Both the position numbers and the translations under genes were made by a program. A DNA stretch of 64,000 nucleotides from Rhizophlyctis rosea (taxonomy: Eukaryota; Chytridiomycota; Chytridiomycetes; Rhizophlyctidales; Rhizophlyctidaceae), in assembly GCA_027596075.1 (NCBI GenBank), contig JADGJC010000182.1:19302-83301 (forward strand), read 5' to 3'. The notes beneath the pieces are model-generated. The model was not told the origin of the DNA, ran no database searches, and saw only the letters and a list, made by a program, of their open reading frames with translations. The first letter of the stretch is position 1, and every line of letters begins with the position of its first letter. This document shows, piece after piece, positions 1 through 64,000 of the stretch.

Positions 1-2195
1 CTGCCCACGGCGTCTTGGTCGCCATCAACATCTGCGGGAGTGGTAGGAGACAAAGTTAGCAAGATTTTTGTAATATCAGAGCCCAGGTTCCGATGGCGCA
101 CCTATTATTGGATCAAATCTGAGGGATATGGATGTAAGCAAACGAATGTAAACATTGAAATTGAGCAAAGTTACGGGTGCATACCGAGGTGGTGGTGGCG
201 GCATACCCGGCCTCGTTTTGCCTGCGTACTGTGGTCTCGTCTTGCCCGCCATAATCGGGCGTTGTGGCGGTGATGGAAGAGTCGCTGGAAGGAGCGCCGG
301 CGCACGTTGTGCATTGGACGGCGATGAAGGAGCCGTTTTCACCTTCTTGGCTTTCGGCTGGTTTGTTGAATGTCAGGATATGCCCGAAACAACTATTAGC
401 ATGATCTCCCCCTAGAACATACCGAGCTGCCGGTCACCGAATCTGCATCTGCATCTGCCAAGCAACTGCCGTTAGGGCATGAGAAAAGTCAAACTCATCT
501 TTCCGACACACGTACTGGCTTTTCTCTTCTTTGTTATTTCTTTCCTCAAGCCGGCGTCTTTGCGCTTTTCTATCAAGTGGACGAAAGTTGGTCAACCGCC
601 CGTGAATGTTTTTGGATTGTCGCTATGCTTACTCTTGGTCCCGCCCGCCAAGGAATCCTTCTCAGTATCCGATTCATTCGGGAACGGCGCAGGGGACGCG
701 CGATCACTTGCAGTCGCGTTTCTATCAAAGCATGGTTTGTCACATTAAGCTATCCACAAATATTACCATCGTCCAGACGAGTTTACCATACCTTTGCCTT
801 GCCTGCCGCCTTCCCAAACCTAGGCAATTCTCCAAGTGTGGCGCATACCGACTTGGCACCTGCTTCGTCTTGCACTTCTCACACTCGTATTTCTCCCCGT
901 TGGTATTTGCCGGGTTTTGACCGTAGATGTCCAGTCCTGGCGCCCGACCTATGGAGACGTGTGTGCGTGCTCCTTGAGTGGCATGATCCGATCAACACGA
1001 CCAAATTCAACTCACCAAACGCTCGGCACCTGGAAGTAGGAAGAAGGCGGTTGTCAAAACCATTGCCATATACAAGAAACTAAGAGCAAAAGCGTACTGG
1101 TGGCGGCAAACTTGACAGATCTGGCGTTCCAGCTTATCCTCTCTATGCGTCTCATAGATGATTTCCATCATGCATTCGTAAACAATGTCATCGAACACTG
1201 CGTCGGTCTATGGCAAACATTCGATCCCATGCCGATCAACATCGTAAATGGTCTGACATTTGTTGACGGAAACGTTGTTCTATATCATACCAGTTTGTCT
1301 TTAGCTGGTTCCGGCATAGACATCCACTTGTCGTGAACTTGACGATCTGCTTCACTCATCTTCCTGAAAGTTTGAAGTGGCCATCAGCGTGCCGACCACA
1401 AGCCGCCAGCTGTATTGACGTGTCCCACCCTAGACTGTTACGGCGTTGCGGTTGCTTTCCTCCTCCTTTGGACTGAGGGCTTGAAGAAGGTGCAGTGGGA
1501 GAGGACGCAGGGTTCATGGCGTGGGGAGGTTGGGGAGCCGGCCCTGTATGTTTTTCGGTAGTGGCAAGCTATTGAGGTGAGGTTCGTGCTGCAAGGAGAC
1601 TTTGCAGCCTTTCTAGTTTGGTTGGGAAACGACAATTGCTGTCGTGAAGCTGAGAAATTTCTTGTATTGTTTAGATTGTATGGGGGAAAAGGTGGAAGGG
1701 CGGTGGTGCAGTGCACACCCATTGGTTTCGTATGATGGGCCCCAGGATGGCCCCCAGGATGAGCCCCAGGACCACATTCAGGTTCTGTGTGGCTGGTGCG
1801 GTTGCATCTCCTTTCGAATTCAAAAAAACACCCAACTGACATGACGTCAAGAATGCACGAAGTGAAGAGGATGGTGTACCCAGGACACCGGCATCACACT
1901 GCTTTCTCTGGGTATGAAAAAAGTGTCACAGAGTTCAGTGTCCATCATAAAAGCCTTTTGGCCTAAAATGATGGTCAATGTGCGAGGGTCTTTGGATTTG
2001 GGGCACAGATGGGTGACCAGTGGTTACGTGATCACCGCAACCGTGCCTCACAGGGATGTTTCCACCAGCATGATGGCACTGCACACTTCGTCCACTTGTC
2101 TCGTTTTTTCCTTGCCTCCTTATCTTGCTCCGCACTTCCGCTGAAAAGAAATACCAAACAACCACACATCATCAAGTGCGCCATCCTCCGTCGAT
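1..2195. other. Unassigned DNA left of the Rho GTPase
   Basis: No gene could be supported in these 2.2 kb. Several stretches are open for 60-170 codons, for example around 577-1083 and 1100-1336 on the plus strand, but they lack an ATG in a sensible place, recognisable motifs or convincing splice sites. A short imperfect tandem repeat of a CCCCAGGAT-like unit lies near 1738-1775. The first 40 bases could be the end of an exon of a minus-strand gene reaching beyond the window, but this cannot be shown. Confidence 0.4.
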
Positions 2196-3112
2196 ATGCC
2201 AGGTCAGCCGAACAGACTCATCACGCGCAAGAAGCTTGTGATCGTTGGTGACGGTGCTTGTGGGAAAACAAGTATGTTGATGGCCCAAAGTGGGCAGGAG
2301 TTCCCTGAGGTAAGTTCCTTGTCGTATTCATGCCTCCTGCGTCCGTTACCCTAACATATCATTGTTATCCTACAGGAACACATCCCCACAATCTTCGAAA
2401 ACTACATATGCCGCATCAACCTGGACAAATCGAGAACCTCCCTCAACGACTCCGCCAAGTTCCTGGGCTCTCCCAACAACTCATCCCCAAACCTTCACCG
2501 CCTGGGCGCCGTCGCCCCGTTCCACCCGAATGGCGACAGCACACAAGTCGTCGAGCTGAGTCTTTGGGATACGGCTGGGCAAGAAGACTACGATCGCCTC
2601 CGCCCTTTGAGTTACCCCGACACGGATATCGTGCTGCTGACGTTCTCTGTCGCTGACTGGGGAAGCTTTGACAACATCAGAGAGAAGGTGGAGACTGCAA
2701 GAGTCGTCTCATGCGCAGATCATTGCTAATGCCTTATGTTGACACACATATCAGTGGTTCCCGGAGACTCATCACTTCCTTCCCGACGTCCCGCGCCTCC
2801 TCGTCGGAAACAAAATCGATTTGCGAGACAACCCAGCGTCTGCTCAGTCGCTCCTGGCAACACGAGGCGTCAAGTGTGTCAGTACTGAAGAGGTAAATAG
2901 GGCATTGTGCTGTCACTGTTAACAGAAAAAGGTCTCCTCACACGAACCCTCCATCATTTCATCAGGGTACCAAACTCGCAAGTCAGATCAATGCCCTGAA
3001 GTACTTCGAATGCTCCGCCAAAACGAAGGAAGGCATCACAGACCTATTCTACCATGCGGCCAGAATTGCCATGAAGAAGGACAAGAAAATGAAGTCGTGC
3101 AAGGTTTTGTAA
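2196..3112 (+). CDS. Rho-family small GTPase with long insert before switch II
   Basis: A prenylated GTP-binding switch protein, expected to control actin, polarity or cell-wall signalling at membranes. Four exons (2196-2309, 2376-2687, 2755-2892, 2966-3112) join in frame to 236 residues, longer than the usual 190-200. Visible motifs are the P-loop GDGACGKTS (residues 18-26), switch I IPTIFENY, switch [20 protein letters not shown], the guanine-base motif GNKIDL in place of TKLD, and ECSAK. It ends in CKVL, a CaaX box whose final Leu favours geranylgeranylation, after a lysine-rich tail. Between the strand after switch I and the strand entering the WDTAGQ motif there are about 34 extra Ser/Asn/Pro-rich residues. 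The start is the first ATG, close to the P-loop as in Rac/Cdc42. The subfamily (Rho, Rac or divergent) is not resolved. Confidence 0.9.
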
Positions 3113-3736
3113 GTCGGCGTTGCGCGATGGGGAACAGGAGGTGGGAAAAGCCGTACACTTTGGTTGCACTGAGTAGACATAGGGTTGGACGCACGGCATG
3201 TACACACAAGTTTTTTTTTATTTCAGGACTATCATTTGTATAATTCGTCTGCATTTCTGGGGCGTGTGAGGGATGGGTTTGTATGCGAACGAGGGATGGG
3301 TTTGTATAATAGAGAATTTGCATCTTATTTCATATCTCGTGAAGAAGTTCATACTGCCGTGATTCTGAAAACCCCCAGTTGGAGGCGAGCAACAGGCGTG
3401 GTCAGTGCGTTAGTTGGGTTGTACCGCCGGGTCTTTTGTTGGTTACATCGCTTGATTAACCCCAATCGATTTTCGACTGGATTGCACACCAAGTCGCAAA
3501 GCCGAGGGGCCAGAAGCCCATTCTGGGTCAGTTCGCAGCTGCTCGTCCAAATTGGCACTGCAATCACCAATGGCGTTCATTGTGAGGCCCTCATTGCCTT
3601 TATGTATAACTCTTTAATTGTACTATCAAATTACATGAAAACATATTCACAAACAACCATCTACTACTAATCATTCATCGTTCATCCATTTTCTTGCCCC
3701 TCCGCCGCCTCATTGAGTCCTTCAACAATCGCAGCT
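3113..3736. other. Intergenic region between convergent genes
   Basis: About 620 bases between the ends of two convergent genes. It contains AT-rich tracts that fit 3' untranslated sequence and two copies of a short direct repeat (GGGATGGGTTTGTAT) near 3270 and 3294. No coding signal was found. Confidence 0.4.
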
Positions 3737-4247
3737 CTAGTTCTTCTTGAAACCCGACCCAGAAGAGCCGGATTGTGACGAGCCGTAACTGGACCAGCCG
3801 CTGTTTCCCGATGGGGCAGTGTATTTGGCGTAGCCCTGTAGGTCCACGCGAGGAGCTCAGGTTAAACGCAATGGTGACCAGAATTTCAGACGAGGCCAGG
3901 CGACGCTTACACCACCGCTATTGTAGTATGTGCTGCCGTTGGCGTTCTGGTAGTAGTAGCTCCTGCAATATAACATGTTATTCGTCTTGATCCATTCAAA
4001 TCCTTCGTGTCATCAATCTCTCTCCAATTACATCCCACGCCATACCCGTTCGTGTTGGAGTAATGGTACGATCCACCGCTCTTTTCGGAGCTCCCGCGGT
4101 GACAGTAATGGTTTCCTTGGCTGTTGGTGCCACTGTAGTAGGGTCCAGTGTTGTTCTGCGGCTGTATTCACACCATGAGTGGTAGTATGTAAGTGGAGTA
4201 ACCTCTGTTGACTGCATGCAGTTTGGGGATAAATTCCGCCATACCAT
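3737..4247 (-). CDS. Small Tyr/Ser/Gly/Asn-rich protein
   Basis: A small protein of about 90 residues, rich in Tyr, Ser, Gly and Asn, with short repeated motifs such as YYSGTNSQGNHY, YHYSNTNGSYYYQNANG and STYYNSGG. It ends in a Ser/Gly tail followed by FKKN. In the best model the first coding exon is only the ATG at 4247, followed at once by a GTATGG donor. Three more exons join in frame: one starting PQNNTGPYY, one starting SYYYQNANG, and the last starting GYAKYTAPSG. No signal peptide or membrane segment is seen. Similar low-complexity Y/S/G/N proteins occur in many fungi without a known role. The exon phases agree at all junctions, which supports a real gene, but the ATG-only first exon needs transcript proof. 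Confidence 0.6.
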
Positions 4248-5277
4248 GATGTTAGCGATCAGTTAATTTCAAAAAGATAATTTCCCAATTTGTAGGTTCT
4301 GAGTTGTGCTGCGCAGTAAGTAGTCGGACTATTTTGGGGAAAGGAGGCGAGGTGTGAGATTATATTTATGTTTGTTATCGGGGTTGCGGGTGTCCAAAAA
4401 CTGTCTCCATCTTGTCCCCAGTCAGCTGCGCGTCAGGGTGCCAGGGCGCCAGGGTCCTACAAGGGTCCATACGCGCGGAACGGACACTTTCATTCACACT
4501 TGTTTCCTTCCGTCATGGTCAAATTCAGACTCCACAGCCAAATGATGAGTACGTCACATCTGCCTTTTGAGGGCATCACCATTATGTCAATTTGGTCAGA
4601 TACACTGCATATGGATTTAGGGGAAGTGCACCGGGTGGATGGGAGCGACATGCCATCGCTGATCGGGCATTCCGTCACGATATCCAGAAGGAAGTAAGAT
4701 CCAAAGGTTGAAGGGGCATGGAGCAGGTGCTATGCGTGGTTCAACATTTAGTGATTACATTTCAATCGTGTCAAGGGAGCAAATATTTTCCTTGCCAATG
4801 CCCCCCAGATGCAGCCTGACTGTGCCCCTACAGTTATATGGCACAGTCATACAATCCTCCTTCCCTCGTGGCAGGTCTGTGAACCCAACCACTCGGATAC
4901 AACCACAACTCGATGATGCACTTTCATTTTGGGAAATTTCGAAAGTCAAACGCGCGGCACTTTCCCAAACCCCCAATCCTGCTTCTTTCCTGCTCAAAAA
5001 CGTCGCAATCTCACTAGCCTACTGGTAGTCTAATAGCAGGTTTGGGAAATAAACCGACCGCGGCGTTTACATCTACGCTAATTCGACAACTGCCTTATCT
5101 GGCTCTGGAACTGAGTTTGTCTGACTACGCCGAGCGTCCACCTAAACGCCTGACCACCTTGCCTTTGCGCCCAAAATAGTTTACCCCATTAGCGCCTTCA
5201 CCCTACCCGGCCCTGCAGGGACCTCTTCCCAGTCACAGCTTTCAATTAACTGTCCACTTGCTGAGACCTGCTCGACA
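4248..5277. other. Divergent intergenic region upstream of the kinase gene
   Basis: About 1 kb between two divergent genes, expected to hold both promoters. No conserved coding motif was found on either strand; open stretches of 60-105 codons near 4368-5028 have no recognisable content. The stretch before 5278 is pyrimidine-rich (CCTCTTCCC near 5220), as often seen in fungal leaders. Confidence 0.35.
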
Positions 5278-7179
5278 ATGGCCGAATTGCAGGTGCCAGT
5301 CCTCAATTTAACTGGCGAAAGTCTTGAAGAAAGCCCTACAACAAGCGCTCCATCTTCTCCCTCATTGCGTCCTCACTCCCGGCGAGCGTCCATGACATCC
5401 CTATTAGTCAAAGAGACACGGAATGCGCACGTCTCCGATGGTGCGAATGGCGAACGACAGGTCAATCAATACATTCTCAAACGTGTGCTCGGTCGGGGAT
5501 CGTATGGGACGGTCTATTTTGCCATGGACACAGATTTGGACGATCACGTTGCTATTAAGGAGTTTTCAAAGTCCAAGTTGAAGCGCCAGCAGATGTCGCG
5601 AATGGGTGGTCCGATGGGGCGGGGCGGGTTTCGGGGTGGTCGGGGTGGGGGACGGGGTGGTGGGCTTTTTGGAAGGGGGCCGATGGGAACGGGGATTGTC
5701 GCCAAGGCGGAAAGTCTGGCACCGCAAGCCGCAGAATCTAGCAACCCTATTGATCTTGTGAGACCGGAGATTGCGATCTTGAAGAAGCTAAATCATAGGA
5801 ATGTGGTGAAACTTTACGAGGTGTTGGATGATCCGGAGACGGTATGGTGGAATTTTGAGGGGAACAGCTGAGATATGTCTTTGCTAAACGGAGCCTCCGC
5901 AGGACTCTTTATACATGGTTTTCGAATTGTGTGAACGGGGGGCAGTGCTGGATATCACGATGGACAAACCAACGAAACCACTGGATTTGGAAACAGCGCG
6001 GCAATTCTTCCGTCAGATGATATTGGGAATTGAATATCGTATGTAGCATGCACTGTCTTCCTATCGGTCTCCTCGCCGCATACTGACTAGTGATTGATAT
6101 TTCACAGTACACGAACATGACATTGCTCATCGGGATATCAAGGTATGTTTGGTGCAGAGTCCTCAATGCAATGGTCAGGACTTCTCACAAATTCATAATC
6201 TCCAAACTTTGACACAGCCAGATAATATGCTTGTGGATGGTGAGGGGACTTTGAAGTTGGTGGATTTTGGAGTGTCGGAAATGTTTACGAAGGATAGCGA
6301 TAAGCTGAAGAAGTCCGCTGGTTCTCCTGGTAGGTCTATCTGGCACCGCGTAATTATCAGTTGCCACCGACAACTGGATACTGAGCATCGTAAATTCAGC
6401 TTTCTTCGCACCCGAAATGTGCGTACCACAACATGGAGATATGTCGGCGCGTGCTGCGGATATTTGGGCTCTTGGGGTATGATCGTGGTCTGGCAATAGG
6501 AGAAGAACAAGTGCTCTGACACGTCGGTTTCGCAGGTAACATTATTCTGCATGTGCTTTGGCCGATTACCATTCACGGGAGTGTCTATCATCGACCTATA
6601 TGAGAGCATAAAGAATGATCCGTATGTTCAGCGCTTCATTTTTCGATGGATCCAAGGAAGTGCATGTGCCTAACCCTCACTCAGGCCGCCGATCCCTAAG
6701 GATGCAGATAAACTACTGACGGATGTCCTTCTGAAGCTGCTCGACAAGAACCCGTCAACGCGAATAACGATGGATAAGCTGAGGGTGTGTATTTTCCATT
6801 GGTCGATACGCAACGATTTGTGACCGAAACTTTTGTAGGCGGATCCTTGGGTGACGAAGAACGGGACGGATCTCTTGCCTAGGAAGGAGGATAACTGTGC
6901 GGAAATGGTTATGGAGATTACGGAGGAGGAGTTGAAGTCGGCTGTGAAGGGTGTCAGCGGGCTGTTCACTGTGGTAAGTGCTTGTTTGGGAATCATTGCG
7001 CAACCATCAGTGGATGAGAATGGCTGACGGTCGTCATTCTTGATTGCATCTCACAGCTCAAGGCTGTCAATAAACTTAAGAAGATGGGACGGAGTAGCAG
7101 TATGTTGTTTTCACCACCTGATGGGGAACCGCCGGCTTCTGCAAATACGACGTCTGGGTCGGGATCGTTGGTGCCCTGA
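5278..7179 (+). CDS. CaMKK/Sak1-type Ser/Thr protein kinase
   Basis: A Ser/Thr kinase of the Ca2+/calmodulin-dependent kinase kinase group, which includes yeast Sak1/Elm1/Tos3; these activate SNF1/AMPK-like kinases. About nine exons give roughly 455 residues. Residues 1-60 are a Ser-rich tail. The kinase domain follows, with glycine loop LGRGSYGTVY, VAIKEF lysine, an Arg/Gly-rich insert (about residues 100-145), HRDIKPDNML catalytic loop, DFGVSEMF, and the activation segment SAGSPAFFAPEMC typical of CaMKK. After the kinase domain comes LKAVNKLKKMG, a basic amphipathic stretch placed like the CaMKK autoinhibitory/calmodulin-binding region. The start is the only suitable ATG before the domain. 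CaMKK enzymes normally carry an Arg/Pro-rich insert at this position, so the RGG-type insert is a variant. Calcium regulation is inferred. Confidence 0.88.
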
Positions 7180-7697
7180 TCGTCTGGTTACGATTTTTTG
7201 GGGCGCGTGCATGGAGCTGTTATGGGGGAATGGGGGGAAGTGTTTTGGTTTCACATGATTTGCCCTTCGAAATTTTCGGGATTACATACCAGTTGTTTTC
7301 AAAGAACGTTTTGTACATAGAATCTTCCAAAATACAGAGGTGGAAGAACCTCCGCGCTGGCGATGGCTTACATGAAATATATTGATGTGATGGTTGCGTT
7401 CCTTGTAGCCTACCGTGCTGAATGACCGAGTCCCATCTGCCGCTTGATGCACTTGAGCGCCTGCGTTAAGGTATTCTGTACGCATTCTTTGACGTTGAAT
7501 GGGAAAATTGTATCTCTTGGGGGACACAAAGTGGTGAGACCCGCGCGTGTCCCAGCTTTGCCATGGCTTTGCCACCGGCTCCAGCTCGAAACCTCACTTC
7601 CGTTGTTTATCAAACACTCTTTCCCACCAAGCATCAGCTGCCGGCTCATTGCACCACCCACTTCACCATACCGTAGCCTTAACACCAGTCTCTCGCC
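7180..7697. other. Intergenic region between kinase and oxygenase genes
   Basis: About 520 bases between two tandem plus-strand genes, with a T-rich tract after the kinase stop and a C-rich leader just before the next ATG. I see no gene or RNA in it. Confidence 0.35.
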
Positions 7698-9172
7698 ATG
7701 TTGGTGCCCCAACTGCCATCTCTGCCCGTCGTGGACATTTCAGCCTTTATAACCGGCGGCAGCGAACAAAAGAAGAACACGTGCGCCAAAGAGCTTGATA
7801 CCGCCTGTCGGGAAATAGGATTCTTCTATCTGACTGGTCATGGCATCTCGGAAGAACAGGCGGTTGGAATAAGGGAGCTTGCGAAGGAGTTTTTTGAGTT
7901 GCCGGAAGATGGTGAGGAAGTGTTTTGTTGGGGGTTGGTGGAATGCGTGGACGTGGTGGTAACGGTTTTGTATTGGTGTGTTGGGAAATAGAGAAGGAGA
8001 AAATTTCGATTACGAAGAGTGATTTTGCAAGGTTGGTGGCTTACCTTCTCTTTCTGATAGATGTTGCGACCCAGCTTGTGCTTCGTTAATGACACCAAAA
8101 TTGCCTGTTTCAGAGGTTATCAGCGTTTGGGGAGAAATATCACAAAGTATGCCAAGGACTGGCACGAGGCAATAGGTAAATCTCAAGTCAATCACTCGGT
8201 TCCGAGACCTGCGGGGGCGCCGTCTTAATCAACACATTTCATGTAGATTTGTACGCACCTGTTTCAGAAGGGCATCCTCTCATTCAACGAAACTCCAAAA
8301 CATTGACAGGCACAAACCCCATCCCTCGACGTCCGGAGAACTTCAAAGCACGAGTGGATGCGTATATTGAAGCTATGAAGTCTTTGGGAATGGCAATGAT
8401 GCGTGCAATGGCTGTTGGATTGGGTTTGAAGGAAAACTATTTTGTGCCATATATGGATGATGGGTTTTGGGTTATGAGGTAAATTGGATATGATGATATG
8501 CGTCAAGTCGGTGATAACGCTCATGATGCTGCGCATTAGATTGATCGGTTATCCGCCATTGAAGACAGATGTCGAAGGCGTCGGCATAAGTTGTGGAGAG
8601 CATACTGATTATGGTGTGTTATCACGCTGCTGCATACATCAAGATCTGCGCATGAGACTTATGCGTTTTGACAGGTTGCGTTACCATATTGAATACGGTA
8701 CGATGGCGCTGATCTATTGCCGTATAATTCCATGCCCCTGACATTATGCATCATTGGAAGGACGACACTCCGGGCTCCCTCCAAGTTAAAGGCAAAACCG
8801 GCGAATGGATCAATGTCGACCCGATTCCAGGAACATTCGTCATCAATATTGGTGACATGCTGAATGTATGTGATATGCGGGTATTCTCATCGCCCACGAG
8901 TTCGTTATGAATAATCCTCACCTCACACCCAGATCTGGACAAACGGCATCTACACATCAACACTTCATCGAGTCATTCACACCAAACACACATATCGCGT
9001 CTCGGTACCGTTCTTTTTTGAACCGAATTTTGGCGCGGTTATTGAGCCATTGCAGGGGTGTGTGGAGGAAACGGGGGGTAAAGCTTTGCATGGTCGAGTC
9101 ATGTATGGGGATCATTTGTTGAGTAAGGTGGAGAATAATTTTGATGTTGGGGCGAAGAGTGGGGAGGTGTAG
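7698..9172 (+). CDS. Isopenicillin N synthase-like 2-oxoglutarate/Fe(II) oxygenase
   Basis: A cytosolic non-haem iron dioxygenase of the isopenicillin N synthase/gibberellin oxidase superfamily, about 340 residues in eight or nine exons. The N-terminal domain begins LPVVDISAF and contains GFFYLTGHGIS, the usual first motif. The iron facial triad is visible: HTDYG (His and Asp) split by an intron, and the distal His in TSTLHRVIH. The co-substrate motif is HTKHTYRVSVPFF, where R-V-S binds 2-oxoglutarate. GSLQVKGKTGEWINVDPIPGTF and NIGDML match the core beta strands. Several internal introns are small, and one acceptor (GGAAG before DDTPGSLQ) is unusual but frame-consistent. The substrate is unknown; no biosynthetic cluster surrounds it, so catabolic or housekeeping use is as likely as secondary metabolism. 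Confidence 0.88.
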
Positions 9173-9493
9173 CGTATTGTGGGAGTTGTAGAATGCGCTC
9201 AGAATGGACGAATGACGGAAATGTTAATATGTGTCATTGGGAAGGAGCCGACATCTTTGAGCAGTTTTCCTGACAAGCGTCACTTCAGTGACGGTAAGAT
9301 TGGTAGCCGGCCGTCTAATCCTACTCTTTGGTATCTATCAAACGTCCAAAGCTCTGTTCGCTGACTGCCAATGGGTTGTTGGGCTTCATGATACGTGCGG
9401 ACTCGTGTGATTTTTGAAATCAGAAATTGCTGGATAAATCACCGGTATATGGTTAGCGTCATATTTTATAATATTGTCTGTCATAAACACAAC
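9173..9493. other. Spacer before the tRNA gene
   Basis: About 320 bases between the oxygenase stop and the tRNA gene. It contains AT-rich sequence immediately before the tRNA and no recognisable coding region. Confidence 0.35.
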
Positions 9494-9565
9494 GGGGCAA
9501 TATATCAGTGGTAGATAGCTCGCTTTGCATGCGAGAAGCCGTGGGTTCGAACCCCACTTGCTCCA
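9494..9565 (+). tRNA. tRNA-Ala (anticodon TGC)
   Basis: The 72-base sequence folds as a complete cloverleaf. Acceptor strands GGGGCAA and TTGCTCC pair fully and include the G3:U70 wobble pair, the classic alanine identity element; the discriminator base is A. The D stem is TATC/GATA, the anticodon arm is CTCGC-TTTGCAT-GCGAG with TGC at the anticodon, and the T arm is GTGGG-TTCGAAC-CCCAC. There is no intron and no encoded CCA. The D stem is A-T rich, unlike the more usual GCTC/GAGC, but still pairs. It lies on the plus strand between two protein genes. Confidence 0.95.
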
Positions 9566-9736
9566 ATATGCTGATTTTTCGTGTTCATGTTTTGTTTCGA
9601 GGCCTGGCGAACTTGGCCTTGGGGTCGTCGTGGTGGGAGGCTGGACATCTTTCTCCGCGGATGTCCCTGAAGTCTTCAGCCACCACAGAATCATCTTCAA
9701 GTCCCCAGTCCCCACAGAATCGAGCCAACATCACAC

Positions 9737-10743
9737 ATGACCGCCTTCTTTCGGATTTTGGCAGTGACCTGTTTCGCAACAGCCCTGACTCCGTCCCCTT
9801 CCTTCGCTTTGCCCTTAGCCGACTCAATCTCAAACAGCCCGGGGCCTCTGACATTCTCGCTATGCAAAACCAACCAAACACATTACTGCACTCCAGTGCC
9901 TGAGAACGGCACCGTCACGCACGGCGATTTCCTCACGTTCCTCGTATCGGGTTTGACCGCTGACTATCTTGCATCCACTGATACGCAACCTTCGGCGGGA
10001 CTGTTTGTGGGTTTTGACAATTCTGAAGGTGGCATGACTTTCAGTCTTACGGTTAGTCATCTTCTGACATACTCAGTTCGCAAATTCCACCAACCATATT
10101 TACCCATATCCCACCCTCTCCGTAGGTGAACGGTGTAACTTACCGGATGAACGGCAAGAAGGGCATCCTAACTTGGAATCTTCTCCAGGACCCCAAGTTT
10201 GCCATCCAAAAGTACAACTCCACACATCCCTCAGCACCGTCCTCAGCAATACCTTTGAATGGCATGTTTACAGTCGGAAGTGGATATGGCCAACCAGATC
10301 CCTCTCCCAATGAACCAGATTTTACATTGATACCAACTCCTTCGGGAGATTGGCACCTCATTTCACGTAACGACACGCGCGCAACCTACTTCCGAGTCGC
10401 TTGGCCCAGAGAACCTCTTCCTTCTGGCGGGATGGGCGTCTCGTATATTCTTCATTGGAACGACACCATGCCTGTGCAGAGCTCATTCTGGTTGATGCCA
10501 TCAGATGGTCAACCTGTTGGGGACTTGCAGCCACCTCTGCTACCAAAGGATGTTAGTAGGCCAGTAATCAGGATGCCGGATAATAGTGGGTTGGACGGAG
10601 CATGGAGAGACACTATTGTGATGATTTCGCTGGGCGGAGTTGGGACTCTCATTATTGTTTTGTCACCGTTGTGGCTACCTGCATTGTGGGGGCGGATGAA
10701 AGCAAGATCGACATATGAGCGCGTCGATGTTGTTGAGGATTGA
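9737..10743 (+). CDS. Secretory-pathway type I membrane protein, unknown function
   Basis: Not recognised as a known family. Two exons (intron about 10051-10125) encode roughly 310 residues. The first 25 residues are a signal peptide ending near SFALP. A lumenal or extracellular domain follows, with several N-glycosylation sequons (NQT, NGT, NST, NDT) and two cysteines (SLCKTNQTHYC) that may pair. Near the C-terminus the stretch TIVMISLGGVGTLIIVLSPLWLPAL is a single membrane span, followed by a short cytosolic tail rich in charged residues. The layout is that of a type I membrane protein of the cell surface or endomembranes. The start ATG directly precedes the signal peptide. Low-complexity segments are absent, so the ectodomain is probably folded. 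Confidence 0.75.
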
Positions 10744-11626
10744 GGAATTACGATTGATAGATTGCCCAGCTTCAACAAAATCGAGTTGATGTCTGATTCC
10801 TCCCGAGGAAGCTTGGATGGTCTTCTATGTATATAAGACGTTAGGTAGATTTTGGAACTCATTTTGTGTTTCCAACCATATTGGAGCGAGTCTTCACCAC
10901 GTCTTGATGCGGTCATTCCGAGTGATGTCTCTCGGTTGGCATTGAGCTTCATCTTCAAACCGGAGTTTATCGAACGATGCACAATGACCTGGTAATCTCA
11001 ATCAAACAATGCGCTTGATTACCCAAAAGCTTTGAGACCAAAAACCCCATATTTACACCTGTCCAGGTATTGTTCACTCTTTATTGCTTACTTTGCTCAG
11101 TGAGGTGGCGGGGAACAGGACTGCCCCTCATTTATGCTGGAGATCAGTGAAGAGAATTGTGAATTCCAATTTTTTCATCCACAGCTTCAAAATAGTTGTC
11201 AAAGTTTCAGATAAGGTGTCCCTTGCATCGCTTTGCCAACGTGCTCGTTGCTTCATCTGTTTTGATTCGAAAGTCCATCGCCGGGCGTTGCTACTCCATC
11301 CGATTCGACGCCACAAAGCACAACCAACCAGGAGTAGAAGTGCGAGCGCTGTGCGGTGAAGTAATTTGAAATAGTGAAGTCGCAATCATGGTCTCGCAAT
11401 TGCAGTATACTAGCATCATGTATGATGGGCCATTTGATCTCCCATGAGAAGAACCCCTCCTTAATCGTTCTCTGTGTCGCATCAATCGATCCGCATTGAT
11501 TGACACTCAGCGGCAACCCTAAAACCATAGGTAAAAGCACTAATGTCTGCATTAAGTACATACAAAAATGGGTATATATACAGTCGGTAGTCAATAAGTG
11601 CTATCACATTATAACTTCTCAACTCT
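10744..11626. other. Intergenic region between convergent genes
   Basis: About 880 bases between the ends of two convergent genes. One minus-strand stretch (about 11253-11556) can be read from an ATG with a hydrophobic start (MQTLVLLPMVLGL) for about 100 codons; without a homologue it is not annotated as a gene. The rest shows no coding signal. Confidence 0.35.
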
Positions 11627-12480
11627 TCAAAAGCTGACTGCTAAGACAGTGATGATGACGGCTACGACCGACATCAGCGACCATGAGCCCACGGACCGGC
11701 CAGACCCCGAGTTGTAACCGGGACTAGAGTATGGCTGTTGTCCGACCGTTACGTTGCTCAACCAGTCGGAACCACACGTGTTCTGAACGGGAGTTACGTA
11801 ACTAGAGTAGAACGAACCGGGGTTGGTCGGTAACGAAGCGGTGAGAGCGGATGAGGCATTGTATGTTTTCGCGTGGTTTAAGACGGTCCATGTGCAGGAG
11901 TTGCAAAGCTGTGCTTGTTTTGCTGCTGTGCTGCCGCTTGTGAGACTCAGTGTTGTGACGTAGTCGATGGTGAAGCGGAGGTAGCAGTAAACTGAGTTGG
12001 ACGGATCTCTTGAGCAGAGGTAAGAGTCTTTCAAAGAAGTGCCGTTCGATGCGAGGGTTGTGTTGATGTTGACAGCCAGGGTGGGAGTAAGTCCCGACAT
12101 GGGGTTTGTGATGTTGGCCACATAATTTGCATCGCAGTTTGCGGTTATTTGAGCGCGGTAGGGTTCCAAGGCACTTGTGCAATCATCACTAGCGCAAACT
12201 GGAAAGCGCAGATGTTGGTCATTAGTGCGGATGTGACTTTAAATTGATGGCAAGCAATATGATACATACGGGCAGGGACAAAGCCATTCAGGAAAGCATA
12301 AAGACCCGCTGAGGTGGTGGGGAAAGCGGTGGGAAGGGCGCACACGTTCCACATATGATTGTAGAACTGTTGCACTACCGCATTACAGGAGGCATCGTCT
12401 CTCGCTTGAAGCCGAGAAGTTGCTTCCGTGGAGGATACAGTGAGGAGGACGATGCTGACAGACCGAAGGAAACTGCGCAT
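11627..12480 (-). CDS. GPI-anchored Cys-rich surface protein
   Basis: A predicted cell-surface protein of about 250 residues in two exons, joined in frame as FVPALCASDDC. It has an N-terminal signal peptide (MRSFLRSVSIVLLTVSSTEA), an ectodomain with regularly spaced cysteines (CNAVVQQFYNHMWNVC, LCASDDC, NCDANY, YLCSRD, YCYLRF, LCNSCTW, NTCGS) and several N-glycosylation sequons. The C-terminus has a small-residue Ser/Gly segment followed by the hydrophobic tail SLMSVVAVIITVLAVSF with no charged residues after it. That arrangement is the signal for GPI attachment. No enzyme motif is visible. Secreted Cys-rich GPI proteins of this kind are common in fungi; an adhesive or wall role is an inference. 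Confidence 0.75.
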
Positions 12481-13622
12481 GGTTATGATCCTTGTTATTG
12501 CCGATGATACCAATGACAAGGGACCTGGGATTGACATATTCCCATCTTATATATCCTGTAAATCCCTGATCTTTGGTGAACCTGGGTGAGGACTTGTCCA
12601 GATGTCATAATGGTTCTGCGCGTTTCAGGGACTGGGCCACACTTCTGGAACAACCCTTGAACACATAGAGAGCTTTTGGCCTTAAAAAGTAAACAAGGCC
12701 CATGGGCTAGTCGGAGCATCATATGCAGCGCAATGCCTGGGCCAAGGGTTGGATAGATAACATATATCAAACTTTATGATCGCTCTTGGACAGATCCATG
12801 CAGCCAAAACCGGTTAAACTACATCCTCTTGAGCACTTGACGGCTTCCAGGTCATAGACGCCATCAATTGGGATTCCACTAAACTTACTGATAGCGCGGC
12901 ACGTCTAACAAGCAATTTGATGCGATACCACTAGCTACTGAAAATGGCTGTGGGAATAATTTTGAGCGTTGGACAAATTGTATGCCAGCGTCAAATGTCT
13001 TCAATATTATTGACCGCTTCGGTCCGCTCGAATCAATAGATTGTTACATTCATGTGCACAGTAGATATTCAAGTATTGGTTGGTGCTTTATAATTTTCAT
13101 GGCATGAAGCGACTCAATGTGTGAAAAGGACCTGAGTAGCTTGGTTAGCTTGAGGACAGTTGGGAGAGGAAAGACCAAGACCCGCTCCACTGGCATCGTC
13201 TGGAACAGCACCGCCACCGTGATTACTCAAGCACCTCGATGGGCTTTGGGCCTTTTGACCCAGAAGCACCATCCGAGCGTCTCCTTCCCGAACACTCCAG
13301 CCTGGACCCGCAAAAGAATTGTCAAACTCGCTTCGCTATCTGGAAGCAGCTATCACGCGCTGACTTATAGCAAGCAGCACTAGACTCCGAACGTATGTAG
13401 CAGACCCTTGGTTGACTCAATGGCGCTGGTGAATGTGTCGTTATCTGGTTAACTCGTCATCTCTTTTCAGGTCGTGCTCATCGTGCTCCGGATTTCATAC
13501 ACCACTTTCCCAGCCGATAGTAGTGGAGGGCGTCATATTTCATTACTACAGTGCTCAAATCGACGTTAACGCTTGTATCCGCCCAAAATCTCAATACCTA
13601 CACTTTCACGTAAACCACTGTC
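12481..13622. other. Divergent intergenic region
   Basis: About 1.1 kb between the GPI-protein gene (minus) and the EF-hand gene (plus), expected to contain both promoters. An open stretch at 13117-13383 begins with ATG but has no recognisable motif and is not called. The GPI-protein side has AT-rich elements near 12545 (CTTATATATCC) in a position that could act as its TATA region. Confidence 0.35.
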
Positions 13623-14741
13623 ATGGGTCATTCAGGATCAAAGGAGAAAGCAAAGGAAGCGGAGGACTTGAGCAAGCAGTCACACTGTAAGTTCACCGGA
13701 TTTTCCAACATACTATTGATTGCAATCTGGGATTGCGCACAGTATCTAACGAATTCTGGATTTGCATAGTCACACAAGGCGAAATCCTCAAAATGCAAAA
13801 AGAATTTGAACGTTTGGCCGATGATGAGTTCACGATTGACAAGAATGACTTCAAGAAGGCATGTGTTGCAGTCGTCAAATCGATCCGGTTGTTAATACGG
13901 AGCTGTGAGAAGTCATCCGCATCCTGAGCCCTGTGTCCTTGTCATTTCAGACTCTAGAAAATCACGTCCACTGCTGGTCGGCTGGTGCTCAGTACCTATT
14001 TTTGGAGCGTTTGTTTGATGCATTTGACTTGGATGGGAACCATCGGATAGATTTCCGGGAGTTCATTCAGGGGTTGAGCGTATTTAGTGAGTGTTTGCTG
14101 CAATGAATGGATGAGCTTGTTTATGTTCGATTTTTGTGACAGTTGAGTTGTCAGGACGCTAATACCTATTGTCTGCCTTGATAGTGAAGGGAACGCCGGA
14201 AGAAAAGATGGAATGTAAGTGTTTGGAGATCTTGCGACTCGCATGTAACGCACAGTCTCAATCGTCCGAACTGCTCTCTTTTAGTGTCATTCAGACTGTA
14301 TGATATCGACAAGTCCGGATCGATCGAACCTAAGGAATTGGTAAAAATCATGTCACAAATGGTATGTCATTGCGTCACTGGGTAAGAAGTGTGACAGTAG
14401 GTCGTTGACGCATCATCCTCCAACGTCATAGTATTCCGCATTCTACAACGAAGATCAAACTCAACGCATTCGGGATCTAGTTTACCAGATTTTCCAGGAT
14501 TTGGATATCAATGGGGATGGTTCACTGGTAAATACTGAAGGGTCCTGGGACAGGGATGTCTTTCTGATTGTTATCTTGATCCAAACGGTTCTGACTTTGA
14601 TCTTTCCGCCCTTCATTTTTCCTTTCATTTTGAACTCATTAGTCAATTCACGAATACAAACTCATGGCGCTCAAAGAGCCAATGATGATTGATTTCATTG
14701 ATCAATTTTTGATACCCATTCAGGAGCAGGAGCGGACGTGA
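13623..14741 (+). CDS. N-myristoylated EF-hand protein (calcineurin B/NCS-like)
   Basis: A calcium sensor of the calcineurin B/neuronal calcium sensor group, about 200 residues in seven exons. It begins MGHSGSKEK, a fitting N-myristoylation signal (Gly2, Ser6, basic residues). The first EF-hand is degenerate (around DDEFTIDKNDF). Three canonical loops follow: DLDGNHRIDFRE, DIDKSGSIEPKE and DINGDGSLSIHE, each with Asp/Asn and closing Glu in the right positions. A C-terminal helix ends DQFLIPIQEQERT. The second intron appears to start with GC rather than GT (AAG then GCATGT) and ends in TTTCAG; the reading frame otherwise runs into a stop. The partner phosphatase or kinase is unknown. It is not a close match to calcineurin B itself, so a related regulator is as likely. 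Confidence 0.82.
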
Positions 14742-15138
14742 AGGATGGGATGGTGTGTCATGTCGAATTATACCCGGTGGATTTGATGCATTTGATGAGA
14801 AGAAAGGTGCATGAGACGTGCAGGACACACCCGCTTGTCGGGGTGATTCATGTGATTGCGGTGGGAGATTGAGGGGGTTTCCATGTATATAATCCAAGTT
14901 CCCTTATGGAGAAGATGGGATGTGGTTCAGTTTTGGATGCGAAATGTATGGGCGGTATTGAAGGCTCCAATTCCTAAGTTTCAGAGTTGAAGCGCATCTC
15001 TGGTTGCATTTGACGAATCCTCAAACTTCATCATACCAAAGATGAGCACCGGAATACAGTTGCGCACGCACGAGACTTGCATTTACATATTTTTAGGATA
15101 TCGCGTGAACTTTTGCACTGCATAACTATCGCATGCTG
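14742..15138. other. Spacer between convergent genes
   Basis: About 400 bases between the EF-hand gene and the minus-strand nuclear-protein gene. I see only likely untranslated sequence and no RNA or coding signal. Confidence 0.35.
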
Positions 15139-15971
15139 TTATTCTTCATCTTCGGGCTTATCCATGCCGAATTGCGTGTAGTCGATCTTCCTCCCCCGTG
15201 TCCGCCGACCGCCTGAGATGACGTTACTTTGATCAAGGAAGTCCATGTCGTCCTCTGCAGTAATTGTTAATGACCATGATGAGTGTAAGGACGCACAAAA
15301 TCTTTACGTACTCAATGCATCAACATCATCCCCACTGTCGTCCTCCCCGCCGCTTCCTTCGTCCTCACTGTCACTCCCCTTCCTTTGCTTCTTCTTCGGC
15401 CTTTCCTTTTCCTTCGTCTTCTGTGCGGATCGCTTCTTGTCTTTCGATGAAGATGAGGAAGAGGAGGACTTCGATTTGGCTTTTGCCTTCCGCCGGCGGC
15501 GTTCTTCTTCTTCGGAGTCTTCTTCGGATGCGTCGGAGCCTTCGTCTTCGGAGGGAAGTCCTTCTGGTGGGAGTTGGTGGACAGTGAGGACATGAGCGGT
15601 TGCCCGAGTCCGCGTACTGCGATATTTACCCTCCTCGTCCTCGCTGTTTACAACAAACCCATCCTCATCCTCGTACGAATCCAGATTCTTCGTTTTGGAC
15701 AGCCTTCGCTCTTCGGCTTCGAGTTCTGCCTCGCGGGCGGCCGCTGACTTTTCGTTCCGGGGTTTGGGAGTCGGTTTTGATGACGAGGATGAGGAGCTTC
15801 CTTTGCTTTTCTTTCCCGATCTATGAATTGAAATTCGTATGATTATTTATGTTATTCTTGGGCCGGTGTTCAGTTTGGTTTTGAAGAGACTTACGAAGAG
15901 TCATCGTCAACAGCCGCGTCCCTCTTCTTCTTGGCGAGAGCTTCAAGCTTCTTTCGTCTATCGTCCGACAT
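15139..15971 (-). CDS. Acidic/Ser-rich, probably nuclear protein
   Basis: Family not recognised. Three exons encode about 225 residues, nearly all charged or Ser. The start MSDDRRKKLEALAKKKRDA is a basic amphipathic helix. A Ser/Lys tract follows, then the acidic motif SYEDEDGFVVNSEDEEG, Ser/Glu and Ser/Lys tracts with bipartite nuclear-localisation clusters (KKKQRK), acidic SEDEGSGGEDDSGDD, and a conserved-looking basic end GGRRTRGRKIDYTQFGM before PEDEE. Long Ser-Asp/Glu stretches are typical of casein kinase 2 targets in chromatin or transcription factors. The terminal RRTRGRKIDY patch may contact a partner or nucleic acid. It is divergent from the DUF1761 gene, with 314 bases between the two start codons. 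Function is not assigned. Confidence 0.7.
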
Positions 15972-16285
15972 GATCGCTTTTTGGAGAGATTACAAACTAC
16001 GAGTGTTTTGAGTTTGCTAGATTGGTTTTTGGGAATAGAAAAGCATGAGGGAAAAGCGAAGCACCGGACATTCTGTGGGACCATCTCAAGCCAGGGTTGC
16101 AGCCGACAGATGTACACTTCGATCCAGCGAAACCACGACCACAGCACCCGTGACTGTCCTTCCTTGCTTTTCACTTGACTGCGCACCCACTGCGCATCCT
16201 CGGCTTCTCCATCTTAACTAACAACAGGAAGAGATTCCAGCAAGACTTTCTTCCGCGACAACCCATACAGCTTACACATCTCACA

Positions 16286-16968
16286 ATGGTCAACTTACTC
16301 ACCTCCGTCCTCTACCCCACGCGTAAGATGACCCGTTTGTTTACTCACCCCTCGTCCCTTACCTATGAACCCTGACGCGTAAACTCCCCAACAGTGATCG
16401 GCACCGCGGTCCAGCAACTCGTGGGCATGACAATCTACGGCCCGCTCTTTGGCCAGACGTTCGTGCGCGCCATACGCGAGGACAGGAAGGACCCAGAGCT
16501 CTTGAAGAAGGCTCCACCAAAGAAGGAGTTGCAGAAGAGCTTTTTGGGAAGCTGTTTGGCGGCGTGTATCAGGGTGCGTTTGTGGCCAGAAAGGCGACGA
16601 GGAGATGGAAGGGCATTTTGTTGATATTGTTGATGGGATATTGCATTTAGTCCGCGATTCATTTGGAAATCCTTCGTGCTGGATCACATTTTTCGTTCTT
16701 CCATGGGTGGCCAACGGGGGTAAGTTGCCTTGGGTAAGGATATTGCCCCATGTCACCAGCTGACCGGGCAGTTTTCTCTGTTCAGGAGGATCTTTTCGGT
16801 GTGACTGTGACTACATTTGCGGTTTGGTTGGGCTACGTCGTACCTCCCCAATTGTCGGCTGTCCTGTGGGAGCGGAGAGATCCGGTCATTCCTGCCTTGG
16901 CTGCTGGCGAAAACCTGACAGCGCTCACTGTCACTGCTTGGGTCTTCTGGGCCATTGGCGCCATTTGA
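16286..16968 (+). CDS. DUF1761-type small membrane protein
   Basis: A small multi-pass membrane protein resembling the DUF1761 family, about 165 residues in four exons. The start MVNLLTSVLYPT leads into IGTAVQQLVGMTIYGPLFGQTF, where the Y/W-G-P-L-F-G pattern is typical of the family. Further hydrophobic segments are LGSCLAACIRSAIHLEIL, DLFGVTVTTFAVWLGYVVPPQLSAVLWE and ALTVTAWVFWAIGAI at the extreme C-terminus. Splicing is consistent at each junction: CCCACGC to TGATC, ATCAGG to TCCGCG, and ACGGGG to GAGGAT. The molecular function of the family is unknown; members often carry about four membrane helices, as here. Confidence 0.7.
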
Positions 16969-17231
16969 AAGGCTGAAATACGAAGTTCTGGTCGGTGCCG
17001 ACGCGCAGTCTGGTACCATTGCTGTCGCTTCTTTGTAAATGATGTACATACTTACAAATTAAACATGTTGCTGTGCTGTACTTCCTACGGTTTCACTACA
17101 TGGATTGCGATGCCCTACTACAGGATCGTTGCGGAGAGTTGCAAAACTGATATGTTGTAACTGCAGAACCAGTGCTATGTCGTTACGTGCGTTTAGCAGA
17201 GATTGAACACTATGAATGCTAGTTGGATGTT

Positions 17232-19283
17232 TTAGACAGCAATTGTGCGACGAATTCCCACAATCTCATCCGCTGTACGTCCTTTTGTTTCAGGCACAAA
17301 GACGTATGTGAAACCCGCGAATAAGAACAGCAACACAGAGAAGAGGATGAAGATGTCGAATCCGACTGAGAAATATCAAATCAGTTTTCAGCCCAACATA
17401 CTTCATTGACACATAGCTTACGTTTGTTCAATCCAATCGGCAGGAATAGCGCGAGGAGGAAGCTCGATGACCAGTTCAATGACGTGCAGATAGATGAGGC
17501 CGGGCCAATGGCGAATGTCGGGATTAACTCAGGGAGAATGAGCCTGAATGACAATGTTAGACGCCAAATGTGATAGTCAAGGTTCGCGTCTCAAACATCA
17601 TACCATGGAATTCCTCCAAGACCAACGCCGAAAGCGGCAACAAAAGACATCAAAGACACAACGACATACGCGGCGTCCAAGTTGATTCTAATGGCCAGAA
17701 CTGCCATCGCTGCTGATAGGGCCATTCCTACTTCCGAGACCAGCAAAAGAGTTCGGCGCCCAACTCTTTCAATTACTAGTGAGGACCCGATTGTGCTCAA
17801 CAAATTGACAATGCTGATGAGTAGAGTCAATTGAATAGCTGTGTCAGCTGGGTATGTTTTGGAGAAGATAGTGGTCTGGTGGAAGGCGATCGCTGTGAGT
17901 GCGAGGGAGAATCCTAAAGGTGTCGCGTCGGACTTACGGAATAGTACACAGCGGCGTTGATGCCGCTGAGTTGTTGAGCAACTTGCAGTCCACATGCAGC
18001 AACTAGCGGGCGGATCAATGCCCGGTTCCGGAACAGCTCTCCAGTAGTGATTCGTTCGGCAGCGGTAGGTGCGCCTCCGGAGGCAATGGCGCCGTATGTA
18101 GTTTGTCGTGCATTGTTTACGGCGCGATCTTCTTCTGCCTCAGCGGCCAGTAAAGACGACATTTCATCGCCAACGCCTGCGGCGTCCCCCCGGAGCTTCA
18201 GCAGGGCAGCTTTTGCCTCTTCGTGAAAGCCCTGTCCCAGGAGCCACCTACATCATTCGATCAACAGGTGAGCGGCTTGCAGATTCAGGCCTTTCGCAAC
18301 AACAGCACGTACCTCGGCGATTCTACACAAAGTGGCAGCAAAATTGCTTGGAGCAAGGAAGGAACTACAGAGAATGTGAGTTACAATCGTACAACGTTGA
18401 CGGGACTGACAGGAAAGCTCCTGATTTCTTCTGACTGTAATCATCACGCGAACTTCATCATGTGAGACCTACCCATGGTCATTGCGAACATCCGTCGCCA
18501 GAGTGCAGGTGTTGACATGAAGACGCCGGCAAGACCAGCCGCAAAAACGCCCGTCACGATGGTCAGCTATGGTAACGACCGCTGTCAATGAGACTACATA
18601 CTTCATGTTGCTCTCTGCAGATACATACCTGATTCACACTACCCAATGCCCCTCTCACTGATACTGGCGAGATTTCCGCGATGTACAATGGTAATGTCAC
18701 GGTTCCTACTCCGGATCCCACACCGACCGCAAATCGTCCTACTGGTAGTGACGTGAGGATTCTGTCACAGTTTGGGTTTGGACATGTACGCGCATCTTAC
18801 AGCAAAGAGCCGCATTGTTCTGTCCCATGGATAGCAACAGGCCGCCGATGATGAAGGTGATGTTGTTGTACAGGATCAAGTTACGCCGTCCGAATAGCGT
18901 CGCGAGATGCCCTCCGGTTAACGCGCCAAGGATGCCACCTGTCAGAGATTTGAGAAGCGATCCATGCTGGTGCATTGGCTGTCACCCGTACCCAGGAGGA
19001 ACACGGAGACAAACACGCCCCATTCCCAATCATCCATTGGTATGCAGTTTTGCGGGAAGTTTTCAGGTATTTGCGTACAATTTGTCTGTATCGAAACACA
19101 TTTGATGCTCGTTAAGCACGTTTTCACACCTTTCGCGCCGAGTGACTGCAGCTCACTCACCATAGCCTCCCTGGGTTGGTTGATAACACCACTATTCCAG
19201 CCAAACTGGAATGCCGATAAGGCTGCCACCCCCACGCAGAAGAATAGATACCATGACGTCGTAGTTTGGGCGTGTGTCGGCAT
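17232..19283 (-). CDS. GLUT-like sugar transporter (MFS)
   Basis: A major facilitator superfamily sugar carrier of the plasma membrane, about 12 helices over many short exons. The N-terminus SWYLFFCVGVAALSAFQFGW continues with NSGVINQP, close to the QFGYNTGVINAP motif of class I GLUT (SLC2) transporters. Other signature motifs are GHLATLFGRRN (loop 2-3), VGVGSGVGTVTLPLYIAEISP (helix 5, PxxxxE), AACGLQVAQQLSGINAAVYYS (helix 7, QQLSGIN), ERVGRRTLLL (loop 8-9) and the C-terminal PETKGRT. The first extracellular loop is unusually Cys-rich (KTCLTSIKCVSIQTNCTQIPENFPQNC). Facilitated glucose or hexose uptake is the likely role. It is divergent from KAE1, with 448 bases between starts. Exon borders in the central part were not all resolved. 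Confidence 0.85.
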
Positions 19284-19731
19284 TGGCGGCTACAAGCGAA
19301 TTGAGGTCTGTTCAGGAGGATGGTGTTGGTGGTTGTAAGGTGAGAAGCAAGCGTGGGAACGAACAGTTTATGGACGAGGAAAGAGCAAGGAACAACGACT
19401 CCTTGATGTTGATGATGGATGACCATGTGAGTTTGCAATCCAAGCGCGACGCGTCTGTGCCACACTTGTCATACACAAGCTGGATGCAAGCTGGATGGGC
19501 TCCAGCCGGGCCAATGTGGTTGAACACATTCGGCGCAGCAATCGTGTGTCGCGTTGTTTAGATTCCTCACATCGACATGACCATTCCCCGTCCGCCAACT
19601 GTCGAATTTTGATTTAGCATTTTCCCAAGACATTGGTCGATTCAAAATCAGCACCCGTTATCGACCTTTCCTGCAAAGACAAAACTGCACCACACCGTAT
19701 TCAAATCTGCAAAGAACGATTCAACAGTGTC
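19284..19731. promoter_or_regulatory. Shared upstream region of sugar transporter and KAE1
   Basis: These 448 bases lie between two divergent start codons and must hold both promoters. No TATA box or known operator is obvious. Short open frames on both strands have no recognisable content. Confidence 0.4.
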
Positions 19732-21183
19732 ATGATCGCAATTGGGTTAGGTAACACGCTGCGTCAGTTTTGTGGTGATTCGCAATTTCGAACAACTAAA
19801 GCTCAGCGCAGAGGGCTCGGCCAACAAGATTGGTGTTGGTATCATCAGGCACGACGCGGATGGAAACGTCACTGTTCTCGCAAATCCTCGTAAGACGTAC
19901 ATTACACCTCCGGGTCAAGGGTTTCTACCGCGCGATACCGCCGCACATCACCGTGAGCACGCTGTCGGTCTAGTGAAGCAGGCGCTGAAGGAAGCTGGGA
20001 TAACACCAAAGGACGTTGACTGCATATGCTTCACCAAAGGTCACTACCTTCGCATGCGTGTAGAGTTCGACCCTGTTGATTGACTCCTACTCTTGTTGGT
20101 GCAGGGCCGGGAATGGGTGCACCGCTCGTATCAGTGGCTATCGTAGCACGAACGCTGTCGCTCCTATGGGGAAAGCCGTTGATTGCCGTAAATCATTGCA
20201 TTGGACACATTGAAATGGGGCGGATGATCACTGGTGCTCAGAATCCAGTCATCTTGTATGTGTCCGGAGGCAACACTCAGGTGATTGCGTACGCAGAACG
20301 GAGGTGAGTGCCACGAAGGCTTCGTTGAGTCATATGCATACGGCTGAAGACGTTTGTGCGCAGATATCGAATCTTTGGTGAAACAATAGACATCGCAGTG
20401 GGCAACTGTTTGGACCGGTTCGCGAGGATACTGAACCTTCCAAATGATCCAAGTCCGGGATATAACATTGAGCAGGGTGCCAAGAAGTACGTTGAGTGGA
20501 ATGTTTTCTTCATGCTCACGGATCCAGACTGATCACCATGAAAATAGAGGGAAGAAGTTCATCGAGCTACCATACACAGTAAAAGGCATGGACGTCTCCT
20601 TTTCAGGCATTCTCTCACATATCGAAGATGTTGCACATCGGCAATTGGCGAATGGGGAATGCACGCCGGAGGATCTATGTTTCTCGCTTCAGGAGACATT
20701 GTTTGCCATGTTGGTGGAGATCACGGAACGGGCGATGGCGCATGTGGGGTCAAGTGAGGTGTTGATTGTGGGAGGGGTGGGATGTAAGTTGATGTGTGGA
20801 TGGATCTTGGTGGGGTGAAGCAAATTGAACGGTTGCGATTATAGGCAATGAGCGGTTACAGGAGATGATGGGGCAGATGGTGAAACAGAGGGATGGGCAC
20901 TTGTTCGCAACAGATGAGAGGTGGGTGGTCGGTGATGGAGGATTGGGGAAGGAAAATCATTGCTTACCCGTTCGAACCCGGCAGATTTTGTATAGATAAT
21001 GGTTTGATGATTGCTCAGGCGGGAATTTTGCAGTATAGGACGGGCTACGTGACGCCGCTAGAAGACACATGGTGCACACAGAGGTATGCCCTGTTTCCAA
21101 TTTCAAGCGTTTGATCCATTCTAACTGCACCCATTCCACACAGATTCAGAACAGATGACGTCTTAGTAACATGGCGCGATTGA
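19732..21183 (+). CDS. KAE1: KEOPS/EKC subunit Kae1, tRNA t6A threonylcarbamoyltransferase
   Basis: The catalytic subunit of KEOPS/EKC, which transfers the threonylcarbamoyl group to A37 of ANN-decoding tRNAs. The first exon is only 19 bases, reading MIAIGL, and joins to [12 protein letters not shown], matching the conserved Kae1 start. Other motifs: [37 protein letters not shown], the metal-binding [11 protein letters not shown] with both histidines, [55 protein letters not shown], and [10 protein letters not shown]. About eight short exons give roughly 340 residues, the family length. There is no mitochondrial targeting sequence and the motifs are of the cytosolic/nuclear Kae1, not mitochondrial Qri7. 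The C-terminus [12 protein letters not shown] is typical. Confidence 0.95.
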
Positions 21184-21460
21184 ATGTCGGATCCATTGCT
21201 GGGGTTGTTTACAAAGCAATGTATACGCGATACCCCATCCCACCGTGAACGCATCCGCCTAATAGCGGTGTGCCTTCATGTGCAATATAATGAACAGGCT
21301 GCTCGCCAAACGACATGCAGGCTTCAGAGATACGGCACTCATGGCGTATCGAATGACGCTACGTGTACCATTAACATCGTAACCTGGAGACGAACAATAC
21401 ATGATATAAACACAAAAATACAACCGAGTTCTATGTACACTGAGCAACATCCCCCATGGA

Positions 21461-22559
21461 TTATAGTTTTTTGGCAATGATAATGATTACGAGCAAGATG
21501 ATGATGAGGATACATATGGCGGTGGAACCTATGGGTTTACGAAGCATCAGTATCTGCTGCTTAGTGAAATCTGTCCACTGACACTTACCCCGGTTACTTG
21601 ACGCCGCCGCCTTGGTCACCTCCCCCAATCGTCTTCCCGCACTTTGTAACCTTCTGGTGGTAGAGTCCACCCGCTGATCTGTTTCCTCCAACAGATCCAC
21701 ATGCAAATCAAGCTCCTCCCCTATCTGCATGCCTAGTTGCTTTTGCCGCGCAATGGACTCAGCTAGTAGGTCTAGATGAGTGTCCTGATCTATAGATTCC
21801 GAGGGGTTGTTTCAGAGAGTATGTCGATCTGCTTACAAAACCAACATTTGCTAACCATCCATGATTCGCTGTTGCAACGTCATAAGCTCCCCATTGTTCA
21901 ATTCCACAGCGTCGGATGATTCTCCGGCGTCGTCTTGGAACCGTACTCCCTGATTCTTTGGTCTGCTAGCTTTTGGTTGACTTATGGGCCGTTGTGGTGG
22001 GGTAAAGAGTTCCTTCCTGATTCATTTGTTAGATCGGCGTGATAACAAGAGGGATGGCCCAACGTACCTTGCGGCACCAACATTGTCCTCATCACCGCGA
22101 GCCATGTAGTCCAGTCGGTCATATTGTTTACTCAATTCCAGTATCGCTTGCTCCCACCGTCGGAGTTCCGCGCTATCCCTATCCGAAATCAAGTCAGCCA
22201 CAGTCCTACGGACAACGGAAGGAAGAGTCTCGACCGACGCGTTCGTACCTTCCCCCCGATTCCTCAGCTCTGGACAACGAATGCTCGAGCTTCCCAATCC
22301 CAGTCTTCAAAACCGACAGACTGTGCCCTATCCGCTGGTCATATTCCTCGACCTCCAAACCAACTTTGAATGCCCGCTTGCGCTCTAGTATTGTCGTTAC
22401 GGTGTCGTCTGATAGTGACTTGAGTGATGAGTATTCGGACTCCCTGTTCGGTTGAAGTAAATTGTACCTTAGTGTGAATGGATGAACGCAAGTGACGGAG
22501 ACGATGTTTACCAACCAGTTGCTCGAGGAACCAACTCCGCGTTCGATATCGTTTGCCAT
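21461..22559 (-). CDS. Qc-SNARE, syntaxin-8-like
   Basis: A membrane-fusion protein of the endosomal/vacuolar pathway. Several exons encode an N-terminal helical region (ESEYSSLKSLSDDTVTTILE, then a coiled-coil with LEHSLSRAEES and RRWEQAILELSKQYDRLDYM), a linker (KASRPKNQGVRF), the SNARE motif starting DTHLDLLAESIARQKQLGMQ, and a C-terminal anchor of about 20 hydrophobic residues ending IIIIAKKL. The best splice before the anchor joins SSNRG directly to STAICIL. Where Qc-SNAREs have Gln at the ionic zero layer, this protein reads LDLHVDLL, with His at that place by my alignment. The first intron is uncertain: the obvious GT-AG pair after NWL shifts the frame, while reading through stays open. 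The gene is divergent from PPME1. Confidence 0.78.
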
Positions 22560-22914
22560 CTTTGTTGTAGCAAGGAGGTAGGTAAGCTGTTGAGCGACAA
22601 GTGGGGCACTCAAGACTCAGAGGAAATGTAAGGAAGAAAGTGGTACGGGGTCCGCGAAGTGAAAGTTGAGCTTGGGTTTATAAGTGGGAGAATTGAAGAG
22701 GGGGAAAGAGCAAGGATGAATGCGGAAGCCCTGCAATTGTCGCGTGTTCCAAACTTCCAAGCTCGGTGGCTTAGCCTGTTGGATGATGCATTTACAGCTG
22801 AAGGAATGGTCCTGAAAACTTCCCCACGATCTTGAACACGATCTGTAACTGCCCAACAGGAATAAAGCGACGGTCAAGAACACACATAGCAGACGTTACG
22901 GTTCAGTAGAAGTC
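22560..22914. promoter_or_regulatory. Shared upstream region of SNARE and PPME1 genes
   Basis: The 355 bases between two divergent start codons are expected to contain both promoters. No recognisable element or coding sequence was seen. Confidence 0.4.
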
Positions 22915-24590
22915 ATGTCCCTACAGAAAGACCTTTTCAAAAAGCCGCCCTTGTTGCCCTCAGAGTTTACAGAGGAAGAGGAGTTGAGCCCTCCGGAGAC
23001 AGCGCCCCGGTAGGAGTTCACAATGAGACGGCATTTACTACCAAGAACGGACTTTTGACCGAAACGGACAATATATTCGCAGTCGCTCCCACGGTCATCA
23101 CCACCAGTATTCACCGCTGAGTTGGGAAAAGTATTTCGGTTTCAGCGAGGACGTCACAATATCTGGCACCCAAAATATATCCTCTTGAGACACTTATGCA
23201 TTAGTCTTTTGACCACTCTTCCCGCATTTTATTCCTTAACTCCCAATCACACCTTTCGAGTGTATCAAATGAAAGCAGGTCTTGATCGTCCCCTATTCGT
23301 TTTCCATCACGGCGGTGGGCACTCCGCCTTGTCGTGGGGCTTGGTCTCGGCTGAGAGCAAGGCATTGATGCCGGATGGTGTTTCTATTCTTGCATATGAC
23401 TGTCGCGGGCATGGTAAGCACATTACGATGTGATGGCCCACATACCATGCGCTGATGCCATCATCAGGAGCGACAAAGACCAGCGATGACGCATGTCTCT
23501 CATTGGATCAATTAGCCAAGGATCTGGTGGACGTAGTTGGAGCCATGTATGAACAGCTGCCGAAGGAGATCATCCTTGTTGGGCACAGGTGTGAAGCGTC
23601 CGCTCCTACATAGTATTTCACCTTCATTAATGCTATTCAATCAGCATGGGTGGTGCTGTGGTTGCTCACGTTGCTTCCAATCAGATGTTGAAGAACGTGC
23701 TTGGTGTGGCTGTATTGGACGTGGTGGAAGGTGGGAGCTTGTGCATTGTGTGAATCGTTCGATGACTGACGGAGGCTCATAGGTACCGCAATGGAGTCTT
23801 TGTCGCATATGCGCCATATACTCGCGAGCAGACCTTCCAGCTTCCCAACCCTGTCAAAGGCCATTGAGTGGAGGTGCGGCACAATGCCGCTTCACGCTGA
23901 CACTGGTGGTTATTGATCCTTCACTGCTTATTAGTATTCGGTCAATGACCGTGAAGAACGTCGAGTCCGCACGATTGTCCATACCACCGCAGCTAGTTGA
24001 AGCAGTTGCTGCCGATGGACAGTCAACATATGTTTGGCGAACGGACCTCAACGCTTCGGAAAAGTACTGGGAAGGTGATACGATGTCAGAACTTGAATCA
24101 TTCGCGCATCACACCGCTAACATCGGGGCTCAGGATGGTTTACCGATTTATCTGCTAAATTCTTGGCGGCGAGGGCTGGGCGGCTGTTAGTTCTTGCTGG
24201 TAAATCACAATCATTAAAGTCATAGCATGCAATTGTGTTGACATTTCTTGTCAGGAACGGATCGGTTAGATACACCACTGACAATAGGACAGATGCAAGG
24301 TATGGGCGGAGTTCAGTGTGCCGCTCACATTCCTCCGATTCTGTCGCTGATCTCGCTCAATCGCAGGAAAATTTCAGCTCGTTGTGTTCCCAGAGTCCGG
24401 ACACGGGATACAGGTACCTGTTGATGGCGTTACGCCCACCTATGGGCCACCCTGCTAACGTGCGCCCTACTTGTTTCAGGAGGATGTACCGGACAAGCTG
24501 GCTGCAACATTAGTAGAGTTTTGGACAAGAAATCAACCTTTGAAAGTAATCAAGAGATTCCCAATACCGCCACTGAAACACAAGAAATAG
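22915..24590 (+). CDS. PPME1: Protein phosphatase methylesterase 1
   Basis: An alpha/beta hydrolase that removes the carboxyl methyl group from the C-terminal Leu of PP2A catalytic subunits, limiting PP2A holoenzyme assembly. About ten exons give roughly 380 residues. It starts MSLQKDLFKKPPLLPSEFTE, then WEKYF, FRVYQMK, the oxyanion region FHHGGGHSALSW, YDCRGHG, and the nucleophile elbow LVGHSMGGA, with an intron inside the serine codon. Later motifs match PPME1 closely: SMTVKNVESARLSIPPQL, GWFTDLS, LAGTDRLDTPLTIGQMQGKF and ESGHGIQEDVPDKLA with the catalytic His. Ser, Asp and His of the triad are all present. The second intron is not GT-AG but a U12-type AT-AC intron (described separately). 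It is divergent from the SNARE gene. Confidence 0.95.
23177..23250 (+). other. U12-type AT-AC intron inside PPME1
   Basis: The 74-base intron starts ATATCCTC right after the codons for GTQN and ends TCAC before ACCTTTCGAGTG (TFRV). The 5' end matches the minor-spliceosome consensus ATATCCTT at seven of eight bases. TTCCTTAAC, the exact U12 branch-site consensus, lies at 23232-23240, and its branch A is 11 bases from the end of the intron, inside the usual U12 spacing. Removing it joins GTQN to TFRVYQM in the frame that matches PPME1 proteins. No GT-AG alternative keeps the frame here. Confidence 0.85.
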
Positions 24591-24879
24591 AAGAATATCT
24601 GCTCTCGGAAGAATGTTGGTCTGGAGTGGTGTGGCGATTGAGCACTCGCGTTTTGCAATAGCAGTTTTGATCCGTTGAAATGGATGCATCGAATTCTATA
24701 GAACTGCACAACACTACTCTGACAGCTAATGGACGCGACTGAACTAATTCAACTAACTATTGCTCTCTCTTCCGCTCCTGCATAAGACCCAATCTCCGTA
24801 TGAGACTTTACCCCATTTCATCAATGTGTTGCGCTAATCTAAGGGATGTGCTACGACGCCGGCGCAGTCAGGAAGTCAG

Positions 24880-26743
24880 TCACGCTTGATACTGGGAATG
24901 TATGCCGGGTGGAGGCGAGTTCGATTCGAGTTTGGGAAACCGGGAAGACGACGACGGTTTGCGACGCACGGCGGGTTTGCGCCTGACGTATTTCCCGTCC
25001 AAGCATTTCGGGGCCGGGTAGTCGTAACTTTTCCTCTTCAAACTGCGCAGTTGTATGTGCCCCCAATCCCTCCGAACCGCACCTTTTTCCACTTCATAAT
25101 GCTGCCAGAATGGCCCGTTCAGGCGATGCCATGTGTTCTTCTTCATGAGGTCTGGGGGGAGTTCGTCGATTGGGGCGTCAGTTGTTGGTTCGTCGTCGGT
25201 TGACGTGTCGCTGGGGGGTACTGCGCGTCGTTTTCGACGCACGGCGCCTCTTGCTGTTGCAAGAGTGCGGCATTGAGGTTGGGAGGGTTCGCTTTCTGTT
25301 CATGTTTGGTGGTGTGTCTGTGTCGAGTGGAAGAGGACTGTCGTTTTCGACGAATCTCAAAATGAATCCAGGCGCCTTGCACACCGTGTATGTGGACATC
25401 GTGTGAACCTTGTTGTCGAGAGTTTCATGAAGAGTTTGATAGGACACTGTCGGTGAGGGTGAGGATGATGGCGTGTCGAGGAGAACTTTGCCGCCATCTG
25501 GCGTGAATGCGAAACGTGGTTCGTAACTGTGATCATCCATCTGCTCCTCATCCTCCTCGTCATCATGCATCTGCCCCTCATCCTCCTCGTCATCATGCAT
25601 CTGCCCCTCATCCTCCTGTTCATCATGCATCTGCTCCTCAACTTCCTCGTCACCATGCATCTGCTCCTCAACTTCCTCGTCATCATGCATCTGCTCCTCA
25701 ACCTCCTCGTCATCGTCGTTATCATCAGTCCCATCTTCCAACTCTCCCTCCGACATCCCTTCCTCCATCGCCTCAACGTTCCTGGGTACCGATGACGCAG
25801 GTCCCGTCTCCGCAGCACGTCGTCGCCCCGTCCCGCCCTCCCCTCTTTTCCATCTGAGGTATCGCTGGAACTCGCAAAGCTGGTGTTCCAAATCACATGG
25901 CCGCAACTCTCCGAATCCTCTTCCCTTTAGGATATCGTCAGATTGCCGCAGCGCGTCTCTGCGGAGAAGTTCTCGGTTCACTTCCTTCGTCAGGTAGAGT
26001 ATTTGACCGGACTTCGTTTGAGCTTGGGAAAGGCTTCCGTTCTCGCCCATCAGGATGTTCAGGCCTAATGAAGATATTTATTGATGTTCAGTCCAACGTC
26101 AATGCAATGTACGGTACCAACTATTGCGCCCGGCCCTGGACGGACAAAAGCGGGGTCGTATGTCGCGAATTGGTACATGACCATGTCTCGGCAACCTTGA
26201 TAGGCGTGGAAGTTGCCGACTAAATCCAGAGATCTCTGGGCTTTGTAGACCTTTTGTTGGCTCGGCGCACGTGGTCGGTAGCCGTTCGTGGGGCGGCCAA
26301 ACAAAGTCTTATTTGACATTGCCGCCTTTCCCCAATTCCTCTGCATGGCTTCAACAAAATCGTGCAGTTTGTACGGTGCTCGAAACCCCGTAGGCCGCCA
26401 TCCTTCGCCATTCGTATCCATTTCGATAATGCTTTTCAATGCAGCTTTGTGATCGGTTACGTAGCCAATTTTCCTGCTCGTGACCCCGTTTGAGAGATGC
26501 CGGTGAAATTGTACGTTCCAGAGATAATTTTCATCGGTGTGTGGATCTTTGCCGGCGAAGATTTCCTCGGCGAGTACTTTGAAGGTTTTGTCGTCTTCAC
26601 GGCGAATGCAACAGAAACTGTATTGTTGCAGAATCAAGTTTTGCGTCCATGGAGTTGAACAATCTTGGGCTCTCCTGATCTCAATGCGTTTCCGTTCTTC
26701 CAGATAGTTGCAAAGCTGCTTCATTTGACGGTCTGAAAACATG
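24880..26743 (-). CDS. HMUDK/aGPT-PPlase-type helical domain protein with acidic repeats
   Basis: The N-terminal 250 residues resemble the helical domain known from 5-hydroxymethyl-dU DNA kinases and the alpha-glutamyl/putrescinyl-thymine pyrophosphorylase families described in studies of DNA base hypermodification. Diagnostic pieces are YLEERKRIEIRRAQ, PWTQNLILQQYSFCCIRRED, a central NFHAYQGCRDMVMYQFATYD, and, after an intron at about 26054-26118, DLEHQLCEFQRYLRWKRG. A tail of six 10-residue acidic repeats (EEVEEQMHDD type) follows, then basic clusters. The shorter reading ends near 25178. A later frame down to 24880 reads WHRLNGPFWQHYEVEKGAV and RDWGHIQLRSLKRKSYDYP, which look like real coding sequence, so one more intron near 25240-25350 is likely but unresolved. 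The substrate is unknown. Fungal members often occur near transposons; none is evident here. Confidence 0.6.
25531..25710 (-). repeat. 30-bp coding tandem repeat, six units
   Basis: Six consecutive 30-base units, each built as CATCATGCATCTGC followed by a CCTCA(T/A)C-rich half, run from 25531 to 25710. On the minus strand each unit encodes ten mostly acidic residues ending QMHD or a variant. The multiple-of-three period keeps the frame of the surrounding gene. Units differ at a few bases (CTCC/CCCC, ATCC/ACTT), so they are not a perfect recent expansion. Copy number is likely variable between strains. Confidence 0.9.
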
Positions 26744-27517
26744 GTCGTACTTCGGCACTGGGGGGTTGGTTTCTGTATTTGGGATTCAAAGAAAGGGGAC
26801 ACTTTTCAACACAATGCGCTTTGTGGCTGACTCGTCCAAACCTACCCTGCCAACGTTTCAGCTGTTGACGCCACGGAATTCGTACTGAGATTAGATGACT
26901 AGCGCGGACCAACATGGGTGTCTTATTTGCAGCTTGCCGAGATTAGGGCATCAGCTCTCTAGATTCAACAAGGTTCCAGAACGAGCGGTAATCTTTTTGG
27001 CGCGATGAAAGTACCCAAGATGAGGAACAGAGTGTTGCTCAATAGGTGCTAGCAAACAAGATGTGGATGGGCAATTGCACCCCGTTGTTGTTGTTCCTGG
27101 GGTAGTTTGCGGTAAAGGGTGGGGGAAGGGGGGGTGAAGCTGCCTCAGAGAATGCAGGATGCCCGGTGGTGATGCTGGTCCGAATCGTCGGACGCGTCCT
27201 GACTTGACTCTTAAGACTGCTTCCCCAGAAAAGTCAAAAATGCCCGATCCGATGATCGCGATCACCTGCTGTCATTCATAGGGAGGAGTGTTGCAGGTGG
27301 CATTTCCAGTTCTTTCCTGCTAGGAGTCACCTCAACCACCATACATATTGGAAGTGAGTGGGAGACGTGGCTGATGTTGGTACCACATCAACTCCTCCTA
27401 CACCTAAATAGGTATGCAGAGATGGCCTTGAATCCTGAATAGCCCCATACCACACAAAACATCTTCCAGCGCCTCCATACTTATTCCCCAATACAGCATC
27501 GCATCCGGCATACGATC
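26744..27517. other. Divergent intergenic region
   Basis: About 770 bases between the base-modification-associated gene (minus) and the F-box gene (plus). It contains a G-rich stretch near 27117-27135 and AT-rich elements before 27518, but no coding signal. Confidence 0.35.
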
Positions 27518-28792
27518 ATGTCTATTGCAGATATTCCTCCTGAACTCCTGACTCATATCTTCGCCAAAACGCCCCTCCCTTCGCTCCTAATTTGCGAAGG
27601 CGTCTCCAAACAGTGGAGCACTCTCATCCGCATCGGGTCCGGTGAACAAATATGGAGGCCAAAACTGGTTGCGGCATATCCGGATGGATGCGTGCCAGTG
27701 CTCCGCGGTCGCGAGAATTGGAGAGATGTAGCGATTGTGGCGTATGCGTGGGGGAGGTCATGGGACCCACGGAGGGTGGAGGGGAGAGTGGAGGACCTTG
27801 GGAGTGGGCAACAGCTTGAGAGGAGGGAAAAACGTGTCTTTAGAGATCTGACGAATTGTATGGGGTGGCAAGGTTATAATGATTGGGACCTCCTGGGGTG
27901 CTTCCCAAGTGGGGAAGTGCTTCGTATAATGGAATTGAAACAAAAGTCACCCCAAGCAGTTGTTGACAGGATTTTCAGCAACTCTCCCAATGATCTTGCT
28001 TTCCACCTTGGCTCGCTCGCGCACGACGACCTAGAATTTTCACCATACCACGTCCGCGCCAATGCCTTTGCATGTAAACATGAATCCCGCATCCTGTCGT
28101 TTGCAAACTACCCAAACGGAAACATCCATATGGACTGTCAGCGCAACCTCAACCAATACACATACATCTGCGGCGATCACATATTCCAATTCGAAAGCTT
28201 CGAATCCACTTGTGCCAACCTGACGGTCTCATCCCTCCGCGACCCATCTTTCCACTACAACCTACCATCCTGCCCATGGCTCTGCTTTAACGAAAGCCTT
28301 GTCGCATACGGCACCATCGCCTCCCACCAGACCGAATCCGTCCAACTCGTTCGCCTCCGTGATCAAAAGCAGCTCTCCACATATCTGATCGACGGTTATA
28401 TAGCAGCACTGGAAATGAGCAGGTTCAACCTTTTTGTGTGTTATTGGGCGCGCGATGGGTCTGATGATTGGATTGATGTTATGGATTTTTGGGGAAGGCA
28501 TTTATATAGTATAGGTATTCCGCAAATGAATTGGAAAAGCGTTCGGTTGATGTGGGATCGGGAGGTTATTATTATGGAGGATTTTGAGAGTGTGTTTACG
28601 GTTTTGGATGCGGTTGAGGGGACGTCGAGGAGGGTGGTTGTTAAGGATGTTGGGGAGGAGAGTGAGGCGAATCGTGATGAGTATTGTTTTACGGTGATGG
28701 AGTACCCGACGGATGATCATGGGGAGAGGACGGGAGGGCGTGGGGTGATGAAGTGCTACAGGCGCAGGATAGAGAGGGTGTTGCCGGCATAG
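27518..28792 (+). CDS. F-box protein
   Basis: A single-exon gene for 424 residues, notable among intron-rich neighbours. The first 45 residues form an F-box (IADIPPELLTHIFAKTPLPS followed by LLICEGVSKQWSTLI), which binds Skp1 in SCF ubiquitin ligases. The rest is a substrate-recognition region without recognisable WD40 or LRR repeats, though alternating hydrophobic strands (LVAYGTIAS, VQLVRLRD, LFVCYWARD, WIDVMDFWGRHLYSIGIP) suggest a beta-rich, propeller-like fold. The target is unknown. The ATG is close to the F-box as usual. Fungi carry many such genes, often fast evolving. Confidence 0.82.
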   Translation: MSIADIPPELLTHIFAKTPLPSLLICEGVSKQWSTLIRIGSGEQIWRPKLVAAYPDGCVPVLRGRENWRDVAIVAYAWGRSWDPRRVEGRVEDLGSGQQLERREKRVFRDLTNCMGWQGYNDWDLLGCFPSGEVLRIMELKQKSPQAVVDRIFSNSPNDLAFHLGSLAHDDLEFSPYHVRANAFACKHESRILSFANYPNGNIHMDCQRNLNQYTYICGDHIFQFESFESTCANLTVSSLRDPSFHYNLPSCPWLCFNESLVAYGTIASHQTESVQLVRLRDQKQLSTYLIDGYIAALEMSRFNLFVCYWARDGSDDWIDVMDFWGRHLYSIGIPQMNWKSVRLMWDREVIIMEDFESVFTVLDAVEGTSRRVVVKDVGEESEANRDEYCFTVMEYPTDDHGERTGGRGVMKCYRRRIERVLPA

Positions 28793-29032
28793 CATCGGTC
28801 GTCGTTGGATGCGGCGCGGCATAGTAGTAGCGGCCGAGAAATTTGCGGGTGGTTAGATGTACATCAGGTGGGCAGTGTGATACAGATAGTCGCCGTGCAG
28901 ATTGATGGGAATCTACAAGATACTTGAAGATACACTGGTATCGATTTGAAGCAGAATTTCAAAATATCTGCTAATAACATGACTATGTTACACATTGACA
29001 GAAGCATGATATATCGTGTAGTCTTGCACAGC

Positions 29033-29903
29033 TCAAGCTCCTTTCAGCTTATACTTAGCATTCTCCAACCCTTCCACCTGTCTCTCCACCTCATCCCCAC
29101 TCCTAACCATCGTCTCATGAACCCCCACCCACGCAACAGGCTCCCACCACAACCCACGCGTCATCCACCACTCCGCCGACATGTACCATGCTATATCGGG
29201 CTCCTGGATCGGAGCGGTGGTGAGGTACGCTATTAGTGGTGGGAGGAGGGAGAATAAGAGAAGGGCGAAAATTGTGAGGGGGGGAGTTCGGAGTGTTGGG
29301 GAGGGTGAGGAGGTGATTTGAGACCAGTATGTGCGGTAGATGAAAGGTGTGGCGGCTGTTGAGATTGAGGAGAGGACGGGGGAGAGGAGGAGGTATTTGG
29401 AGAGCATGTTTGCTGGTGAGTTGGAGGTGAAGAGGAGGTGGAGGGCGTGGAGGAAGAAGCTGGTGGGGGAAAGAAGTCAAATTTTGCGTTATGGTGGATG
29501 CAAAAAAAAGTGATGTGTCTTACAGTATGCTGATGACAATCGATACTGCCGTCAATACGGTCTGGGATGCAGAGTAAATATTTACAAAGAATGGCAGACG
29601 TGGTGACAAAGTATGCAAGTCCGAACCTGGTAATACTCGTTCATTTTCTCATTTTCGAGACGAAAGGCTTGGATTAGTTCGTCCTGTTCTAGTTTAGGGA
29701 GGGTGGTTTGAGATAGTGTTCACGAATCAACAAGCTTCTCCTTCCTCCCCTCGCGACGCTTGTCGCAACGACGTCTTTCGCGTACCATTTTCGTCCAAGA
29801 TGATCTTGTCCTCTAAGGACGGGTCGGGTTTTGGGAGGAGCGGGATGTCGTCAGAAGGTGCGGTGAAGGCTGTGCGCTTTTTTGTAACCTTTGGTATGGA
29901 CAT
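29033..29903 (-). CDS. Small multi-pass membrane protein, unknown function
   Basis: Four exons give about 215 residues with no recognised family. The start is MSIPKVTKKRTAFTAPSDDI, followed by an acidic stretch (EDKIILDENEQDELIQAF) and a helix leading into the first membrane segment TVLTAVSIVISILFFLHALHLLF. Two further hydrophobic segments follow: the MLSKYLLLSPVLSSISTAATP region and LTIFALLLFSLLPPLIAYL. The C-terminal part WYMSAEWWMTRGLWWEPVAW is Trp-rich, and the protein ends in a charged helix (DEVERQVEGLENAKYKLKGA). All exon junctions keep the frame. A small endoplasmic-reticulum or organelle membrane protein is a reasonable guess. Confidence 0.65.
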
Positions 29904-30863
29904 TTTTGTTCTGGACGGTGGGTTTTGGGTGTGGATGGAGATGAGGAGGTGGAGGCAGTGGGCGTCCCTGGCCCTGGGTCCTCAATTCAGGAATCAGGAA
30001 CAAGTGCTGCGCAGGGGAACGGAAGCGCAACTTGCGGAGCGCCCATTCCAGGAGCCCATGGCCTGCTATGATGATGCGCAACCACACTCCTCCGCGGCTT
30101 CCAGCCGCTCCGAAGTGCGGTTCATATGGCTCGCTTCGCTCGCCCGCGTTGGAAGGGGCTCGCTCAAACCACTAGCCAAGTCATCCCATCAAGCCGCAAT
30201 TTGGACACCAAACTATACGGGTTGTATGCACAGCAGGGTCTGAGATCAGTACTAAGTAGATGCGTCAGGGTCCTACCCTTGGGGCTTGTTGAAATGGCTT
30301 GAACTTAAGCCACAGGCTTCTCCATCCTTTGCTGGAGGCTTAACGCAATGCTGAACCTATGGCTTTCTAATTGAAAAATGTGGCTTTTCCCCCACAAATC
30401 CCCATGGGCATCAGGTTGTTGAACGCGTTAGCACAGTCACATGACCAGCGGACTAAAAATAGCCCCCCATAATAAATGCCCAGCTCGCTTGTGTCAGTAT
30501 CGGATGGGATCTCCGAAACCGGAGAACCGGATGTCCGTCGTCCGATGCCGTTGCTTACAAACGACGCGAGGGCCCAAGGGCGTCCACCCAAAGCAAATGT
30601 CCGCAATTTTCCATTGACTATCGTCGACTTTACGCATGCTCCAATGATTGAGTCCGATTAGCGGTGAAGGAACGACGATGAAGATATCGAGGAAGTTTAG
30701 TGCCCGCAATGCTTGCATGCACGTCGTCGCAAGGTTGGTTGCGAAAAGTACAAATGACCAACATCCCCAGGAGGTGGAACTTGCATCCCATCATCTCAAG
30801 AGAAGCTAGAACTCCCTCAGTACACATTCTATACGCGTGCTATTATCTTCCTTCCATCCAACT
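29904..30863. other. Divergent intergenic region
   Basis: About 960 bases between the membrane-protein gene (minus) and the dehydrogenase (plus). A few open stretches have no ATG-led coding logic or recognisable motifs. It probably holds two promoters; I see no RNA gene or mobile element. Confidence 0.35.
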
Positions 30864-31980
30864 ATGACAATTTCACAAGTCGCACGTCGCCTGGCTGTCA
30901 TCACTGGCGGCAACTCCGGATTAGGATTTCACACTGCTGCAAAGATCCTGTCGCAAGGCAACTGGGATGTCATCATCGGTAAGTCTCAACCATACCTCGC
31001 CTAATGGAAGAACTATAAGATTGACTATACACACCAGCATGCCGCACACCATCCACCGCTTCGGAAGCAGTAGAGAAGCTCCGCGCCGCCGCACCCGCAA
31101 CCTCCACCATTTCCGCCCTCCCCCTCGACATCTCCTCCGCAACCTCCATCGCCAAATTCCCCCCACTCGTCCCCCGCCCCATCAACCTCCTCGTCCTCAA
31201 CGCTGGCGTCCACCCAACATCCCTGAAACACACCGAAGACGGCCTAGAAGAAGCCTTCGGGGTCAACCACATCGGTCACTTCCGCTTGACGTTGCTTCTT
31301 ATTGAAGCTGGCAAGATTGATGAGAGGGATGGGAGGGTTGTTTCGATTGCGAGTAACATGCATACGAAGGCGGAGTTTGACTTCAATGATTTAAAGGGTG
31401 ATAAACGCAAATTTGATGCCAGACGCGCGTACTCCAACTCGAAGTTGGCGAATGTGTGGTTTACATTTGAGTTGGATCAGTACTTTAGGGAGAGGGGGTG
31501 GAATGTTACGGCTAATAGTCTTTGTCCTGGTGAGTTCGACCTGTTTGACCGTGTCTTTTTTTTCTACGTGTGGCCGACTCATGTTGTTGTAGGTGCCGTA
31601 CCGGTTACGAACTTGGCGCGCGATTACGGGAGCCTTCTCCAGAAGATGGCGCCGTACTTTATGCCGCTCATGATGAAAGTCACTCCGCTTGATGAGTCGA
31701 TTGATTTTATTACGTGGGTGTGCACGTCTCACGACTTGGATGGTGTTTCTGGAAGGTACTTCCCTGGTGGAAGGACTGGATCGGGGGAAAAGGTCACGGA
31801 GAAGCCTTTGGGCTCTCCTGAAAGGTATGGGTTTCATGCGAACTTTACGATTGCTGTTGTGCAAGGTCAGAGAGACTAACAATTGGCATGGCCTTCGTTT
31901 GTAGTCGGGACCCTGAGAAGGCTTTGAAGCTATGGAATGTTAGTTGCGATATCACGGGCTTGGAGAGGTTCAAGCGTTGA
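30864..31980 (+). CDS. Short-chain dehydrogenase/reductase
   Basis: An NAD(P)-dependent oxidoreductase of the classical SDR superfamily, about 300 residues in four exons. It shows the Rossmann motif TGGNSGLG near the start, CRTP after the first intron, LDISS (the Asp that orients adenine), NLLVLNAG, and the catalytic tetrad: Asn in the FGVNHIGHF helix, Ser in RVVSIAS, and YSNSK (Tyr and Lys). LCPG followed by VPVTN is the usual cofactor-binding turn, split by an intron with a T-rich 3' end. The layout resembles retinol-dehydrogenase/WW-domain oxidoreductase-like SDRs. The substrate cannot be told from sequence. No biosynthetic cluster surrounds it. Confidence 0.9.
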
Positions 31981-32198
31981 AGATTGCATATATGTCATAG
32001 TGCCTTGATGGCCATTAATCCTATCTATGTAGTATTTTGTTTTGTTGGCCTCCATATGTCTGTATAAATAAACATAGACGTCCCCTATATATCCGCATCG
32101 GACAACTGACGTCCTACTGCAACATAGTTGTTATTCATAATCTTCTCGGAAGCGTTACTGGCTACAAGTACAAGCGTGCGCCCTACAAATCAAGTGAT

Positions 32199-32804
32199 CT
32201 AAGCTTCTACTTTCACATGGTCAAAGGTTACTGTAAAACCCCCACTTTGAGTGGGCGCTGCGGAAACAATGCCGACTTGGACTTCCTTGTCCCACCCAAA
32301 ACAGTGCCTGATTAGCTTCCACTTGGTTCGGTCGATCGAGGCCTCAACCATAACTTCCCCGCCCTTCTCCTTCCGAACTGCTCGGATCCACAACGGGTAC
32401 CCATCCTTTGTTTGCTGACCGGGCTCCAGAAATGCACTATAGGGTTGGATGCTCCAATCCGAAAATCCATTCGTGACAACCGTCGACACTTTGACCTCGT
32501 TCTCGTAAAACTCGATCCCGGCTTTGATCCAGGCGGTTGGGGAGTGGCGGATGGAGATGCCGGCTTGGTCGTAGAGAGTTTTGTAGGGGGCGTTGAAGTG
32601 GGCGGTAATGGTGAATGGTTGGGATGCGGGGAAGGGCTGGGTTAGTTGGAGGGTTGGTGCGTTGTCGCGGTGTTCGAGTGGGGTGTACCAGGCGTCGGTT
32701 GGAGATGGGGTATGGTATGATAGGGGAAAGGAGGTTGTCGGGGTGGAGGATGGCGGGTTGTGCCAGGTGGTTGTCGATGAACTGAAGGGAATTGTTTGAG
32801 TCAT
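32199..32804 (-). CDS. DUF1349 family protein (concanavalin-like fold)
   Basis: A single-exon gene for 201 residues. The sequence matches the DUF1349/regulation-of-enolase-1 type: FTITAHFNAPYKTLYDQAGI, SIRHSPTAWIKAGIEFYENE, SVVTNGFSDWSIQP, YPLWIRAVRKEKGGEVMVEA and VQVGIVSAAPTQSGGFTVTF, the last being the family's typical C-terminal strands. Such proteins adopt a jelly-roll, lectin-like fold. The yeast homologue affects glycolytic enzyme activity indirectly; the biochemical role is otherwise unknown. The ATG at 32804 is the first in frame and gives the normal family length. Confidence 0.85.
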   Translation of the reverse strand: MTQTIPFSSSTTTWHNPPSSTPTTSFPLSYHTPSPTDAWYTPLEHRDNAPTLQLTQPFPASQPFTITAHFNAPYKTLYDQAGISIRHSPTAWIKAGIEFYENEVKVSTVVTNGFSDWSIQPYSAFLEPGQQTKDGYPLWIRAVRKEKGGEVMVEASIDRTKWKLIRHCFGWDKEVQVGIVSAAPTQSGGFTVTFDHVKVEA

Positions 32805-34139
32805 TGCTGCGGAAGACCACTTGATGTCAGAGCGTGCAAATGGCTATGTGAGACTACGATTGTCGCGCTAGAGTCAGCGTGCGTTTGCCGCTTGTGCGGG
32901 GGAGATGCTCAGAAAGTTGCTAAGGTTGCTTGCATTTATAGTTTTCACCCTGATGAGGGGATGTCGCATTGGTGGCTTGGTGCTGCGCACAAGGTTGGCG
33001 CGTCTGAGTGTTTGCGTGTACCAACCCCACACCGAAAAAATCCACAAAAGAAAAAAAAAACTAAAGGAAGTGGTCTGACGGAATTGTAAAAAAACATCAA
33101 AAAGTCAGTACACGAAAAAAAAATGTTGCCTAAGCAGGTACAGCTGTACCGAGCTCAGAAACAGATGGAGGGCTGAACACTGCAGTTTTGGTTTCTGGAG
33201 CAGTCCTGGCAAATTAAACGTGGGCCCGCCTGACCCATCTCGTCATGATACTGCTTCAGGCGCTGTTTGCGGACATATAATGATGAAACCCTCGCATCAG
33301 CTGGCGCGACTCTCAAGGATTCTCTGCTTCCTCTCTACTAGACACGTCGCTTCATTTGTGTTTGGACTGCCCCGCGTTGAGTGCGTTTACTGTGGCTACG
33401 TTGGTTTGAGGGCGTAATAGGGTAGTAGCTGGGAGTCGGTACATGTTAATGCGGTAATTAGGCTATACGGTAGGAAGTGCAGGAGGAAAAGGATGGACAT
33501 TCTGAACGCCAACCAATCATCTTGTTCATTGGCGCTGGCACGTGACGAGCGCGCGGGTTTTGTCAGTGACAGCGTGGAAAAATGCCCACGCCACCCTGAA
33601 CATGAGGCTCAGTAAGCCCCTGAACTGTGCCGCCCCAGCCCACCGCCACCGGCAGGCAACAACCGTCAGGCCCGAAAATGAGGCAACGAGCGAGGCTTGG
33701 GCCTGCAGGATCCAAGCCCTGTCCGCCCTGTGACTGCGCCCGCAGATAGGGCAGGGTCTTGTTGCAACCCCAATCGGAGGGGTTCTTAGCTGATGGGCCG
33801 TGGCCAGCCCAATTGCCAATTCATCCTGAGCAACGAAGAAAGCCCTGCCCGCTTGGACAACACCCAACAGGGCCCACTTGCGCTGACCTTGACCACACCT
33901 TGACCACACCCCGCCCTGCCCGCCCGTTCCCCCGTTCCACAAGAAAAGACCCCTAAATTTTTATGAAGGTCCCTGCCTGCTAAATCAACTCACTCACTTG
34001 CACTCATTTTACACTCCCCCTCTCCGTCTCCACCGACAATACACACTCACCCTCTCCGTCTCCATCGACAATCCACCCTGGCCGCCCCCCCCCCCCGCGG
34101 CGCCGGGGCCCCCCCCCCGCCCCCCGGCCGGCCGCCCGG
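32805..34139. other. Intergenic region running into the assembly gap
   Basis: About 1.3 kb with no gene I can support. It includes A-rich tracts near 33045-33123 and a CG-rich stretch from about 33560 to 33930. The last 60 bases before the gap are C/G homopolymers that look like low-quality read ends. Confidence 0.4.
34012..34075 (+). repeat. 32-bp tandem repeat at the gap edge
   Basis: Two copies of a 32-base unit containing CTCTCCGTCTCCA(C/T)CGACAAT are visible, beginning near 34012 and 34044. They differ at a few positions. The array runs into the N gap, so more copies may be hidden there. Confidence 0.7.
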
Positions 34140-34874
34140 NNNNNNNNNNNNNNNNNNNNNNNNNNNNNNNNNNNNNNNNNNNNNNNNNNNNNNNNNNNNN
34201 NNNNNNNNNNNNNNNNNNNNNNNNNNNNNNNNNNNNNNNNNNNNNNNNNNNNNNNNNNNNNNNNNNNNNNNNNNNNNNNNNNNNNNNNNNNNNNNNNNNN
34301 NNNNNNNNNNNNNNNNNNNNNNNNNNNNNNNNNNNNNNNNNNNNNNNNNNNNNNNNNNNNNNNNNNNNNNNNNNNNNNNNNNNNNNNNNNNNNNNNNNNN
34401 NNNNNNNNNNNNNNNNNNNNNNNNNNNNNNNNNNNNNNNNNNNNNNNNNNNNNNNNNNNNNNNNNNNNNNNNNNNNNNNNNNNNNNNNNNNNNNNNNNNN
34501 NNNNNNNNNNNNNNNNNNNNNNNNNNNNNNNNNNNNNNNNNNNNNNNNNNNNNNNNNNNNNNNNNNNNNNNNNNNNNNNNNNNNNNNNNNNNNNNNNNNN
34601 NNNNNNNNNNNNNNNNNNNNNNNNNNNNNNNNNNNNNNNNNNNNNNNNNNNNNNNNNNNNNNNNNNNNNNNNNNNNNNNNNNNNNNNNNNNNNNNNNNNN
34701 NNNNNNNNNNNNNNNNNNNNNNNNNNNNNNNNNNNNNNNNNNNNNNNNNNNNNNNNNNNNNNNNNNNNNNNNNNNNNNNNNNNNNNNNNNNNNNNNNNNN
34801 NNNNNNNNNNNNNNNNNNNNNNNNNNNNNNNNNNNNNNNNNNNNNNNNNNNNNNNNNNNNNNNNNNNNNNNNNN
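34140..34874. other. Assembly gap (735 N)
   Basis: A run of 735 undetermined bases. Both flanks (about 34080-34139 and 34875-35058) are long C-rich or mixed C/G homopolymer stretches unlike the rest of the window, and probably reflect failed base calling through a hard template. The true content and length of the gap are unknown. Long open frames spanning it are artefacts. Confidence 0.95.
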
Positions 34875-35128
34875 ACCCACCCCCCGGACCCCCCCCCCCC
34901 CCGCCCCGCCCCCCCCGACCCCCCCCCCCCCCCCCCCCGCCCGGCCGCCGCCCCTCTCCCGCACCGCCCCGCCCCCCCCCCCCCCACCCAACCCCCGTCC
35001 GCCCCGGGCCCACCCCCCCCCCGGGCGCCCGCCCGCCGCCCCGCCCCGGCCCCCCCCCACGTGTTTGAGAGGGAGGCAAGGAGAAGGCATCATGTGCATT
35101 GGAATGAGGGGGTGATACCATCATCGTG

Positions 35129-36736
35129 ATTCCAGAGAATTCTGACAATGTATGTGCAGCAAACAAAGCAGAACGGTCTCCTTCCCTTTCACCCACCCAC
35201 TCACCACGACGCAACAACGCCAAAAAACCCGCTCAACCGTTCCCGGCCGTCACTCCATCAAAAGCGGCTCCCAGGCAACGCACACCATCCTCCTCTCCAG
35301 AACCCGATTCACCAACAGACATCAAACGGTCACCATCTTCAGAACCTGTCCCCAGTGGTAGTCGATCACCTTCTTCGTCCCCTGGTACTCAGGGAGACGC
35401 TGCAGGTTCATCGACTGCCCGCAAACGGTCATCAACATCGTCCACGCAGTCTGGTACTGCGAAGCGACAAAGGTCTTTCCGGCTGGAGGAGGATGGAACA
35501 CCGGGGAGTGGCAAGAAACCCAAGAAGAGATATATCTGTGAGGAGTGTGATGGTGATTTCTCAACGAGTGGGCATCTGGCGAGGCATCGGAGGATTCATA
35601 CGGGTGTCAAGGTGGGATTGGACCTTCGATTATTCTCATTCGAGGGATCGATACACCCATATTCGATCACCATACTTACAATTCATTCTTGCTATTTGAC
35701 AGCCGTATGTATGTCTCTTGGAAGGCTGCAATAAGCAGTTCTCGCGGTTGGACAACATGATGCAGGTAAGATTGCACGCTCTCAATTGAACTCTCAGGTC
35801 ATTTTTGATCGACACAAACCGAACCCATAGCACTACCGCAGTCACATGCTCAAACGCCAAGACTCTGTTGGACCTAGCGCTATCCGTGACCGTGAGAGCA
35901 CTTCTCGATCGGGATCTACGACCCCGCCAGCAGAACGTCAACCAACCCCCCCATCCACAGCGGGCCGACCCGACCAACCACAACTTGGCATCAAACTCCC
36001 GTCTGGGATGACGCCTTCCCCTGCCGGCCACCCTATCCCGCACGGTCATCCTCTGGCTGGTTTCGTTCCGCAAGTGCAAGTCAAGCTGGCGTACAATGGA
36101 ACTGGGAATGGGAACGCTATTGATGGGACGGCGGTTGTGAATGGAGGAGGGGAGCACGCGGGTGTTAATGGTGTTGGTGGGAATGGTGGTGCGAGTAGTA
36201 GTAGTCTTTTGGAGAATGGGGCTCGGATGTTGAAGGATTTCCCACCGCCGCCTGCGTTGTTCCAACATCAAGGGTTACCTCTTCCGTTGCCTTTACCCCT
36301 ACCCGTCTCGACGCTTGGCACGTTGCCTCTGAAAGCACTTACTGAGGCTGCCGCGGCCGGGAACGCACATCACCTTCCGACACCTATGGGAACGCCCGTC
36401 CCGCCGAATGGAGGCTTGCCCGATGGAACCGCCGGGACGTTGAGTTCTCTTCCTCCTGCGCCGCCGTCTTTGCCGGCGGGATTGACATCGTTGCCGTTGC
36501 CGGGACGAGGGGGGTTGGTGGGGAATATGGAGAGTCTTGTTAATGTTGCGCTTGGGGGTGTTGGGTTGGGGATTGTGCCGGGGTTGGTGGGGAAGAATGT
36601 ACCTGCACCTGCTGCACCTGTGCCGGAGGGGCCGAGGGTGGTGGAGTTGGAGAGGAAGGTGGAGGAGGTGGTTGTTCCGAAGCCGGTGGAGCAGGCTGGT
36701 GGGGCGGCGCCTGGGTCGGGGGTTCCTACTGCATGA
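35129..36736 (+). CDS. C2H2 zinc-finger regulator, NRG1-like (5' end missing)
   Basis: A DNA-binding regulator with two adjacent C2H2 fingers: YICEECDGDFSTSGHLARHR followed by RIHTGVKPYVC, and CNKQFSRLDNMMQHYRSHML. The order and linker match the NRG1/CreA-like glucose-repressor group. Three visible exons join in frame (introns about 35612-35701 and 35767-35829). Upstream of the fingers is a long Ser/Pro-rich region with many SP sites; downstream is a Gly/Pro/Leu-rich low-complexity tail of about 300 residues. The first open codons (near 35129) have no in-frame ATG, so the 5' exon lies further upstream, probably in the assembly gap. The start given is only the first visible codon. The regulated genes are unknown. 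Confidence 0.75.
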
Positions 36737-37143
36737 TTGAGGCGATTACGATTGTTGGGGGGTTGTATTAATTATTTGGGGCTTGCATGTCCGTATTATT
36801 GTTTTTTCAATGTCTTTATTTGTTTTTTCTTTAATGATTAGAATAGAATTTTGTTCAGTTGTTGTTCACTGTGCTGTGGGCAAAATATGATGTAATCAAA
36901 CAGTTGGCTGAGGGAAGAGGTTGTTCTTCTCATTGCCTTTTGCAGGAGATGTATCTTTCTGCTATGGGTGTGGAGTGAGGAGCTATTTACAGATGAGGAT
37001 GTGTGATTATGCTCGGCGACTAGCTCTAATGCATCTTGGCATGATCCTCCTTACTGGAGCCTACATAAACTAAGTGACGATCCCAACCTACATACCTAAC
37101 GGCTAAGTACAGATCTCTAGCAACGTTTCCCACTCTCAACACC
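36737..37143. other. Spacer between convergent genes
   Basis: About 400 bases between two convergent genes, AT-rich just after the zinc-finger stop with T-rich runs near 36800-36835 that fit a 3' untranslated region. No coding signal. Confidence 0.35.
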
Positions 37144-39226
37144 TCACCCCTCAAACAACGTCTCATCAATCTTAATCCCAAACTCTTCCATAGCCTTCTT
37201 CGCCGACAAGTCCATAACATCCTCAAACCCGCCCACATTCTTCACCCCCAACATGCTCTGTCGCACCTTCTGTACCACTCTTACTATGTAAAATGATAAA
37301 GCGGAGAAGAACAGCGTCGCGCGGAATGACCAGTAGTTTATGCGGGACCATGCGATTGTTGTTCCGAGAGATTCTACGGCGCGGTTTGCCATCATGTTTA
37401 TGCGGTTTACGGGGCTGCCGTATAGGCGGTTGTTTGATCTGTTTGGAAGGAGGTGCGTCCGTTGGTAATGGGGTGATTTTTCAGTGTCGTGTTTTGACGG
37501 CTGATCTCCCCTCAAAACACCACAAAGCACAGACTTTCGACATTACCTAATGAGGCTGCGATAACAAGCAATAATAGGTAACGCATCAGTGACAGAATTA
37601 TTTCATACATAGGCACAGAAAGGCCAAAAAGTCAGAAAACGGAAAATCTCACTTCATATTTCGTCCAAGGAAAATCAGCTCCTTCGGCATCAGATCGGTA
37701 TTTGATAGGAAGGTCTTTACTCTTTCTTTAATTTCTTCCTGTCGCCGGAACGCCTCCATCGAGTCCCGCATGCTGACTCCTTCTACGTGAAGTTTGGTGC
37801 TTTTCCGCCATGGCCGTTGTAGCGTTGCTGATGCGAATATTTCTACGTCCCTGATGGAGGTGAGGTTATTTGAATGTGAGTTGATCCGCCACGCCTTTGG
37901 GTGAAGTGTTCACAAGCGGAGATGATAAGGAGTCCCAACTTACCTGATGCCCCAGCCTTCGGCAATTCCCTTCATAGTATCTAAATCTTGTGTGAAAAGC
38001 GCTTTCCAGAACAATGCATACTCCTGTTTAAATTGGGGACGGCAATCGACGTAGAGGCCATGATCTAGGAGGACTAGTTGTGGACGGGTGCGTCTAGATG
38101 ATGATGATGATGAAGGATGATCTCGAATGAGGATGTTGCCGGGATGTGGGTCGCCATGTACGAAGCCTTCACGGAAGATTTGCTATGGGGAATGGATGCA
38201 TGGCGTAAGTGAGTAGTGCTGTGAAATGAGCAAGATAGATCAAACCTGGTCATGTAACTTACATCTGAGAAGACGTCCACCATTGTTGTCATGATCTCTG
38301 TTCTCGACCACCCTTTCCTGTCTATCCGCTCCAAATCATTCAATGGTATTCCATTTATCCACTCCGCAGACAGCACACGAGTCGATGTCAAGTCCCAATA
38401 CACCTTCGGCACATACACTTTATCCCCCACTCCCGGCGCACTTTGTGCAGACCGCGCAGCCCTTTCCGCATTCTTCCCCTCATTTATGAAATCCGTCTCC
38501 TGTCTCAAATGCTGCTCAATATAATCCGCACTCCACACCATCGGCAAATCAAATAAGTGCTCGTATAGGTAGAGCATAAAACGGTACGTCATCAGATCTA
38601 CGTCCATCTGATGTCGTATTTGGGGTTTTTGCACTTTTACCGCGATGACGCTGCCGTCGGGGAGGGTTGCGCGGTGGACTTGGGCAATGGAGGCGGATGC
38701 GAGGGGTTGGCGGGAGAAGGTTGTGAAGAGGTCGGAGGGGAGTTTGTTGAATTCTTGGAGGAAGATTTGTTCGACTTCGGTGTATGGGACGGCTGGGGCG
38801 TTGTCGTAGAGGACTTTGAAGGTGCGGGCGTAGGGGGCGGGGAGGACAGGGACGGAGGCGATTTGTTGACCAAATTTTATGTATAGACCACCTGGAGGCA
38901 GATGGAAGGGACTTTAGAAGGATTGTCAATAGCATTTTCGGAGTGTCTGAAACGCGGAGCAAAAGAGGATACGAACCATTCTTCTGACACACGTCCAAAA
39001 TACGCTTGGCGGTCCGCTCGTGTAGTTGGTCAATCTCGTCCACTTTTCCCGGCACGAAGTTCAGTTTGTAGTCCGCCAATATGATCAATCCAGCTGTTAT
39101 GGTGCGAAGGTTCCGTTCGAGTGTCGAGTGGAAGTAGAACTTATCTACACCCCACACCGTCGCGCCTGCACCGACCCCATACGCGGTGCGGCGGACAGAC
39201 TTATACTTAAAGAGGGTGCGAAACAT
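37144..39226 (-). CDS. ADCK1: ABC1/ADCK1-family atypical kinase
   Basis: A UbiB/ABC1 (COQ8-like) atypical kinase of the ADCK1 subgroup, expected in mitochondria. The N-terminus MFRTLFKYKSVRRTAYGVGA is Arg-rich and suits mitochondrial import. Family motifs in order: LHERTAKRILDVCQKNGG, the KxGQ-type LYIKFGQQIASVP (Gln-rich loop that replaces the normal helix), the Ala-rich loop region PLASASIAQVHRATL, VAVKVQKP-like IAVKVQKPQI, EWINGIPLNDLE, FVHGDPHPGNILI (catalytic Asp and Asn) and LVLLDHGLYVD (metal-binding Asp). About eight exons give roughly 550 residues. The C-terminal segment (MRYLLLLVIAASLG, then YWSFRATLFFSALSFYIVRV) is hydrophobic and may anchor it. Yeast ADCK1-like Mcp2 acts in mitochondrial lipid homeostasis; function here is inferred. 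Confidence 0.88.
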
Positions 39227-39577
39227 AGTGGCAGTCGTACCCGGGTCGGAATGTATGCTTTTTACCTGACCGACGCACCAATAGGAAGCGCGATGTATGA
39301 ATAGCACCAGTGTGGGAAAATAAACAATTGGGGGAGAGGAAGCAAGAAACTCCGCAGACTTTCTCACGCGACTGCCTCGATATGATGAAATTGCATCGGA
39401 TCAGGATTTTGATCAAATCAGAGTCATTCATCAGTAATGGAATCATATAAGCCACGACATTCTGCTTCCCCAAATCCACCATCAAAAACTTCAAAACAAA
39501 CGGCATGGGTTATGCATTACAAAATATACAAGGTGCGCTGGTGCGTCCCATCCATTCCACGCGCTCTAATGATAAAT

Positions 39578-41125
39578 TTATTTGAAAACAGAGGCCAAAG
39601 GATCCTCCGGCAGCTTGTTGTTCCTCATCTTCTCCTCCCTATTCATGACCGCTTCTGACCGCTTCCGGTACTCGCCCTGCTTTTCGTTTTTGCGCATACG
39701 GCGGACCTGTGAAAGCAAAATTCTGGATTAGCCCACCATTATGAGCGAGGCCATGAAACTAGTACTCAAACCCACCATATTCGGTGACAAGAAATCACTG
39801 TTCTCGAATAGCGTTGACCCGCCGAAACTTCCGTCGAAGATACGCATGATGCTCATGACGAAGCGGGGGCCAATCTCAACCAAAGAAATGTCCTTTTCCT
39901 TTTTGCTGGTGGAATCCTCCTTCTCTACGATCTGCAATGGAAGTGGTCAGACCATCATCCCTTCTGATATGTTGATGACAACAACATAAGTGGAAGTAAG
40001 TACGAACCTGGTAATTTCTGAACCAGATTTTGTTGTCGGTAATGGAGAATGAAAGGATGTGGTCGAAGAAGGGTTTAATTTTGCGAGAGGTGCGGGGAGT
40101 GCCAAAGACCTGCACGATATGACCGTGTGATAAGTTGGTCGTCATTGTGCGAATGTTGCGTAGCCTCAATGTGTTCGTACCTGTGTGAACATCTCCTTCA
40201 ATAGTTGATAGTGCGGTTGTTCGTCAAAGTTCTTATCGAATGACAGGATGGGGCGGGATCCTTTCAGGCAATTGCCCGTCATGCGGAGTTCGTCCATGGT
40301 GTGCACTACACAGCCAAAAGGTTCAGCATCGACTTCCCAGCATTAGAAACATCCTCACGCCAGCTCAAACGCACCATTCTGTACGTTGAACTTCACACTG
40401 GGTCCATTAGGTGTCTTAGACATCCACATATACAAATCCGTATGTTTCCGAACTTCAAAGTAAATAGCGTTGTTGCAGTTGTTCAACTCGGCAAGCTCAT
40501 TGATAGTATCCAATTTGCCTTTCGAATCAACTTTGGCATCCTTTTTGGAGTGCGGCATGAGAGCTTGAAGGTCGGTCAGGAGGTGGCGGTACCGGTATGT
40601 GATGCCGCGTGACGAAAGCATCAGGACACGTTGTTTGATTCGGTAGGGTTCGGGTTTGGGGAATGTTCGTGCGCCATTTGCTTCCTCCGCGTCCTTCATC
40701 TCTACATCCTCGCCCTCTTCATCAGCTTCATCGTCCTCCTCATCCTCTTCCTCGTCTTCAAGGCCTTCGAGGTCTTCGTCTCCCTCCTCCCCTTCTTCCT
40801 CCTCCTCCTCCTGTTCATCGTTCTGCATCATCAACAACGCCTTCCTGCCCATCAAAGCCGGCGCCGCAACACCGTCCTCTCCGTCACTCCCAGCTTCATC
40901 CGCCTCGAAATCGACCTCACTTCCTTCCGACGAAGCGTCGTCACCCTCCATGTCAGAGTCGCCGCCCCCCAAGTCAACTGCGACGATTTCCTTCCGCTTC
41001 CTAGGTGGTTCCGCTGCATCTTCGAGAGTGCGCTTTTTCGGCGACTTGTTGGAAGGCTTGTTGGCGGGCTTTGTGCGCGCTGGCGGTGCTGACCGCTTTT
41101 TGGAAAGAGACTTTGGACCGGCCAT
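39578..41125 (-). CDS. BRX1: Ribosome biogenesis protein BRX1 (Brix domain)
   Basis: A nucleolar 60S ribosomal assembly factor. Five exons encode about 400 residues. The first 150 residues are Lys-rich (KKRSAPPARTKPANKPSNKS) then very acidic (Glu/Asp runs), as in many fungal nucleolar proteins. The Brix domain follows: RVLMLSSRGITYRYRHLLTD, LMPHSKKDAK, NNCNNAIYFEVRKHTDLYMW, PNGPSVKFNVQN, FDKNFDEQPHYQLLKEMFTQ, VFGTPRTSRKIKPFFDH, ITDNKIWFRNYQI and VEIGPRFVMSIMRIFDGSFG. These match BRX1 rather than the other Brix proteins. It ends RMRKNEKQGEYRKR before the stop. The start ATG precedes the basic N-terminus. The acidic tract is longer than in the yeast protein. Confidence 0.95.
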
Positions 41126-42006
41126 TGTTGTGTAGTGTGTTTGGTGATAAAAATAAGACCAAGAATCAAAAGGGGATTCAGTTGTCCAAAAACAATTCAA
41201 GTGACGCGCCACATCTTCAGCCCATTTGTGGCACAAGATGAAAAGCCACTGCAATGTGGCTGATGGCTTGTTACCGGGCCAAGCGGCACAGCAAGGGGCA
41301 AACAGGCTGGAGGTCCTCGTCAAAAACTCCGAGTCCCCTGATTTTACAAGTTTTACATTACTCACACACTTGTTTGTTCACCTTGCATGGTCCATACCCC
41401 TGTTGCCCAAAAGAAAAGATCTTGTACTGTTAAACTCCCAGCGTTGTGAGCAGTGCACCTGCAGCGAGTGGGTAGGCACCATCTCATATGCTTGCGATCC
41501 TGCAAATTTAGGATTGGGGTCCCTCCCTCGTCAGGCTGGGCATGGGCACCACACACCAATGTGTTCGAATTGGACTTCGTGTGAGCCTTCAAGGTCTATA
41601 TTGATAGTGGCCTGATGGTGGACGCTTTCAAGCCGTCAAGCCCGAGGGCCCGGCAATCTAGAATCGTTCTGTGTTCTTGTGTCACCGCCGTCAAAGTTAT
41701 TGAGAGTGATGTGGAGCTGAGCCAATCCGTCCGCTCTGGAATTTGATCTTGTAAACCCGAATTTTCAGAATAGCAGAGGCCATTAAAGCCCAATGCATTC
41801 GGGAATCCGTGGTGAACGCAATGAAGTGGAGTCTTGGCCTTCTACATAACCCCTTGATGATCAGGCTGAAAAGGAGGAGGCGTCCTCCGTCCAGAATGGT
41901 GTATGTTCAAGAGATCTATTTAAGGATCCACCACTCAGTCATTTCCTTTTGGGGATTTCCGTGTAGGGCACTATAGTGCAGTGATTTCGAAGTGTAGATA
42001 GCACCT
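41126..42006. other. Divergent intergenic region
   Basis: About 880 bases between BRX1 (minus) and the membrane-protein gene (plus). Open stretches here are short and unrecognised. It is expected to hold both promoters. Confidence 0.35.
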
Positions 42007-43719
42007 ATGGCTCCTGTAGCAGCTTCCAAACACATGCGACGTGATGTCGACCGCACTGACTTGCGAAACACTCTCGGCATCTACACTCTCTGCACCCTGG
42101 GCGTCTGCGGCCTATTGGCATTCATCACCTTTACCTTGGAGCTTGCAGAGAAGAAGAGCATTGGCGCAGCGTTGTTCTACATCCGACCGCCCATTGACTG
42201 GGGTGTCCAATACGAAACGGCACACAGCTTTGCCGTCACTTTGCTTGGCTTTTGTCTGTCTCCTCTCGTCACGATGGTTTGCATCGCCATCTTTTGGAAT
42301 CGAGCGCGGGGTGGAACGACTTTGAAGGGAGCCAGCATGCTGTGGAATAGTGGTGGGTGGCTAATTCAAGGTCAATTGATAAGCAAAATGAGCATATGCT
42401 GAATAACGGTACAGGTGTCATCTCCTATTTGCGGGCTCTTTTGGTTGTGGAAACAAGCACCAGACTCATTGTAGTGATGATTATGGTCTTGTTTGGTGTT
42501 AATGCTCTATTGTCCTCGATCATCCAGTTCACCCTAAACAAGTCCCAAACGGGTCTGATTCTGCAACCAACGACCGTCACCCATTTCGTCCTTGACCCTC
42601 AATCTCACTTTCTATCCAGTCAGGTTGACGTCCCGCTCTCGAAAAGCTCTGGCCCTTTATCCCCCTTCTGCTGCGTCCTTGTTTTCGTTTGTCCAATGCG
42701 ACACTTCGCCCAATTGCACCGCCACCGTGCAGTTACCCTTGATTATACAACATCAATGTGCCCCAGCTTCAGTCAACAGATCAGCTCTCGACAACAGCAC
42801 GTACTACTTTGGGGTGATGGAAAACCTTCAAGTTGGCGGGCACATCTTTGACTGGGCGAACGCAACCCTACTTTTCGCTGTGAAAAAGAAGGACAACCAG
42901 GCTCATTCGGTTCTGTCTCCATCCTGGCGGCGCTGTTCGTTTCAAATTGGAAATGGGACAATCCAAAACAGCCCGTCGTTGACAAAGCAAGCCATCGTAT
43001 CCAATTTCAGCTCAATCCTGTTCACTGATCAAACGTCTACGAGCATGCGGCAAACATTTCCGGAACTCCAGGAGAAATATATAAAGGATCACCCGGCTCT
43101 CTACGCAATTGCATCCTTTATGCTACATCTTCAAGAGAAGTTTAATGGTACGGCCTACGCCGCGGACGATGGTGGTGACGGCAGTGTGTGGGAACAAAGC
43201 GTACCCGGAATTGCGGAAGTGGGAGATTACCAATCCAATATCACCGTCGACGATGTCGAGAACTACCTCCATCGACTTGCCGTAGGATTCTCATTCGGAC
43301 TTGCACGCCTAAACAACCAACAAGCTACCTGTTACGACTGCGGCTACGGCTACGGTCCCATCTATACCATCCGATGGACTGTCGGCTATGCACCTTTCGT
43401 TAGTATATGTCTTGTCACCATTATTGTCGCCCTTATCGCCATAATAGCCGAATTCCGTGCCACTGGGATCTGGATGGGGAACTCTTTGATGCGGGTGTTG
43501 GTGTTAGGGGGCGGGAGTATCTGGAGGGGCGATGACGAGGATAGCGAGTCAGAGCTTGTATTAGGTCTAGCGAGCGATGGGGTTCTAACGGAGGAGCTGG
43601 GGGATCGCCATTTTGTGGTTGGTACGGACTTGGACGGGCGAACCGCGTTCTTAAGCGGGTATCGGGAGGGGGAGGAGGGACAATTTGCGACGGCTGGGGC
43701 TGACCGGTCAGTTGATTAG
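42007..43719 (+). CDS. Multi-pass membrane protein with glycosylated loop, unknown family
   Basis: Unrecognised membrane protein of about 500 residues. Hydrophobic segments are TLGIYTLCTLGVCGLLAFIT, FAVTLLGFCLSPLVTMVCIAIFW, RLIVVMIMVLFGVNALLSSI and, near the end, FVSICLVTIIVALIAIIAEF. A large loop between the third and fourth carries at least four N-glycosylation sequons (NCT, NRS, NST, NGT) and paired cysteines, so it faces the lumen or outside. The C-terminal tail is acidic. The first intron (about 42353-42414) is clear. A second change of frame lies between about 42527 and 42625 and must be another intron; two donor choices fit, giving slightly different loops. The start ATG at 42007 is followed by a short basic tail, then the first span. 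Confidence 0.65.
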
Positions 43720-44777
43720 TTCACAGCCATAGAACCGATGAGGAATCATTTATTCATTCAGAAGGGGGGAGAGACGGGATTCAGGGCAGTGACTGGCAGA
43801 GGTGATGTCGGAAGTCAGGGGCGAGTTGAATCATGCTAGTGCATGCCCCGGCTTGTGTTTGTTGCTGAACATCGAGAGTTCTGCTGTTCCTCTTGCATAC
43901 ACTGCTCAACACGAAGATTGGACTGGCGGAATGGAAGAAGCACTTGAAGTAGATGGCTGGCTGCGTAGGACCATTAAACAAACTACCGTAATCCGCAGAG
44001 TGCGCTGATTCGCAGCAAACCTGCACTCTCCAAAGTCACTAGGTAGATGTTGTTCGTCCCTACTAACTCTACTATTCGTTGCGTTCATTGATGGGAAGAT
44101 GGGAGTGCGGTAAACCAAGAATGCTGTTCTGAGATGGACCCCTTCCCAAAAAGAGCAAGTAGAGCATGGGAGACGCTTAGTCATGTTCTGATAAATGTTA
44201 TGTCATCAAGAGCACCAACCCATCGTATCGACGATTGGCTATGACGTTTGTTTTCGGCCGATAAAATTTTCCCACTCGCCAAAAGTTGCTGGCCAGTCGG
44301 GCACTGTTTGAGGTGGAGTGGGGTCAGCGACCGCCGGACCGTATGCCCATTCTCATCATCGTATCACGCCACGTGACACGCAAAAAAGCCATATCGGGAT
44401 GGGCGCTGACCCAATTGGGCAGGTGACAGATGAAATGAGTCACAGAGACAGCTCATTATCGATCGGGTTTCGTTCGGTTTTTTCGCTTTCCTGGCCCAAT
44501 CCGAATCTCGGTCCAGCCCGATCATGAGAAAATGATTGAACAGTCAAGCAACCGAGATACGGTCAGCAATAGACTCATTCCGGGTAGCCTCCCTTTATCT
44601 TTGAAAAAGCCCTCTTGCCCCCAACGTCTCCCTTCTTCTCCCCTCGTCCACTTGCAGTCGCAAAACTCTTTCGCCTTACGCAAAGTAACAACTCCTTGTT
44701 GTAACAGCAACCTTTTCACTCCGAGCAATAACCCTCGGAGTCTCACATTTCTATTCTTACTGACACCAGTCGGGCGT
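43720..44777. other. Intergenic region and CPA1 promoter
   Basis: About 1 kb between the membrane-protein gene and the CPA1 leader. Open stretches on either strand have no recognisable content. CT-rich sequence from about 44580 to 44770 probably belongs to the CPA1 promoter or its 5' leader. No TATA box was found with confidence. Confidence 0.4.
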
Positions 44778-45074
44778 ATGTACCGTCATCACTACGAGAA
44801 GGTAAGGCATCTGTAGATTGCGGGAAGGCTGTTGCGAAGTAACAGGAGTTTCTCACATGGGTTTCAATATCAACAGGTTAGCAACGACTACATCTCGGAC
44901 CAGGTATGTTTGAGAACGATCACTCACGGGGTTGGCGATGTTGCACACATCTCAAAAGATTTGGGTGGAAATTGGCTTTTACCATGACTGAGAGGGGTTG
45001 GGGATTGGTCATTATGGGAAAAGCTGACCCATATTTAATTTTAGGTCTACAAGAACTCTGGTGAAAATTTCTGA
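44778..45074 (+). CDS. Upstream ORF resembling the arginine attenuator peptide
   Basis: A spliced upstream ORF in the CPA1 leader encoding 26 residues. Exons are 44778-44801, 44877-44903 and 45045-45074, with clean GT-AG introns (GTAAGG..CAACAG and GTATGT..TTTTAG) and phase 0 at both joins. It ends at TGA 105 bases before the CPA1 ATG. Its middle reads DYISDQVYKNS, which lines up with the DYISDHIW-K core of the arginine attenuator peptide of yeast CPA1 and Neurospora arg-2. That peptide stalls ribosomes in high arginine and represses translation of the same enzyme. The Asp that is essential in Neurospora is kept; His and Trp of the core are replaced by Gln and Tyr. Length also agrees (24-25 in known cases). 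Arginine regulation here is inferred. Confidence 0.75.
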
Positions 45075-45179
45075 ATCTGAATAGCACTGCTCCATCCGCA
45101 CCGCATCCCATACTTTCAAACCAACGTTTCCGATACCCCATCCCACTACACCTACACCGCCCTATATACGGATACAAAA

Positions 45180-46697
45180 ATGAACTCCATCACCGCAAAG
45201 ACTCTTTTCCGCCCGGCCGTTGCTGCCGCTTCCAGGGCTCTCATGCGCCCCACTTTCATCGCAGCCCCCATCAAGGCTCGCGCTGGATTTGCCGCTGCTC
45301 GTACTCTTGCTACCGTTGTCAATGACGGGCCCCTCATGCAGAACCCGCCCAAGAACCAACCGGAGCCCCCCGTCCTTCCCGCTGTGTTCCGTCTCAAATC
45401 CGGCCAGACCTTCCAGGCAAAGTCATTTGGTGCTCCTCTTGAGAAGCCCATTTCTGGTGAAGCCGTTTTCACCACTTCTCTTGTTGGTTACCCCGAATCG
45501 ATGACCGACCCTTCCTACCGCGGTCAGATCCTTGTCTTCACCCAGCCGTTGATCGGTAACTACGGTGTGCCTTCTGCTGCCCGTGATGAGTGGGGTCTTT
45601 TGAAGCACTTTGAGGCCGAAGGTATTCAGGTCAAGGCGATCATCGTCAACGACTATGCCTTCAAGTACTCTCACTGGAATGCCATCGAGTCTCTTGGTCA
45701 ATGGTGCGCTCGTCACGGCGTTCCCGCCTTGACTGGCATCGACACCCGTGCTGTCGCCGTTGCTTTGCGTTCGGAGGGTTCCATGTTGGCTGAGATCCGC
45801 ATTGGGGAGGAGGCCATCAAGGCTCCGGAGGGTGCTTGGGAGGATCCCAACGCCAGGAACTTGATTGCCGAGGTGTCCACCAAGACCAAGAGGACCTACA
45901 ACAAGGGTGGAGATGTCAAGGTTGCTTTGATTGGTAAGGGTCGGATAAAGAAGGCTTTTGTCATAGGCACTTGTATTCACCATCTGTGTTTTGTATAGAC
46001 TGCGGTGTGAAGCACAACATCATTCGTTGCCTCGTTTCTCGTGGCGCTGAAGTTGACGTCGTCCCATGGGACCACGACCTTGCCAACGACCCTACCCCCT
46101 ACGACGGTATCTTCATCTCCAACGGACCCGGTAACCCCGCCATGGCCGCCAAAACCGTCGCCAACCTCCGTGCTTTCATGGCCGCTCAACCCGACGTCCC
46201 CGTTCCCATTTTCGGTATTTGCATGGGTAACCAACTCTTGGGGATGGCCGCCGGCTTGAAGACGTACAAGCTTCCGTTCGGTAACCGTGGTCACAACCAA
46301 CCGGCGCTCAACCTCGACACCGGCAAATGTGTGATCACGTCCCAGAACCACGGTTACGCTCTTGACGACAAGGTTGCTTTGAAGGACTGGGTTACTTACT
46401 TCCGTAACGCCAACGACGGGTCCAACGAGGGTATCAGGCACGTCAAGTTGCCTTACAAGTCTGTTCAGTTCCACCCGGAGGCTATGGGCGGTCCCCAGGA
46501 CACTGAGTACTTGTTCCAGGTGGGTTGAGTTTGTGCTATTTGGACTCTCATTATGGAATGTGCACTTACCTTCACACCCGCTCTCGCAATAGGACTACCT
46601 CACGGAAGTTCGGGAATACAAGGTTCTCCGTGCCAAGGCCTCCCAAGGCGTGACCGCTGAGCAACCCCTTCAACAGGCTGCCGCCGCGTCCGCCTAA
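45180..46697 (+). CDS. CPA1: Arginine-specific carbamoyl-phosphate synthase, small subunit
   Basis: The glutaminase subunit that supplies ammonia to the large subunit for carbamoyl phosphate in arginine synthesis. Three exons (45180-45933, 45999-46519, 46593-46697) give 459 residues. The first 45 residues are Arg/Ala/Ser-rich without acidic residues ([18 protein letters not shown]), a mitochondrial targeting peptide. CPSase small-chain motifs follow: [42 protein letters not shown], then the amidotransferase domain with [24 protein letters not shown], the nucleophile [11 protein letters not shown] (Cys), [17 protein letters not shown] and VQFHPEA (His, Glu of the triad). It is a separate subunit, not the fused CAD/URA2 form. 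Codon use is C-rich, suggesting high expression. Confidence 0.95.
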
Positions 46698-48037
46698 ATA
46701 TCACTCGGGTGATCTGGATTGACTGTCTGTGAGGGGCGGGTTTAGAGCAATGGGAGTTTCTCTTGTATCATGTATATTTTTCACTTTTCGCATTTTTTGC
46801 GGTGTTAGGCTTTGTGCTAGTGTGTAGGGAGGAAGAAATGGAGGAGCGAAAGGAAAGGATGCTCTTGAAGAGTTTTTTTCTTTTTCTTTTCTTTTCTTGA
46901 AAATGGTGCATTAATTAGTTGGTTTTTTTTCCTGCCTTTCTTTTCCTCGTTTATGTGCTATAGTTTTAAATATGGAGCAGTGCTTTGGTCTGCGGATTTG
47001 CGGACCCGATAATCCTTGTTTGAGCGTTGTCTTGTGGAGCGTTGGAGTTGATTCGAGAATGGTGGGGACTTGAGGCCCGTCAATGCATGCGATTCAACAA
47101 CCGCACGACGAAGTCATAGAATTTGTGAATGATGGATTATAATATATTATGTACATATATACAATCGGGGGGCCGAGGGCCTACACACAGCTGATGCACC
47201 TTGATGACGTCTGTTGCTGTAGAGATGAAGCGGTCAGGGACCGAAAATGCAGTGACGAGACACGAGGAGAAAACTCACCATTGCAATTGAGCAACAGGGA
47301 ATGGGTAGAGACTATCTCCTCTAACCCTCTTGATGAACCGCAGCTTCTCGGAGAAACGTGTATAGGAAAGGGACAAAGGTATTAGTAAGGTGTTCAAGAA
47401 ATAGTAAGCTCATTTCGTTCCGAGAAGTCACAAGGCGCCTTTGAGCCAAATGCTCGACAGTCCTCCCAGGTCTTCTTTCGCCAAAGTACTAACAGCAGAG
47501 GGGCAACCACTCCCCGCAAGGAGTGGTGTAAGCGGTTTTCCAACCCATCCAAGATTTAACAACTCGGATGGTGCACTTGCAATTTACGAATCCGGGGGGG
47601 GAGCCAGCTGAATCCCTTTTCGAGAATCCCGTTCCTGGTGTGTCCACATATTTGCCGAAGCCCGGGTACTTACATTGACAACAAGGATAGCTTGAAGAAG
47701 AGGATGGATGGATTGCTTGATGAAGACGATGAAGTTGATAAGCGGTCGATGAAAATGTGAGCATGTGAATGTGTCGATTTTGCAGGTGGAAGATGAGGAA
47801 AGGAAGGAGACGATCCAAGAGTGAGTGTGTCTTCATCTAAAATGTTAGCCGCAAATAGCGTTTTAGCCACCGCCACTCAAACTCCCAGCCTCATCCCAGC
47901 CTCATCCAGTGTAGTCCAGTCTTGCCGGGCCGTCTCCCATCTGGCATCCCCCCTCTTGTCAATTCGACTTTTTCACATCCAAGCCTACCAAACACAATTG
48001 CGATAAAATATCCTCCAAACCTTGACACCGAAAAAAA
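46698..48037. other. Intergenic region
   Basis: About 1.3 kb between CPA1 and EAF6. The first 250 bases are T-rich and fit the CPA1 3' end. A minus-strand stretch (about 47489-47836) can be read from an ATG for 115 codons with a Cys-rich end, but it is not convincing as a gene. Nothing else was recognised. Confidence 0.35.
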
Positions 48038-48857
48038 ATGCCCACACCTCCCGATAGAACACAGTCGACGGGCGCAACGTCCTCTACCTCCACCCATGAG
48101 GTTGATGTGAATAATGTAAGGTTCACCACATAAACGTGCAACCATTTTGAGACCGATATTAAGAAGCCTTTTTTCTTGTGTCATGTAGGCAACGCCAGAA
48201 ATGCTTGCGGAAGCCGAACGCGACTTGCAGGAGCTTATCAGTCGGAAGAAGACGGTGGATAGGAACCTTGTGAGTCGTTCTTGCACGTCTTGTCTTTGCC
48301 TTCTATACTCCTTGGTTGACCATACATACAGGCGGACCTAGAACGGAAAATCTACGCACTGGAAACATCGTACCTTGAAGAGACGCAGTATGGGAACATC
48401 ATAAAGGGATTTGAGGGATACTTATCGGGACGCGGGGAGAAGAAGCAGAAGTTTTTGCAGGATACTGATCGGTTGTTTTCGCTTTCGAGTGCTACGTGGC
48501 AGAAGGTGGGAGTCGGGAGCGCATAGCACTTGCTTTGCTCTATTCTGCAAATGGCGAGCTTCAAAACAAACTGAACAACCACGCTGACGTACTTGCAATC
48601 TGTTGCGATCATGATTTTTTTGGATATAGGCACTAGAAGTCCACGCCCGTGAATCCCGCGACCACCGCGACCCGTCCGAAGACCTTACAGCCGCTTCTCC
48701 TGCGCTGTTGAAAGCCGGCAGTTCAATGAAGAAGTTGAAGAGGAAGAAGTTGTCGTTGGGTGGTGGGTTGAGTGGGTTGGGGGCGGATGATGGGCCGGCG
48801 ACACCGCTTAGTTTGAAGAGGAAGAAGACGAAGGTGGTGGAGGATGATGATGAGTAG
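48038..48857 (+). CDS. EAF6: Histone acetyltransferase complex subunit EAF6
   Basis: A small subunit of NuA4 (and NuA3/MOZ-type) histone acetyltransferase complexes. Four exons give about 185 residues. A low-complexity start (PPDRTQSTGATSSTST) is followed by the EAF6 coiled coil, ELISRKKTVDRNLADLERKI, then YALETSYLEETQYGNIIKGF and GYLSGRGEKKQKFLQDTDRL, ending FSLSSATWQKAL. The YLEET..GNII.G.. pattern is diagnostic of the family. The C-terminal third has Lys-rich clusters (KKLKRKKLSL, LKRKKTKV) that look like nuclear localisation signals, and an acidic end. The ATG lies just after an A-rich leader. All introns are GT-AG and in frame. Confidence 0.9.
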
Positions 48858-49248
48858 TTGGGATGATGGAGTGTGTGGGGGGAGGGTGATGTTGATTGTT
48901 TGTGGTGATACCCGTGATGCGATTTTGAGGAGTGTGATGGATCGGTGTTGTTGTTTGTTTGGATGGGTTTGCATTTGTACATATTGCTTTGTTGGGTTCT
49001 GGGATGTGAAAATGATCTACTTGTATATTTTGGAATATTGTTTGGGTTGCTTGCGCAGTTGGTTTGTGACATATTATAATGCCCGGATATCTGATTGAAT
49101 CGGTCTGCCGTCATTAACATGGCCGATTTGGAAATGGCATCCGCTATGAGGAGACACTGGCAAAAGGTTCACAAAGTCCAACGTTCCGATGCAACCCTTC
49201 CTCCATACAAGTTCCTTGGACCAGTCGCACAATGGACGACAACAGAAT
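48858..49248. other. Spacer between convergent genes
   Basis: About 390 bases between EAF6 and the next minus-strand gene, with G/T-rich sequence after the EAF6 stop that fits a 3' untranslated region. No coding signal. Confidence 0.35.
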
Positions 49249-50395
49249 CTATTCAGCAGCAAGGGGGTTCTTGGCGACAAACCCACCCGTCTTTCTAGAG
49301 CGCTCTATCGCATCTACAAACCTCTTCTTCAGAGTCTCATTTCCCGCAACCAACCCTTCCAGCTTTCCCATTTCCTTCACCACCTCCAGCGGCCACGATA
49401 CACTGCCTACTCCTCCCGCCTCAACGTCCACCAGCCTCTCCAATGCTGCCAGTGCCGTATCTCCCTCTCCCGCACGCGCGTACCCGATCGCCAAAGCACC
49501 CGCCCCGTCCGCATCTAAAGCCAAACCCAACGACACCTGTTCCCGTCCAGTGACTTCAGATCTCCGCCAGCCCTCACTTGTCCTACCCCGCACCCCCGCG
49601 ACGATAAGTCTAGAATATGTCTCGCTTGTTGGAGGCACATCGTAATGGATGAGAACGGCAAAGAGTTTGTACATGTTATCCAGGGCGGATATGTGCGCAG
49701 CTTCGTCTCCTGCATCCCCTGCTTCTAGTGCTTCGTCGGCGAGGGCGGACATGATCGCGGACAGTTGATCATGGGAAGGGAGGAGTCCATAGATATGTCT
49801 TTCGCATAGCATGTCCAAAAGAACAGCATATGCACGGACACTCATGAGGGACGTCAGCGCTACGTCCGAGTCCACTTTCCCTACCGGATCACGCGAGGCG
49901 CGCCAATTCCGCGCCGACTCTTTGAACAAGGCGGCATCTGCAGGAGTTTGGATATGAGAGGCTAGATCACGGAGAGCGGATGGTTGATGGTAGCGGTTGT
50001 CAAAGGCGTGGGTGAAAGCGTGGTGTTCGTTGAAGAAGAGACGGGTTACTCGTGGAGGCATTGGTGCGTTGTCGGGTAGGGGTTCGCAGGGGATTGGGTC
50101 GGCGTGCCGGGCTTTCCGCTTTATTTCGAGCCAGTCGTGAGGGATTTGGAAGCGGTTTCTTTGGGTGGGGGTGGTTGTGTGTAGGCAGCGGGGGCGGGTG
50201 TGGGAGGTGGGAAGTGCTCGGGAGAGTGGAGTGGGACAACCTGGAGGAATTGGTCGGAATTGGTCGTTAGGTCAATGAAGAGTCCTAATGGATATGATGG
50301 GGTTGATCACAGTGCATACCATTGTTCAACTGGCGCTGTTCACCAGTTCGTGCGAGAGCCTTTAGCTGCCGACAAACGGAGCGAGATCGGTGCAT
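49249..50395 (-). CDS. Probable mitochondrial helical-repeat (PPR-like) protein
   Basis: Two exons give about 360 residues; the join NNG to CPTPLSRALP is in frame. The N-terminus (MHRSRSVCRQLKALARTGEQ, then RPRCLHTTTPTQRNRF) is Arg-rich and free of acidic residues, a mitochondrial targeting peptide. The rest is mostly helical with paired-helix character: AYAVLLDMLCERHIYGLLPS, DQLSAIMSALADEALEAGDA, ALDNMYKLFAVLIHYDVPPT, ETYSRLIVAGVRG and LAIGYARAGEGDTALAALER. The Y-x-x-L-I-x-x-G spacing and DVPPTSETY resemble PPR motifs, as in mitochondrial RNA-processing or ribosome-associated proteins. I could not match a specific family. The far upstream ATG at 50395 was chosen because it adds the targeting sequence. 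Confidence 0.6.
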
Positions 50396-51205
50396 GACGG
50401 TATGTGATAAAGATGAATAAATTACAGTTGGGGAGCTGTTGCAGGAAGTGGTGCGTGGAGACAGCCTATGCTAGCATGGGCGTTGACTATTATGTATTCA
50501 GCGAGCCCTGTATGAGCTCCGGTGGGGATTAAGTTATGTGTGAAGATGCCCTGTAACGAGTGATCTTGCAGTGTGAAAAAGTCGGTAATTATTTTTGTGG
50601 GTGTGCCCAATCACACAACATTGATGGGATGGGTGATGTTTACGGGGCTTGTGGGTGGCTGAACGCGAAGCCATCCCAAGCCCGCAGTTCCAAACCCAAG
50701 CCACAGTTTCTTCATCAATCACGTCTTCGATCACACGGCCCGAATCCCCCGCCCCACATTTGGAACGGCTCACTGCGCGTCGCTACCAATTTGAGCCATG
50801 GACGTGGCGCAGGCGGGGTAGATGTATTACATTCGTGCAACGGCCCGGACCCCACGACCCCCTTAAAACGGTAATAATACACCCAACCATCCAACAAACC
50901 TTCACAAGGAGAGAGCAAAAATGGTTGCCAAACAACCCCCCGCTTGGCACTTACCACCACCCAGATGAAAAATTTGGAAGGTAATCAAGGGATGAAATCC
51001 CACAATGACATCGGTCCCCGCAAATGAGGCACCGCATTCATCCGTCATCCATCTGTTTCCCCACCTTTTGTTGACCAACGCAAAGGGTGAGCATTCATAT
51101 AAAAGAGTGCGCGGAACTGTACGCACCCCCCGCTTTCTTCAGATAACCCAACCCGCCAAGTTACCCGCTCCCCCTTTCCAATCTAACAAACTCACATCCG
51201 CAAAC
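50396..51205. other. LPMO upstream region
   Basis: About 810 bases between two divergent genes. The right part is the promoter and leader of the AA9 gene, with a TATA box (listed separately) and a C-rich leader. Apart from this no coding sequence was recognised. Confidence 0.4.
51098..51105 (+). promoter_or_regulatory. TATA box of the AA9 oxygenase gene
   Basis: TATAAAAG lies 101 bases before the ATG of the AA9 gene, a usual distance for a highly transcribed fungal gene. The following stretch is pyrimidine-rich up to the start codon. The function is inferred from position. Confidence 0.6.
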
Positions 51206-52484
51206 ATGAAGGCCATTCTTATGACTGTTGGTTTCGCTGCCGGAGCTATGGCTCACGGTGCCGTCACCTCCTACACCGTTGCTGGCAAGACCTACGCTGG
51301 GTCCCCCGGATTCACCGGTAGTCCCTCTTCCTCCTACACGGGTCCTCAATGGTATGTCGCAGAGGCTTGACGCTTACATCAGCAATTACGTAATTTTCGA
51401 ATTCAAGTTAATTAACTTAATTAAATTGCAGGTGGTGGCCTGACTACAACCCCACCATGTATGTATTACCACATATGAGTTACATGCTGCCCTTGAACAA
51501 CGTCCCCCATCATTCTGTTATTAACCTAATTGGTCAGGTTCGGTACCGGTAACTTCAACAACGCTCGCTGCAACGGTGGTACTGGTGCCAAGTCTAACAT
51601 TGAGGCTACTGCCGGCGGTTCCATCACTGCTACCTGGGGACAATGGACCCACAACCCCGCCACCGTTGCCGTCTACCTCTACGAGTGCGCTTCTGACCCC
51701 TCCACCTCCACTTGCGACGTCTCTGGTGCTGGATGGTTCAAGATTGACGAGTTCATCTCTGATGGGTGAGTGAATCAGATGTCGAATTGGGGGTGCAGCG
51801 TTTGTTTACTGATGATTTCTACCTTTGCCATTCTCCAGTACCACCGCTGGCTGCGACTCCTGCTGGGCCGGTGCCAAGATCACCAACAACAAGTACCAAT
51901 GGACTTCCACCATCCCCGCCAGCTTGAAGAGCGGTTACTACGTCATCCGTCACGAACTCATCGCCCGCCACCAAGCCAACAACCCCCAGTTCTACGCCGA
52001 GTGCGCCAACATCCACATCACCGGCTCTGGCTCCTCTTCCCCCTCCTCCTCCGACAAGGTCGCCATCCCCGGCTCCAACTACGCTACCTCCACTGGCCCC
52101 GCTTCCTCCACTGGTGACTCTTTGTTGTACGAGGTCAACGGTTCTACCCGTTTGATCTCTGAGTACAAGAACGTGGGTCCCGCTGTCTGGGGCAAGTCTG
52201 GCGGTGGCGGTGGATCTACCAACCCCCAGCCTACCACCACGGCTGCTCCCCGCACTACCACCACTACCAGCTCTGCTCAACAACAACCCACCACTACCCG
52301 TGTCCCAACCACCACCACCACCCGCGCCCCCGTCACCACCACCACCACTTCCTCCTCCAGCGGATCCACCAACTGCGCTGCCAAATACGGTCAATGCGGA
52401 GGCCAAGGCTTCACTGGCCCCACGTGCTGCGCATCCGGCTCGACCTGCAAGTTTTCCAACACTTACTACTCCCAATGCTTGTAA
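51206..52484 (+). CDS. AA9-type lytic polysaccharide monooxygenase with CBM1
   Basis: A secreted copper enzyme that cleaves crystalline cellulose oxidatively. Four exons give about 320 residues. The signal peptide [16 protein letters not shown] is cut before HGAVTSY, so His1 begins the mature protein and forms half of the copper brace. The second brace His is in [15 protein letters not shown], and the axial Tyr in [13 protein letters not shown]. Cysteine pairs sit in [27 protein letters not shown] and AECAN. A Ser/Thr/Pro-rich linker ([16 protein letters not shown]) leads to a C-terminal CBM1 cellulose-binding module: [20 protein letters not shown] and [12 protein letters not shown] with the expected cysteines and aromatics. 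Codon use is strongly C-ended, unlike most neighbours, as in strongly expressed secreted enzymes. Confidence 0.93.
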
Positions 52485-55402
52485 GTAAGTTAGGTGGAGG
52501 GGATTGGAGAGTCTTTTTTTGTATATCCTAAATACGTAATATATGCGTGCGTTCGGGTTGGAGTCTCGGGGCTGGATTTCCCCTTGATTTTCTGATCTGA
52601 AATTGGACTGCACACTGGTGTGCGGTTGATAAGATAATGTGGTATTTTTTTTTGGTGTGGGTGTGATTTGGTGCGTTTTGGTGTGGGTTGTGAATGGTGG
52701 TGATGTGTTGTGTGTGTGTTGAAGCGACTTCACCCATTGAGTAACGGTTTCCCAATTTGCAAAGAGCGGGGTCATGGTACAGACCTGCTACCCCAGGACA
52801 ATTGAACAGAACAAGACAAAAAACCGTTGGTGTGACATCCATCTGACATGGAGCGGGTAGAAATCGTCGCGTTCTGGCATGCCCTCTCCTGCGGTAGGTT
52901 CAAATCCAGGGACCAGACGTCGTCAAACAAACGCAGTGCCGGTGTACGAACGCTTCAGAGTCGGAGTGATGCCCGGCGCCTGGAGAAATTTTCAACAAGG
53001 ACGCGCTTTTTGAAGTTTCTTTCGTCGGGAAAATCGCAGATTCGGCGGTGTAGATTTGGCTCTAGGTAAGGGCGATCGCCTTGTGATAGCTCCTCTCCCG
53101 AATACCTCCTGCGCCCTTTAACCTCCACTTCATCTTTTGATGTCGTCCGCTGCCATTACTTCTTCAAATTGCGCAAGTCGGGTGTGTAAGGTCGAGATAT
53201 CGAATGACGGAAGGTGAGGAACAGACTAAGTAGATAGCGTGTTGACGCCGCGGACCAAGTTCAGTACGTCTCGGTTCAGGAATGGGAGACATAACGGCGC
53301 CAATGAAGACGTCAAGATGCTTCACGGAGGGTGAAAAGCCGTAACGCATTTTGAGAGTGATGGCAGTGTGAACGACTGCCCGGGGTCCAGTGGTTCAGGA
53401 GATGCCTGGCATGGAGGTGAGCATGTCCCTAGCAGACGGTGGTAGCCGTGTGTGAACTAGGAGCGACAGGGCGACGTTTTGGACACGTTCGATGGTACGT
53501 TCTGCAAGGGTGAAGAATGTTCTAAAATGATGCCTGCAGCTTCGCAATATAATATTGCCGAAAAAGGAAGAATCGAACTCGCGGCCCCGTCTGTGCGGAA
53601 CGCGAATCGTCGGAGCAACCAAATTGGGTAATATTGCTTACCTCCCGGGTGTGGCGCACTTGGCGTTCAGGAAGTAGGTGTGCCAGGAGATGGGGCGTGG
53701 TCTCAATTTTTGGATATGTGCAAGAAGTTATGGGGTCATGTTGTTGAGGCGTCCACCATCATGATAGGGCCTGGTGACCTGGACGTTGATGGCAGAGTTG
53801 CAGTTGGACCTGGGCGACCGACGCGTTGATGTCAGAGTTGCAGTTGAACTAAGGAAGAGGGGATAACATGGGTAATGCACGAGGATCCGGGCGAAATGCG
53901 GGTGCACAAGCGCCCTTCCTCCTGTGTAGGGAATCTTTCAAAATTATTTTCGTTCTCATCCGTTAAACAAAGGCTCACCCATTTGCGCAGATGCTGATGT
54001 GACGCGATGCAAACGGCGGTCAAAAGAGTTTGGCCTTGTTTTTGGTTTCCACCTTCTGACCTGACGGCCGCAATATCCGCCCCTGAGGCTTGAAGTTGCA
54101 ATTCCGATAACCTCCGTGATGATAGCACTTATTGGAGACCTTCCTCGTCCCTTTGCTATGCGAACCGGCGCAGGCGGCCGCATTGGCGTTCGGGGTCCGG
54201 GTCGGCGGCAAAATCTATGCCGGTGGAAGCAACGGGTGTGGTATAGTTGACTGCACTGTCGTCAGTGCTCATCTGGCTATGTGTTTTTGACGGTACGGCG
54301 GCCGTAGAGGGCCCCCCCGGAGGGGGGGGGGGGGGGGTTGTGCAGGGGAATAAGGGAGATCATTCACGTCAACGACCCGATATGTGTGGTGGGATTGATC
54401 ACTCTGATGCGGAAAGCGCTACGATCAAAAGAACTGTTGGTGCGCCAAGGAATAGGTAAGATCTGGAGACCTAAGTGATGAGGTCACTCCTAGGCCTCTT
54501 GCGCTATGCGGAGGACACCGATCCAAAACGATTACAGCCGGTAATCGCACTTCAATAAGCAAAAATCGGTTTTTAGATCTGGTAGAGTCCACCTCCCTTT
54601 TCGTGGCATTGGGGGCGCTTTGGGACATTTAGCAACACCATGGGCATTCAAATAACCCATCTCCCAATCTGGAATAACCACCACTGCACACCAACATGTG
54701 ACGGATGTAAGGAACGAGTGGGTGTGAAGTTCCATAGTCCAAATTTGGGTGTAACCCAAATTCAAATGAATGCAGCAAAAACAGTTTCACAAAACGCCCT
54801 GTCGTTTCACATGTGCAATCCGTTGTGTAATGGCTAATGAATAGCATTGAAAAGGAGTGGGCAAGGATGCCATTATGAAGCAGATGACTTGCAAGATTCA
54901 GTGATGATACTTTGAAATGGCTAAAAGGGCATGATACTACTATGCGCACTGCGGTTGTTGGATCAAAATGTGGGCGGTGGATCTCCGAATCCTCCGATTG
55001 CCCAATGCCCTGCGGGCAGATTGAAGTTGGCAGAGCGGCGATGTTTTTTTCTACAAATTGCATGAAAGTTGTCCCTGGATTCCCCCGTCTTTCTTGAATC
55101 GTTTCTTCGGGCCGTGCGTGGCATGCCGCTCCCGCAATGAGCAGCGTCACTTACCTGATGTGATTCTGGATAATGTAGGCTCCAGGTAGATTATGCATAT
55201 ACAGTATGGAAAGGAAGACAGGGGCAGGGCTAGCACTCTATGGATAAGTAACACCTGTGAACTGGGCAGCTTCTAAAGAGATCTTTCAGAGCTGAGTCCT
55301 TTTCATAACGAACCATATTGCCTCTTCAACCAACTTTATTGAGCATACCATTCCCTCCGTATTTTACAAAACGAGTTACTGCTTTCATCTCTATCCCGCC
55401 CC
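52485..55402. other. Gene-poor region, possible relics
   Basis: About 2.9 kb without a gene I can support. Minus-strand stretches at 53164-53622 and 53832-54128 read protein-like pieces (for example GADIAAVRSEGG and GQTLLTAVCIASHQHL, faintly like ankyrin repeats) but are broken by stops and frame changes. A run of about 19 G near 54317-54336 may be sequence noise. A tRNA-like stretch near 53565-53635 does not fold fully. No transposon ends were found. Confidence 0.35.
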
Positions 55403-58400
55403 TCATTTGTCCACCTTTTCCTCCACCTCCTCAACACCACCGGAATCAATAAACTTCCTAACTTCGGCAGACTTGGCTACAATTTCCTGCGGAATCCAGA
55501 AAATCAAACTAACCAACTGCCCAATTTGTCTCCTCCCACCTTTCAGGATCATGACGAACGCAAATACGTAAAAGGCGGCAAAGTAGATGATGGTAAAAGC
55601 GAAAAGGATGTTAACGGCTCGGATGAATGTTGTGCTTGTTGCGCGTGATACGCTTAAGAGGATGTCGCCGGCGGTTAGGAGGCCGTCTTGGATGTCGGAT
55701 TCCAGGTTTACGAGGTAGAAGTAGTCGGTGTTTGACCATGTTAGGTTGGAGGGGTCGGCTTCGAGGAGGGATTTGGCCTGTGTATCGGTATGTCATTCGT
55801 GGGCTTCGTTTTAGTTTTGTTGCCCGTTGTGCAAAGTGACTTTTGCACCAAAAAACTTACGTGATCCAAAAATACATAAACCAAATTGTCCGCTCCGGAC
55901 ATGAGTAGCCCCGCATTGAACCCAATAGAATCATTGAACGGTCGGGTTGTACATCCTAGAGACGATATGCACTGTCCGCCCCGAGTGATTCCGGCCAGTT
56001 GTGGGATAAGGTTGGTTGAAGGCACAGCGCCAGAGCCAGACATGACCGCTTCATGTGCTTCCTGAATGCAGAAGGTTTGGAAAGTCAGCTGCTGCGTATT
56101 GGTGGCGGTTGAGAGAATGCGGCCTCGTCCTTACACTAAGCATGTGTACGTTGTAAAAAAGCTCTTTGTGCACTTGATATGGGGCCCAAGTGATTCGATC
56201 TTGGGCAATGAGCTCGCCGGCTAGATAGATAATATTCTGGAATCCGGCGGTTAACTCTAGTCCCGAAGAAGAGGTGAACATATGTAATAATCACAACTCA
56301 CTTGACAATAAAAACGTCGGTCATTTGAGTACTTCATGATGCTGGCCAACTGTGGAACAACGGTGAATGAGCTTTGTGAGGGAGAGTGAATAACAAAATG
56401 GCGTCGTACCTCGTCGGTATTCTGAGCATATATCAAGGGCGGGACGAACAAAGCAGCGCATAGGGCGGCAAGAATGATCAGCGCGCTCCCGTACATCATC
56501 TGCAATCACGTTTCAGTGTCTTGTTTCGAGGTGTGGAACACGCACAGAACAACGGAAAACGAAATCACCATCACTCACCCCATCCCTGATCTTCGCCCAA
56601 TCACTCCTAGCCTCAACAGTCTGCACCACATTCCGCAACTCAACCCTCTCCCCATTCTCATCAAACTCAAACAAATCCTCAATCTCCTCATCCAAATCGT
56701 CCACGATCTTCCTCCGATCCGCACGTGGAAGCTTTGCGAGAGCTTTCAGGACCGTACGTTGCTTTGCGTACCCGTGCCGGAGTGTTAGGTACATGAATGC
56801 GGTTGTGAAGATTACGTTTATGAGCGCTATAGCGAGGAGGACCCCGACTTGAATGTTGCGCTTTGTTTGGATGGATTTGTAGGTTGAGAATCCGTCTGTT
56901 GCAAATTGGTTGAACCAGGTTCCCAACTGGGTGGAAGGTTAGTGTGGCAGTGGTTGTTTGGGATGATGCTGGGAGAATGATGTTCATGTCTACACACCTG
57001 CAAGGAATTATCAAACCAAAGCCTGATAACTCTGTCCGACTGGATGTTCGTTGAATTCCACATGTTGAACCCATAGTTCCACACTTGAATCAACATCGCC
57101 GTAACAAACTGTGCCATTGTGTAGGCGTTGAAGGTCATTATCTCGAGTGCTGGATTCAATCCGTCAGACACTGGTCGCATGATCCAAGCAGTGGGAGGGT
57201 CATTGGCGTTGGGGAATACGCCGGGTGTAATGGTTTTGTTGAACCGGTCTGCTACGCCTTTTAGTTTGGTGTGGTGGTAATTCCATACGGCGGTGTTGTT
57301 TAAACCACCCCAGACTTGGAGTTGGCGGATCTCCATTGCTCCTTCCATGACACGCCGTCTGCCCCTCGTTGTATCCTATAAAAACGGTAGCAGGTTGAGT
57401 AACGATCTTTTCTCTTGGCGAGGGTCGTTATGCAGATCCCACCTGCATGGTCTGCAAAAAAGAGTTTGGGGCATCAAACAGACTTTGCGACACGACATAA
57501 ATTGCCACCAACAATCCCAACAACACCAAACAACACAGCCTCACATACACTTCAAAACGAAGCAAAGGACCCAACAGGTTTCGCAACAGCTTGGCGTGTT
57601 GCGTTTTCAGTCTGCGTGATTCCTTGTTGGATGCGCTGGAGGATGCTATGGACCGTGGGCCACGAATGCCCGCTTTGCCCAGCAGGTTTCCCACTCCACC
57701 GCCCCCGTCATAGCCTGCATCGTAGCTGCCGACACGAACAATCGATGCGCGGTGATCTCCATCTCGCATTTTCCAATCTCCGCCTCCTCCTGCTTCTGAA
57801 GCTCCACGCGCTGATGAAGTTTCTTTGAATATCTTCCCAACTAGTTGCGGAGCATCGACGCTACGTGATAATGACAGTGACCTCTCCATTCCACCATCCC
57901 CACGTCCGTCTTCCACATCTCTGCCACTTGCTTCACTATGCCTCACCCTTTCGAAAACCTCGCTTTCCTCTCTGATATTTGGGTGCAAGGAAAAACTCAT
58001 TTTTCGGCCGTCGGGTCGGTTGGACGACTGCCGCGATCGAAGAGGAAAGTCGGGCTCCGGGATTTGATCTACGCTTTGCATGTTGCTTCCCATGAATCCC
58101 ATGGAGGCGCTGCGCTCTTGGTGTTCGATGTCTTCCGCACGGGTTAGCAGTTGGGCGCCGAGGTCTTGGCTGTTTTGCATGTGTGGGTGATGTCAGTCGA
58201 CTTCAGAGAAATGAAATCGTGTGTCGCATTGACGTACTTGTTTTTCAAGGTAATCTATTCCCGTAATAGTCACGATTAGCCTATGCCATGCTCATGGGTT
58301 TTATTCACGCAACTGACCAGATACTTCGCATACATCCTCAGATCCTTCTTCGACTTCGGAAACCGCTTGGTCAACTTCTCATACGCTTGGGATGCTTTAT

Positions 58401-61101
58401 CTTGCGTGCTGGTTCACATTCTGGTCTTTAGGCTGCTCGCATCACTCGTTGCACAAAGTTCCCACTCAAGCCAACCTGCTCATCAAATCAAGGTGTTTCG
58501 CCAACAACACCGGATCGCGCTTTTCACACCAGAAAACGCGTTAGGAATGCAGGAAAGACGAGAAATTAACGTCCGAGTGGTCAAGCTTACATTGTCTCCG
58601 TTAAGGAATAACCAGAAATGCTTCATGGCCATCAATGATGCCAGATGTAAGTCCAGCGCTTGTCTTTCCATTGATTGGTATTCCACTGGCGGACAAGATT
58701 TGAGTAAGGAAATTCACTTCCTCACGGAAAAGCACATACCAAACGATGCGATGTTGAGTGAGCTTTTTTCCAAACTAGCTGCACGTAAACCTGTGCCGGC
58801 GAGACAGAGAACTCTCAGGAAGATGTTGTGTACGAAGGGGGAATCGTTCGACACCCCATCAAACTCACCTTGCTCAATCTGCCGCTCTTCGGTGAAGATG
58901 CGGAAGCGGATAGCGATATTCGGTTCGGCGGATTTCGCAACTGAGCAGACAAGTTGGTGAGTGCATGCCTTACGTCATACAAGGCACAAATGCATACCCT
59001 GAACATAGTATCTGGCCAAATCAGCATCCTTTCCCCACTCAGAGAGGTAGGATGCGTACATAAGAGCTAATTGGGCGTTTTTAGGATATTGCTGGGAGCA
59101 AGTATGGTGAGTGGGGCCAACAGACGTAATACAATTACACTTACAGCAAGAGCTTCACAGAAAATCATCTTCATCAGTGTGATCGCCTCGTTGGTCACCT
59201 CTGCCGTTCGCAAAAACCTGGCAGTGACAAGGCGGTCGGCAAACTGGAATTTTGTTGCAAGGCAAGCTTTGATCCCACTCACCGACAGCAAATATCCGCT
59301 TCTGTCGGCGACGAAAAAATTACCGGCACTCGCACAGCCTTTGTCTTCCTGATTCTTGAAAAATTGTTGACTAATTTCAAGGCATCTTCGTCTCTGTCAT
59401 GTACTCCTTCCTCTAATGCGTCGACACCATCTGGTATTCCACCTTCCGTCGCACTACCATGTTTTATTGTGTCATCCGCCCTGGCAGACGCCACGATGGA
59501 AACAGTCATTCCTTGTTGCCCCACCTTCCCCTTCCTCAATAGTGATCCCTGAGTTTCAGTACCGACTTCTCCACCCATGCGAATCTTCTCTGCAACGCAC
59601 GCGGTGACCCGTCGAATTATGCGCTCCTTCACTGCCATTGTTGCAAACCACCCGACAATAAACCCAATTACGGACCCAATTGCGGAACAGATGATGGGCG
59701 CAATGGAGCTGGAATCAGGGCTCTGGGTGGCCCAAGTGATAAGAGCAATGATGGAGGACACGATGGCAGCGGTGATCATGCCTATTCGCTGTTGGTTTGT
59801 TTCGGAGTTGTAGTATGGTTGGTATCTTAGGTAGGAGTAACCGAGGATGATGGTGAGGATCAGGGAGGCGATGAGTTGAGCCGTAGGTGAGGCGAAGAGT
59901 GTTAGTACCAGGATGGTTTTGGATATGAAATATAGTGCATCGATTAGGCCGTGGGCTTTTGCTGTGGGGTCTCTGACGCGACAGTAAATGCGTTGTGTGT
60001 TGTTTAACTGTTGCTGTTGCGTGGCTTACAAGTGGTGATTTGCAACTTACTTGCTGGCAGGCTCAGAATCAACGTACAGAACATTCACCAAGAGACCGTA
60101 CGGAAGAAGGATAACGCCAGCAACCAAAGAGAATGCAAATAACGGCAAATGTGAAGCAAACAAAGGTTGATCGGGGAAGAGGATCAAGTAGTACACGCCG
60201 TCAGGCTGTTTCTGACAGAGGAGCGCCTTCACGATAAGTTCCAGGCCCGGTATGAAAAGAACGGTCGTTATAAGGATAGTTAGGCCACGGAGAAGTATAA
60301 GGGGCCATATGTACTTTTGAGAAGCATAAGTGAGATTTCTCGGACGAGGTCGAGGAGAAGGTTTACCTTGAAGGTGCCTCTGTGAAGCGGGAAGATGGTA
60401 AACCGCTATGATCAAAGGATCTGATGAAAGAAATGGACGTGACTTACGTTTTGAAACAATACCCAACAAACGCCGTCAATGCAATCTGCAGGGGGATCGA
60501 TATGATCAGAAAACTGCGAACAAATGCTCCTAGTTGCAAAAACCAAGAAATTCACACCGTGCAGAAAAGGATGCCGATGAAGAGCCAACTGAAGACCTGC
60601 AAGTAGGTATACTTTATGCCCACAAAGGACAATGGTGAGAGAATCCATTCGAGGACGTGGGGTACCGTGGAGTATACTTGGGGAATCCAGCTGAAAAAGT
60701 ATGATGATTCAGCCAAAATGGGGGCGGAGGTGGTTGTGAACTACTGCACATTCAAAAAATACCTGAAGGAGAGGAGTTGAAGGTCCTGGTAACGCATTAA
60801 GATGGTACGGTTAAAATTTTAGTACCTCTGGGAGAGATTTCCTGTACGTACCTCAATGAAAGTTATGACGTGCGCAAGTATGGGGGGAATGGAGACATCT
60901 TTGCAAAGACAGTAGAGAAGGGTGAACACACCCTGCGAGCCGGATGATGATGAAATGTCAGTACAATGCATCGCATAGCTGTATCGAAGCACTGCGATGG
61001 GACACCCTCCTCACCTTCTCCATTGCCGAATGCCGTAACTCCGTCGATTCGAACGGTCCCGCTGATGAGCCTCTTCGTCCGCCCATCGTGTCCGCCCGCA
61101 T
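55403..61101 (-). CDS. Large TmcB-like multi-pass membrane protein
   Basis: One long gene with about 25 short exons, over 1,000 residues. The start region MRADTMGGRRGSSAGPFEST leads into GVFTLLYCLCKDVSIPPILA and FIEDLQLLSF, then membrane helices (AFVRSFLIISIPLQIALTAF, YIWPLILLRGLTILITTVLF, LILTIILGYSYLRYQPYY, TAAIVSSIIALITW). The middle has the TPR-like TmcB/TmcC signature: YPKNAQLALMYASYLSEWGK, AEPNIAIRFRIFTEERQIEQ, VEYQSMERQALDLHLASLMA, KHFWLFLNGD and ASQAYEKLTKRFPKSKKDLR. A Ser/Gly-rich stretch follows, then a second set of membrane spans (LCCLVLLGLLVAIYVVSQSL, VGVLLAIALINVIFTTAF, ALIILAALCAALFVPPLIYA, ILFAFTIIYFAAFYVFAF). Related proteins in Dictyostelium and ciliates are large membrane proteins, some with PAS domains; none is seen here. 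It could be two genes split near 58.2 kb, but the TPR-like region spans that point. Several exon borders are uncertain. Confidence 0.7.
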
Positions 61102-63918
61102 GTGACAGCTATTTTATCCGTCCGGCCCAAATGCCGAGGGAGAACGAAGCTTGCCTAATGCCAGTAGCTAAAATGTGGATGGGGCCCTTTGATGGTTCCA
61201 AATGTAATTATGCAAAGTTTTGTACGATGCGTGTCATTTCGGTAGGTATGGGGGTCCCGCAGCGAGTATTTCATTTGAGAGGTTTAGGGGGTGCGGCCGT
61301 GAGGCGAACATGTGCGTCAAGCTTTAACCTGATCAGTGTCTTCGCTTGTCAACCCTATCCCCAAATGATACCTGCAAATCCCTTCCATGGGATCTGGGCA
61401 TAGGACCTAGGTGTGGATGGACTGATGGTTACCACGCCAATGACCAGATGACTACGACATCAGAAAATCCCTGAACTTGATTGATCGGACCCTCAAAAGG
61501 TCATGAATAGCCCTTCCAGGGGGGAGGGACATGAATCGCCCAGCTCGTCCAATGGGTCACTCCCGTTGGTTTCGTGAGTACTGTTTGCTTTAAATTCCGA
61601 CGACGAGTCTGTGGTATGAAGTGACCGATGTGACCACGACTTTTCATCATCAATTTTGATGTTTCGGGGACCTCCGTCGGAGTCGACTGACGCTGAAGAA
61701 GATCACCCCAAGCTTGGTGGTTCCTGCAAGAGACATTGAGGATAAGGATGGCGTTCAGGGGAAAATGGTAGTGATGGAGCAAGGAAGCAGTTGCACGTAG
61801 CTGCTTGAATGCATGGAGGGGCTGAGGGCCTGAGGCGGTGAGGCTGGGCAGACAATGTAACGTTCAGACGGCTTACAAAGAATCCCCGGAAGGTGAGCCG
61901 AATGGGTTGACGGTGCATGATTTTCGGTCGCAGAGTTGGAATGGGTGGAACTTGCGCGAAGGGCTTTGGGGGAACCGCCTCAAGCTTTGGCGATTACACA
62001 GTGGGGGCACAAACAGAACAACGAGCACATTTTGAGATCCGACCGTTGCTTATGCGCATACAGCCAAACCCCTCAACACGCCTTCCTACACCGTTCCCAA
62101 CCGGACCGGAACATCGTCATCCATAGTCACCCCAACCAGGTCGCTTGAAAGGCGCTGTTCTCTTGGGATCCATCACGCCAAGCATCGCATTTTCCCAGTC
62201 CCGGTGCATAGGAAACGGTAAGATAAGGACATTAGTATCTCGTCGCTCTATCAGCAGTCCAGAAGCCGTCATCAGTTCGGTATGTGGTTCTTGACGAGGA
62301 TGTGCCGCTTGGACCAGTCAATAAAGGGAGTGGTTTGCGGCTGCCAGATAATGAGCACACAATGTTCTCTGAAAGCGATAGCTTAGAAAAGTGTTACAGG
62401 CTGATGCCACCGCCCACCATCATCGGATGAAGTTTGGCTTACGATTTGTGTAACCGGGACTCACCCAGGCTCGCCTCAATCCGATTCTCCACAAATTGCT
62501 TATGACCACAACTGCTGTGCCACCGGGGAAGACTGTGTTTTTTCACCCCTCCACATGCTACATGTTGAACATCACGAAACAACAACCAAAAAAAGAAGTG
62601 TATTGTACGGAAGTGAAGCTCTCGTCCCGCTCTACAACTTCTATATAGCTGTAGGACCCCTCCAACCCCTCCCGCACCCTCCAACCCCTCCCGCACCCAA
62701 CCCCTCCCGCACCTTCCTCCTTCACAATAGATGCCTCCTCACCCATTCCTTTACACAACCACCTCATCTCCTAGTCAGCAATCATACAATACAGCTTCCG
62801 ACAAGTCTCATAACCAAACTCATCAAACGTTCGGCCTTTCTTTGTGCTACACCTACATCCCAACACCCCCACTCCACTCCCATCAATTTCCGAAATGTCA
62901 TGCAAGATTCATTGTTTAGCATCCGTAAAATCTACCACCGATGGTGGGAGTGTCTGGACGGTATTGAGATCTTGAAACTGAACTAATGTTGACATGCGAA
63001 AAAAACAAAGTTTATTAGAATAAGGGCGAATCTCCAAGTATATACAATTCGTTCACAACCACCCCTGAGTCACGCCCACTCATGCGATTAAACCAAAAAA
63101 GGCAAAATGAAGCAAATTGAGCACTTCACCACATGTGGCGACGCCCACGAAGCCCTAGAACTAAAAATAACTATTTTCCTAATCAACGCATAAGCAAAAC
63201 AACACTTGGTAACTAAGCAAATTGGTGGTGGGTCGTCTGCTCTCCCACAGCTTCTTCAGTGCCTCTGCAGCAAGTCACACCCCCATAGCCCACCTCTGGC
63301 AACCCCGACCAAGTATCAACGAAGTCGAAGCCCGTCCGAGTATGCGCCGCCCTCGACGTCCACATCTAGGCATCTCGTACCAAGTCTCAAACGAAAGACC
63401 CCAAAGACCAAGTCTCCAAATACTACAAGTCCCTACACGCACAAATGCTGCTCGCACCGTTCCCAAATGCCTCTATTGACGGCGTATCCCTCCACTTGTG
63501 TCTTCGGTGTCGTTGCGGACGAGGAAGGTCGTGCGTGAAAGGTCGGCCGGGTTGAGGAGCGTACAAAACCTCTGTGATAAGGGCGTAGGGGCTCGATGGT
63601 TGTTGGTGTTGTCCTCCGAATTAAGGACCGCCCGATTGGTAATGTCCCACCAACGATGGTACTTCCCAGCCTGCGCCTTACTTATCTCAACATTTGTTCC
63701 GTCCGCCGAAAAAAAGCACGTCACAAATTCAACTCCCCTTGCGTCCAAGGTCCTACCCTCTCAACCGTATTTCCTGACCCTTTTTCGTTTCCTCCCAAAA
63801 GACTCAGCAATCCTAACTCCACTAACTTCCCAATTCCCAACTCATTTCCGCCCAACCCCTCATTTCCCAAACTCTCACTCTTCGTACCGGCCCATCCGAT
63901 CCGCCCTTCTCCATTTGT
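61102..63918. other. Unassigned DNA near the right edge
   Basis: About 2.8 kb with no gene I can support. It includes a small tandem repeat (listed separately). Open stretches of 60-140 codons on both strands have no recognisable motif. The left part should hold the promoter of the TmcB-like gene. Confidence 0.35.
62656..62713 (+). repeat. 19-bp C-rich tandem repeat
   Basis: About three copies of a unit AACCCCTCCCGCACCCTCC follow each other, the last one shortened by a few bases. It lies in non-coding DNA. Confidence 0.75.
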
Positions 63919-64000
63919 CATGGATTTCGATACCACACCATGTCCCGGAACGTCAACCTCCTCAATATTCCCAACTCCCGAATTTTCCCTCATATGCTCC
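63919..64000 (+). CDS. Possible start of a gene cut by the window edge
   Basis: An ATG at 63919 opens a frame MDFDTTPCPGTSTSSIFPTP that stays open to the window end. The preceding sequence is C/T-rich, as in many leaders here. No family can be named from 27 codons, and the opposite strand is also open, so this is weak. Confidence 0.25.

Follow-up and report, generated by a model that had tools for sequence, protein, structure and literature searches.

Among eukaryotic arrest peptides that sense a metabolite, the arginine attenuator peptide (AAP) is a textbook case, and the locus analysed here raises the question of whether the leader of the CPA1 gene of Rhizophlyctis rosea, a chytrid of the order Rhizophlyctidales, encodes a form of it outside Dikarya. 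The taxa for which an AAP is named in the consulted parts of three papers are ascomycetes and Cryptococcus (PMC7049704, PMC11550727, PMC7969011). No chytrid AAP appeared among the titles and abstract openings listed in our literature searches, several of which covered part of the matches (such as 40 of 67, 20 of 41 and 12 of 169), and the survey of Hood 2007 may already discuss one. A chytrid AAP form, if true, would make the mechanism older than Dikarya; the preliminary description of this DNA had drawn a similar consequence in case the organism was an early-diverging fungus, as its membership of Chytridiomycota confirms. We analysed a window of 64,000 nucleotides, 19302-83301 of contig C93, and give all further coordinates within this window; we also searched the R. 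rosea genome assembly (44.1 Mb, 634 contigs). Upstream of CPA1 lies a spliced upstream open reading frame (uORF), predicted from sequence to comprise three exons and to encode MYRHHYEKVSNDYISDQVYKNSGENF, 26 residues ending at a TGA stop. The features are as follows.

44778..44801, + strand: uORF exon 1, MYRHHYEK; AUG context cgggcgtATG, with C at -3 (weak)
44802..44876, + strand: leader intron 1, 75 nt, phase 0; GTAAGG...ACAG, with a CTCAC branch-like site 25 nt from the 3' end
44877..44903, + strand: uORF exon 2, VSNDYISDQ, the conserved core by sequence comparison
44904..45044, + strand: leader intron 2, 141 nt, phase 0; GTATGT...TTTTAG, with a CTGAC branch-like site 21 nt from the 3' end
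45045..45074, + strand: uORF exon 3, VYKNSGENF and the TGA stop, from the spliced reading frame
45075..45179, + strand: uORF-CPA1 spacer, 105 nt, AUG-free and in frame, with another in-frame TGA one codon past the uORF stop
45180..46697, + strand: CPA1, arginine-type carbamoyl-phosphate synthase (CPS) small subunit, 459 aa; exons 45180-45933, 45999-46519 and 46593-46697

This exon-intron arrangement ahead of CPA1 agrees with the preliminary description in its coordinates, in the phase of both introns and in the length of the peptide. The CPA1 protein contains CPSase small-chain and GATase domains (Pfam), and a protein search of the genome in which the best candidates were scored detected a single arginine-type copy; the second-best match (L005) was a CAD-like open frame, the CPSase large-chain-like continuation of which was judged by eye. 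The NCBI label "Multifunctional pyrimidine synthesis protein CAD" is attached to arginine-type CPA1 in R. rosea and in many other early-diverging fungi (P0001, P0002 and others) and looks like a propagated misnomer; a separate CAD-like gene is present in the R. rosea genome. Downstream of CPA1 is a gene for the NuA4 subunit EAF6 (48038-48498 as far as it was read; two short introns; Pfam NuA4, 91 bits).

When the leader is spliced and read from 44700, two AUGs are found, that of the uORF with C at -3 and that of CPA1 in the good context tacaaaaATG, with A at -3. Intron 1 of CPA1 and intron 1 of EAF6 have the same GTAAGG donor as leader intron 1. CTNAY branch-like sites occurred in just two of the six other introns looked at (the introns compared included two C2H2 introns, picked by eye), and their presence therefore lends the leader introns little weight; at 141 nt, leader intron 2 is also longer than the six compared introns (62-91 nt).

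We compared the predicted peptide with the AAPs of N. crassa arg-2 and S. cerevisiae CPA1 (PF08252; PDB 2xl1), which it resembles in its place directly before the gene for the arginine-specific CPS small subunit, in its D-Y-[IL]-S-D core, in a basic residue at position 20, and in its similar length. The cores, DYISDQVYKNS in R. rosea and DYISDHIWKTS in the AAP, align without a gap; the preliminary description had matched the same residues correctly and had inserted a gap that is not needed. Residues D12, Y13, S15, D16 and K20 are kept and, as also described previously, His17 of the AAP is replaced by Gln and Trp19 by Tyr, while the Asp that corresponds to yeast D13 is retained. The N. crassa peptide likewise has its Asp at residue 12, but the R. 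rosea tail beyond the Asp is longer, 14 residues compared with the 12 of the N. crassa and yeast peptides, two more lying past the core; the equal length given in the preliminary description is corrected accordingly. The R. rosea uORF further differs in being split by two introns and in having EKV before the core where the AAP has VFT/QYT. Among the sequence traits of an AAP, R. rosea has a uORF within the leader of the gene for the arginine-specific CPS small subunit and a D-Y-[ILV]-S-D core including the Asp, whereas the His-x-Trp that follows the core of the N. crassa and yeast peptides as HLW or HIW is QVY here; Trp19 of the AAP is important for stalling. The Pfam family Leader_CPA1 (PF08252, cut-off 18.5 bits) did not match the uORF peptide at E<=10, as against 56 bits for the N. 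crassa peptide and 58.8 bits for the yeast peptide; across the R. rosea genome it gave one match, on another contig, at 15.7 bits and thus below the cut-off. Because of the His-to-Gln and Trp-to-Tyr changes, the two extra residues, and the missing Pfam match, we treat the R. rosea peptide as an AAP variant.

To gauge chance resemblance, we scanned the 644-nt leader for uORFs of 15-45 residues with 0-2 introns (donor GTRNG, acceptor YAG, intron length 45-200 nt) and scored them against the N. crassa and yeast AAP cores. The proposed peptide was the top-scoring match, with a score of 40. None of 790 genomic stretches of the same length did as well (maximum 32); these were taken from both strands of the window and of 200 kb of contig C224, the CPA1 leader and N-containing stretches being excluded. 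Simulated leaders from an order-1 Markov model also stayed below (0 of 6000; maximum 34), and a chance origin is therefore unlikely. In the 44 Mb searched, the pattern GAYTAYATHTCNGAY for DYISD-coding sites, which covers TCN serines only, matched six times, the uORF being one of these, compared with two matches for the reversed pattern.

The same departures from the AAP would also suit a conventional inhibitory uORF with a peptide insensitive to arginine, its core being kept for some other reason or its function having been lost after the His and Trp changes: the peptide has Gln17, Tyr19 and two extra residues past the core, and lacks a Pfam match. We consider this reading very unlikely, as the exchange of Trp for Tyr is conservative, both being aromatic, a uORF that acts solely through being translated is not expected to preserve its peptide, and the core is conserved between chytrid lineages.

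The evidence for this conservation comes from CPA1 gene models of other fungi in which the leader peptide is merged with CPA1, which we used as a proxy for leader DNA. Protein searches, from which we took the best 120 of 7965 matches (CPA1-alone query), the best 120 of 5074 and the best 120 of 2191, yielded 258 distinct proteins overall. Among the best 120 of 7965, a whole-sequence pattern scan identified one homologue with the core, P0117, from a Rhizophydiales-like chytrid. Its N-terminus is MEIIAQSHKFEKVSQDYISEQV, within which the stretch FEKVSQDYISEQV aligns to the R. rosea 13-mer YEKVSNDYISDQV with a score of 53; this score was reached by none of 5000 shuffles of the R. rosea peptide (mean 19.3, sd 3.3, maximum 39), each scanned over 256 N-termini, that is, the 258 minus the two fusions from Dikarya (P0121, P0122). 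In a tree of 57 hand-chosen CPA1 proteins, P0117 grouped with Globomyces (99/73) and Boothiomyces (98/84) and R. rosea with Borealophlyctis (100/99), and these separate groups indicate that the two sequences represent different chytrid lineages; Globomyces is placed in Rhizophydiales, and we take Boothiomyces to belong there likewise. The peptide core is thus conserved in at least one further chytrid lineage, as represented by the fused gene model P0117. The match also spans both R. rosea splice junctions, EK|VS and Q|V, and because the conserved peptide continues across both of them, the predicted splicing of both leader introns is indirectly supported. The gene order, the spliced ORF, the AUG contexts, and the core ahead of CPA1 in the gene model of another chytrid can all be read directly from the sequences.

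A further, weaker match is P0125 from Paraphysoderma sedebokerense (Blastocladiomycota), with N-terminus MYSAYTHACEKVQLDYVS / MYSAYTHACEKVQLDYVSRNTL including EKVQLDYVS, which surfaced among the best 120 of 5074 matches in a search whose query included the R. rosea and P0117 peptides. With P0117 also excluded, leaving 255 N-termini, 6 of 5000 shuffles reached the score of 31 that its 9-mer, picked post hoc, attained. Given that its 13-mer scored 27, within the shuffle range (maximum 39), and that the 9-mer was selected after inspection, P0125 is suggestive as an additional conserved case. Conservation of the DYISD core in relatives, on which the preliminary description had staked its reading, was found in P0117 and less strongly in P0125. 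When all models were scanned with a set of cores that included those of P0117 and P0125 themselves, five of the 258 scored at least 38 against any core: P0117, P0125, P0166, and the Pezizomycotina models P0121 and P0122, which carry PF08252. P0166 is a CPA1 model placed near Pezizomycotina in the tree, whose residues 1-22, starting MRLFGTRISQDYLATSLWKSRQ, may be a merged leader with DYLATSLWK; it was excluded from the zoosporic count. The zoosporic form was seen in 2 of the 258 CPA1-type models scanned, a figure that says little about prevalence because models beginning at the CPA1 ATG cannot display it. A search of genome contigs for fungal CPA1 leaders gave 101 relatives, the 80 kept being bacterial or archaeal by title, and searches of viral contigs gave 1 and 2 loci.

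In both P0117 and P0125 the motif lies within the predicted protein, as an in-frame fusion to CPA1, and taken as drawn these models would make the conserved stretch an alternative N-terminal extension of CPA1 produced by alternative splicing. This explanation is extremely improbable: in R. rosea two in-frame stops follow the uORF, and joining exon 2, from its donor, to either AG within 45046-45179 gives no open CPA1 frame; in addition, P0121 and P0122, both from Pezizomycotina, likewise have a PF08252 leader merged onto CPA1. In favour of the AAP reading, D, Y and S are invariant across the six aligned leaders (three zoosporic, three Dikarya). Against it, the residues past the core in P0117 (VLES) and P0125 (RNTL) do not fit the AAP. 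EKV before the core is common to the three zoosporic peptides and absent from the three aligned Dikarya peptides.

This shared EKV is one point in favour of an independent origin, according to which an arginine-responsive stalling uORF arose separately in zoosporic fungi and its likeness to the Dikarya AAP is convergence. A proposed precedent exists in Toxoplasma gondii, where, in the consulted part of the report, ApiAT1 carries an arginine-responsive uORF encoding an AAP-like peptide whose Asp is required (D19N), and where the authors propose convergence (PMC8370653). The precedent, however, sits on a different gene, one for an arginine transporter in an apicomplexan, whereas the R. rosea peptide precedes the same gene as the AAP, in a similar place in the leader, with the Asp at residue 12 and an ungapped DYISD..[VI][YW]K.S match. 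We regard convergence as unlikely and favour common descent on the grounds of the same gene, place, and core; we infer that ancestry is shared with the Dikarya AAP. Whether nascent-peptide arginine attenuation of CPA1 was already present in the common ancestor of Chytridiomycota, Blastocladiomycota, and Dikarya, with a zoosporic form EKV..DY[IV]S that is intron-split at least in R. rosea, is a broader proposal to which we give about an even chance. If true, it would place the peptide among the oldest traceable eukaryotic metabolite-sensing arrest peptides.

Taken together with these comparisons, the sequence features make it likely that the CPA1 leader of R. rosea, a fungus outside Dikarya, encodes a divergent AAP, by which ribosomes are stalled when arginine levels are high. 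In yeast, according to the consulted text, the nascent AAP stalls ribosomes at the uORF stop when arginine is high, and D13N abolishes the arginine effect (PMC7969011). A second report describes, in the part consulted, the AAP mRNAs of yeast and N. crassa as substrates of nonsense-mediated decay (NMD), and the Cryptococcus CPA1 orthologue as having a uORF ascribed to the AAP with strong ribosome occupancy and an mRNA that is 5-fold up in a upf1 mutant (PMC7049704); the latter case resembles R. rosea in having a uORF on a CPA1 orthologue and differs in being basidiomycete, the comparison being drawn from that description. By analogy with the Dikarya AAP, stalling, arginine dependence, and NMD would operate at R. 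rosea CPA1 as follows. Once the two introns are removed, ribosomes that begin scanning downstream of 44535 would encounter only the weak uORF AUG and then the good CPA1 AUG. At low arginine, the uORF would be skipped or quickly finished and CPA1 would be made. At high arginine, the nascent peptide, acting via D12-Y13-I14-S15-D16 and probably Y19-K20, would halt the ribosome at the uORF stop or close to it; the stalled ribosome would block scanning and may route the mRNA into NMD, and CPA1 would fall. The natural variants Gln17, Tyr19, EKV, and the longer tail would then inform what the ribosome tunnel needs for arginine sensing.

The length of 26 residues presupposes a transcription start downstream of the ATG at 44532, and the ATGs at 44524 and 44532 become relevant if transcription begins upstream of them. 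The second of these is in frame with the uORF: the 94-codon frame at 44532-44816 enters the uORF in frame and terminates within intron 1, ending in MYRHHYEKVRHL, and transcription from upstream of 44532 would add 82 N-terminal residues to the spliced peptide. Such an extension need not abolish function, since the AAP is described in the consulted part of a review as functional wherever its conserved residues stand within a peptide (PMC11550727). The preliminary description had held that intron retention gives a short, different peptide, which is true of intron 1, the product being MYRHHYEKVRHL, and not of intron 2, where 44 residues would be made with DYISDQV kept. Retained introns would bring extra AUGs ahead of CPA1 (44857; 44906, 44938, 44984, 45014), and retention is therefore expected to repress CPA1 in any case. 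An intron-split AAP poses the question of whether splicing is coupled with stalling; that splicing additionally gates arginine control is possible, if speculative and improbable. The earlier view that the uORF is unusual because it is split by introns was overstated, as a conserved uORF with introns is already known elsewhere from the consulted part of one report (PMC2075485).

Several minor features of the window were also recorded. A TGAGTCA (GCN4/CPC1-like) site at 44436-44442, ~340 bp upstream of the uORF, is one of 6 in the window where 10.3 are expected, and is thus not above chance. Within 34400-35059, N letters, from an assembly gap or masking, were read from 34400 to their end at 34874, after which come ~180 nt that are largely C with G interspersed; this C-rich stretch looks like an assembly artefact, in agreement with the skew at 34-36 kb. 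A 30-bp repeat is present in six copies, 92% alike, at 25532-25714.
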